NCBI GenBank assembly: GCA_036265815.1
Contig: DATAOI010000088.1
Location: forward strand, 1-43,556
Source: Gemmatimonadales bacterium
GTDB taxonomy: Bacteria; Gemmatimonadota; Gemmatimonadetes; Gemmatimonadales; GWC2-71-9
Length of the DNA stretch: 43,556 nucleotides
Direction: 5' to 3'
Notes under the pieces: generated by a model
What the model was told of the DNA's origin: nothing
What the model saw: only the letters and a program-made list of their open reading frames with translations
Database searches by the model: none
In this document: positions 1 through 43,556 of the stretch, piece by piece
Numbering within the stretch: the first letter of the stretch is position 1
How the letters are laid out: each line of letters starts with the position of its first letter
Translations under genes and position numbers: made by a program

Positions 1-254
1 GGATCCCGGGCCAGCAAGCGGCCCACCCGCTCCTTCATCTCGCCCGCGGCCTTGTTGGTGAAGGTCACGGCGAAGATCCGCTCGGGCGGCACGCCGTGCC
101 GGTCGATCAGCAGGGCGATCCGGGCGGTGAGCACCCGGGTCTTACCCGACCCGGCACCGGCCAGCACCAGGAGCGGGCCGTGGACGTGCTCCACCGCCTC
201 GCGCTGCGCCGGGTTGAGCGCGTGCTGCAGCTCCGGTCCGGAGGTATCGATCAT
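1..254 (-). CDS. pcrA: UvrD/PcrA-type superfamily 1 DNA helicase, N-terminal fragment
   Basis: The first 84 or so codons of an SF1A helicase are present; the rest lies beyond the left edge. The fragment has the Q motif ([11 protein letters not shown]), the Walker A loop (GAGSGKT) and the following motif Ia block ([16 protein letters not shown]), in the order and spacing of UvrD, PcrA and Rep. In this family these bind ATP, which drives 3'-5' unwinding in nucleotide excision and mismatch repair. The ATG start overlaps the stop of the upstream histidine kinase by 3 bases (ATGA), so it is probably the last gene of the lipoprotein-serS-kinase operon. PcrA and UvrD cannot be separated from this fragment. 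Confidence 0.9.
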
Positions 255-1414
255 GCCGCCTGCGCCGCCAATGGAATGCGAATCACGAAACTGGCTCCCT
301 TGTCCGTCTGCTCCAACGCCAATGTGCCGCGATGCGCGTCTTCCACCACGCGCCGCGACAGGGCGAGTCCGATCCCCCAGCCACCTTGCTTGCTGCTGAT
401 GCCGGGCTGAAAGATGGCGCGCCGCACCTCGCGCGCGACGCCGGGTCCATCGTCGATCACCCGGATCTCGCCCATCCCCTGCTCGGCTCCGACCCGCAGG
501 ATAATCGTGCCGCGGCGTCCCTGCAGTGCGTCGATGGCGTTCTTCACCAGCGACTCCAGCGCCCACTCGAGCAGCACCGCGTCCCCGACGACCATGGGTC
601 CCATCCCCGGGGCCTCCAGCTTGAGCTCGATGGGGTTGGCCCGGCGCGGGAGCCGGGGCCGGAAGTAGCGGGCCACGCGGTCGGCCAGCGCGCCGAGCCC
701 GATCGGCTCGCGCTTGGCGGGATTGCCGATCCGCTCGAACCGCTGGGCCACCCGCTCCAGCCGCTCCGCGTCTGCCGACAGGTGCTCGGCCAGATCGGGC
801 GGTGGGGTTGCGTGGGTGCGCACCCGCTCGATCCAACCTTGCAGGCTCATGAGCGGCGTGCCCATCTGGTGCGCGGCCTCTCGCGCCATGGCGACCCAGA
901 GCCGGTCTCGTTGGGCGGACATCGCGCTCCGGTAGGCGAAGACGGCGACCGCCACCATGATCGCGATGGTGAGACCCTGCAGCACCGCCAGCGCGGTCAG
1001 ATTCCGCTGCGCCGGGAGCGGTCCGTAGTGCACCGTGCCGATTGCCTCGTCCACAATCGGTGGGTTCTGCCGGTCCAGTCGCCGCACCAGCGCCTTGATC
1101 CGCGGGTCGTCCGGTGGCGCCTCGAAGGGCAGGTTGGCCACGGCGGTGACGCGGCCGGTGCGATCGGTGACCACCAGCGGCAGGCCGAGCGCGCGCACCT
1201 GAGCGCCCAGCCGAAGCAGCGCCTCCGCCTCCGCGCCCGGCCGCGGATTGTTGAGGCCGCCGAACACGCCGGAATAAAGCCGGCTGGTGGCATAGGCGTC
1301 GGAGCGAAAATGGCGGAGCACCAGGAGCCCGGTGCCCAGACTCAGGCCGGCGAGCAGGGCCACGAGCCCTACCGCCAAGGTGGGTGCGAGCCGCTGCAGC
1401 CTGTCGCTACGCAC
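251..1414 (-). CDS. Membrane sensor histidine kinase
   Basis: The protein has 387 residues when started at the GTG that overlaps the serS stop codon (GTGCGTAG). The reading frame stays open further upstream, but that part lies inside serS and looks like a shadow. Transmembrane segments lie at about 12-33 and 140-162, with a short extracytoplasmic sensor region between them. The dimerisation helix carries the phospho-acceptor His182 in an AHQMGTPL box, a variant of the usual HELRTPL. The ATPase domain has an N-box (LVKNAIDAL, Asn292), a G1 box (DDGPGV, about 321) and a G2 box (GGWGIGLAL, about 344). No response regulator gene is in the window, so its partner and signal are unknown. It is translationally coupled to serS and to the helicase gene. 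Confidence 0.9.
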
Positions 1415-2687
1415 TGGGAGCGAGGCGGTCGACGCCGAGGTACGGTCTGAGCGCCTCCGGCACCCGCACCGACCCGTCGGCCGTTTGGTTGTTCTCCAGG
1501 AGGGCGATGATAGTGCGCGGAAAGGCGACGCCCGATGCGTTGAGCGTGTGCACGAACTCCGGCTTGGCCCTTGGCTCCGGCCGGAAGCGGATGTTGGCCC
1601 GGCGGGCCTGGAAATCGGTGAAGGTGCTCGAGCTCGAGGCCTCGAGCCACCCGCCCACGCCGGCGGCCCAGACCTCCAGATCGTAGGTTCGGGCGCTGGC
1701 GAAGCCGGTGTCCCCGGTGGCAAGCTCGAGCACCCGGTACGGGAGCCCCAGTCGCTGGAGCACGGTCTCGGCGTGTCCGGTCATGAGCTCGTGCTGCGCG
1801 GCCGAGTCGGCGGGCCGGGCAAAGCGCACCAGCTCGACCTTGTCGAACTGGTGTACCCGGATGAGGCCGCGGGTGTCCTTACCATGAGCCCCGGCCTCCC
1901 GCCGGAAGCAGGGAGTCCAGGCCACGTAGCCGCGGGGCAGATCGGCGGCCTCGAGGATCTCGTCCCGATGAACATTGGTGACGGGAACTTCGGCCGTGGG
2001 AATGAGGAAGAGATCGTCCGCCGGGGCGGCGTAGAGATCTTCCTCGAACTTGGGCAGCTGGCCGGTGCCAGTGAGCGAGGCGCGGTTCACCAGATAGGGC
2101 GGCGCGATCTCGATGTACCCGTGCTCCCGGGTATGGAGATCGAGCATGAACCCGGCAAGCGCGCGGACAAGGCGAGCCCCCATCCCGCGAAAGAGGGGGA
2201 AGCCCGAGCCGGTCAGTTTGGCGCCGGCCGGCATGTCGAGGATGCCCAGCGTCTGGCCCAGCTCCCAGTGCGGCTTGGGCTCGAAGTCGAGTCGGGGTGG
2301 CTCGCCCCAGGTGCGCAGCACCCGGTTGGCCGAGGCATCGCCAGTGGGGACGAGCTCGGAGGGAAAGTTGGGCAGCGCGATGGCACGCTCATCCAGCGCG
2401 CTCTCGATGTCGCGCAGCCGCCCATCGAGCGTCTTCACCTCCTCACCGGACGCCTTGAGCTGAGCCATCAGCTCGTCGGCGGGCTGCTTGTCCCGTTTCC
2501 GCCGCGCCACTTCCTCGGTTGCCACGTTGCGCTCGGCCTTGAGCGTCTCCACCCGGAGCAACATTTCGCGGCGCTGGCGGTCCAGCTCCAGGATGGCATC
2601 GACCGCGACGCTCAGGGCGGGGTCGCGCCGCAGCAGGCTCGCGCGGCTCCCATCGGGATCCTGGCGCAGTCGCTTGAGGTCGATCAC
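1407..2687 (-). CDS. serS: Seryl-tRNA synthetase
   Basis: The protein has 426 residues, the usual length. It charges tRNA-Ser (and tRNA-Sec) with serine in two ATP-dependent steps in the cytoplasm. Residues 1-110 form the long antiparallel coiled-coil arm that grips the tRNA. The class II core follows: the TAE serine-binding motif at 231-233, motif 2 (FRREAG, 261-266), an ARTYDLEVW stretch, the SSSSTFTDFQARR segment at 351-363, and motif 3 with GVAFPRTIIALLEN at the C-terminus. The ATG start gives a family-typical N-terminus (MIDLKRLRQDP). It lies 6 bp after the upstream lipoprotein gene and overlaps the kinase gene downstream. Confidence 0.98.
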   Translation of the reverse strand: MIDLKRLRQDPDGSRASLLRRDPALSVAVDAILELDRQRREMLLRVETLKAERNVATEEVARRKRDKQPADELMAQLKASGEEVKTLDGRLRDIESALDERAIALPNFPSELVPTGDASANRVLRTWGEPPRLDFEPKPHWELGQTLGILDMPAGAKLTGSGFPLFRGMGARLVRALAGFMLDLHTREHGYIEIAPPYLVNRASLTGTGQLPKFEEDLYAAPADDLFLIPTAEVPVTNVHRDEILEAADLPRGYVAWTPCFRREAGAHGKDTRGLIRVHQFDKVELVRFARPADSAAQHELMTGHAETVLQRLGLPYRVLELATGDTGFASARTYDLEVWAAGVGGWLEASSSSTFTDFQARRANIRFRPEPRAKPEFVHTLNASGVAFPRTIIALLENNQTADGSVRVPEALRPYLGVDRLAPSA

Positions 2688-2693
2688 GGACGA

Positions 2694-3248
2694 TCAGTTG
2701 CCCGGGAGACCGGGCTTGAGGCCCTTGTAGCCGCAGTTCCGGTCGACCAGCACCTTGAACGTGATGCTCTTGTTGTCCAGGTCGAGGACCTCCAACTTGC
2801 CGTAGAGCGGAACCCCCAGCGAGGTGCAGACCACCCGGGAGCGCAGCATGAAGCGTTGCCCTATACTCACCGGCACCGCTGAATCGGTGACGTATCCGTT
2901 GCTCTGCGCCTCGGTTATTCCGTCGAAGCTCTCGCTGCGGGCCTGCAGCCCGGGGTTGGCCGTGGTGCCCGAGACCAGCCCGAGCGCCGCCCGCGGCAGG
3001 AACACTTTCTGGCTGTCCGGGCCCTGCACGTTGTAGGCGAACTCGAAGTCGGGCGTCTGGTCGACCCGCACGGCGCTGTCCACGACCGAGTAGGCGCTTG
3101 GCGTGCTGATCGGCGTGCCCACCAGGGCGCCGATCGTCACGGTGTGCACCGCATTCTCGATGGTCGGGTCGGGGAGGCTGTTCGCGTCACTGCACCCGGC
3201 GGCGAGCGCCAGCGACAGCAGGAGCGTTTGGAGACGGAGTCTGTGCAT
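2694..3248 (-). CDS. Putative lipoprotein, unknown function
   Basis: The protein has 184 residues when started at the second ATG. From there it has a clean lipoprotein signal: Arg-rich n-region, Leu-rich core and the lipobox LAAGC with Cys19. The longer frame would add 15 residues that reach into the promoter. The mature part is Ser/Thr/Val-rich with two further Cys residues (CTS and NCG near the end) that could form a disulfide. I recognise no family. A promoter with its -10 box only 10 nt before this ATG supports the start and suggests a leaderless mRNA. The gene is first in an operon with serS, 6 bp downstream. Confidence 0.75.
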   Translation of the reverse strand: MHRLRLQTLLLSLALAAGCSDANSLPDPTIENAVHTVTIGALVGTPISTPSAYSVVDSAVRVDQTPDFEFAYNVQGPDSQKVFLPRAALGLVSGTTANPGLQARSESFDGITEAQSNGYVTDSAVPVSIGQRFMLRSRVVCTSLGVPLYGKLEVLDLDNKSITFKVLVDRNCGYKGLKPGLPGN

Positions 3249-3258
3249 GTGAGCGGGA

Positions 3259-3287
3259 ACGTTAAGGGCCGGAGAGAGAGCGGTCAA
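3259..3287 (-). promoter_or_regulatory. Promoter of the lipoprotein-serS operon
   Basis: On the minus strand, -35 TTGACC (3282-3287) is followed by a 17-bp spacer and -10 TAACGT (3259-3264). The ATG at 3248 lies 10 nt after the -10 box, so transcription should begin within a few bases of the start codon. No Shine-Dalgarno sequence is visible. Confidence 0.7.
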
Positions 3288-3301
3288 CCTCAAACCATTT
3301 C

Positions 3302-3330
3302 TTGACTTCGCCTGATGCGGTCCCTACGTT
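3302..3330 (+). promoter_or_regulatory. Promoter of the roadblock-guanylyltransferase operon
   Basis: -35 TTGACT (3302-3307), a 17-bp spacer and -10 TACGTT (3325-3330). It is divergent from the lipoprotein-serS promoter, with the two -35 boxes 14 bp apart. A strong ribosome-binding site, GGAGGTG (3350-3356), stands 10 nt before the ATG at 3367. Confidence 0.75.
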
Positions 3331-3366
3331 GCGCACCATTCCCCGATCCGGAGGTGCGCACACCCG

Positions 3367-3717
3367 ATGAGCGGTCTTGGAGCGGTGGTTCAGCGCCTCG
3401 CCGCGCGAGACGGAGTGAGCGGCGTGCTGCTGCTCAGCGGCGACGGCCTTCCGATCGAGCAGTCCGCCGGACCGTTCGAGCCGGAGACGCTTGCCGCGCT
3501 CGCCGCCACACTCGGGCAGCACGCGGGACGGCTGGGCGCCGGCGCCTCGCTCGGGGAGCTGAGCACGGGCGTGCTCGAGTTCCAGGGCGGCCTGCTGCTG
3601 GTGGCTCGGGTCGGGACCGGCGACTGGCTGGCCGTCCTCGCGTCGCCCGAGGCGGACATCGGACCTCTGCTCTTCGATCTGCGGCAGCATCGCCCGTCGC
3701 TCGCGGCGCTGCTCTAA
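3367..3717 (+). CDS. Roadblock/LC7 domain protein (MglB-like)
   Basis: The protein has 116 residues and is a single small alpha/beta domain. The N-terminal helix leads into the GVSGVLLLSGDGLPIEQSAG hairpin typical of roadblock/LC7 proteins. A second half has the VLEFQGGLLLVARVG and DWLAVLASPEADIG strands and a closing helix. Family members dimerise and often serve small Ras-like GTPases such as MglA as GAPs or scaffolds. No GTPase gene lies nearby, so the partner is unknown. It has its own promoter and ribosome-binding site, and precedes two nucleotide-sugar enzymes on the same strand. Confidence 0.8.
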   Translation: MSGLGAVVQRLAARDGVSGVLLLSGDGLPIEQSAGPFEPETLAALAATLGQHAGRLGAGASLGELSTGVLEFQGGLLLVARVGTGDWLAVLASPEADIGPLLFDLRQHRPSLAALL

Positions 3718-3786
3718 CTTCCGGCCCATCGTGATCGCCTTCCGCAGGTTGCTCGCTTGGGCACTCTGGCGCGGGGCCCTCCACCC

Positions 3787-4818
3787 GTGAGGTGGGCCGT
3801 GCTCCTCGCCGGAGGCTCGGGCACCCGCTTCTGGCCTCTCAGCACTCCACGGCAGCCCAAGCAGTTGCTCCCGCTCGCCGGGTCGATCTCGAGCGCGGAG
3901 GAGTCGGTCGAGCGACTCACCGGATTGATTCCGCGGGATCGGATCCTGGTGGTCGCCGGCGAGGGGCTGGCGGCCCGGCTGCAGCAGCTGCTGAAGCTCT
4001 CATCCACCAACCTGCTGGTCGAGCCACGCGCGGCTTCGACCGCCCCCGCGCTCATCTGGGCCACTTACGAGGCGCAGCGGCGCGACCCCGATGCCGAAGT
4101 GCTCTCGCTCCATGCCGACTGGGCGGTGGGCGACGCGGCCGCGTTCCGCCGGGTGGCCGACACCGCGCTCACGGCTGCCCGGCGGCACGACCGCCTTGTG
4201 AGCGTCGGGGTGGTGCCGTCCCGTCCCGAGACCGGCTACGGCTATCTGGTACCCGGAGTTCCGCTGGACGAGACCGCGCGCACGGTCGCGCGGTTTTCCG
4301 AGAAGCCGGACGCGGCAACGGCGCTCGATCTAATGGCCGCCGGCGCCCTGTGGAACAGCGGCCTCTTCGCCTGGACTGCCCGGCGCCTGCTCGACGAGGT
4401 GGCCCGGCACACGCCTGAGGTGGCGCCCGCCCTTCCCGCGCTCTTCGCCGGCGACGTGCCGAAGTTCTTCCGGGAGGTGACGCCGATCTCGATCGACGTC
4501 GGACTGCTGGAGCGGAGCGACGCGGTGGCCGTAGTCAGCGGCGCCTTTGCCTGGGACGACGTCGGGACCTGGCAGGCGCTGGCGCGGGTCCGGCCCAAGG
4601 ACCCGAACGGAAACGTGGTCGTGGGCGAGGCGGTGCTGCACGATTCCCACGACTGCATCGTGTGGTCCGACCGCGAGCCGATCGTCCTGAGCGGCGTGCA
4701 GGAGCTGATCGTGGTGCACGCCAACGGGCGGATCCTGGTGATGGCGGCCGAGCGCGCGGCGGAGATGAAGCAGCTGCTCGAGGCGTTGCCGCCCTCGGTG
4801 CGTGACGTGGAGTCGTGA
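3787..4818 (+). CDS. manC: Mannose-1-phosphate guanylyltransferase
   Basis: This nucleotidyltransferase of about 343 residues makes GDP-mannose from mannose-1-phosphate and GTP, supplying mannose and fucose-type sugars for surface polysaccharides. The N-terminal signature is LLAGGSGTRFWPLSTPRQPKQLL, which contains the GG-GTR phosphate loop and the PKQ lysine. Further landmarks are ETGYGYL, FSEKPD, LWNSGLFAW and FAWDDVGTW, all typical of the GMP family. It ends after the catalytic and short beta domains, with no isomerase domain. I chose the GTG just before RWAVLLAGG because family members begin there; a TTG at 3757 would add 10 residues. Its stop overlaps the next gene (GTGA). Confidence 0.92.
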   Translation: MRWAVLLAGGSGTRFWPLSTPRQPKQLLPLAGSISSAEESVERLTGLIPRDRILVVAGEGLAARLQQLLKLSSTNLLVEPRAASTAPALIWATYEAQRRDPDAEVLSLHADWAVGDAAAFRRVADTALTAARRHDRLVSVGVVPSRPETGYGYLVPGVPLDETARTVARFSEKPDAATALDLMAAGALWNSGLFAWTARRLLDEVARHTPEVAPALPALFAGDVPKFFREVTPISIDVGLLERSDAVAVVSGAFAWDDVGTWQALARVRPKDPNGNVVVGEAVLHDSHDCIVWSDREPIVLSGVQELIVVHANGRILVMAAERAAEMKQLLEALPPSVRDVES

Positions 4819-5987
4819 CTCAGCTTTATCTGCTCGAGCCGGAGCCCGCAAACGCGGCGTGGGCTCCCTTCGCCGGGGTGCGGCCGGTCAGCGAGCTCAG
4901 GGCCGGCGCCTGGCGGATCCGCGAGCGCTGGGAGGCCGCCCTGGACGCGGACGCGGCGGCGATTCTCGGCAGTCACGTCGACGGCTTTCACGACGGTGAC
5001 GCGCCTCCGGTCCGGGCTGTGGGTCCCATCGACGGGCCCGCCGTCGTGGGGCTCTCCCGATTCGCGCCGACCGGCGCTCGGGTAGTCCCCGGCGATCAGC
5101 ATCGGCGGCTCGTCCACCAGGCGAGCACGGTGGGCTGGATCGTTCCCTCCGGCGAGCGGTGGGAGGGCCCGTCAGAGAAGGGGCCAGCGCTGGAGATCGA
5201 GGGAATGCTGTTGCACGGCGCGTACGACCTGGTCACCGCGCTCGAGCAATTGCTCCCGGGCGATTGCGCCGATTTCCGCGCCGCTCCTGCTGGACCGGTG
5301 CCGGAAGGCAGCCTGGTCCTGGGTGAGCCAGCCGACGTCCGCTGCCGGGAGGCGCTGGTGGAGCCCGGCGTCCTGTTCGACGTGCGCCAGGGCCCGGTGG
5401 TTCTGGAGTCCGGCTCGGAAGTCCGCCACGGAGCGCGGCTCGAGGGTCCGCTCTATGTCGGCGCGGGGACGCGGATCCTGGGTGGTGCCGTCCGCGGCTC
5501 GTCGTTCGGTCCGCACTGCCGGGCGCACGGCGAAATCTCCGCCAGCGTGTTCCTGGGATACGGCAACAAGAGCCACGAGGGCTTCCTGGGGCACAGTGTG
5601 GTGGGACAATGGGTGAATCTCGGCGCCGGTACGACGACGTCGAACCTCAAGAACACCTACGGCTCAGTGCGGCTGGAGGCGGGCGGGACCAGGATCGAGA
5701 CCGGCCGGATCAACCTGGGCACGCTCTTCGGTGACCACGTCAAGACGGCCATCGGCACCCTGCTCGCCACCGGCACGGTGGTCGCTGCCGGAGCCAACGT
5801 GTTCGGCGGCCGGAACCCACCGAAGTACGTGCCCCCATTCGCCTGGGGAAGTGGTGGGGAGGAGCGGATGACGGAAGAGGGATTTCTCCTGGTCGCCGAG
5901 CGGGTGCTGGCCCGCCGCAACGTGGCTTTTTCCGCGGAGCGGCGCGAGTCGCTGCGGCGGATGTTCGCGCGGGGAATCGGCCGATGA
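4815..5987 (+). CDS. GlmU-like sugar nucleotidyltransferase/acetyltransferase
   Basis: The protein has 390 residues. The N-terminus (VRPVSELRAG, RIRERWEA) matches the alternative GlmU family known from Bacteroidetes and relatives; it lacks the LAAGxGTRM loop of classic GlmU. Residues 170-350 form a left-handed beta-helix of hexapeptide turns with the segment LGYGNKSHEGFLGHSVVG, which resembles the acetyltransferase active site of GlmU, and NLGAGTTTSNLKN, a hallmark of the family. The likely role is making UDP-GlcNAc, or a related sugar nucleotide, for peptidoglycan and polysaccharides. Coupling to manC (GTGA overlap) and to the next gene (ATGA) supports one operon. The exact substrate is an inference. 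Confidence 0.8.
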   Translation: MTQLYLLEPEPANAAWAPFAGVRPVSELRAGAWRIRERWEAALDADAAAILGSHVDGFHDGDAPPVRAVGPIDGPAVVGLSRFAPTGARVVPGDQHRRLVHQASTVGWIVPSGERWEGPSEKGPALEIEGMLLHGAYDLVTALEQLLPGDCADFRAAPAGPVPEGSLVLGEPADVRCREALVEPGVLFDVRQGPVVLESGSEVRHGARLEGPLYVGAGTRILGGAVRGSSFGPHCRAHGEISASVFLGYGNKSHEGFLGHSVVGQWVNLGAGTTTSNLKNTYGSVRLEAGGTRIETGRINLGTLFGDHVKTAIGTLLATGTVVAAGANVFGGRNPPKYVPPFAWGSGGEERMTEEGFLLVAERVLARRNVAFSAERRESLRRMFARGIGR

Positions 5988-6793
5988 TGACGCTGTATGT
6001 CCTCGGCTCCGGCTCCCGGGGCAACTGCTGCGCCGTCGAGTCCGATGGCAAGGCGCTGCTGATCGATGCCGGCTTCAGCGCCCGCGAGATCGAACGGCGG
6101 GCCGAGCAAGCGGGGCTGGCGCTCGAGCGGGTCTCCGGCATCGCCCTCACCCACGAACATGGCGACCATGCCTGCGGTGCCGCCCGTCTGGCGCAGCGGC
6201 TCGGCGTTCCGGTGCTGACCGCGCCCGGCACCTGGGCCCGCCTGGTCGGAGAGATGGGGGACACCGGGCATCGGCCGATCGGGCTCACGGCTCGCGCCGA
6301 GCTGGGCCCCTTCGTGGTCGAGGCCTGCCCTACCAGCCACGATGCCGCCGAGCCGCTTGCCATCGTGGTCCGCGCCGGAGACGGGGCATCGATCGGGGTC
6401 GCCTACGACCTCGGTCGTCCGACGGCCGCCGTCCGCTACCTGTTGCGGGACGTGACGGCCATCGTGCTGGAAGCCAATCACGACGAAGTGCAGCTGCGGA
6501 CCAGTGGCTACCCGCCCGTGGTGCAGCGGCGCATTGCCGGATCGGGTGGCCATCTCTCGAACCGGGCCGCCGCCGAGCTGCTCGCCGAGCTGCACCACCC
6601 GGGACTCGGGGTGATCGTGCTGGCCCACCTGAGCCAGCGCTGCAACAGCGCGGCCGAGGCGCGGGCCACGGTGGCGCCGATGCTGCATCGTCTCGGATTC
6701 GGCGGGGCGCTCCATGTGGCCGACCAGGACGCGCCGCTACCGCCGATTACGGTGCTGGCGCCAGGCCGAGTGCAGCTCCGCCTGTCGCTCTAG
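5984..6793 (+). CDS. MBL-fold metallo-hydrolase, YycJ/WalJ-like
   Basis: The protein has 269 residues and a metallo-beta-lactamase fold. The metal motif THEHGDH is at 56-62, with further candidate ligands in TSHDAAEP and LEANHDEVQL and a late His in VLAHLSQRCN. The overall pattern, starting LGSGSRGNC, matches the YycJ/WalJ group. Members of this group are associated with the WalRK cell-wall regulon or act as DNA exonucleases; neither role can be assigned here, and no walRK genes are in the window. The start ATG overlaps the preceding stop. The gene converges on the next one with only 7 bp between them. Confidence 0.88.
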   Translation: MMTLYVLGSGSRGNCCAVESDGKALLIDAGFSAREIERRAEQAGLALERVSGIALTHEHGDHACGAARLAQRLGVPVLTAPGTWARLVGEMGDTGHRPIGLTARAELGPFVVEACPTSHDAAEPLAIVVRAGDGASIGVAYDLGRPTAAVRYLLRDVTAIVLEANHDEVQLRTSGYPPVVQRRIAGSGGHLSNRAAAELLAELHHPGLGVIVLAHLSQRCNSAAEARATVAPMLHRLGFGGALHVADQDAPLPPITVLAPGRVQLRLSL

Positions 6794-6800
6794 CCGTTGC

Positions 6801-7181
6801 TCAAGAGGGGGATGTGTCGGGGTCGGGTGGAACGGGAACGGTGTCGGGCCGCGGAGTCGGGGGACCCACCAGCTGGAAATCGACCGGGTCCTGGAGGTCG
6901 CCGCCGGAGAGCGTGAGATTCTTGCCCTTCAGCTTGAGCTTGTAGTTGACCCACTCGCCGCCCAGGGCGAGCGCCAAACTGTCACCCACGACGCGCCAGC
7001 GGACCGTCTCGGTGCCGTAGCTCGCGCTGCTGTCCGGGCGCACGATCACGATGCGGGGACCTTCCTTCTTCTGATCCTGCTTGAGATCGAACTTCCACGT
7101 GCCGAGGATCGTCGCCTGCTGAGCGTTGGCGAGGCCCGGCGCCAGCAGCAACGTCCCCATCACGATCCAACCGAACCTCAC
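6801..7181 (-). CDS. Small exported protein, unknown function
   Basis: The protein has 126 residues with a signal peptide ending in LANAQQ. The mature part begins ILGTWKFDLKQDQ, a strand pattern reminiscent of small lipocalin- or META-like beta-barrels in which a GTW strand opens the fold. A Pro-rich tail with repeated PPDP follows. No catalytic motif is visible and I do not recognise a family. The GTG start has a good ribosome-binding site (GGGAGGAC). Upstream lies a perfect 11-bp inverted repeat. It is the distal gene of the sigma factor-kinase-barrel gene group. Confidence 0.7.
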   Translation of the reverse strand: MRFGWIVMGTLLLAPGLANAQQATILGTWKFDLKQDQKKEGPRIVIVRPDSSASYGTETVRWRVVGDSLALALGGEWVNYKLKLKGKNLTLSGGDLQDPVDFQLVGPPTPRPDTVPVPPDPDTSPS

Positions 7182-7198
7182 GATGTCCTCCCGAGATG

Positions 7199-7249
7199 AC
7201 GGAATCCGCCGCTCCTCACGCGCGAGTGTAGTCTAACCGCGGATTCCGT
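7199..7249. repeat. Perfect 11-bp inverted repeat with a 29-nt spacer
   Basis: The arms ACGGAATCCGC (7199-7209) and GCGGATTCCGT (7239-7249) are perfect reverse complements. The structure fills the gap between two minus-strand genes: it starts 12 nt after the stop of the barrel protein and ends about 18 nt before the GTG of the next gene. It could be an RNA hairpin in the intercistronic leader or a binding site for a dimeric regulator. There is no T-run, so it is not a typical terminator. Confidence 0.6.
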
Positions 7250-7261
7250 GCCGACCAACCG

Positions 7262-7873
7262 TCACCGTCCCAGGGGGAAGCCGAACCCGATCGCAAGGTG
7301 GACATCGTTCTGCGTCTTCTTGTCGGCCTCGAGTGTGGTCTCGTCGATTCGAGTGCCGTAGATGTAGTCGTCGGCCGCCACGTAGAAGCTGAGCACGCTG
7401 CCCAGGCGGAAGCCGAGCGTCGCTCCGCCCACGCCGCCGATGTCGTCCTTGTCGTCCGCTCCCTGGTAGGCATCTCCGCTGCGCCGGACGTAACTGCCGC
7501 CGCCGCTCAGGCTGAACCAGACCGGCGAGGTTAGGGGCAGGATGTAGTAAGTGGCTCGCAGCGATCCGAACAGGAGATTGGCGTTGCTCTTGACCTGCTG
7601 GCCAGTGGCGAGGTCGAGCTTGAGGTCGCTGGGCACGTAGGTCACGCTCGTGAGAATCCCAAAGCGCGGGCTCACGGCCACGCCGAGCCGGCCGCCGACG
7701 GCGAGCCCGACCTCCTGCTTGAACTCGTCACCATTGGCCGCCTTGAGCAGCTCGGACGTGGGGATGTACACGCCGATGGTCGGCGAGATCGAGACCTTCT
7801 GGGCGCTCACGACGCTCGGCAGCGAGGCAGTCGTCAGCAGGATGGCGAGGACAGGCGAAGCGGAACGGAGCAT
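7262..7873 (-). CDS. Outer-membrane beta-barrel-like protein
   Basis: The protein has 203 residues with a signal peptide cleaved after VVSAQ. The rest alternates short amphipathic strands with Gly- and Tyr-rich turns (VGLAVGGRLGVAV, ATYYILPLTS, ATLGFRLGSVLSFYVAADDYIYG) and ends in a terminal strand (HLAIGFGFPLG). This fits a small 8-stranded barrel of the OmpX/OmpW or outer-membrane beta-barrel domain type. A ribosome-binding site AGGAG sits 6 nt before the ATG. It lies 40 bp after the kinase gene and may share its transcript. The ligand or role cannot be told. Confidence 0.72.
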   Translation of the reverse strand: MLRSASPVLAILLTTASLPSVVSAQKVSISPTIGVYIPTSELLKAANGDEFKQEVGLAVGGRLGVAVSPRFGILTSVTYVPSDLKLDLATGQQVKSNANLLFGSLRATYYILPLTSPVWFSLSGGGSYVRRSGDAYQGADDKDDIGGVGGATLGFRLGSVLSFYVAADDYIYGTRIDETTLEADKKTQNDVHLAIGFGFPLGR

Positions 7874-7913
7874 CGTGGTCTCCTGGAATCGTTCGTGATG
7901 AACAGGCCGACGA

Positions 7914-10847
7914 TCATCGCCGGCTGCTCCCTCGGTGGTGGAGCGCGCGCTCCACCTCCGCCATCAGCACGGGCTGGGTACGCCGCTGCGGCTCCATGAT
8001 CGCGCGCGCGGCGAGCATGGAGGCTTCCGCCTCGCGGCGCCGGCCTAGCGCGAGGAGGCACTCTCCCACCCCAAGCTGGGCCTCTGCCGTCCTGTAGTTG
8101 TCGGGCCCGAGCTTTCGGGTACTCTCCTCCAAAGCGCCTTGCAGGATCCCCAGTGCCTCCTTGGCCTCCCCGAGCTGGACCAGACTCCGACCGAGGCCGA
8201 TGGCCGCGTGCACCCGGAAGGGGTCGGTGTCGGGGTTGTCGGGCTCGAGGCGGGCCAGCGCCTCCCGGAACAACGTCGCCGCCTCCTGGAATCGCCCGCT
8301 CTCCCGCAGCGCCCGGCCCAGGTGTACCTCCACCGCCAAGGTGTTCCGGTGTCCTTCGCCTGAGACGCGGCGGTTCAGGGCCAGCACCCGGCGGAGAATC
8401 GACGCCGCGCTGTCCGGGCGACCTTGCATGCGGAGCACCGAGGCGAGCTCGTTCAGGTCGTACCCGACGTAGGTGTGCTCCGGGCCGAAGGTCGCCTCGT
8501 CGATTGCCAGCGCCTGGCGGAGCAGCCGCTCGGACTCGGCGAAATCCCCCCGCTCCCGCACGATCACCGCCAGGTTCCCCAGGTTCGTGCTGACCTCCAC
8601 GTGGTGCTCGCCGAGCCGGCGTCGGTTGATGGCCAGCGCCTGGCGGAGCAGCGTTTCCGCCTCCTCCATCCTGGGCGTCGCCTTCTGCAGCAGGTCCGAC
8701 AGTCCGTTGAGGGTGGCCGCCACCATGGGATGGTCCTCTCCCAGCGTGCGCCGCTGGGCCGCGAGGGCCCGGCGGTAGAGGCTCTCCGCCACCGGGATCC
8801 GACCCAGCCGCCGCTCGGTCAGTGCCAGGTGGAACATCGTTTTGGCCGCGAGCGGGTGGCTTGCTCCCAGCAGCCGCTCCTGCACGGCGAGGGCGTCCCG
8901 ATAGAGCGGTGCCGCCTCCGCGTCGGCCCCTCGGTCAGTGAGTACTTCCGCCAGCATCCGCTTGCTGTCCGCAGTAGCCAGGGAGCTATCGCCGTGGATG
9001 GCGCGTTGAATGGCCAGCGCCTCGCGTGCCAGCGCCTCGGCGCTGGCGAACTCGTTCCGCTCCCGGCGCACCTCCGACAGGTGCTCCAGGCTCGCGGCGG
9101 TGGCCGTGTCCTGGGTGCCGAGCAGGGCGCGGTGGAGGGTCACGGCCTGGCTCAGCAGCGAATCGGCCTCGTCGAGCCGCCCCTGGTGGTCGCGTACCTC
9201 TCCCAGCTGGTCGATGATCGCCGCGGTGGCGACGTGCCGGTCGCCCGTGATCGCCCGCTGCTCCGACAGCGCGGCGGCGAGCTGGATGGCCGCATCGTCG
9301 TAGAGACCGAGGTTGGTGTAGACCCGACCCAGGGAGCTTCGGAGCCGCGCGCGAACCACGGGTTGCCCGGCGAGCGAGGTGTCGAGCCGGGCCGCGCCGC
9401 GGTCGAGGAGCCCGCGGGCCGAGCTCGCGGCTGCGCTGGTGTCGCCGGGGAGAAACGGATCCGACGCGCCGAAGACCGTCAACAGATACTGCTCCACCGC
9501 GTGCGCCGTCTGGGTCTCCCCCTCTGCCAGCGCGCGGAGACGGTGCTCCCGCACCGTCGCGAACACCATCCCCGCAGCGATGGCGCCCGCTACCGCAAGT
9601 GACGCGCGGTGGCGACGGGTAAACTTGGCGGCACGATATCGGAGCGAGTCAGGACGCGCGCTGACCGGCTCGTCCGCAAGGTATCGCCGCAGGTCATCGG
9701 CGAATGCGGCCACCGTGGGATAACGCTCCCCGGGATCCTTCTTGATCGCCCTGGCCACGATGTTGTCCAGGTCGCCAAGGTAGAGCCGTCGCAGCCGCTC
9801 GGGAGTGCTGCCGCGCGCCTGAGCCTGCCCGCGGCAGGCCTCCCGCTCGCCGGCACCGGCCGGCCACACTGCGGCGCTCAGGCGGCGGGGCTCGGTCTCG
9901 GTGATCGCCCGGAGATGGTCGGCGGGCGAGCGGCAGGCATCTCCGGTCGGGTGCCGTCCGGAGAGGAGCTGATACAGCAGGACGCCGAGGGCGTAGACGT
10001 CGGTCGCGGTGGTCACCGGATCGCCGCGCACCTGCTCGGGTGCGGCGTACTCCGGGGTGAGCGCGAGGCCGCCCTGCTCGGTGAGGAGACTGCGGTCCGC
10101 GGGGGCGGCGTCCTCCGCCAGCAGCTTGGCAATCCCGAAGTCGAGCAGCTTGACCGTGCCGTCGGGGGTCACGAGGATGTTGGACGGCTTGATGTCCCGG
10201 TGGACGATCAGGTTCGCGTGCGCGTGGCCCACCGCCGCGAGCACGTCCAGGAACAGTCCGATCCGACCAGCCGGCGGGAGACGCAGGGTGTCGCAGTGCC
10301 GGTCGATCCGCTCGCCCTCGACCCGCTCCAGCACGAGATAGGGTTGGCCGGCCCCGGTGAGTCCCGCGTCCAGCAGCCGCGCGATGTTGGGATGATTGAC
10401 TCGCGCGAGGAGCGTTCCCTCGCGCCGGAAGCGCTCGGCGCCCACCGGGTCGAGCAGCGCGAGGTTCAACAGCTTGACGGCGGCGGTCCCCTCGAAGCGT
10501 CCGTCGCTGCGGCGGGCCAGCCATACGGTTCCCATCCCGCCTCGGCCGAGGGGCTGCTCGATGGTGTAGCCGCCGAGCCGCATGCCCGCGAGGGCGGCCG
10601 GCGGCCGATCCCCATGGCCGATGGGCCCCCGGGCCAGGAAGCCGGAGCGGTCGAGCTCGCCCTCGGCAGCGAACAGCCGCTCCAGCTCCGCCGCGTGCTC
10701 TGGCTCGCGTTCGCGGAGCTCGGACAGCCAGACGGCCCGCTCGGCGGGGTCCAGGTCCAACGCCTGTTCGAGCAGCCGCTCCAGTGCGGCGATCAGGGCC
10801 GGGGTGGCGCGGGTCATCAGGTCCACCCGACCGGATGCCTCAGGCAT
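7914..10847 (-). CDS. Transmembrane Ser/Thr protein kinase with C-terminal TPR array
   Basis: The protein has 977 residues. The Hanks-type kinase domain (about 92-390) has a Gly loop GRGGMGTVW (101-109), Lys125 in AAVK, the HRDIKPSN catalytic loop (Asp218), DFG at 236-238 and the TPEYAAPEQV activation segment. All key residues are present, so it should be active. One membrane helix lies at about 415-432. The rest (about 450-960) is a long array of kinesin-light-chain-type TPRs with a period near 42 residues (LLRQALAI..., LYRRALAAQRR...). With one helix, the TPR half would lie outside the inner membrane. The start ATG lies inside the end of the sigma-factor gene (ATGCCTGA), so the two are co-translated. 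A second ATG 10 codons on is possible. Confidence 0.93.
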   Translation of the reverse strand: MPEASGRVDLMTRATPALIAALERLLEQALDLDPAERAVWLSELREREPEHAAELERLFAAEGELDRSGFLARGPIGHGDRPPAALAGMRLGGYTIEQPLGRGGMGTVWLARRSDGRFEGTAAVKLLNLALLDPVGAERFRREGTLLARVNHPNIARLLDAGLTGAGQPYLVLERVEGERIDRHCDTLRLPPAGRIGLFLDVLAAVGHAHANLIVHRDIKPSNILVTPDGTVKLLDFGIAKLLAEDAAPADRSLLTEQGGLALTPEYAAPEQVRGDPVTTATDVYALGVLLYQLLSGRHPTGDACRSPADHLRAITETEPRRLSAAVWPAGAGEREACRGQAQARGSTPERLRRLYLGDLDNIVARAIKKDPGERYPTVAAFADDLRRYLADEPVSARPDSLRYRAAKFTRRHRASLAVAGAIAAGMVFATVREHRLRALAEGETQTAHAVEQYLLTVFGASDPFLPGDTSAAASSARGLLDRGAARLDTSLAGQPVVRARLRSSLGRVYTNLGLYDDAAIQLAAALSEQRAITGDRHVATAAIIDQLGEVRDHQGRLDEADSLLSQAVTLHRALLGTQDTATAASLEHLSEVRRERNEFASAEALAREALAIQRAIHGDSSLATADSKRMLAEVLTDRGADAEAAPLYRDALAVQERLLGASHPLAAKTMFHLALTERRLGRIPVAESLYRRALAAQRRTLGEDHPMVAATLNGLSDLLQKATPRMEEAETLLRQALAINRRRLGEHHVEVSTNLGNLAVIVRERGDFAESERLLRQALAIDEATFGPEHTYVGYDLNELASVLRMQGRPDSAASILRRVLALNRRVSGEGHRNTLAVEVHLGRALRESGRFQEAATLFREALARLEPDNPDTDPFRVHAAIGLGRSLVQLGEAKEALGILQGALEESTRKLGPDNYRTAEAQLGVGECLLALGRRREAEASMLAARAIMEPQRRTQPVLMAEVERALHHRGSSRR

Positions 10848-11400
10848 CCTGCATGGTCCGGTGCAGGAGCAGTCGTGCCTTGCGCCAGTCGCGCTGCATG
10901 GTGCGCTCCGACACGTTCCGAAGCGCCGCGAGCTCCCCCAGGGAGAAACCGCAGAAGAAGTGCAGATCCACCAATTGCGCCAGCGCGGGGTCGACGCCGG
11001 CGAGGGTGTGGAGTGCGCCGTCGAGCTGCTCCAGCTCCTCCGGTCGCACCTCGTTGGATGCCAGGTCGGCGCCCGAGGACGTGATCTGGAATTCGCCGCC
11101 TCGCTTCTTGGCCTGCCGACGACGCGCGTAGTCGAGCATCAGTCCGCGCATCGCCCGCGCCGCATAGGCCAGGAACTGCCCCCGGCTGGCGAAGGCAACC
11201 CCCTCCCGACCGGAGATGTTCAGGTAAGCCTCGTGCAGGAGGGTCGTGGTCCCGAGGGTGAGATCCGAGCCGCCCTGATGGAGCTGGCGCTCGGCGATCC
11301 GGTGCAGCTCGTGGTAGAGCGCCGCGAAGAGCTGGTCCGCAGCGGTCCCATCCCCGGCCTCCGCAGTCTGGATGAGCCGACCGATCGACTGATCCACCAC
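10840..11400 (-). CDS. ECF-type RNA polymerase sigma factor (Sig-70_X6-like)
   Basis: The protein has 186 residues when started at the GTG at 11400. Region 2 includes LFAALYHELHRIAERQL and the stretch FLAYAARAMRGLMLDYARRRQAKKRGG; region 4 includes HFFCGFSLGELAALRNVSERTMQRDW. This matches the ECF group usually found beside Ser/Thr kinases in Acidobacteria, Planctomycetes and Gemmatimonadota. The frame is open up to 11583, but a well-formed promoter lies at 11449-11477 inside that extension and GAGG precedes the GTG, so the short form is preferred. There is no anti-sigma gene; the co-translated kinase is the likely regulator. The target promoters are unknown. Confidence 0.9.
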   Translation of the reverse strand: MVDQSIGRLIQTAEAGDGTAADQLFAALYHELHRIAERQLHQGGSDLTLGTTTLLHEAYLNISGREGVAFASRGQFLAYAARAMRGLMLDYARRRQAKKRGGEFQITSSGADLASNEVRPEELEQLDGALHTLAGVDPALAQLVDLHFFCGFSLGELAALRNVSERTMQRDWRKARLLLHRTMQDA

Positions 11401-11448
11401 TGAGGTCCTCGCCTGGCCGGAGCGATTGGAAGGGAAGGATTCCGGCAG

Positions 11449-11477
11449 AACATATGGCGCGACGAGGGACTCGTCAA
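11449..11477 (-). promoter_or_regulatory. Promoter of the ECF sigma factor-kinase operon
   Basis: On the minus strand, -35 TTGACG (11472-11477), a 17-bp spacer and -10 TATGTT (11449-11454). The predicted transcript would begin near 11442, giving a leader of about 40 nt before the GTG at 11400. It looks like a housekeeping sigma-A promoter. Confidence 0.72.
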
Positions 11478-11602
11478 AGTCCGTGGGGATCGATAGACCG
11501 CCAGCCGCGCGCGGCACCGGGGAACGGTGCAATACATGGCACTCGGTGGCCTCGGCGGTGAAGCCCAACCGGTGTGGTGGCATGATGCACTCGTGGCAAG
11601 GG

Positions 11603-11634
11603 GAAAAAGAACGCCCCGGGAGTCATCCCGGGGC
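11603..11634 (-). terminator. Rho-independent terminator of groES-groEL
   Basis: On the minus strand a perfect 9-bp GC-rich stem (11613-11621 with 11626-11634, loop of 4 nt) is followed by a T-rich stretch, complementary to the A-run at 11604-11610. It lies 27 bp after the groL stop codon. Confidence 0.85.
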
Positions 11635-11660
11635 ATTCGCTCACACGACTGCGGCGGTGC

Positions 11661-13304
<1,644 letters not shown>

Positions 13305-13326
13305 CTAGGGTTGGTGCGAGCTGGAA

Positions 13327-13641
13327 TCAGCCGAGCTTGGCGAGGACGTCGGACGCCTTGATGATGACGTACTCGTCGCCTTCGTAGGTGTAGGGCGTGC
13401 CGCTGTACTTCCCGTAGATGACCTGATCGCCGACCTTGAGCTCCATCGGCACGCGGTCACCCTTCTCGACCCGGCCCGGTCCCACGGCCAGCACTTCACC
13501 CTGGGTGGGCTTCTCCTTGGCGGTATCGGGGATGTACAGCCCGCCGCGCATGGCCTCGGCCTCGTCGGCCGGCAGGATCACGACCCGATCCTCCAGGGGC
13601 TGAATCTTCAGGGCGGGCTTGCTCTTCGTCGCAGTCGCCAT
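13327..13641 (-). CDS. groS: Co-chaperonin GroES (10 kDa)
   Basis: The protein has 104 residues. It forms the heptameric lid of the GroEL chamber. It shows the family start (IQPLEDRVVI), the mobile loop region (EAEAMRGGLYIPDTAKEKP), the GEVLAVGPG strand and VIYGKYSGTPY. The ATG has GGAGG about 7 nt upstream. It is first in the groS-groL operon, behind a promoter and a perfect CIRCE operator. Confidence 0.99.
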   Translation of the reverse strand: MATATKSKPALKIQPLEDRVVILPADEAEAMRGGLYIPDTAKEKPTQGEVLAVGPGRVEKGDRVPMELKVGDQVIYGKYSGTPYTYEGDEYVIIKASDVLAKLG

Positions 13642-13702
13642 CGTGCTTCCTCCACAGCTGGAGCTGGATAGATGTTAGGTAAGACATTGCGGCGCCAATC
13701 GC

Positions 13703-13729
13703 TTAGCACTCAAGATTGTAGAGTGCTAA
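13703..13729. promoter_or_regulatory. CIRCE operator (HrcA binding site)
   Basis: A perfect consensus CIRCE: TTAGCACTC (13703-13711), 9 nt, GAGTGCTAA (13721-13729). It lies just downstream of the predicted transcription start of groS-groL, where bound HrcA blocks transcription at normal temperature. Its centre also contains TACAAT on the minus strand, which pairs with TTGCCA (13738-13743) at 17 bp as a possible second promoter. Confidence 0.97.
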
Positions 13730-13742
13730 CAAGCTTGTGGCA

Positions 13743-13770
13743 AAGATAAGACTTCGCTCTCGTCTGTCAA
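13743..13770 (-). promoter_or_regulatory. Sigma-A-type promoter of groS-groL
   Basis: On the minus strand, consensus -35 TTGACA (13765-13770), a 16-bp spacer and -10 TATCTT (13743-13748). The predicted start is near 13736, so the CIRCE operator occupies about +7 to +33 of the transcript, the classic arrangement. The stretch from here to 13905 contains no gene that I can see. Confidence 0.8.
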
Positions 13771-13905
13771 GCGCCGAGTCCCCCGCCCGCGAAGCAATCG
13801 AGAGACCGTCAAACCGGGTCATTTTGGCGGAAGATCGAGCGAGCGCCGCGCCGATCCGCGCGCAGCGGCAGGTGGCAGGTCAGAGCGACAGGAGTCGAGG
13901 GTGAG

Positions 13906-14739
13906 TTACAGGTCGAACCGCAGCTCGGCGCCGATGTAGCGGCTTTCCTTCCGAAAGAACTGGCGCTGGGTGGAGAGCCCGTCGTGGGCGATGAGGGCGA
14001 TCCCGAGCTCCCGCCCATCCGACACCAGCGCAATGCCCAGCTTGGCCGACGTACTTACCCGCCAGTCGGTGGCCGCCGCACCCTCGAAATAGACGCCACC
14101 CACCGGCCGAACCTGCCCGCCGAGCAGGGTCCCGACCGGCCGGCTCCGAAAATCCACCGCGAGCGCCGCGCCGGGCCGGGGAAGCCGGAGCTGATCGATC
14201 AGCGCGTAGCTGAGCTCGCCGGTCAGGCGCCACGGGCCGGCACGCCAGCTGGCCCAGCCCGCCGCGACTTCCCGGGTCCAGTCGAGCCGGGTGGCATCGA
14301 ACCGGTCGCGGTACTCATCGCCCAGGTGGCTGCTCTCGTGGTACACCTCGGCCGTCAGCTCCCAGCGTCCCAGCGCGGCCGTCGTGTTGAGGCCTACCAC
14401 CCAGTCGTTGCTGATCTGGGCGCTCTTGGAGTCACCCAGGCTGAACCGGCCGTACACCTGCGACCCGAACCCGAGGGTGATCGGCCGAGGTCCACGCCGG
14501 AGCGCCAGCACCGGGAAATTCTCGCCCAGCCCCACCTCGGCCTCCGCCTCCCGACCGAACTGACTGTCGCCCTTGCGAGCGGAGAAGAGGCGTCCCACCA
14601 GACCGTGCACCCTGGGCGATGCCTCGGGCAGCTCGAAGCTCGGCACCCGGGGGAAGAGCCGCGCCTGCGCGGCCAACGGAGCTCCCGAAGCGAGGAGAAG
14701 CAGGAGCGCCCCCGCCACCCGCGTATGCATGCTTGACAT
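13906..14739 (-). CDS. DUF1207-like exported protein, probably outer membrane
   Basis: The protein has 277 residues with a signal peptide ending in PLAAQA. The mature start (RLFPRVPSF, then a Pro/Glu-rich stretch) and the motif EVYHESSHLGDEY in the middle resemble the DUF1207 family of Gram-negative envelope proteins. Many alternating strands (ITLGFGSQVYGRFSLG, WELTAEVYHE, WRLTGELSYAL) and a C-terminal strand ending in Phe-Asp-Leu suggest a barrel. The function is unknown for the family. AGAAGG precedes the first ATG closely; the ATG 3 codons on has better spacing. It is divergent from the copper-protein gene at 14878, with 138 bp between them. Confidence 0.68.
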   Translation of the reverse strand: MSSMHTRVAGALLLLLASGAPLAAQARLFPRVPSFELPEASPRVHGLVGRLFSARKGDSQFGREAEAEVGLGENFPVLALRRGPRPITLGFGSQVYGRFSLGDSKSAQISNDWVVGLNTTAALGRWELTAEVYHESSHLGDEYRDRFDATRLDWTREVAAGWASWRAGPWRLTGELSYALIDQLRLPRPGAALAVDFRSRPVGTLLGGQVRPVGGVYFEGAAATDWRVSTSAKLGIALVSDGRELGIALIAHDGLSTQRQFFRKESRYIGAELRFDL

Positions 14740-14877
14740 TGCCTTCTCGCATCAAGAAGTTCCGCGCGGGCCAACGGCAGTTCGGTTGTCTCGGTCGGGC
14801 GGGGAAAGTTGCCCGACCGGTGAAAGCGGCGCAATGTCGCTTGGATCTTGACTACCTTGTCGCGGAGTGCTGCATAA

Positions 14878-15993
14878 ATGTTGTGGAGCACGTTTCTCCT
14901 CGCCTCGATGCTGTCCGGGCCGGTGCGGCCGCATCCGGCGCCCACTGTCCTCGTGGCCGTCGACTCCTCCAAGCACGAGCTGACGATCACGGCCGGCCCG
15001 TTCGATCTCCCCAATATGCCGCCGATGACCGGCAACAACATGATGGATCACGGCATGTCGCACGACACGCCGGTGCAGCACTTCGCCTGGCCGGTGGAGG
15101 GCTGGTTCCGCGGCTACCGGGTCGACCTGGTGAACGCCAAGGGGCAGCCGGTGCCGAAGCACGTCATGCACCATCTCATCATGGTCAACTTCAGCCGGCG
15201 GCAACTGGTCTACTCGGCCGCCGAGCGGCTGATGGGCGCCGGCACCGAGACCGATGACGAGGTCAGCGTGCCCAAGACCATCGGCGTGCCGATGAGGCCG
15301 GGGATGAAGCTGGGCATGTACGTCGCCTGGCACAACGACACCGGCAAGGACCTCGATGGCGTCTTTCTCAAGCTGACCATGCTGTGGACCCCCAAGAACC
15401 AGAACCCGCGGCCGGTGAATTCGCTGCCGATCTACATGGATGTGAACCTGACCGTCGGAGGCAGCAACACGTTCGACGTGCCACCCGGCAAGTCCACCAA
15501 GTCGTTCGAGTTCACCCTTCCGGTCGGAGGGCGGCTCCTGGGCGTGGGCGGTCACATGCACGACTACGGCGTGCGGGTACGGCTGGAGGACGCGGAAACC
15601 GGGAAGGTCATCACCCAGGTGGTCGCGACCCGCGATTCGGCCGGGCATGTGAGCAAGGTGAGCCGCAAGCTCTACGGGGTCAGCGGAGACGGGCTGCCGC
15701 TCAAGGCCAACCACCGGTACCGCGTGGTCGGCGAGTACGACAACCCCACCGGCGAGACGCTGATCAAGGGCGCCATGGCGCATATGGTGGGGCTGTTCGT
15801 ACCGGACGACATGAGCGAGTGGCCGTCGATCAATCCCCAGGATCCCACCTACCAGCGCGATCTCGCGTCGCTGCAGGTCAGAGGAGACATGGTGGGGATG
15901 GAGCACGGCGAGCATGGAGGGACGGAGCACGAGTCGATGAACATGCCGCATCCGGCCGGCGACAATCACGAGGCGCACGCGCCCCATCAGTAG
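14878..15993 (+). CDS. Putative PHM-like copper type II monooxygenase-fold exported protein
   Basis: The protein has 371 residues with a short hydrophobic N-terminus that may be a signal. Candidate copper ligands follow the layout of peptidylglycine monooxygenase (PHM). His98-His99 (VMHHL) and His152 (YVAWHN) would form site A; His226 and His228 (GGHMHDYG) plus Met300 (KGAMAHM) would form site B. The gaps of 53, 74 and 72 residues compare with 64, 70 and 70 in rat PHM. Extra Met/His-rich stretches lie at 46-68 and 341-370 and could bind more copper. The substrate is unknown. GGAG lies 10 nt before the ATG, which follows an in-frame TAA directly. A TTGACT at 14848 has no convincing -10 partner. 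Confidence 0.6.
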   Translation: MLWSTFLLASMLSGPVRPHPAPTVLVAVDSSKHELTITAGPFDLPNMPPMTGNNMMDHGMSHDTPVQHFAWPVEGWFRGYRVDLVNAKGQPVPKHVMHHLIMVNFSRRQLVYSAAERLMGAGTETDDEVSVPKTIGVPMRPGMKLGMYVAWHNDTGKDLDGVFLKLTMLWTPKNQNPRPVNSLPIYMDVNLTVGGSNTFDVPPGKSTKSFEFTLPVGGRLLGVGGHMHDYGVRVRLEDAETGKVITQVVATRDSAGHVSKVSRKLYGVSGDGLPLKANHRYRVVGEYDNPTGETLIKGAMAHMVGLFVPDDMSEWPSINPQDPTYQRDLASLQVRGDMVGMEHGEHGGTEHESMNMPHPAGDNHEAHAPHQ

Positions 15994-16011
15994 CCGGATT
16001 TCCGGCGGACC

Positions 16012-16049
16012 GAGGGGGCGTGCTTTCGAAACATGCCCCCTCTGCTTTT
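16012..16049 (+). terminator. Terminator after the copper-protein gene
   Basis: A 10-bp stem with one G-T pair (16013-16022 with 16032-16041) is capped by a 9-nt loop and followed by TCTGCTTTTCC. It is 19 bp beyond the stop at 15993, between two convergent genes. Confidence 0.65.
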
Positions 16050-16075
16050 CCCCAGCGGCTTGCACCGGCCGGCCG

Positions 16076-17095
16076 TTACTGCAGGATCCGCCGCACCCCC
16101 ACCCAGCGATGGTACCACCACCGGCCGTACGGATCGTCGGCGCTCAACGTGCTGAGCTGCACGCCGCGCGTCGCGCTATGGATGAAACGCCCCTCGCCGA
16201 CGTAAAGACCCACATGGGTGACCGCACGACCGGTGTTGGAAAAGGTGAGCACATCGCCAGGAAGCAGCTTGGCTGGATCCCTGGACACTTCCCTGCCCTC
16301 GCGCGCCTGGTCCACGCTCCGGCGCGGGAGGGCGACACCGTGTTGGCCGTAGGCGTACTGAATGAGCCCGGAGCAGTCGAACCCGCTCCCGCCGGCGCCG
16401 GTGCCACCCCACTGATAGGGGCGCCCCATCACCTCGCTCGCCGTCGCGACCACCGACTTGGCCAGGCGAGCCGCGTCGCCGCTTCGTGAGCCGTCCTCTG
16501 AGGATGAGGGCGCCGGTGGGCTAACTGACTCGCGGGCACCTGGGGAGGAGACGGCTCCCGGCTGCCCCGGTAGTGGCGCCCGGCGCTTCCCGCCGAACCG
16601 GATGGTGAGCCCGGCGGTGAGCTCGGGCCCTTCCCTGGAGTCGAGCGTCATCGCACGCCAGCGGGCTTCCGCGCCAAGCGTGAGAAAAGACGCCGGAAAC
16701 AGCTCGTAGCCCGCCCCTGCCGACCAGGACGCCCAGGCCTTGGAGAACGAGTTGTCCTCTGGTGAGCCCATTCCCACGCCGACTCCCGCGATGACATAGG
16801 GGCCTGGCCGCCCGCCGCGGAACGCGCTGACATCGGCGCCCAATCCGGCAAAACCGCCCCGGCCTCCGCCCGTCCGTCCCAGGTAGTCCGCGTGACCGGC
16901 GATGCCGAAGACGCTTCCCACCGGCCGGCTCAGCCCGGCGCGATACACGGTCCATCCATCACCCTCGAAGAAATGCCCGACCTGGCCTTCGAAGGCCTGG
17001 GCCGCGGCTTGTGCCGCGATGCTCATCAGACTGGCGAGGACAAGGGCGAGCTTCCGGAGTCCACCGCCGAGCCGCGAGGGAGCCGGCGGCGTCAT
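16076..17095 (-). CDS. NlpC/P60 cell-wall peptidase fused to a beta-barrel-like domain
   Basis: The protein has 339 residues from the ATG overlapping the preceding stop (ATGA). A signal peptide spans 1-33 (ending AQAAAQA). Residues 35-168 are Gly-rich alternating strands (VYRAGLSRPVGSVFGIAGHADYL, SWSAGAGYELFPASFLTLGAEARW) like a small outer-membrane barrel. A Ser/Pro linker (170-205) leads to an NlpC/P60 domain with Cys241 (GFDCSGLIQYAYG), His294 (VTHVGLYVG) and His306 (FIHSATRG), the full catalytic triad. Such enzymes cut peptidoglycan stem peptides. The fusion suggests a hydrolase held at the outer membrane. It is last in a four-gene set. Confidence 0.85.
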   Translation of the reverse strand: MTPPAPSRLGGGLRKLALVLASLMSIAAQAAAQAFEGQVGHFFEGDGWTVYRAGLSRPVGSVFGIAGHADYLGRTGGGRGGFAGLGADVSAFRGGRPGPYVIAGVGVGMGSPEDNSFSKAWASWSAGAGYELFPASFLTLGAEARWRAMTLDSREGPELTAGLTIRFGGKRRAPLPGQPGAVSSPGARESVSPPAPSSSEDGSRSGDAARLAKSVVATASEVMGRPYQWGGTGAGGSGFDCSGLIQYAYGQHGVALPRRSVDQAREGREVSRDPAKLLPGDVLTFSNTGRAVTHVGLYVGEGRFIHSATRGVQLSTLSADDPYGRWWYHRWVGVRRILQ

Positions 17096-17469
17096 GGGCG
17101 CTCCCGAACCGGGTGCCCGGTGCGGAGGTTGACCAGATAGGCATCGCCCGGGTGGCAGCGGTCGGAGAGCGTAGCGCGGATGGTGGAGTCGTTGACCATG
17201 GTCGGCGTGGTACCGGTGTAGAGCAGCGGTACCGGGATGCGCGAGGCGCCGCGCCGGATCTCGAGCGTCCGGTCGACGCAGTGGGTCCCGTCCCGGGCGG
17301 TCGAGCTCCGGGCCAGCGTGAACCAGACCTCGACACCGCCCGGAGCCCTGGCGACGAGCGAATCCTGCGGCACCGGCGCGGCCGCCTCCCGCCGGGCAGG
17401 AGCCTCGGGCCGACGGCCACAGGCAAGCCCCGCGGCGAGCAGCAGGATAGAAGCCCTCCCGGTGTGCAT
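17092..17469 (-). CDS. Small lipoprotein, unknown function
   Basis: The protein has 125 residues. It starts MHTGRASILLLAAGLACG, a lipoprotein signal with Cys17 in the lipobox. The mature part is a strand-rich domain (GGVEVWFTLARSS, TLEIRRGASRIPVPLLYTG, YLVNLRTG) with two more Cys residues, in HCVDRT and DRCHPGD, which could pair in the periplasm. I recognise no family. Start and stop overlap the neighbouring genes (TGATG upstream, ATGA downstream), so it is tightly coupled to the membrane protein before it and the NlpC/P60 protein after it. Confidence 0.75.
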   Translation of the reverse strand: MHTGRASILLLAAGLACGRRPEAPARREAAAPVPQDSLVARAPGGVEVWFTLARSSTARDGTHCVDRTLEIRRGASRIPVPLLYTGTTPTMVNDSTIRATLSDRCHPGDAYLVNLRTGHPVRERP

Positions 17470-17783
17470 CAGTCTCCCGGCTCCGACGGCGGCGAGCCCA
17501 CGGTTGGGAGCACGAACTCCGTGGTATCCGGCGTCCCATCCTCCCTGACCGCGAGCACCTGCCGGACCTCGGGTGACTGGCGGAGGTATCCCAGCCAGAC
17601 GATGAGTGCCGCGAAGCCGGCGACCGCCCCGCAGAGCGCCGTCACGGCGAGCCCCTTGATCGGGTCCGCCAGCTTCATGGCGATGAGCGCCCCGCCGACC
17701 GCCCCGAAAAACGAAGCTGCCCACGCCAGGAACGGCGTGAGCAGCCAACCGAAGATCCGGAAGAGGAGCCGCAACCAGCGCAT
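17469..17783 (-). CDS. Small membrane protein, two helices, unknown function
   Basis: The protein has 104 residues. Two long hydrophobic segments lie at about 4-35 and 43-66 (FLAWAASFFGAVGGALIAMKL, LAVTALCGAVAGFAALIVWL). A polar C-terminal tail of about 35 residues follows. The start ATG lies 4 bp after the stop of the upstream Yip1-like gene, and the stop overlaps the next start by one base. The frame is open upstream but would run inside the preceding gene. I recognise no family. Confidence 0.68.
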   Translation of the reverse strand: MRWLRLLFRIFGWLLTPFLAWAASFFGAVGGALIAMKLADPIKGLAVTALCGAVAGFAALIVWLGYLRQSPEVRQVLAVREDGTPDTTEFVLPTVGSPPSEPGD

Positions 17784-17787
17784 GAGG

Positions 17788-18420
17788 TCAGGCGCGCTGC
17801 ATCCCCAGGCTGGTGATGGCCGTGGCCAGCGCGAGCCCGGGAAGGAAGGCGACCCCGAACGTCGCCAGCGTCCAGTGCGCGCCGGGAAAGCCCAGGAGGA
17901 TCGCCGCGACGGCAGCCACGATTCCCAAAACCAGCGCCGTGCCGAACCCGGCCGGTGCCGAGACTCGGCCATTCCGCGCGGCCTGGTTGGCGAGGATCCA
18001 GGCGCCCATCCAGGGCAGGAAGGTGCCCACCATCCACCAGACCGGGTGATACCACCACATGGCCCCGCCACCGATCTCCCACCATCGGTTGCTGTAGGTC
18101 CCGATGTTCTGCAGCAGCGCGACGTCGATCAGCAGGAAGACCACAGAGGCACCAAGGCCGATCCCGGCAGCGCCCGCGATGCCTTCGATGGTGCGTGCGT
18201 GGGTCCACAGGCCGGGAAGCTGGGTGACGGCATAGAGTCCGGCGAGGAGAATGACTGCCTGGGCGGCCGTCTCGAACGGGCCGTGGGGCAGAAAGCGGGA
18301 GACCAGCGAGAACACCAGGACCACGACCGCTTCGAGCAGGCCAAGCTTCACGGCACCCCGCACGATCGACGGGATGTCGGTGACGTCGTAATCCGCAGGG
18401 AGGTCCATCGCCGGGTGCAT
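17788..18420 (-). CDS. Yip1-like multi-pass membrane protein
   Basis: The protein has 210 residues with about five membrane helices (LGLLEAVVVLVFSLVSRFL, AAQAVILLAGLYAVTQLPGL, GIGLGASVVFLLIDVALLQNI, FGTALVLGIVAAVAAILLGF and a final one at the C-terminus). A Trp-rich loop (RWWEIGGGAMWWYHPVWWM) lies in the middle. The overall layout resembles Yip1-domain proteins, whose bacterial role is unclear. I chose the ATG preceded by GGAG 6 nt upstream. The frame extends to 19518, but only as a shadow of the prenyltransferase gene. A promoter lies just upstream. Confidence 0.72.
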   Translation of the reverse strand: MHPAMDLPADYDVTDIPSIVRGAVKLGLLEAVVVLVFSLVSRFLPHGPFETAAQAVILLAGLYAVTQLPGLWTHARTIEGIAGAAGIGLGASVVFLLIDVALLQNIGTYSNRWWEIGGGAMWWYHPVWWMVGTFLPWMGAWILANQAARNGRVSAPAGFGTALVLGIVAAVAAILLGFPGAHWTLATFGVAFLPGLALATAITSLGMQRA

Positions 18421-18450
18421 GACGGCTCCATGGAGGGGGTTAGGGCCCCA

Positions 18451-18480
18451 AGTATACTGGCCCGCGGGCAGTGAGGCCAA
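18451..18480 (-). promoter_or_regulatory. Promoter of the Yip1-NlpC/P60 gene set
   Basis: On the minus strand, -35 TTGGCC (18475-18480), an 18-bp spacer and -10 TATACT (18451-18456). The predicted start is near 18444, giving a leader of about 24 nt with GGAG before the ATG at 18420. Confidence 0.65.
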
Positions 18481-18488
18481 GGGCCCGG

Positions 18489-19412
18489 TCAGGTGCCCCA
18501 GGCCCCGACCACCACCGCGTCGGTCACAGCCCAGGCGCCCAGTGCGAGGTACATCCCCCGCTGGTGCTGGGCCGGATTCATCCTTGTATAGCGCATGCGC
18601 CAAGGGAGCAACACCGCCACCCAGGCCGTGAAGGCGAGCGCCAGACCGGCCCAGCGCCAGAGATCCTGGCCCGTGGCTCGCCAGCCGGCGCGGACGCCCG
18701 CCGCCGCGAACACGAGAAACGCCAAGAGCGCGGTCACCAGCGCCGCGTCGAGGCTCCGGCGCACCCCCAGGACGCAGGCGAGCGTGCGGTCGCCCCGGCG
18801 GGTGTCTTCCTCTAATTGATAGATCTGGGTGAGCGGATAGAGCGAGGCGAAGAGGGGACAGAACGCGAGCAGGACCAGCGCGCCTGCTGGGGTCACCGTC
18901 CGGCCGGTGGCCGCCCACCCGGCGTACGGCGTCAGGGTGCCGAATCCCCACATGTTGATGAGCCAATCCGCCCCAGCCACGGCCTTGAGACGGAACGGCG
19001 GCACGGAATAGAGCACCGAGAGCACGAAGCAGAGGGCATACGCCAGCACGAAGCCCAAGGGCAGGACGAAGGCCACGATCTGACCGGCCGCCAGGAGCGC
19101 CAGGCTCCATGCGGCCAGCCGGCGGGGCGGCGGCGGCGGACGCCTGAGATAGGCGACATCTCCCTCGTCGCGGTCGAAGGCGCTGTTGAGCGCCAGGGTA
19201 CCGCCGTTGAGACAGATCACCCAGAGCACGAGACCAAGTCCCGCGGGTCCGATCCGCTGCCCCACGACGGCGCCCGCCACTCCGACCGCGAGGAGATAGC
19301 CGACGGCCGTGTGCGCCGCCATGATCGGCCACTCGGCGGGACGCAGGTGGAGGAGGTAGTCGAGCCGGGGTCCGAGAAGGCGGTACCCCGCCGCCCGGCC
19401 GGAGCTCACCAT
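18489..19412 (-). CDS. UbiA-family prenyltransferase
   Basis: The protein has 307 residues with about eight or nine membrane helices. The first Asp-rich motif is NSAFDRDEGD (the family NxxxDxxxD pattern) and the second is YQLEEDTRRGDRTLA, which together bind Mg2+ and the prenyl diphosphate. Such enzymes attach an isoprenoid chain to an aromatic or cyclic acceptor, as in quinone, heme O or lipid synthesis. The acceptor cannot be told here, and no quinone or heme genes are close. I chose the ATG inside the end of coaX (7-bp overlap); a GTG one codon on is possible. It is the last gene of the long gene train from 35969. Confidence 0.85.
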   Translation of the reverse strand: MVSSGRAAGYRLLGPRLDYLLHLRPAEWPIMAAHTAVGYLLAVGVAGAVVGQRIGPAGLGLVLWVICLNGGTLALNSAFDRDEGDVAYLRRPPPPPRRLAAWSLALLAAGQIVAFVLPLGFVLAYALCFVLSVLYSVPPFRLKAVAGADWLINMWGFGTLTPYAGWAATGRTVTPAGALVLLAFCPLFASLYPLTQIYQLEEDTRRGDRTLACVLGVRRSLDAALVTALLAFLVFAAAGVRAGWRATGQDLWRWAGLALAFTAWVAVLLPWRMRYTRMNPAQHQRGMYLALGAWAVTDAVVVGAWGT

Positions 19413-20185
19413 TGCAGCCCGAGGTAGCCCGCCGCGATCCGAAGGCCGCGCAACGTGAGGTCGGGGTCGCTGTGCTCGATGCTGGTGGTGAGCGGTGCGA
19501 CCACCGGGGCGAGTCCACCGGTCGCGACCACGCCGGGCCGCTGGCCGCCCGGCCACTCAGCGCGGATCCGGCGCACCAGTCCGTCGATCGCGTCTGCCGT
19601 GCCGAACAGCACGCCGGCCTGAATGCACTCCTCGGTGCGGCGGCCGATCACCCGTGCCGGTGCCGTGAGTTCGGTAGCCGGCAACTTGGCCGTCCGGCGG
19701 GTGAGCTGGTCTGCCGCGGTGCGGAGACCCGGCATGATCACCCCACCCAGGAAGCGCCCCTCCGCGGTCACGCAGTCGAATGTCGTGGCGGTGCCGAAGT
19801 CCACCACGATGGTGTCCGCGCGATAGATCTCGATCGCCGCCAGTGCATTGACGATCCGGTCGGCGCCGACGCTGAGCGGCTCGTCGACGTCGAGGGTCAC
19901 CGGAAGCGGAGAGCGCGCGTCCACCGCAACCCCGGTGCACCCAGTGGACTTGGCGACGCCCTGGATGACGCTCTGGGTGACCGCCGGCGCCACCGACGCG
20001 AAGCAGACGGCGCGGACCTCGTTGGGCGAGCGGCCGGCCTGGATGAGGAAGTCGCCGGTGGCGATGCTCCACTCGTCCGGCGTGCGATCGGGATTGGTGG
20101 TGAGCCGCCAGTGGCCCTCCAGCTCGCCACCGCGGAAGAGGCCGAGGGTGATCTCGGTGTTGCCTATGTCGAGGGTCAGGAGCAT
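19406..20185 (-). CDS. coaX: Type III pantothenate kinase
   Basis: The protein has 259 residues. It phosphorylates pantothenate, the first step of coenzyme A synthesis, and is not inhibited by CoA. The N-terminal phosphate loop is LDIGNTEITLGLF, followed by GADRIVNALAA, the VDFGTATTFDCV loop and a late ATGGLAP motif, all as in CoaX. The start is the ATG of MLLTLDIGN, 8 bp after the birA stop; the open frame upstream lies within birA. Pairing of coaX with birA is common in many bacteria. Confidence 0.95.
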   Translation of the reverse strand: MLLTLDIGNTEITLGLFRGGELEGHWRLTTNPDRTPDEWSIATGDFLIQAGRSPNEVRAVCFASVAPAVTQSVIQGVAKSTGCTGVAVDARSPLPVTLDVDEPLSVGADRIVNALAAIEIYRADTIVVDFGTATTFDCVTAEGRFLGGVIMPGLRTAADQLTRRTAKLPATELTAPARVIGRRTEECIQAGVLFGTADAIDGLVRRIRAEWPGGQRPGVVATGGLAPVVAPLTTSIEHSDPDLTLRGLRIAAGYLGLQW

Positions 20186-20193
20186 GGACGAAG

Positions 20194-20916
20194 TTACGGC
20201 GGCGAGAGGGAGTCGGCCAATTCGATGGTCCCGGCGCGGACCGCGGTGGTGGCCCCGGCCGCAAGGCGCACCAACAGCGCGCCGTCCGCCGAAAGGCCGG
20301 CGGCCACGCCGGCGGCGGGAGCGCGGAGTGGTCTCCCGTGCAGCCAGTCGCGGAGGCGAAAGCGGTCCCGCTCGTCCGTCGTCAACGGCCCCGCGTCGGG
20401 GTCGATCCGTCGGAGCGTCGCCAAGAGCGGCGCCACCAGGTCCTCGGACGTGACGCCGGGCAGCACCGAGCCGAGCCTGGTGGCGACGGCACGAAGCGAG
20501 GTCGGCGTCTCGTTCGCCACGTTGAGTCCCAGTCCGGCCACCACCCAGCCCGGCGCATTCCCCTGCCACCGTGCTTCGCACAGCACGCCGCCCAGCTTCC
20601 GGTCGCCGAGCATGAGATCGTTGGGCCACTTGAGCCCGACCGGTGGCGCGCCGAGCTGCTCGAGGGCTTCTGCCACGGCCAGGCCGATCCTGAGGCTCAG
20701 CAACTCGAGTCCCGCGGGTGCCCCTGGACGGTAGAGCAGGCTGAGCCAGAGTCCCCCGCGGCGCGACACCCAGCTTCGCCCGCGCGAGCCCCGCCCACCG
20801 GTCTGCTCCCGGGCCACCACGGCCGCCCCGGCGGACGCCCCCGCCTCGGCCAGCTCGTGCAGCACATCCATGGTCGAGCCGACCCGGTCCAGCGTGAGCA
20901 ACGCCGGGTCGCTCAC
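20194..20916 (-). CDS. birA: Biotin-[acetyl-CoA-carboxylase] ligase, monofunctional
   Basis: The protein has 240 residues. It makes biotinyl-AMP and transfers biotin to the carboxyl carrier protein of acetyl-CoA carboxylase. It shows the QTGGRGSRGRSW biotin/ATP loop, LKWPNDLMLGDRKLGGVLCE and a GLGLNVANE motif. There is no N-terminal DNA-binding domain, so it should not act as a repressor. The GTG start overlaps the uppP stop (GTGA). The C-terminal SH3-like part follows (LRAPAAGVAAGLSADGALLV). Confidence 0.95.
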   Translation of the reverse strand: MSDPALLTLDRVGSTMDVLHELAEAGASAGAAVVAREQTGGRGSRGRSWVSRRGGLWLSLLYRPGAPAGLELLSLRIGLAVAEALEQLGAPPVGLKWPNDLMLGDRKLGGVLCEARWQGNAPGWVVAGLGLNVANETPTSLRAVATRLGSVLPGVTSEDLVAPLLATLRRIDPDAGPLTTDERDRFRLRDWLHGRPLRAPAAGVAAGLSADGALLVRLAAGATTAVRAGTIELADSLSPP

Positions 20917-21722
20917 CGCAGCAGCACCAGGAGCAGCGCGCCCAGCGCGATGCGATACCAGGCGCACGCGCCGAAGCTGTGGTGCGAGACGTAGGCGAGG
21001 AACGCCTTCACCACCACGATCGCCGACACGAACGCGACGACGAATCCCACGGCAAAGGCCGGGGCATCCGCGGCCGTGAGCGCGGTCCAGCTCTTGTGCA
21101 GGTCGTAGAGCGTGGCCGCGGACATGACGGGGATGGAGAGAAAGAAGGAGAACTCGGTCGCCGCCGTGCGGGAGAGCCCGAGCGCGTAGCCGCCCATGAT
21201 GGTCGCGCCGGACCGCGAGGTTCCGGGGATGAGCGACAGCACCTGCGCGAGCCCCACGCCGAGCGCCGTGCCCGGAGGCACGGCCCCGACCACGTCGATG
21301 CGAGTCGGCGGACACCACCGCTCGATCAGCAGAATGACGAGCCCGCCGACGATCAGCGCGCCGGCCACGACGCCGGGGTTGAACAGATGCGCCTTGATCC
21401 AGTCGTGCGCCACGAAACCCACCAGCGCGGCCGGGAGAAAGGCGATGACCAGGTTGGCGAGAAACCGGCGGCTGGCGGGCTCGCGCCCGGCCGCGATCAC
21501 GGCATGGCTGAGCCGGGCGCGATAGAGCCACACGATGGCCAGGATGGCCCCAAGCTGAATGAAGATGTCGAAGGTCTTGGCCCGCTCGTCGACCTCGCCC
21601 AGCCAGCGGCTCACCACGATCAGATGCCCGGTGGACGAGACCGGGATGAATTCGGTGATCCCCTCGACCAGCCCGAGTAGCGCGGCCTTGCCGAGGACAC
21701 CCGCCTCGGCACCGGGGCTCAC
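20913..21722 (-). CDS. uppP: Undecaprenyl-diphosphatase (bacitracin resistance)
   Basis: The protein has 269 residues with about eight membrane helices. It dephosphorylates undecaprenyl diphosphate to recycle the lipid carrier for peptidoglycan and other polymers. The two family motifs are EGITEFIPVSSTGHL (20-34, catalytic Glu and Ser residues) and PGTSRSGATIMGG (166-178, Arg170). The GTG start overlaps the bshA stop (GTGA). The frame is open far upstream through bshA, but those codons are shadow. Confidence 0.96.
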   Translation of the reverse strand: MSPGAEAGVLGKAALLGLVEGITEFIPVSSTGHLIVVSRWLGEVDERAKTFDIFIQLGAILAIVWLYRARLSHAVIAAGREPASRRFLANLVIAFLPAALVGFVAHDWIKAHLFNPGVVAGALIVGGLVILLIERWCPPTRIDVVGAVPPGTALGVGLAQVLSLIPGTSRSGATIMGGYALGLSRTAATEFSFFLSIPVMSAATLYDLHKSWTALTAADAPAFAVGFVVAFVSAIVVVKAFLAYVSHHSFGACAWYRIALGALLLVLLR

Positions 21723-22843
21723 GAGACGACCTCCTGGTAAAGCGCCTCGTACATCGGCACCACCCGATCCGCCGAGAACTCCTGCGCCTTGCCGATGGCC
21801 GCCACGCGCATCGCGGCATGGCGTACCGGGTCGCGGAGAAGCTCGACGGCCCGCCGACCCATCGCCTCGACCGACCCGACCGGCTCCAGGATCCCGTTCA
21901 CTCCGTCGTCCACCACCTCGGGCAATCCGCCGGCGCGGCTGGCGACCACCGGCGAGCCGCAGGCCATCGCCTCCAGCGCCGCCAGCCCGAACGATTCGGT
22001 TTGGGATGGGAGCACGAAGAGATCGCTCACCTGCAGCAGCGAGGCCACCGAGTCGAGCCGGCCGAGGAAGCGCACGTCGGGCGAGACATTGAGCTCGCGG
22101 GCCTCGTTCTCGGCGTCCACCCGCTCGGGGCCGTCCCCGATCATGACCAGGGTCGCCGGCATGGCGCGGCGGATGCGCGCGAACACCCGGACCACGTCCT
22201 TGACCCGCTTCACCTCCCGGAAGTTGGAGACGTGGGTGATGAGCTTGTGGTCGCCCGGCGCGAGACCGCTCCGCCCGCCGCTCTCCCCTGGCCGGTACTC
22301 CTGCAGGTTCACGAAGTTGGGGATCACCCGAATGTTGCAGCTCACGCAGCCGAAGGCGCGGTAGGTCTCGTCCCGCAGATAGGAAGAGACCGCGGTGACC
22401 TCGTCCGACTGCTCGATGGAGAACTTGGTGATCGCATAAAAGCTCGACTCCTGCCCTACCAGGGTGATATCGGTGCCATGGAGCGTGGTGATCACCCGGA
22501 GCGGACGCTCGCGGGCGAGCATCTGGCGCGCGAGATAGGCGGTCGTAGCGTGGGGAATGGCGTAGTGGACGTGGAGCAGCTCGAGATCCTCCGCCACCAC
22601 CACCTCGTGCTGCTTGGAGGCGAGCGCCAGGGTGTAGGGGAAGTGATCGAACAGGGGATACCGCCCCATGCGGGTCTCCACCTGATGGAAGAAGACCCGC
22701 TCGGAGTAGCCCCGCAGCCTGAACGGCGCGTCGTAGGTGATGAAGTGGACCTCGTGGCCCCGGCGCGCCAGCGCCAGACCCAGCTCGGTGGCCACGGCGC
22801 CCGAGCCGCCGTAGGTGGGATAGCAGGTGATGCCCAGTTTCAT
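21719..22843 (-). CDS. bshA: N-acetyl-alpha-D-glucosaminyl L-malate synthase
   Basis: This GT-B glycosyltransferase has 374 residues. It joins GlcNAc from UDP-GlcNAc to L-malate, the first step of bacillithiol synthesis. The start KLGITCYPTYGGSGAVATELG and the motifs HVHYAIPH, VITTLHGTDITLVG and VIPNFVN follow BshA closely. In the C-terminal half, PSQTESFGLAALEAMACG is the nucleotide-binding E-x7-E region. The deacetylase (bshB) and Cys-adding enzyme (bshC) are not in the window. It overlaps miaA upstream and uppP downstream by 4 bases each. Confidence 0.95.
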   Translation of the reverse strand: MKLGITCYPTYGGSGAVATELGLALARRGHEVHFITYDAPFRLRGYSERVFFHQVETRMGRYPLFDHFPYTLALASKQHEVVVAEDLELLHVHYAIPHATTAYLARQMLARERPLRVITTLHGTDITLVGQESSFYAITKFSIEQSDEVTAVSSYLRDETYRAFGCVSCNIRVIPNFVNLQEYRPGESGGRSGLAPGDHKLITHVSNFREVKRVKDVVRVFARIRRAMPATLVMIGDGPERVDAENEARELNVSPDVRFLGRLDSVASLLQVSDLFVLPSQTESFGLAALEAMACGSPVVASRAGGLPEVVDDGVNGILEPVGSVEAMGRRAVELLRDPVRHAAMRVAAIGKAQEFSADRVVPMYEALYQEVVS

Positions 22844-23802
22844 GGTGCCCGCACGGTATGGGTCCGGGGAGCCGGCACCGGGCCGGCGTCCCTACTCCAG
22901 GCGTCCGCAATGTCCTGCGCGACCTTCTCCGGGTTGCGCGTGGCGTCCAGGGTGAGCGCCGCGCCACCGAGCTGGTGGCGGAACCAGGTCTGCTGCCGCT
23001 TGGCGTACTGCCGGGTGCTCACGGCGATGGCGCCGGACACCGACCCGCGCGTCCGGCTGCCGTGCAGGTACTCCACCGCCTCACGGAGTCCGATCCCGTC
23101 GAGCCCCGGCGCCCCCGGCGGGTGCCCTTCGGCGAGCACCGCGGCCACCTCCTCGATCAGCCCCCGGCGCACCATCTCCTCGGCGCGGCGGGCGATCCGC
23201 TGGTGCAGCACCGGCCGGGGCACGGTGAGGACGATGTACCACGGGTCGAGAACACCCTGCGCCCGGGCCACGCGCTGCCAGTGGGAGAGCGGGTAGCCGC
23301 TGAGCAGCGCGACTTCGATGGCCCGCGCCGCCCGCTGGCGTCCGCCGCCTTGAAACCCGGGATCGAGCCGGCCGGCCCAACGGAGCAGCTCGAGTCCCTC
23401 CAGACGCGCGGTCCACGCGTCCAAAGCCCGGCGCCGCGCCAGATCGAGCGGCGGCTCCCGAAAGAGCCCTTCCGCCAGCGCCCGCACGTAGAGACCGGTG
23501 CCCCCGACCACTACCGGGAGCCGCCCGCGTGCGCGAATATCGGCGACCCATCCCTCGGCGTCACGGGCGAAATGCCCGGCGCTGTAGCGTGCGCCCGGGT
23601 CCACCACGTCGAGACCGTGGTGCGGCACCCGGCTCCGTTCCCTCCGGGTGGGCTTGGCCGTGCCGATGTCGAGCCGCCGGTAGATCTGACGCGAGTCCGC
23701 CGACACCACCTCCAGTGGCCAGTGCGCGGCGAGCGCCAGCGCGACGGCGGTCTTCCCCACCGCCGTCGGGCCGACCAGCACCGGGACCCTAGCGGCGGCC
23801 AA
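22840..23802 (-). CDS. miaA: tRNA dimethylallyltransferase
   Basis: The protein has 320 residues from a TTG start inside the end of mutL, with GGAG upstream; GTG codons further on would cut into the first strand. It adds a dimethylallyl group to A37 of tRNAs that read U-initial codons. It has the P-loop GPTAVGKT, SADSRQIYRRLDIGTAKPT, VVGGTGLYVRAL and a late ISTRQYAKRQ-like segment (VSTRQYAKRQQTWFR). The stop overlaps the bshA start (ATGA). The mutL-miaA order is common in bacteria. Confidence 0.95.
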   Translation of the reverse strand: MAAARVPVLVGPTAVGKTAVALALAAHWPLEVVSADSRQIYRRLDIGTAKPTRRERSRVPHHGLDVVDPGARYSAGHFARDAEGWVADIRARGRLPVVVGGTGLYVRALAEGLFREPPLDLARRRALDAWTARLEGLELLRWAGRLDPGFQGGGRQRAARAIEVALLSGYPLSHWQRVARAQGVLDPWYIVLTVPRPVLHQRIARRAEEMVRRGLIEEVAAVLAEGHPPGAPGLDGIGLREAVEYLHGSRTRGSVSGAIAVSTRQYAKRQQTWFRHQLGGAALTLDATRNPEKVAQDIADAWSRDAGPVPAPRTHTVRAP

Positions 23803-25495
23803 ACCGGCGCTCCAGCTCCTCACGCGGCAACTGGACGATCGTCGCGCGGCCATGCACGTCATGGGGCGGCAGATCGGTCGCGAAGAGTCGCAGCAGCAGC
23901 TCGCGCATCTCCTCTTGTTCCAGGTGCTCACCGGCTTTCACGGCGGCCCGGCACGCGAAGGTGGCGGCGAAGCGTTCCAGCCGGTTGGCCCAGCCGCCGA
24001 ACCGGCCGCGGGCCAGGTCGGCCACCAGCTCCTGGAAGCAGGCGCCCGCGTCGAATCGCGGGTGGGGCGACGGCACCGCGTGGAGCACGACCGAGCGGCC
24101 GCCAAACGCTTCCGCCTCGAAGCCCACGCGCTGGAGCTCGGCCGCGTGCAGCTCCACGGCCTCGAGCTCCTCGTCGGTGAGCTCCAGCGTGAGGGGAAGC
24201 AGGAGTCGCTGTGCCGGCGCGCCCACCCCGCTCAACTGGGCCAGCACGGCCTCGTAGAGCACCCGCTCGTGGGCCGAGTGCTGGTCGACGATGACCAGAC
24301 CCTCCGGTGCCTGATAGACGATGTACGTCTCGAACATCTGCAGCAGCGGCGCCTGGAATCCGCCGCCGCCGCTCGCGGGCGACGACTCGTCGTCCGGCGC
24401 GGCGAAGAGCTCGGGCACCAGCTCGCCCATCTCCGTCCCGCCGCGATCCGGAGGCAGATGGGCAACCCCCGCGAGGGGGCGCCAGTCGCCCATCGGTGCC
24501 GCAGCCACCAGCGCCCCCAGCGCGTGGCGCACGGCCTCCTCCACCACGCGCTCCACTCCAATCCGGTCGCGGAAGCGGACCTCGAGCTTGGCCGGATGGA
24601 CGTTCACGTCCACGTCCTCGGGAGCGACCTCGATCCGGAGATAGATCGAGGGCCGGTCACCCGGATGGATGGCGGAGCGGTAGCCTGCCTCCGCGGCGCG
24701 AACGAGGAACGGATCCCTGAATGGACGGCCGTTCACGAAGAGCTGCGTGCGGCGGCCGGTGGGCTGGGCGTCGCCTGGACGCTGGACGAAGCCCTCCACC
24801 CGAAAAGCCCCTGCCGCGTAGGACACCGGAACCAGTGTCCCCGCGATGTCCCGGCCCCAGATTGAGGCGAGCCGCTCGGCTGGGGATTGATCGGGCGGCA
24901 CCGCCAGCCGTGTGGTGCCATCCGCCTCCAGCTCGAACGCCACGCCCGGATGCGCCAGCGCGAGGGTGGCCAGCGCGTCGTGCGCGGCCCGGGTCTCGCT
25001 CGCCGCCGAGCGGAGGAACTTCCGGCGAGCCGGCGTATTGAAGAAGAGAGAGCGTACCGTGACCGTGGTGCCCCGCTGCCGCACGGCGTCGGCCACCCGG
25101 TCGAGCCGCCCGCCGGTGACGCTGAGCTCGGTGCCGAGCCCGTCGCCGTCGGCGGTCAGGAGTGAAAAGCGGGAGACCGACGCGATCGCCGGGAGCGCCT
25201 CGCCGCGGAAGCCGAAGGTGGCGACGCCGACCAGGTCCGCCACGCTCCGCACCTTGCTGGTGGCGTGCCGGTCGATGGCGAGCACGGCATCCTCGCGGCT
25301 CATTCCGGCGCCATCGTCACCCACCTGCATGAGGGTCTTACCGCCGTTCTCCAGCTCCACCCGAACGTGCCGGGCGCCGGCGTCGAGCGCGTTCTCCACC
25401 AGCTCCTTCACGGCGGACGCGGGGCGCTCGACCACCTCACCCGCGGCGATCTGGTCGGCCACGGCGTCAGGAAGGATGGCGATGCGGCGGGCCAT
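23789..25495 (-). CDS. mutL: DNA mismatch repair protein MutL
   Basis: The protein has 568 residues. The N-terminal GHKL ATPase has ELVENALDAGA (31-41), DDGAGM and the TFGFRGEAL lid loop. The C-terminal domain has a metal motif DQHSAHERVLYE (404-415) close to the DQHA(X)2E(X)4E consensus of endonuclease-active MutL, plus ACRAAVKAGE and a final FGR. The zinc-site motif C-P/N-HGRP is replaced by DVHGRA near 546-551, so the usual Cys is missing. It acts with MutS in strand-specific repair; mutS is not here. It starts 9 bp after the BatD-BatE gene and overlaps miaA. Confidence 0.96.
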   Translation of the reverse strand: MARRIAILPDAVADQIAAGEVVERPASAVKELVENALDAGARHVRVELENGGKTLMQVGDDGAGMSREDAVLAIDRHATSKVRSVADLVGVATFGFRGEALPAIASVSRFSLLTADGDGLGTELSVTGGRLDRVADAVRQRGTTVTVRSLFFNTPARRKFLRSAASETRAAHDALATLALAHPGVAFELEADGTTRLAVPPDQSPAERLASIWGRDIAGTLVPVSYAAGAFRVEGFVQRPGDAQPTGRRTQLFVNGRPFRDPFLVRAAEAGYRSAIHPGDRPSIYLRIEVAPEDVDVNVHPAKLEVRFRDRIGVERVVEEAVRHALGALVAAAPMGDWRPLAGVAHLPPDRGGTEMGELVPELFAAPDDESSPASGGGGFQAPLLQMFETYIVYQAPEGLVIVDQHSAHERVLYEAVLAQLSGVGAPAQRLLLPLTLELTDEELEAVELHAAELQRVGFEAEAFGGRSVVLHAVPSPHPRFDAGACFQELVADLARGRFGGWANRLERFAATFACRAAVKAGEHLEQEEMRELLLRLFATDLPPHDVHGRATIVQLPREELERRFGRR

Positions 25496-25504
25496 GGCCG
25501 GAAT

Positions 25505-27850
25505 CTACCCGCCGACGGCGGCGACCGCCTCGTCCGGGAGCCACCCTTCCCTGGCATTGGGTGCCCGTACCAGCACCCAGCCCGGGAGGTGCCGCACGAT
25601 GCGGACGGCGCTGCCACTCTCGAGTGGCGAAAGCGCCGGCGCCCTCCCATGGGGCGAGACCCGGAGCGGCGTATCGTCGAGCACGACGGCCAGGGGCACC
25701 CGGTACCATGCGCGGAGGCCCAGTCCGGCGAGCACGGCACCGCCGCCGAACACCAGGAGGACCAGCCACCGTTCCCGGAGCTGCGGCCGCAAGCACCATC
25801 CGAGCCAGCCCGCAATCCACAGTACGGCACCACCCAGCAGCAACTCCTCCGGTGTCAGCGGTGGCGACCAGGTCCAGCGGGCGGAGGTGGCGTCCGTTGC
25901 GGGCACGAGCACGAACCCTCGGCGGATCACTCCCTGGCGCGGCGCCAGCCGGCGAGCCTCCAGCCACGCGGCCGCCGCCCGTCCGCGGCTGCCGAGCCGA
26001 TAGTATGCGGCCCCGAGGTTGTACCAGTGGGCCGCCACGGCAGGTTGCTCCGCGGCTCTCGAGCTGAAGCCATCGACGGCTGCCCGCAGCGAGCCGCTCT
26101 GGTAGAGCTCCTCCGGCGAGGGGGACTGCGCCCGGGCCACTCCCCCGCTCAGCGCGAGCAGCACGATGACCGCGGAGACGCGCCGCGCCCGCCGCCCGCG
26201 GAGCGAGCCACCGAGGCGAAGCAGGACGTCGCGCACTTCGCTGGCAAGCGCCGGATCGTCCGCCGCCTGGGCCGCCGGGCCGTATCTCCGTGCATGCAGG
26301 CGGTCCCGCAGGCTGGCCACACGAGTCGCGAGCTCGGCATCCGCCCCCGCGGCTCGTACCGCCGCGGCCAGACTGGCCCCGAACCGAAGATGGGGATCGG
26401 GCACCAGGGCGCGCACCAGGGCATCCAGGTCCAGCTCCGCGCTCCGGAGATCGAGGCGCGCCGCCCTCCGCGGCCGCGCCCGACTGGGCTGTGGCATCCG
26501 CCCCCACGACCATGCGACCAACGGCGGCAGCGCCAGCAGCAGCAGCCAGGCCCAGTCGGGCACCCTGTGAGCCAGCCTCCACGAGAGGCTTGGCGCCTGC
26601 GCACGAAGCAGCGGTGGCGGGAGCGCCGCTGCGGCCGCCGATTCACCACCCGCGGTCACCGGCACCGACGCCGCCGCCATGCCGAGCTCAGCATAGTGGC
26701 CCGAGGCGAGATCGAAATACGGATACGTCACCGGCGGCAGCGCCAGGACCCCGGCAGAGTCCGGCACGACGAGATAACGGAAGGTCTTGGTGCCGCCGAG
26801 CCGGCCCTCACCCGAGACCATCGCTTCGTCGACCCGCTCGACGTAGGCGCGGGCGCCGGCCGGCCAGCGGACCGCGGGCGCGGGCCAGAGCGCCAGGTTG
26901 CCTTCGCCGGTCAGCGCGAGCTCCACCGTGATCCCGTCGCCCACCCGCGCGGCCGGCGGGGTCACTCGTCGCTCCAGCCGCAGCCCGCCGCCGATCGCCC
27001 CGATGAACCCAGCGGGCCGCCCCTCCGGCGGGAGCGGCTGCACCACCAGTGTCTCCGCCCGGCTGGAGATCGCGAAGCGATCCTCCTGGCTGAAGAACTG
27101 GAGCGCGACCGGCGTGCTGTACTTGAGGGTGGCCCGCGGAATCGAGAGTCGCCCGGGCACCAGCGGAAAGACGATCTGATGGGAGACGAAGAGATCGTAC
27201 CAGCGTCCGCCGACGTTGCGGGTGGCCGCGATGCCGACCGGCGCCGCCTGGGGATAGCTCCAGACGCCATCGATCACCGGTGGGAGCAGCGTCGGCGGAC
27301 GGCGGAGTTGGAGCCGGAGGTCCCGGGGAAACCAGGCCGCCGTCACCACGTCGACCTGCTCGCCCAGCCGGGCCGTGTCGGAGGAGACCAGCAGGTCGAT
27401 GCCCGCTTGACCGGGTAGCGGTGGCTTCGCGCGCTCCAGCAGACCACGGAGCCGGGGTCCCAAGGTGGAAGCCGTGGCCGCCCGGTTGGCGGCCACGACG
27501 ATGACCAGCGCGCCGGCCTCGACGGTATCACGCCCCTGTGCCGCGCGGGCTGGGCCCAACTCCCAGTTGCCGGGTCTGGTGGCCCGGAGCCGGATCTCCA
27601 GCACTGTCGTGCGGGTCCGGCCCGGGTCCGCCGAGACCTCGGTGCGCTCCGACCGGGCCACGATCTCGAGCCCGTTGAACGGGGCGATCGTCACCTGCAG
27701 CGGCATCGGCGAGTGGGAGACGGCGCGCAAGGTGTACACGACCTCCTCGCCGACAGAGATTCGGTCCTCGTCCACCGACACCTCGAGCTGGGGCCGCTCG
27801 CCCTGCAGGAGGCCGAGCAGCAGCCCCGCACAACCGAGAGCGCGAATCAC
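25505..27850 (-). CDS. BatD-BatE fusion: oxygen-tolerance membrane protein with TPR and SH3-like end
   Basis: The protein has 781 residues. Residues 1-18 form a signal peptide. About 20-400 form repeated Ig-like modules as in BatD, with strands such as VGEEVVYTLRAVS and ITVELALTGEGN. A membrane helix lies at 433-449 and a helical cytoplasmic part at 465-550. Residues 558-574 look like an internal signal peptide ending in VARA, exactly where BatE would begin. TPRs (577-640), two helices (about 670-712) and an SH3-like end (719-779, VSPHGRAPAL, GWLPDEAV) follow. Separate batD and batE genes are the norm elsewhere. The GTG start overlaps the BatB-BatC stop. Confidence 0.85.
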   Translation of the reverse strand: MIRALGCAGLLLGLLQGERPQLEVSVDEDRISVGEEVVYTLRAVSHSPMPLQVTIAPFNGLEIVARSERTEVSADPGRTRTTVLEIRLRATRPGNWELGPARAAQGRDTVEAGALVIVVAANRAATASTLGPRLRGLLERAKPPLPGQAGIDLLVSSDTARLGEQVDVVTAAWFPRDLRLQLRRPPTLLPPVIDGVWSYPQAAPVGIAATRNVGGRWYDLFVSHQIVFPLVPGRLSIPRATLKYSTPVALQFFSQEDRFAISSRAETLVVQPLPPEGRPAGFIGAIGGGLRLERRVTPPAARVGDGITVELALTGEGNLALWPAPAVRWPAGARAYVERVDEAMVSGEGRLGGTKTFRYLVVPDSAGVLALPPVTYPYFDLASGHYAELGMAAASVPVTAGGESAAAAALPPPLLRAQAPSLSWRLAHRVPDWAWLLLLALPPLVAWSWGRMPQPSRARPRRAARLDLRSAELDLDALVRALVPDPHLRFGASLAAAVRAAGADAELATRVASLRDRLHARRYGPAAQAADDPALASEVRDVLLRLGGSLRGRRARRVSAVIVLLALSGGVARAQSPSPEELYQSGSLRAAVDGFSSRAAEQPAVAAHWYNLGAAYYRLGSRGRAAAAWLEARRLAPRQGVIRRGFVLVPATDATSARWTWSPPLTPEELLLGGAVLWIAGWLGWCLRPQLRERWLVLLVFGGGAVLAGLGLRAWYRVPLAVVLDDTPLRVSPHGRAPALSPLESGSAVRIVRHLPGWVLVRAPNAREGWLPDEAVAAVGG

Positions 27851-29478
27851 CAGTCTTTCACTCCCGACGTGGAGCCCGCCTCCGTCCGGCGCTGCTGCTC
27901 CTGCCGGGTTTCACGCTCGCGCCGCTCCATCGAATTGAGGATCTGCTCCGCCTGACTCTGGTTCACGCCCTGGCTGGCGGCCGGCGCGCTCGGCCGCGGG
28001 GCGGGACCGCCGCCGCCGCTGGGTGGTGTGCCTCCGCCCCCACTGCCGCCACTGGGCGGCGGAGGTGGTCGGTGCCGCTCCGTGAGCTCGAGATTCCACT
28101 TGGCTCGCGCGGATCCGGGCTGGAGCAGGAGGGCCTGGCGCAGGCGGTCGGCCGCGTCGTCCAGCAGCTCGTCCCGCCGGCTGCTGTCGCTAGCCGACGC
28201 CAGCAGCTCCGACAGACCCAGATTGTAGAGCGCGCGGTAGCGGAGCGCCGGATCCAGCGACTTGGCGGCTTCCACCAGCGCGCCGCGCGCCACCTCGTAG
28301 CGGCGCGCCTCGAGCGCCGCCGTCCCCGCGTTGTAGAATGCGGTATCGCGGGCGCGGGCGCCGTTCGCCTCCTTGAGAAACTCCGCGGCGGCGCGGACCG
28401 GATCCCCGGCCGCCAGCGCACGTGCGCCCGGCGTCGGCCGCTGAGCCGACGCCGTCCGGCCGAGGAGGAGCAGTCCCGCGAGTCCGATGAGCGCCGGGCC
28501 CGGGCGGACCAGGGTGTAGCCGAGGAGGAGGAGCGCGGCGAGCAGCACCGGGATCCAGCCGCGGGGCACGAGATCCGCGGTGCGGGTCTCGGACGACGGG
28601 CTCCGCTTCATCGCCGCGACGAGGTCGCGGACCGCGCCCGCCTGGTCGCGCGCCTCACTCAGGACCAGCGTCCCCTCGGCCGCGTTCACCACGGCGTCGA
28701 GCACATCGTCCCGCCGCTGGGTCTGGATCACGCTGCCGTCCTCGTCCTGCTTGTACTGCAGCAGCGTGCCGGCGGAATCGCGGATCGGAATCCGACTGGG
28801 CGTGGGCCGGCCCTCGGAGACCATGATGAGATGGACCCCGGCCTCCTTCAGTGCCTCGGCCTGGGCGATGATCTCGGGCAGCGTGTCGTGCGCTTCGCCG
28901 TCGGTGAAGACGACCAGCACCCGGTCGGCCGCGCCTGTGGTGGCGCCCAGCAGCTCGGCGCCCTGGCCCAGCACACTGCCCAGATTGGTGCCGCCCTCGC
29001 TCGCCAGGTCGGGGTCGAGCGCATCGAGGTACATCCGGATGGCCCCGCCGTCGACCGTGAGGGGCGTCAGGATATAGCTTCGGCCCGCAAACGCGATGAG
29101 ACCAAGGCGGTCGCCCTCCAGGTCCTGGCTCAGGCGGCGAGCCTCGGTGACGGCGCGCTGCAGCCGGCTCGGCGCCACGTCCTCCGCCAGCATCGAGCGG
29201 CTGATGTCGAGGGCGAAGACCAGATTGAGCGCCCGGGTCTCGGTCTTGATCTCGGTCCGCCCGTAGCGCGGCCCGGCAAGCGCCACGATGCCGCACAAGG
29301 CCACCAGCCCCAGCACCGCGGGCGCCCAGCCGCCGCGCGCGCGGGCGAGTCGGCCGAGCGCCGGTGACCAGTGGCGCGCGAGCCGGATCCGGCGGCGGCG
29401 GCCCAGCCAGGCACCGAATCCAATGGCGATGCCGAGCACCGGCGCGAGCAGCAGCAGGAACGGGGCGTCGAAGATCAT
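27847..29478 (-). CDS. BatB-BatC fusion: VWA domain protein with TPR and Pro/Gly-rich tail
   Basis: The protein has 543 residues. Membrane helices lie near 5-25 and 52-69. A von Willebrand A domain (85-275) has the metal site DISRS (91-95) and VVFTDGEAHD. A helix at 308-324 precedes a second signal-like segment (328-346, ending TASAQ), where BatC would begin. TPR-like repeats cover 350-465, then a Pro/Gly-rich linker and a charged C-terminus (ILNSMERRERETRQEQQ) typical of BatC. Bat proteins are linked to stress and oxygen tolerance in Bacteroides and Leptospira, but their biochemical job is unsettled. Starts and stops overlap its neighbours. Confidence 0.87.
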   Translation of the reverse strand: MIFDAPFLLLLAPVLGIAIGFGAWLGRRRRIRLARHWSPALGRLARARGGWAPAVLGLVALCGIVALAGPRYGRTEIKTETRALNLVFALDISRSMLAEDVAPSRLQRAVTEARRLSQDLEGDRLGLIAFAGRSYILTPLTVDGGAIRMYLDALDPDLASEGGTNLGSVLGQGAELLGATTGAADRVLVVFTDGEAHDTLPEIIAQAEALKEAGVHLIMVSEGRPTPSRIPIRDSAGTLLQYKQDEDGSVIQTQRRDDVLDAVVNAAEGTLVLSEARDQAGAVRDLVAAMKRSPSSETRTADLVPRGWIPVLLAALLLLGYTLVRPGPALIGLAGLLLLGRTASAQRPTPGARALAAGDPVRAAAEFLKEANGARARDTAFYNAGTAALEARRYEVARGALVEAAKSLDPALRYRALYNLGLSELLASASDSSRRDELLDDAADRLRQALLLQPGSARAKWNLELTERHRPPPPPSGGSGGGGTPPSGGGGPAPRPSAPAASQGVNQSQAEQILNSMERRERETRQEQQRRTEAGSTSGVKDW

Positions 29479-30449
29479 GGGACCCGCACCACCAGCGTGC
29501 TGCCGAGCAGGATCTCGAGCGCGAGCGCGCCGAGCCCGGCGAGAATCAGCGGCCGGGTCGCCTCCTCGTACTTGGTGTAGCGGGTCACCTGAATGGGCGT
29601 CTTCTCCAACTGATCGATCTGGCGGAAGATCCGGCTCAACGCTTCGCTGTCTTTGGCGCGGAAGTAGCGGCCCCCGGTCTTCTGGGCGATCTCGCGCAGC
29701 AGCGGCTCGTCGATCCGGACCGGCAGCATTTCGTAGCGGAACCCGCCCAACCCACGGCCGGTCGGGATCGGCGCCTCGCCGATGGTGCCTACACCGATGG
29801 TGTAGACCTTGATGCCATAGGCGGACGCCGTAGCGGCGGCGGTGCGGGGGTCGATCAGTCCCTTGTTGTTCTCGCCGTCGGTGAGCAGCAGGATCACCTT
29901 GGATTTATCGGGTGCGCGGCGCAGCCGGTTCACGGCCGTGGCGAGTCCACTGCCGATGGCCGTGCCGTCCTCCAGACTGCCGATCTTGAGCTCCATCACC
30001 GCCTGCTCGACCACTGGGTAATCCAGCGTGACCGGCACCTGGGTGAGCGCCTCGCCGGCGAAGGCCACCAGCCCGATCCTGTCCGCGGTCCGCCCGCGGA
30101 TGAACGCCACCGCCTGCCGCTGCGCCACGCCCAGCCGGTTCGAGGGCGCGAAGTCCTCCGCCAGCATGCTGCTCGAGATATCGATACAGATGACGATCGC
30201 GATCCCTTCCTGCTTCACCTCGATCGTGTCTCCGCCGACCCGCGGCCCCGCGGCGGCCACGATGAGCGCCACCAGCGCGGCGGAGCGCAACAGCGGCGGC
30301 AGCACCACCCACCAGCGCTTGGCCGAGACGGCAGCGGGCAGACTCACGTCGCTGTAGCGGGCCGCCGGGACCTCGCGCCGGCGTCGGCGCCACCACCAGA
30401 GCGCCAGGCCCAGGAGCAGGAGCAACAGCCAGGGACGCGCGAAGCTCAC
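29475..30449 (-). CDS. BatA-like VWA domain membrane protein
   Basis: The protein has 324 residues. Helices lie at 5-20 and 50-68, a VWA domain at about 84-270, and one helix at the C-terminus (LILAGLGALALEILLGSTL). The metal-dependent adhesion site reads DISSS (90-94), with a second Thr/Asp part in LLLTDGENNKG. The segment LGGFRYEMLPVRIDEPLLREIAQ is typical of BatA. It stands before the BatB-BatC gene and overlaps it by 4 bases, and forms the usual VWA pair with it. In the family this pair is thought to form a complex with the MoxR ATPase and the DUF58 protein. Confidence 0.88.
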   Translation of the reverse strand: MSFARPWLLLLLLGLALWWWRRRRREVPAARYSDVSLPAAVSAKRWWVVLPPLLRSAALVALIVAAAGPRVGGDTIEVKQEGIAIVICIDISSSMLAEDFAPSNRLGVAQRQAVAFIRGRTADRIGLVAFAGEALTQVPVTLDYPVVEQAVMELKIGSLEDGTAIGSGLATAVNRLRRAPDKSKVILLLTDGENNKGLIDPRTAAATASAYGIKVYTIGVGTIGEAPIPTGRGLGGFRYEMLPVRIDEPLLREIAQKTGGRYFRAKDSEALSRIFRQIDQLEKTPIQVTRYTKYEEATRPLILAGLGALALEILLGSTLVVRVP

Positions 30450-31270
30450 GCGGCCTCACGCAGGAGCCGCGGCTCCAGCTCGTTGCCCCAGCGGGCGAGA
30501 CCGAGCGCGTCGGGAAAGGTGCGCTCCCCGAACCGGGCCTCGTCCAGTGAGTGCAACAGGTCGGTGAGCTCGCCCAGCGGCCAGGCCGGGCGCGCCGCGC
30601 GCACCACGCGGAGCAGATCTTCGGTGTCGAGTCCTACGTGGGCCTGGGGAAGCCGCTCCGCGATCACCCAGCGGAGTCGCGCGGTGGCCGCGGCGGCCAC
30701 CGCCCGGGACTCGCCGGCGTCTGCCCAGCGTTCCAGGGGCGGCTCGCCACCGTGGGCTGGTGGAAGCACGAAGACCTGACGCTCCTTTCCCCGACGGCGC
30801 CACCACCAGTGCAGCGGCGCCAGCAGCACGCCGGCCAGCAGCCAGAGCGCCAGCAACGGCAGCACGGTCCGCGTCCGCCGGGGCACGAAATCGGCGCGGG
30901 GCTGCGGCGCCAGGGTGGAATCCGGCGGCACGGCCGGCAGCACGCTCCTGATATGCAGGGTGACGGATTCGGCCGGCAGCGAATCCACGCTCCCGCTGGC
31001 GCCCAGCAGGATCGGGCCCGGGAGCTCCACCGTCTGCGCGCCGGTCCGCCAGACCACGACCGGGTAGGTCACGTCGGCGGAGTCGCCCCGCAAGGTGACG
31101 CGCGGCGCCGCCAGCAGCTCCACCGGATCCGCGGGAGTCCAGTCGGCCGGGCGGAGGGTGCGTCCGGCCGGAACCACGACGGTTCGGGTGAGCCAGATCG
31201 TGTCACCCACGGTAGGATCGTTCTGCTGGGCCCCGGCCACGAGGAGGCCGGCGACCACCGGGCCCATCAT
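30446..31270 (-). CDS. Bat-operon exported membrane protein, unknown function
   Basis: The protein has 274 residues. A short signal-like start (VVAGLLVAGAQQ) leads into an extracytoplasmic domain that resembles the first Ig-like module of BatD (VGDTIWLTRTVVVPAGRTLR). A helix at about 135-155 (VLPLLALWLLAGVLLAPLHWWW) is followed by a cytoplasmic helical domain of about 100 residues. It lies between the DUF58 and BatA-like genes with 4-base overlaps on both sides. Genes of this shape are common at this place in Bat operons (compare DUF4381), but the role is not known. Confidence 0.72.
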   Translation of the reverse strand: MMGPVVAGLLVAGAQQNDPTVGDTIWLTRTVVVPAGRTLRPADWTPADPVELLAAPRVTLRGDSADVTYPVVVWRTGAQTVELPGPILLGASGSVDSLPAESVTLHIRSVLPAVPPDSTLAPQPRADFVPRRTRTVLPLLALWLLAGVLLAPLHWWWRRRGKERQVFVLPPAHGGEPPLERWADAGESRAVAAAATARLRWVIAERLPQAHVGLDTEDLLRVVRAARPAWPLGELTDLLHSLDEARFGERTFPDALGLARWGNELEPRLLREAA

Positions 31271-32154
31271 GCGCGGTGGATCCGCCGTGCCCGGCGCGCG
31301 AACGCCCGCCGGAGTGGCAGCGCGTAGTCGACCCCGGTCTCCAGTCCCACCTGGTCGGCCCCGGCTGCCGCGAGGATCCGGCTACGCTCCTCCCGCCGGC
31401 GCTCGGCGAGCGCGCGGACCTGCTCCCGTACCACGCGGCTGCCGGTGTCGATCAGCACCCGGCGGCCCGACTCCGCATCGAGCATCTCGATCCAGCCGGA
31501 CTCCGGCAGGTGGTGCTCGCGCGGATCGTCCACCGTGATCGCCACCACCTCGTGGCGCGCAGCCAGCCGGCGCAGCGGGCGGTCCCATCCGGCGGCGATG
31601 AAGTCGGAGAGAATCACGACGATGCTGCGATGGCGCAGCAGCCGGCTGGTGTAGGAGAGGCTGGCGGCGAGATTGGTTCGCTGGCCCGCCGGCTCGAACG
31701 CGACCAGATCGCGGATCACCCGGAGCGCGTGCCGGCGACCCTTGGCCGGGGGGATGACCTGCTCGACCTCATCGGCGAAGAGGAGGGCGCCCACCCGGTC
31801 GTTGTGGTAGGCCGCAGCCAGCGCCAGCACGGCGGCCACCTCGACGGCGAGCCCGGCCTTGGTGACGGGCTCACCGAAGCGGGTCGAGCCCGATTGATCC
31901 ACCAGCAGCATGAGGGTGAGCTCGCGCTCCTCGGTGAACGTCTTCACGTAGGGGCTCGCCAGCCGGGCGGAGACGTTCCAGTCGATGGCGCGGAAGTCGT
32001 CCCCGTGCTGATAGGCCCGGACTTCGGCGAACTCCATCCCCTGCCCCCGGAACACGGAGCGGTACTCCCCCGCGAACAATGTGCCGACCAGGGCGCGGGT
32101 GCGGAGCTCGATGCCCTTTACCTGCTTGAGGATTTCGGGAGAAACGGCGGGCAT
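31267..32154 (-). CDS. DUF58 domain protein
   Basis: The protein has 295 residues. The family core reads FRGQGMEFAEVRAYQHGDDFRAIDW near the N-terminus and continues as a VWA-like fold with LVDQSGS, a degenerate metal site. No membrane helix is visible, so it is probably cytoplasmic. DUF58 proteins almost always sit beside a MoxR ATPase, as here, 1 bp after the moxR stop. They probably act as its partner in assembling or remodelling the VWA complex; this last point is an inference from context. Confidence 0.92.
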   Translation of the reverse strand: MPAVSPEILKQVKGIELRTRALVGTLFAGEYRSVFRGQGMEFAEVRAYQHGDDFRAIDWNVSARLASPYVKTFTEERELTLMLLVDQSGSTRFGEPVTKAGLAVEVAAVLALAAAYHNDRVGALLFADEVEQVIPPAKGRRHALRVIRDLVAFEPAGQRTNLAASLSYTSRLLRHRSIVVILSDFIAAGWDRPLRRLAARHEVVAITVDDPREHHLPESGWIEMLDAESGRRVLIDTGSRVVREQVRALAERRREERSRILAAAGADQVGLETGVDYALPLRRAFARRARRIHRA

Positions 32155-32155
32155 T

Positions 32156-33136
32156 TCACGGCACCCTCAGGGCGGCGAGCACCTTGGTCACCACGTCGTC
32201 GGTGGTCACGTCCTCGGCCTCCGCCTCGAAGGTGAGCACGATCCGGTGGCGGAGCACGTCGGGCGCGAGCGCGCGCACGTCCTCGGGGACGACGTAGGCG
32301 CGCCCCCGAAGAAACGCGTGCGCGCGGGCCGCCTGGGCCAGCGCGATCGACGCCCGGGGCGACCCGCCGAAGGCGATGAGCGGCTGAAGATCCTTGAGTC
32401 CGACGGCCGAAGGTTCTCTGGTGGCGCGCACCAGGTCCACGATGTAGTCCACCACCTTCTGATCCATGTAGAGCTGCGCGATCGAGGCGCGCGCGGTCAG
32501 GATGTCGTCCGGATGGAGCAGGCGCTCCACCGGGATCTCCTGCCCTCCGCTCATCCGGAGCAGGACCTCCTTCTCTTCATCCCGGCTGGGGTAGCCGACC
32601 CGGACCTTCAGCATGAATCGGTCGAGCTGCGCCTCGGGGAGCGGATAGGTGCCCTCGTTCTCGATCGGATTCTGGGTCGCCAAAACCAGGAACGGCTCCT
32701 CCAGCCGATAGGTGGTGCCGCCGATGGTGACCTGATGCTCCTGCATCGCTTCCAGCAGCGCGGCCTGGACCTTGGCCGGGGCGCGGTTGATCTCGTCCGC
32801 CAGGATGATCTGGGCGAAAACCGGTCCCTTCTTGACGTTGAACTCCTGGCTCTTCTGGTCGAACACCATGGTGCCGATCAGATCGGCGGGGAGCAGGTCG
32901 GGCGTGAACTGGATGCGGGAAAAGGAGGCGTGAATCACCTCGGAGAGCGTGCGTACGGCCAGCGTCTTGGCCAACCCCGGCACCCCTTCGAGCAGGATGT
33001 GGCCCCCGGTGAGCAGCCCCACGAGCAGCCGCTCCACCATGGCATCCTGGCCCACGATGCGCCGGGACACCTCTTTGAGGATACGCGGCACCGGCAGCGT
33101 CTCGGCCGGTTTCTCGGTCAGCTTCGGCGCGCTCAC
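32156..33136 (-). CDS. MoxR-family AAA+ ATPase
   Basis: The protein has 326 residues from a GTG with AGGAG about 9 nt upstream; an ATG at 33217 would add 27 residues unlike the family. Walker A is GVPGLAKT (51-58), Walker B is ILADEINRAP, and sensor 1 is the VLATQNPIE segment followed by EGTYPLPEAQLDRF. The lid domain ends in a typical RAYVVPEDVRALAPDVLRHR helix. MoxR ATPases act as chaperones for VWA proteins. It opens the Bat gene block, 83 bp after the pseudouridine synthase gene. No strong promoter is visible in that gap. Confidence 0.93.
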   Translation of the reverse strand: MSAPKLTEKPAETLPVPRILKEVSRRIVGQDAMVERLLVGLLTGGHILLEGVPGLAKTLAVRTLSEVIHASFSRIQFTPDLLPADLIGTMVFDQKSQEFNVKKGPVFAQIILADEINRAPAKVQAALLEAMQEHQVTIGGTTYRLEEPFLVLATQNPIENEGTYPLPEAQLDRFMLKVRVGYPSRDEEKEVLLRMSGGQEIPVERLLHPDDILTARASIAQLYMDQKVVDYIVDLVRATREPSAVGLKDLQPLIAFGGSPRASIALAQAARAHAFLRGRAYVVPEDVRALAPDVLRHRIVLTFEAEAEDVTTDDVVTKVLAALRVP

Positions 33137-33219
33137 GCTCGCTGGCTCCTGGAGTTGGGTCTGGGAAAGATAGTCGGGATCGGGGTGGCATCTGCCCGGC
33201 GGGAGCGCCCTTTCCAATG

Positions 33220-33984
33220 CTACTTCCTGGACGCCCCGGGGCCCCTCTCGGTTTCACCTTCGTCCGGCGTCATCCGGATCGCCTTGTAGAGCGCCGCTTC
33301 CTCCTTGGGTGTCAGCGGGCGGTACCCTCCAGGCGGCAGATCACCCAGGCGCACGGGGCCGAAGGAGAGCCGCGCCAGGCGCTCGACCTTGAGTCCCATC
33401 GTTTCGCACCACCGGCGGACGATCCGATTGCGGCCTTCCTGCAGGGTGACATCCAGGATGCTGCGTCCATCGGTGCCGGGCCGCACCCGGACCTCGAGCG
33501 GCGCGACCGGCCGCCCGTCGATCACGATCTTCTCCCGCACCGCCTGGCCGATCTCGCCGGTCGGTCGGCCGTGCACCAGCGCGGTGTAGCGCCGGGGGAC
33601 GTGATACCGCGGATGGGTGAGACGGTGCACCGCTTCGCCGTCGGTGGTGAGCAGGAGGAGCCCCGTGGTAGTCACGTCCAGCCGGCCGACATAGGTGAGG
33701 CCCGCATGGTCGGGGATGAAATCGAAGACCGTCCGGCGGCCTTCCTCATCGCTGGCGGTGGTGACCACGCCGAGCGGCTTATGGAATGCCAGCCAGCGCC
33801 GGGCCTGCACCTTGACGGCGCGGCCGCCGACGGTGATCCGCTGCCGCTGAGGATCGACCTTGCTGCCCAGCTCCGCCACCTTCCCATCCACCCGGACCCG
33901 GCCGTCGGTGATGAGCTGCTCCGCGGCCCGCCGCGAGGCGACTCCCGCCCGGGCGAGCGCCCGCTGGAGCCGCATCTCGCTCAC
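33220..33984 (-). CDS. rluB: RluB/RsuA-family rRNA pseudouridine synthase
   Basis: The protein has 254 residues. An S4 RNA-binding domain covers 1-62 (LARAGVASRRAAEQLI, GRVRVDG), followed by a catalytic domain with VGRLDVTTTGLLLLTTDGE, whose Asp is the nucleophile. LQEGRNRIVRRWCETMG and VERLARLSFGPV are C-terminal family marks. It should convert a uridine in 23S rRNA (RluB site) or 16S rRNA (RsuA site); RluB is more likely because scpA-scpB-rluB is a common gene order. The ATG overlaps the scpB stop. Confidence 0.93.
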   Translation of the reverse strand: MSEMRLQRALARAGVASRRAAEQLITDGRVRVDGKVAELGSKVDPQRQRITVGGRAVKVQARRWLAFHKPLGVVTTASDEEGRRTVFDFIPDHAGLTYVGRLDVTTTGLLLLTTDGEAVHRLTHPRYHVPRRYTALVHGRPTGEIGQAVREKIVIDGRPVAPLEVRVRPGTDGRSILDVTLQEGRNRIVRRWCETMGLKVERLARLSFGPVRLGDLPPGGYRPLTPKEEAALYKAIRMTPDEGETERGPGASRK

Positions 33985-34565
33985 GATTCGGCCTCGACGT
34001 AGGCGGCCGCGTCATCCGTCGCCTCGGGCTCGGGATGGTGCGGCCGCAAGGCGATGGTGAGCTCCTCGGCCCGCGGCAGGTCGGCCAGGTCGCGGAGGCC
34101 GAGCAGCTCCAGGAACATGGGCGCGGTGCCGTAGAGCAGCGGGCGGCCCAGGGCCTCGCCCCGGCCCACTACCTCGATCAGCCCGCGCTCCTGCAGCAGC
34201 CGCAGCACCCCGCCCGCCGAGACCCCGCGGATCTCCTCGATCTCCAACCGGCCCACGGGCTGGCGGTACGCGATGACCGCCAGCGTCTCCAGCGCCGCCG
34301 CGCTCAGCTTGGGCGTGCGGACCGAGAAGTGGGCCCGCTCGATGGCCGCGGCATGGATCGGCCGGGTGAGGATCTGGTAGCCACCCGCCATCTCCACCAG
34401 CTCCACGCCGTGCTGCTCGAAGTCGTAATGCTCGCGGACCTGCTCCAGGGCCATCCGCAGGTCGGCGAGCGTGGCCTCCTGCTCCAGGGTGGAGAGCTCT
34501 TCGATGGTGAGCGGGCGGCTGGCGCTGAAGAGCGCCGCCTCAAGCAGCTGAGCGAGCGGGGTCAC
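33981..34565 (-). CDS. scpB: Segregation and condensation protein ScpB
   Basis: The protein has 194 residues and two winged-helix domains. Typical stretches are LLEAALFSASRPLTIEEL at the start, TRPIHAAAIERA, KLSAAALETLAVIAYRQP, and EEIRGVSAGGVLRLLQERGLIEVVGR. It binds ScpA and, through it, the SMC protein, to condense and separate the chromosome. Its start lies 26 bp inside scpA, so the two are co-translated. Confidence 0.96.
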   Translation of the reverse strand: MTPLAQLLEAALFSASRPLTIEELSTLEQEATLADLRMALEQVREHYDFEQHGVELVEMAGGYQILTRPIHAAAIERAHFSVRTPKLSAAALETLAVIAYRQPVGRLEIEEIRGVSAGGVLRLLQERGLIEVVGRGEALGRPLLYGTAPMFLELLGLRDLADLPRAEELTIALRPHHPEPEATDDAAAYVEAES

Positions 34566-35286
34566 GGGCGATCACCATCGGCGCGAACGCGGCCGGTTGG
34601 ACGAGACGAAGGGTCCCCCGCTTGGCCAGCTCCAGCAGCGCCAGCAGGGTGGAGAGCACATCGACGATGGTCGGTCGGGAACCCAGGGCATCGAGCCAGC
34701 CGATCTCCTCGCGCTCCTCCAGGAGCTGCTCGATCCGCCGGGTCGCGGTCTCGACGTCGAGCGGCCGGGCCACCACCCGGTGCAGCACCGGCGAGGGAAT
34801 CGCCGCGACCACGCGCTCCACCGCCTGGAGCATCTCCAGCAGATCGAGCGTCAGCGGCACCGGCGGGAGCGGCGGCGCGGGCGGCAGGAAGCCGCGGACC
34901 AACTGCTCCGATCGTCGCTCCGCGGCCCGGCCCAGCCAGATCGCGATCTCCCTGATCTGCTGATACTCCAGAAGCCGGCGCACCAGCTCCGCGCGGGGGT
35001 CCTCCCAGCCGTCCTCCTCGGAGCGGCGGGGGAGCAGCATCTGGGCCTTGAGCCGCACCAGCCGGCTCGCCATGTCCAGGTAGTCGGCGGCCTGGTTGAG
35101 GCCGAGGTCCTGGATGGCGGAGAGGAACTGGTCGGCAATGCGGGCGATCGGAATCTCCGCGATCTCGATCTGCTCCTCCCTGAGGAGGTGCAGCAGCAGG
35201 TCGAGCGGCCCCGAGAAGGCGTCGAGCTGGACCACGAAGCCGGGGCCGGCGCCAAGCGCGGTGGTGGGGGCCTCGGAGGCAGTCAT
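34540..35286 (-). CDS. scpA: Segregation and condensation protein ScpA
   Basis: The protein has 248 residues. This kleisin bridges the SMC heads and binds ScpB. The N-terminal part has VQLDAFSGPLDLLLHLLREEQI and IAEIPIARIADQFL, then a YLDMASRLVRLKAQMLLPR helix, as in the family; the C-terminal winged helix has TIVDVLSTLLALLELAKRGTLRLVQ. The ATG overlaps the upstream protease stop by 4 bases. Confidence 0.96.
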   Translation of the reverse strand: MTASEAPTTALGAGPGFVVQLDAFSGPLDLLLHLLREEQIEIAEIPIARIADQFLSAIQDLGLNQAADYLDMASRLVRLKAQMLLPRRSEEDGWEDPRAELVRRLLEYQQIREIAIWLGRAAERRSEQLVRGFLPPAPPLPPVPLTLDLLEMLQAVERVVAAIPSPVLHRVVARPLDVETATRRIEQLLEEREEIGWLDALGSRPTIVDVLSTLLALLELAKRGTLRLVQPAAFAPMVIARDPARSAA

Positions 35287-35969
35287 GAAAAGATGTTCGC
35301 TCCCGGACCGACCTGGTACGGAGCGATCAATCCGCCCAGAAAGTTCATCATCTTGAAGGCCGGGGTGAGCAGGATGCCCATCACCGGCCGGAAGAGAAAC
35401 ATCAGCGCGAAGAGCGGCAGGTAGCCGAAGCGGTTGAGTCCGCGGTACCAGGCCCCCGCGCGGGGCGGCAACACGTGGTAGAGCAGGTGCGAGCCATCCA
35501 GCGGCGGGACGGGAATGAGGTTGAAGAAGCAGAGGATGAGATTGAGCCAGATGCCGTAGACCATCATCCGCTGCGCGGTGTCGAACGCGGCCGTGCCGGC
35601 CGGCAGGCCGCGGGCGGCCAGGCCGACGAGCACGAACAGCAGCGAGAAGAGCAGCGACAGAAAGAGATTGGTCGTCACCCCGGCCGCCGAGACGATGATG
35701 TCGCCCCGGCGGAAGTTCCGGAACTTCCGGGAGTTCACCGGCACCGGCTTGGCCCCGCCGAAGGTGAAGCGGCCGCCGGAGAGGAACCAGAGGGCGGTCG
35801 GCATCAGGAGGCTCATCACCGGATCGATATGCGGCAGCGGATTGAGCGTCACCCGCCCGAGCGAGTACGCCGTGTCGTCCCCCTGGTGCAGCGCGGTGAT
35901 GGCATGGGCGTACTCGTGCGCCACCATCGCGAAGATCAGCATCGGGAGCGCGAGGATGAAGTCGCTCAA
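35283..35969 (-). CDS. Site-2 protease family (M50) membrane metalloprotease
   Basis: The protein has 228 residues with about five or six helices. The zinc motif HEYAH (18-22) sits in the first helix, and the third ligand Asp158 is in NLIPVPPLDGS. This is the compact S2P form without a PDZ domain, like the YwhC/SpoIVFB-type group. It cuts substrates inside the membrane; the target is unknown. The start is a TTG with a weak GGAA upstream, chosen because it places the first helix correctly. It heads the scpA-scpB-rluB operon behind a clear promoter. Confidence 0.92.
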   Translation of the reverse strand: MSDFILALPMLIFAMVAHEYAHAITALHQGDDTAYSLGRVTLNPLPHIDPVMSLLMPTALWFLSGGRFTFGGAKPVPVNSRKFRNFRRGDIIVSAAGVTTNLFLSLLFSLLFVLVGLAARGLPAGTAAFDTAQRMMVYGIWLNLILCFFNLIPVPPLDGSHLLYHVLPPRAGAWYRGLNRFGYLPLFALMFLFRPVMGILLTPAFKMMNFLGGLIAPYQVGPGANIFS

Positions 35970-36011
35970 CTGAGATTCCAGGGGTGCGGTCCTGTCGGTC
36001 GGGAGGGCAGA

Positions 36012-36040
36012 AGGTTACACCACCAGGAAAGCCAAGTCAA
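36012..36040 (-). promoter_or_regulatory. Promoter of the site-2 protease-scpAB operon
   Basis: On the minus strand, -35 TTGACT (36035-36040), a 17-bp spacer and -10 TAACCT (36012-36017). The predicted start is near 36005, about 36 nt before the TTG start at 35969. Confidence 0.78.
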
Positions 36041-36053
36041 AGCGGCGTGCCGC

Positions 36054-36082
36054 TTGACCTTGCACCGGCTGGTGCCTAACTT
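36054..36082 (+). promoter_or_regulatory. Promoter of rpsT
   Basis: -35 TTGACC (36054-36059), a 17-bp spacer and -10 TAACTT (36077-36082). The predicted start is near 36089, leaving a leader of about 50 nt. Its -35 box is 13 bp from the -35 of the divergent protease-scpAB promoter. Confidence 0.8.
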
Positions 36083-36140
36083 ACGCCGCTCATTTCCGGC
36101 CCCATCGCCGGATCGCGTTCTCCGTTCAGCCGAGGTCGTC

Positions 36141-36392
36141 GTGCCCCGAATCAAGTCCGCCAAGAAGCGCATGCGCCAAGGCAAGACTCACGCGGTGCTC
36201 AACCGCACTCAGCGGAGCCAGCTCCGTTCCGCCATCAAGAAGGTCCGGAGCACGGCCGGGGACGAGGCCAAGACGGCCTATGCCGAAGCCGCGCGCCTCA
36301 TCGATCGCGCGGGCCGCAAGCGGCTGATTCATCCCAACGCGGCCGCCCGGCACAAGAGCCGCCTGGCCAAGCTGGTGGCCGGGGGCAAGTAG
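36141..36392 (+). CDS. rpsT: 30S ribosomal protein S20
   Basis: The protein has 83 residues from a GTG start with GAGG 6 nt upstream. It binds 16S rRNA early in small-subunit assembly. It has the family N-terminus IKSAKKRMRQ, the basic helix SQLRSAIKKVRS and RLIHPNAAARHKSRLAKLV near the end. It stands alone between its own promoter and a strong hairpin terminator. Confidence 0.98.
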   Translation: MPRIKSAKKRMRQGKTHAVLNRTQRSQLRSAIKKVRSTAGDEAKTAYAEAARLIDRAGRKRLIHPNAAARHKSRLAKLVAGGK

Positions 36393-36411
36393 CCGCCTCT
36401 GGTATCTGTCG

Positions 36412-36444
36412 AAAGGGGCCCGACCTGATGGTCGGGCCCCTTTT
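36412..36444 (+). terminator. Rho-independent terminator of rpsT
   Basis: A perfect 14-bp stem (36412-36425 with 36430-36443), 4-nt loop TGAT and a T-run. The stem reads as well on the minus strand (ending in TTT), so it may also stop transcripts of the convergent zinc-ribbon gene ending at 36463. Confidence 0.93.
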
Positions 36445-36462
36445 CGTTTGCCGGTACGGCGC

Positions 36463-37365
36463 TCAGATACCGGCCAGCTCGGCTCCGCAGCGCTCGCAGT
36501 ACCACTCGGTCGGACGGTTGAGCGTGCCACACTCGCCGCACTTGAGGGTCTTGGCCACGCCCGCAGCGCCGGGCTTCCCGGGCGCCGCCTGGTGTACCGC
36601 CGCTGAGCTGGCGCCACCCGGATTGCTCGGCCGCCGCGGAGCGGGTGCGGGCTTCCGCTCCTCGTCCGAGACCGATTTGAGGAACGCCAGCTCGTCACTC
36701 GGCGCGGCCGGCTCCGGCTCCCGCGGGCGTGGCGGCCGGGGGGCGGACCGGGGGTCCGGGCGGACCGAGACGGCCGAGGGCTCGGGAGCAGGCGCCGGCT
36801 CGGGAGCCGGGGGTGGTGGGGGCGCCCGCTCGACCACCGGCTCGGGCGGTGGCGGCGGCGGCGGAGCCGGCGTCTCGACCGGGTGCGCCGCCTCCACTGG
36901 GCGGGCCACTTCGGCCGGGCGGGCTGGGCTGGTCGTGATCAGGGCCTGTACTTCGGCCAACCGGGCGATCTCGTCGCCCACGATCCGCAGCTCGCTGCGC
37001 AGGCGGTCGAGCCGGTTGCGGCTGTCGTCGGCGATCCGGCGCCACTCGTCTTCCGCGTACTCGCCGACGGTATGCCGCACCTCGGCCTCGGCCAGCTCCT
37101 CGTCGGCATGACGCCGCTCCCGGTCGAGCTCCGATTGGTGCGACTGGTGCCGCTGGAGCTCCGCGGCGATGCTGGCGCTATGGCCCCGAAGCTGGTCGAT
37201 GACGCCGCGGAGGCGGGACTCGTAGTCCGCGCGCACCTTTTGGCGGACGCCGGGAGGCGCCTTGTCCGCGGCGGAGTCGAGCCGGGCCAACCACTGCTCG
37301 TACTGGGCCCGCTGCTGCAGCAGGGCTTCGATGATGGAATCGGTTTCCGAGGTCGGTTTGGCCAT
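36463..37365 (-). CDS. Coiled-coil protein with Pro-rich linker and C-terminal zinc ribbon
   Basis: The protein has 300 residues from an ATG with AGAGGAAG upstream. About 1-145 is a charged coiled coil (ALLQQRAQYEQWLARL, LDRERRHADEELAEAEV). About 150-250 is a low-complexity Pro/Glu/Ala linker with runs of 7 and 5 prolines. The C-terminus is a zinc ribbon with Cys276, Cys279, Cys290 and Cys293 (CGECGTLNRPTEWYCERCG). No membrane helix is visible. It could be a scaffold or nucleic-acid/protein-binding factor, but I know no named family with all three parts. It lies 122 bp after pyrC, with no clear promoter, and may be read from the pyr promoter. Confidence 0.78.
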   Translation of the reverse strand: MAKPTSETDSIIEALLQQRAQYEQWLARLDSAADKAPPGVRQKVRADYESRLRGVIDQLRGHSASIAAELQRHQSHQSELDRERRHADEELAEAEVRHTVGEYAEDEWRRIADDSRNRLDRLRSELRIVGDEIARLAEVQALITTSPARPAEVARPVEAAHPVETPAPPPPPPPEPVVERAPPPPPAPEPAPAPEPSAVSVRPDPRSAPRPPRPREPEPAAPSDELAFLKSVSDEERKPAPAPRRPSNPGGASSAAVHQAAPGKPGAAGVAKTLKCGECGTLNRPTEWYCERCGAELAGI

Positions 37366-37487
37366 GGGGCTTCCTCTCAGCCGCTCGAGGTCACACGGGA
37401 CCGCCGGCACTTTGCCCGTCAGCAGGGTGATTCGGGAGCACATGCAAATCTAAATTCGGTCGCGCCCTGGGGACAGGTGTGCCGCGT

Positions 37488-38777
37488 TCACCCCGCGCGA
37501 TCGAAGACGACCTGACCCCGCACGATGGTCAGGTCCGCGCGTCCCCGGAGCCGGCGCCCGCCGAAAGGCGTGTTCCGGCTCTTGGAGAAGAAGGTACCGG
37601 GCTCGACCACCCACTCCGCCGTCGGGTCGAGGACCACCACATCGGCCGTGGCCCCGCGCGCCAGGGAGCCGCCGGGCAGGTTGAAGATGCGGGCCGGCGT
37701 GGCGCTCATCCGCAGGATCAGGGTCGGCAGGTCGATCAGTCCGGTGCCGACCAGCTCCGTGATGGCGAGCCCCAGTGCCGTCTCCAGTCCGATGATGCCG
37801 TTGGGCGCGTCGTCGAACTCGCGCTCCTTGGCATCATAGTGGTGGGGCGCGTGATCGGTGCAGATGACGTCGATGGTCCCATCGCGCAGGGCCTGGCGGA
37901 CGGCCTCGCGGTCCTCCGGCTCCCGGAGCGGCGGGCTCATCTTGGCGTTGGTGTTGTAGTCCTCGCAGGCCTCGTGGGTCAGCGTGAAGTGGTGGGGACA
38001 CGCTTCCGCCGTCACCCGGATTCCCCGCTCCTTGGCGCGCCGGATCAGCTCCACCGAGCCCCGGGTCGACATATGACACAAGTGAACGTGGCCGCCGGTC
38101 AGCTCGGCCAGCAGAATGTCCCGCGCCACCATGATCTCTTCCGCGGCAGCCGGCACGCCTTTGAGACCCAGCCGGGTGGAGATCAGCCCCTCGTGCATCA
38201 CGCCGCCGGCCGCGAGCGTCGGATCCTCGCAATGGTCCGCCACCGGAATGCCGAACGTGCGGGCGTACTCCAGGGCGGTCCGCATGAGGTGGCTGGAGAC
38301 CACCGGCTTGCCATCGTCGCTCACCGCCACCGCGCCGGCCCCGACCAGCTCCCCGAACTCCGCGAGTTGGCGACCCTCCTGCCCCAGTGAGATCGCGCCG
38401 ATCGGGTAGACCCGCGCCTTCGACGCCCGCTGCGCCTGGCTCACGATGAAGCCCACGGCCGCCTGGTTGTCGGTCACCGGATCGGTGTTGGGCATGGCGC
38501 ACACGGCGGAGAAGCCGCCGGCCGCGGCGGCCATCGCCCCGGTGGCCACCGTCTCCAGATCCTCCTGCCCCGGCTCGCGCAGGTGGACGTGCAGATCGAT
38601 GAGTCCGGGCGAGACCACCTTCCCCCCCGCCTCGACCACGAGGGCGCCGTCGGGACAGCCGAGGTTCTGGTCGATCGCCTCGACTTTGCCGTCCTGCAGC
38701 AACAGGTCGGCCGTGCGATCGATACCGTTCGCCGGATCGATGATCCGCCCACCCCGCACCAGGATCGGGTGCGGCAT
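37488..38777 (-). CDS. pyrC: Dihydroorotase
   Basis: The protein has 429 residues. It closes carbamoyl aspartate to dihydroorotate, the third step of pyrimidine synthesis. The zinc ligands are in DLHVHLREPG, with further His/Asp residues in HLCHMST, ACPHHFTL and CTDHAPH; AMPNTDPVTD is another family mark. It belongs to the class I amidohydrolase type. The ATG overlaps the pyrB stop by one base (TGATG). Confidence 0.97.
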   Translation of the reverse strand: MPHPILVRGGRIIDPANGIDRTADLLLQDGKVEAIDQNLGCPDGALVVEAGGKVVSPGLIDLHVHLREPGQEDLETVATGAMAAAAGGFSAVCAMPNTDPVTDNQAAVGFIVSQAQRASKARVYPIGAISLGQEGRQLAEFGELVGAGAVAVSDDGKPVVSSHLMRTALEYARTFGIPVADHCEDPTLAAGGVMHEGLISTRLGLKGVPAAAEEIMVARDILLAELTGGHVHLCHMSTRGSVELIRRAKERGIRVTAEACPHHFTLTHEACEDYNTNAKMSPPLREPEDREAVRQALRDGTIDVICTDHAPHHYDAKEREFDDAPNGIIGLETALGLAITELVGTGLIDLPTLILRMSATPARIFNLPGGSLARGATADVVVLDPTAEWVVEPGTFFSKSRNTPFGGRRLRGRADLTIVRGQVVFDRAG

Positions 38778-39751
38778 CAGTCGGCGCCCCCTGCCCCGCC
38801 ACCGGCCTGGCTGGCCCAATCGGGCGAGCCGCCGGCCAGCAGGTACAGCACGGCCATGCGGACTGCCACGCCGTTGGTGACCTGGGGCAGGATCACGCTA
38901 TGGGGGCCATCGGCCACGTCGCTGTCGATCTCGACGCCGCGGTTCATCGGGCCGGGGTGGAGGATCAGCAGGTCCTTGGGCGCCTTGCCCAGCCGCTCGG
39001 TGGTCACGCCGAACACCCGGTTGTATTCCCGGAGCGAGGGAAGAAACCCGCCTTGCATCCGTTCCAGCTGGAGTCGCAGGACATTCAGCGCGTCGGCCCA
39101 CTGGATCGCGTCTTCGATCCGCGGCAGGATGGTGACGCCGAGCTCCTGGACGTTGCGAGGCAGGAGCGTCGCGGGCCCGCAGACCCCGACCTCGGCGCCG
39201 AGCTTGGTGAGGCCCCAGATGTTGCTGCGGGCCACCCGGCTGTGCAGGATGTCGCCGCAGATGGCGACCTTGAGGCCCGCGAGCCGCTTGAACCGGTCGC
39301 GCAAGGTCAGCATGTCCAGCAGGCCCTGGGTCGGGTGCTCGTGCTTCCCGTCGCCGGCGTTGATCACGTTCGAGCGGATCCGCTGCCCCAGGAACTGCGC
39401 CGCCCCGGACGCGCCGTGGCGGATTACCACCATGTCGATCCGCATCGCCTCGAGGTTGCGCGCCGTGTCGACCAGGGTCTCGCCCTTGCTGACCGAGCTG
39501 CCGGCCGAGGCCACGTTCACCGTGTCGGCGCTCAGGCGCTTCTCCGCGAACTCGAAGGAGATGCGGGTGCGGGTGGACGCCTCGAAGAAGAGATTGACGA
39601 TGGTCTTGCCGCGGAGGGCCGGCACCTTCTTGATGGGCCGCTCGCTGACCGCCTTGAACGGCTCCGCCGTATCGAGGATGAGCTGGATCTGCGCCGGGCT
39701 CAACGGCTCCAGGCCCACCAGGTCCTTGCCCAGGCTCGGCGCGGCGGTCAC
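38777..39751 (-). CDS. pyrB: Aspartate carbamoyltransferase, catalytic chain
   Basis: The protein has 324 residues from a GTG 1 bp after the pyrR stop. An ATG at 39781 would add 10 residues and overlap pyrR by 29 bp. It joins carbamoyl phosphate and aspartate. The carbamoyl-phosphate loop is [28 protein letters not shown] and LHPGPMNRG are the other signatures. No regulatory chain (pyrI) is present, so it is probably a plain trimer type. Confidence 0.97.
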
Positions 39752-39752
39752 C

Positions 39753-40289
39753 TCAGCTTTCCCGGACCAGCTCGACGGCATCGCGGCCGTCGAGCTCGGA
39801 GACGAAGACGTCGACCCGGTCGCCCGGCGCGACGCTCACGGTGGTGCCCACGATGTCCGCCTGGATCGGCAGCTCCCGGCCGCCGCGATCGATCAGCACA
39901 CAGAGCAGGATGCGGCGAGGCCGCCCGAAATCCGCGCATTCGTCGAGCGCGGCCCGCACGGTGCGGCCGGTGTAGAGCACGTCGTCCACGATGACGATCG
40001 TTCTGCCGTCCAGGTCGGGAAGCTGGGTTTCGCCCACCACCGGGCGAGGCCCGACCGTCTGGAGATCGTCGCGATAGAGCGTGATGTCGAGCTTCCCGGA
40101 GGGGACGGCGGAGCCTTCCGCTTGATCGATGAGCCGCTTGAGCCGGTCGGCGAGCTCCACACCCCGCCGTTGAATCCCCACCAGGACGAGGTCCTCGGTG
40201 CCGCGGCAGCGCTCGACGATCTCAGTAGCCATGCGCACCAGGGTCCGGCCGAGCGCGCGGTCGTCCAGGAGAGGAGAACGGGAGGGCAT
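39753..40289 (-). CDS. pyrR: Bifunctional pyr regulator/uracil phosphoribosyltransferase PyrR
   Basis: The protein has 178 residues. It carries the PRPP-binding loop [19 protein letters not shown] and the [15 protein letters not shown] strand of PyrR. The family binds pyr mRNA in response to UMP and also makes UMP weakly from uracil and PRPP. Its start fits the N-terminus of Bacillus PyrR in length. A promoter lies only 9 nt from the ATG, so the mRNA should have almost no leader and no room for an attenuator before pyrR. It heads pyrR-pyrB-pyrC. Confidence 0.95.
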
Positions 40290-40298
40290 CGGGGCGGG

Positions 40299-40327
40299 AA
40301 GCTACTGTCGGCCGCGAGGCTGCGCAA
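40299..40327 (-). promoter_or_regulatory. Promoter of pyrR-pyrB-pyrC
   Basis: On the minus strand, -35 TTGCGC (40322-40327), a 17-bp spacer and -10 TAGCTT (40299-40304). The ATG is 9 nt past the -10 box and has no Shine-Dalgarno sequence, so a leaderless transcript is likely. Confidence 0.6.
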
Positions 40328-40333
40328 CTCGCG

Positions 40334-40360
40334 AAAAACGGCCCGCCCTGCCGGGCAGGG
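40334..40360 (-). terminator. Possible terminator after the RND pump gene
   Basis: On the minus strand a 6-bp GC stem (40346-40351 with 40355-40360) with a 3-nt loop is followed, after a 7-nt gap, by five T residues (40334-40338). The gap makes it a weak candidate. It lies between the pump stop and the pyrR promoter, the expected place. Confidence 0.4.
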
Positions 40361-40444
40361 TGGTCTCGAGAGTCCATCCGGGCTGGTTTCAGTTGCCGGT
40401 GGACAGCGCCAGCCACGGCGAGGCGGAGGCCGAGCCCCTGTGCC

Positions 40445-43400
40445 TCAGACTTCCAGGCGTTCCCCTTCCTTGCTGGCGTAGGCGTAGAGCACCGGCGTGA
40501 GAAACACACTGATCAGGAGGCGCGAGAAAAGGCCACCGACGATGACCAGGGCGAACGGGCGCTGAGCGTCGGAACCGACGCCGGTGGAGAGGGCTGCCGG
40601 CAAGAGGCCAAGCGCGGCCACCAAGGCGGTCATCATGATCGGCCGAAGCCGCTGAAGGGCGGCTTCGCGGGTCGCCTCTCTGATACCGAGGCCGCCGAGC
40701 CGGAGCTCGTTGGCATACGAGATGTACACCACGGCCGTCTGCACCGAGACCCCGAAGAGCGCCAGAAACCCGATACCGGATGACACGGAGAACGGCGTCC
40801 CGCTCAGCGCCAGTGCAACCAGGCCCCCCACCGGCGCGGAGAGCACCACGCCGAGGACGGTGATGAAGGGGAAGCTGAAATTACGGTACAGGGCGAACAG
40901 CAGCACGAAAATGAGGCCGATAGTGAGCGGCAGGACCACCGCGAGCTGCGTCCGTGACGCGGTGTACTCCTCGTACTCGCCACCCCAGATCACCCGGTAC
41001 CCCGGCGGAAGGGGTACGGCAGCACGCACCGCACGCTCAGCATCCTGAACGGTGCTGGCGAGATCCCGCCCTTCCACTGCGAACTGGACGCCGATGTACC
41101 GGGAGTTGTCTTCGCGGTAGATGAACGAGGCCCCACTGGTGACACCGATGGACGCGAGCTCGCGCAGCGGGATCTGTTGGCCCTCCGGCGCGGCGACGAG
41201 TATCCCCCCGATCTGCTCCGGCGTCTCACGGAAGCTGGGAGCCAGCCGGACGACCAGGTCGAAGGACTTCTCTCCCTGCACCACCGATGTCGCGGCCACG
41301 CCACCGACCGCCGCTTCGATCAGCCCATTCACGTCGGCCATGTTGATGCCATAGCGCGCAATCTTGCCCCGATCGATCTGAATGGTGAGACTGGGCTGCC
41401 CCAATTCCTCCACCACAGTGATCCGGTTCATGCCGCGGACACCGTGCAGCACGCGCTCGATCGCCCGCCCCTTCGCCTCCAATACCTGGAGATCAGGGCC
41501 GAACACCTTCACCGCCAGGGCGCTCTTGAGTCCGGTCTCGGCCTCGTCGACAGCGTCCTCCGCCGGTTGCGTGTAATTGAAGCTCACTCCCGGGAAGACC
41601 GACAGCTTGCGATTCATGGCAGCAATCAAGTCGGCCTTCCTGTGGTAGGGGCCGTGCCACTCGTCATACGGTTTGAGGCCGACGTAGAACTCCGCGTTGA
41701 AGAAGCCAATCGGATTGGTGCCGTCGTCCGGACGCCCGTGCTCGGAGGCGACGACGGTCACTTCAGGGAACCCCCGGAGGATTTGACGGAATTGGGGAAC
41801 CAACTTGCCTGATTCCTCGAGCGAGATGGTCGCAGGCATGGTGGCCCTGACCCAGAGCGCCCCCTCGTCGAGGTGCGGCATGAACTCGGCCCCCATTCCG
41901 GCCGCGAGCAGGAGGGACGCTCCGAATACCGCGAGCGATGCCAGCACGGTGACGCGCGGCCGCGCCAGACACCAGTCGAGCACCAGGGTGTAGGTCTGAT
42001 GCACCGCCTCGAACGCGACGTTTCTGCGCTCGCGCACCCCTCCCCGGAGGAACAGCGCGCACAACACTGGAATGAGAGTCAAGGTCAGCGCCAGCGCACC
42101 CACGAGGGCGAAGATGGTCGTGTCGGCGATGGGTCGGAATAGCCTGCCCGACGGGCCCGAGAGCGCGTAGATCGGCAAAAACCCCGCGACGATGATCGCG
42201 ACCGCGTAGACCACCGGCCGATCCACCTCCGAGGCCGCTTCCGCGATCACCTCCTGTATGGAGTACCGGGTACCGTGGCGGATTGCCAGGCGACGGTAAA
42301 TGTTCTCCACCATCACCACCGAACCGTGCACCAGAATCCCGAAGTCGATGGCGCCAATGGAGAGCAGGTTGGCCGGAATGCCTCGCAGGTTGAGACAGAT
42401 GAACGCGAAGAGAAGGGAGAGTGGGATCGTCACGGCGGCGATTAGCCCCGACCGGGCATCGAACAGAAAGAAGATCAGGACTACGACCACGAGGAGAATG
42501 CCCCGGAGCAGGTTGTCCTCCACCGTCCGGGTGGTCAGCCGGATCAGGTCACTCCGGTCGTAGAACGGGACAATGCGCACATCCTTCGGGAGCACCAGCC
42601 GATTCAGCTGCTCCGTTTTGGTCTGTACTCGCTGGAGCACGATCTGCGCCTGCTCCCCGGTTCGCATCAGCACGACGCCTTCGACGGCGTCCAGCCGGTC
42701 GTTGAACCCGAACTGCCCCAGGCGGGGCGCGTACCCGATGACTACCTGGCCGACATCGCGGACGAGAATCGGGGTGCCATTCTTGACCGCCAGCACAATC
42801 TCCCCGATGTCCTCCGGCGTGCGCAGCCGGCCAAGGCCGCGCACATAGAAGAACTGCCCCCCCTCAGAGTAGAACCCGCCACCAGCGTTGCCATTGTTGG
42901 CCCCGAGCGCCTCGGCGATTGCCGGAACCGAGAGTCCGGCCCCGGCCACCTTGGTAGGGTCGAGGACGACCTGATACTGCATCGTCTGTCCCCCGAAACC
43001 CGACAGGTCGGCCACGCCCGGCACCGCCTTGTAGGCCTTCGAGAGCACCCAATCCTGGATCGTCTTGAGCTCCATTGGGGAGCGGTCAGGGCTCTGCAGA
43101 ACGTAGCGGTACACCAGTCCCGAGGGGGAGAAGAGCGGAGCCACATCCGGGGTGACACCATCCGGCACTTCCGCGTCACGCAGCCGCTCGAACACGCGCT
43201 CGCGCGCGAAATAGTTGTCGGTGCCATCCTTAAAGACCAGCCGGACGTCCGAGAGCCCATACAGCGAGATCGAGCGGACGACGTCGAGATTGGGCAGCCC
43301 GTTCATCTCGGTCTCGATAGGGACCGTGATGAGACGCTCGACCTCCTCGGCGGCCTGACCCGGCCATTGAGTCACGATCTCGACCATCGGTGGCGCGATG

Positions 43401-43555
43401 TCGGGGTAGGCGTCCACCGGGAGTCGTGAGAATGACCAGGTGCCGACCGCCGCCGTGATGACTGCGACAGCGAGCACGACCGCCGGCTGCCCGAGGGCCA
43501 GCGTGACGATCCGGTGAATGGCTGAACGACTCGTGGAAGACAGGTTGGTCGGCAC
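40445..43555 (-). CDS. CusA/CzcA-type RND efflux pump inner-membrane subunit
   Basis: 1036 residues are visible, close to the family length of about 1040. The first codon is a GTG at the window edge, so the true start may lie beyond. It has the RND layout: a first helix (VVLAVAVITAAVGTWSFSRLPVDAYPD), two large periplasmic loops, and helix bundles such as LLRGILLVVVVLIFFLFDARSG. The heavy-metal branch motif in helix 4 reads AIDFGILVHGSVVMVEN (402-418). Asp404 and Glu417 match CzcA Asp402 and Glu415, but CzcA Asp408 is His410 here. It should export a metal ion or other solute by proton antiport; membrane-fusion and outer-membrane partners are not in view. Confidence 0.92.
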   Translation of the reverse strand: MPTNLSSTSRSAIHRIVTLALGQPAVVLAVAVITAAVGTWSFSRLPVDAYPDIAPPMVEIVTQWPGQAAEEVERLITVPIETEMNGLPNLDVVRSISLYGLSDVRLVFKDGTDNYFARERVFERLRDAEVPDGVTPDVAPLFSPSGLVYRYVLQSPDRSPMELKTIQDWVLSKAYKAVPGVADLSGFGGQTMQYQVVLDPTKVAGAGLSVPAIAEALGANNGNAGGGFYSEGGQFFYVRGLGRLRTPEDIGEIVLAVKNGTPILVRDVGQVVIGYAPRLGQFGFNDRLDAVEGVVLMRTGEQAQIVLQRVQTKTEQLNRLVLPKDVRIVPFYDRSDLIRLTTRTVEDNLLRGILLVVVVLIFFLFDARSGLIAAVTIPLSLLFAFICLNLRGIPANLLSIGAIDFGILVHGSVVMVENIYRRLAIRHGTRYSIQEVIAEAASEVDRPVVYAVAIIVAGFLPIYALSGPSGRLFRPIADTTIFALVGALALTLTLIPVLCALFLRGGVRERRNVAFEAVHQTYTLVLDWCLARPRVTVLASLAVFGASLLLAAGMGAEFMPHLDEGALWVRATMPATISLEESGKLVPQFRQILRGFPEVTVVASEHGRPDDGTNPIGFFNAEFYVGLKPYDEWHGPYHRKADLIAAMNRKLSVFPGVSFNYTQPAEDAVDEAETGLKSALAVKVFGPDLQVLEAKGRAIERVLHGVRGMNRITVVEELGQPSLTIQIDRGKIARYGINMADVNGLIEAAVGGVAATSVVQGEKSFDLVVRLAPSFRETPEQIGGILVAAPEGQQIPLRELASIGVTSGASFIYREDNSRYIGVQFAVEGRDLASTVQDAERAVRAAVPLPPGYRVIWGGEYEEYTASRTQLAVVLPLTIGLIFVLLFALYRNFSFPFITVLGVVLSAPVGGLVALALSGTPFSVSSGIGFLALFGVSVQTAVVYISYANELRLGGLGIREATREAALQRLRPIMMTALVAALGLLPAALSTGVGSDAQRPFALVIVGGLFSRLLISVFLTPVLYAYASKEGERLEV

Positions 43556-43556
43556 G

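Follow-up and report, generated by a model that had tools for sequence, protein, structure and literature searches.

In animals, PHM completes the maturation of peptide hormones and DBH produces noradrenaline. Copper in PHM is held by H107, H108 and H172 at the CuH site and by H242, H244 and M314 at the CuM site, and the two coppers are uncoupled and lie about 11 Å apart; R240, N316 and Y318 form the pocket for the peptide carboxylate. It is known from earlier work that PHM is widespread in eukaryotes and that PHM and PNGase F belong to one Pfam clan (PMC8812541). Both the cooperation of the two distant PHM coppers and the use of a closed state, in which a single copper draws its ligands from the two sites (H107, H242, H244), are debated (PMC6123673). 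PHM and DBM are described as eukaryotic; the family reported here is a large bacterial branch, in which five copper ligands are kept and the sixth drifts, and it represents a natural experiment on copper cooperation and the closed state.

The window that we analyzed is a stretch of 43,556 nucleotides, contig C88 of the 4.6 Mb genome of a soil-dwelling member of the Gemmatimonadota. A single open frame at 14878-15993 (+ strand, as are all features of the gene given below) encodes a protein of 371 amino acids, P0001, with a hydrophobic N-terminus. This frame is a real gene, which we annotate as a putative divergent PHM-fold copper protein on the basis of its translation, an AlphaFold model and structure comparison. 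Of 395 Gemmatimonadota genomes in the sample, 129 contained homologues; Acidobacteriota have them too, and P0001 belongs to an unnamed family of these two phyla. The family is single-copy in the genome of the window. Elsewhere paralogues are common, up to three per genome, and in one genome two different members are adjacent (L039:1280-2329(-) and L039:4253-5281(+)), as is also seen at L082.

No Pfam or NCBIfam model matched P0001. The first-pass annotation had read P0001 as an exported protein with the complete copper-ligand pattern of a PHM-type two-copper monooxygenase and had pointed to the Cu2_monooxygen and Cu2_monoox_C models (PF01082/PF03712); neither P0001 nor any of 65 relatives matched these models above the Pfam gathering cut-off. 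Searches of PDB sequences with P0001 alone and with the family profile gave no match, nor did a plasmid search with P0001. A CusF (PF11604) match to P0001 was rejected (E 6.5; 7.1 bits vs a cut-off of 27), and other Pfam matches among the relatives were rejected as chance. SURNod19 matched one relative weakly (E 0.29), and this model matched nowhere in 200 genomes, controls included, so that the scan carries no weight either way.

Structure comparison and profile alignment both connected P0001 to the copper monooxygenases. The AlphaFold2 model, built with 65 homologues in the input (pLDDT 88.8, pTM 0.84), matched PHM at ranks 1-14 in a Foldseek search of the PDB (E 2e-9 to 7e-8). VIA-align placed it closest to PHM 6ala_C (Z 18.1, 241 residues, 3.0 Å) and human DBH 4zel_A (Z 17.3, 253 residues, 3.3 Å), with other PHM entries at Z 14-17. 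The next fold was PNGase F, a protein of Pfam clan CL0612 that shares the double jelly roll and is not a copper protein, at only Z 8.3; against a viral structure library the model gave weak jelly-roll similarities only. A positive control run identically, the Pfam-recognised Gemmatimonadota Cu2_monoox_C protein L160, reached Z 21.4 to PHM and 9.5 to the next fold, so that P0001, at 18.1, behaves as would be expected of a more remote member of this structural group. By its model, then, P0001 has the PHM/DBM double jelly-roll fold that had been expected of it, and the likeness to rat PHM (1phm, 6ala; Z 14-18) extends over residues 25-316. The N-terminal jelly roll (approximately residues 23-188, 14944-15441), as delimited by the model's secondary structure and the structure matches, would hold the CuH site, and the C-terminal one (approximately residues 199-309, 15472-15804) would hold the CuM site.

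For the profile alignments we used 11 aligned PF03712 proteins from Gemmatimonadota, whose profile, searched against the PDB, retrieves PHM and DBH at 1e-17. With hhalign the P0001 family aligned to this set at 98.1% and 1.3e-13, and to the set plus rat PHM at 98.3% and 2.2e-14, E-values that hold for one pair of profiles; HH and HxH were in register in both. These alignments show by sequence profile that P0001 is homologous to the PHM/DBM Cu2 monooxygenases. The PF03712 proteins (L151-L162) share HH and HxH with the P0001 family, but are recognised by Pfam and carry a third His (xHY) and an EM motif in 11 of 11 aligned sequences. Gemmatimonadota hold several types of such Pfam-recognised Cu2_monoox_C proteins with all six ligands (L151-L162).

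The ligands themselves were compared across 134 aligned relatives, some of them near-identical, and a 65-sequence alignment was also made. H98 and H99 (15169-15174), the counterparts of PHM H107/H108, H226-M-H228 (15553-15561), the counterpart of H242/H244, and M300 (15775-15777), the counterpart of M314, stand where the first-pass annotation had placed them, with the same order as in PHM; one hhalign version puts M300 opposite the DEM Met region. Loss of these residues in homologues would have spoken against that annotation, and they proved essentially invariant: H98, H226, H228 and M300 were each present in 134/134 relatives and H99 in 133/134, a conservation far beyond chance. E124 (15247-15249) is likewise invariant (134/134), R108, Y281, R282 and Y287 are nearly so, and we know of no PHM counterpart of E124. 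Copper binding by P0001 is very likely.

The sixth ligand behaved differently. H152 (15331-15333), which had been proposed as the third CuH ligand in its AWHN context, is kept in only 72 of 134 relatives, and close relatives replace it (AWSN, AWEN, AWAN, AWQN). In each of the three profile alignments PHM H172 pairs with A150 (15325-15327) and not with H152, and Q170 pairs with Y148; 89 of the 134 relatives have Met at position 150. Taking the two positions together, 48 rows have M150 only, 41 have both M150 and H152, 31 have H152 only and 14 have neither, and in the tree the clade of P0001 (Ala150 + His152) is sister to a 12-row clade with neither M150 nor H152 (support 99). Because positions 150 and 152 vary in this way across relatives and clades, the third CuH ligand is free to change in this family. 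The assignment of A150 to the H172 position is good but not proven, as an alignment at about 10% identity can slip by two residues within a strand; the lack of H152 conservation is a direct observation and independent of this register. Thus five of the six ligands of the PHM pattern held, and the third CuH ligand did not. It has been reported that the rat PHM H172A mutant loses the CuH copper (PMC6123673), and since the third ligand is also unconserved here, by analogy the standard two-copper mechanism may not run in P0001. Because of this ligand and of scores below the Pfam cut-off, P0001 should be classed as a divergent relative rather than a true PHM or Cu2 monooxygenase.

Several other features separate P0001 from its animal relatives. 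It contains no Cys and so has none of the conserved disulfides of PHM, and it lacks both the Cys and the DOMON domain of DBH. Counted from the aligned ligands, G224, H302 and V304 take the places of R240, N316 and Y318, and with these peptide-carboxylate residues missing, a PHM-like peptide substrate is unsupported. The hydrophobic segment at residues 1-21 (14878-14940), modelled as a helix at 2-11 and without Lys or Arg in its n-region, is a probable export signal; most relatives also start with a hydrophobic N-terminus, and judging by this segment only, P0001 is probably exported or secreted. A Met/His-rich loop at residues 46-68 (15013-15081; 8 of 23 residues), modelled at low confidence, looks inserted relative to PHM, and a Met/His-rich disordered tail occupies residues 338-371 (15889-15990; 11 of 34 residues; pLDDT <50 from 343 on). 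Both stretches are present in P0001 and in its clade, but their suggested role as copper-loading tails found no support. They are hardly above chance in shuffles of the protein's own composition (p ~0.18 and ~0.04, respectively), and the tail is not conserved, being missing in many relatives.

In the model the two domains also have a closed-like arrangement. The best structural matches of the model were the closed conformers, PHM H108A-citrate (6ala) and DBH chain A, at an rmsd of 3.0-3.3 Å vs 4.3-4.9 Å for open PHM, whereas the control L160 displayed no closed preference (Z 21.1 open, 20.6 closed). P0001 thus seems, in a single metal-free model, most like the closed, one-copper PHM/DBH conformers. 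If the family works closed, as this metal-free model would have it, a third CuH ligand would be unnecessary.

The first-pass annotation had left the substrate open, and a one-carbon lead came from the gene clusters of relatives, invisible from the window alone. At loci L089-L096 (Gemmatimonadaceae, 47-53% identical) the family gene lies inside a tetrahydromethanopterin formaldehyde-oxidation cluster with the order fhcA-fhcD-fhcC-mch-mptN-like-PTPS-[P0001 homologue]-TIGR03123-mfnE-like-mfnB, about 33 bp after the PTPS gene and on the same strand. The products of this cluster include formylmethanofuran dehydrogenase subunits A and C, FhcD, methenyl-H4MPT cyclohydrolase, an MptN-like ligase, the H4MPT-linked TIGR03123 protein, an MfnE-like kinase and MfnB. 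Among 179 Gemmatimonadaceae genomes, the P0001 family occurs in 27 and mch in 14, and the family is present in all 14 of the latter, in one of them through a weak match (p 8e-14; counted by genus, 5/5 vs 10/35, p 8e-4); in seven of these 14 genomes mch and the homologue are at most 4 kb apart. XoxF-type dehydrogenases showed a weaker association (21/27 vs 48/152). In the wider phylum sample the family is present in about 30 of the 32 genomes with mch, provided that the 298 genomes fall within the earlier 395, and a PF03712 protein was found in 0 of the 32.

It has been previously reported that soil Gemmatimonadetes carry out methanol methylotrophy via XoxF and the H4MPT pathway, that methanol oxidation is abundant there, and that no methane monooxygenase was found (PMC5103831). 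The genome of the window has fae, fhc, mch, cofactor genes and XoxF-type dehydrogenases on other contigs, C27 and C21, and by this gene content its organism is likely a methylotroph. Its C1 cluster has the gene order of clade B, to which L090 belongs, but no copper gene stands between PTPS and the next gene. On C27:60000-99999 (L163, L164) we observed an H4MPT/methanofuran C1 cluster with fae, fhc, mch, cofactor genes and an XoxF-type PQQ dehydrogenase. A C1 role of the P0001 family is plausible, although we regard it as doubtful. The link may be clade-specific, because the family also occurs in about 74 of 266 mch-negative genomes of the sample, is present in nearly every genome of the bacterial family that the window comes from, and has its copy in the window outside the C1 cluster. 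If the link is true, the family would be a candidate for the O2-dependent supply of C1 units in soil Gemmatimonadota, where no methane monooxygenase has been found (PMC5103831).

Our preferred reading, which we hold tentatively and just short of probable, is that P0001 is a PHM-fold copper protein that is secreted and probably acts as an oxygenase, its copper site being reduced or merged, and that it possibly supplies C1 units. H98 and H99 of the N-domain, with H226, H228 and M300 of the C-domain, would bind copper; the His2Met (CuM-like) site would most likely activate O2 for the hydroxylation of a small substrate at a C-H bond. The CuH-like site, with Ala, Met or a nearby His as its third ligand, would be weakened and would hold the donor copper loosely, or else the half-sites would come together as a single shared copper site, as they do in the closed PHM H108A-citrate and DBH chain A structures. 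In methylotrophic Gemmatimonadota the reaction might detach a methyl group as formaldehyde or methanol and in this way deliver a C1 unit to the tetrahydromethanopterin pathway. On oxygenase activity as such we lean narrowly in favor. That a PHM-fold oxygenase with merged half-sites (HH + HxH + M, the third CuH ligand dispensable), coupled or mononuclear, is the missing enzyme which oxidatively releases C1 units from methylated substrates into this pathway in methylotrophic Gemmatimonadota is a bolder proposal and distinctly unlikely.

The degenerate third CuH ligand, the Met/His-rich loop and tail in the window's clade and the likeness to one-copper closed conformers would also suit a periplasmic protein that stores, chaperones or buffers copper, retains the PHM scaffold without its catalysis and loads copper with the help of loop and tail. 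We place this on the unlikely side: the CuM-type ligands, both CuH His and E124 are invariant over two phyla, with R108, Y281, R282 and Y287 nearly so, which is more constraint than a buffer needs; the tail is not conserved and hardly above chance; and no copper-resistance or copper-transport genes recur beside family members in the compared loci. For a copper-sensing system, an alternative role raised at first pass, we found no support. A full two-copper PHM/DBM-type monooxygenase, as originally proposed, in which H152 or else M150 completes the CuH site and electrons move by the standard long-range transfer, draws on the fold, the five ligands and the presence of H152 or M150, both residue types able to bind copper, in 120 of 134 relatives. 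However, H152 lies two residues past the H172 position in three alignments, the sister clade of P0001 has neither residue, and the model favors a closed arrangement, and we therefore consider it unlikely. A PHM-fold protein that no longer uses copper and is structural or carbohydrate-binding, like other CL0612 double jelly rolls, has a precedent in PNGase F, which has the same fold without copper (PMC8812541), but is hardly credible when exactly the copper ligands are invariant and the Z score is far nearer PHM.

A DUF1207 gene (13906-14739, - strand) is divergent from P0001 across 138 bp of intergenic DNA, and the same pairing recurs in 12 close loci, suggesting that the two genes have a promoter region or a function in common. 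P0001 is alone on its strand, with groES/groEL and an NlpC/P60 gene nearby; neighbors in other clades (GroES/EL, NlpC/P60, HAD, amidohydrolase, pyruvate dehydrogenase) vary by clade and were not used for function. A distant clade with Met150 and Glu152 (L116-L127) adjoins HAD hydrolase, nucleotidyltransferase, aminotransferase and CDP-alcohol phosphatidyltransferase-like genes, a neighborhood that is possibly a lipid head-group cluster. Elsewhere in the window, at 7914-11583 (- strand), a large serine/threonine kinase-like protein is encoded beside an ECF-type sigma factor-like ORF.
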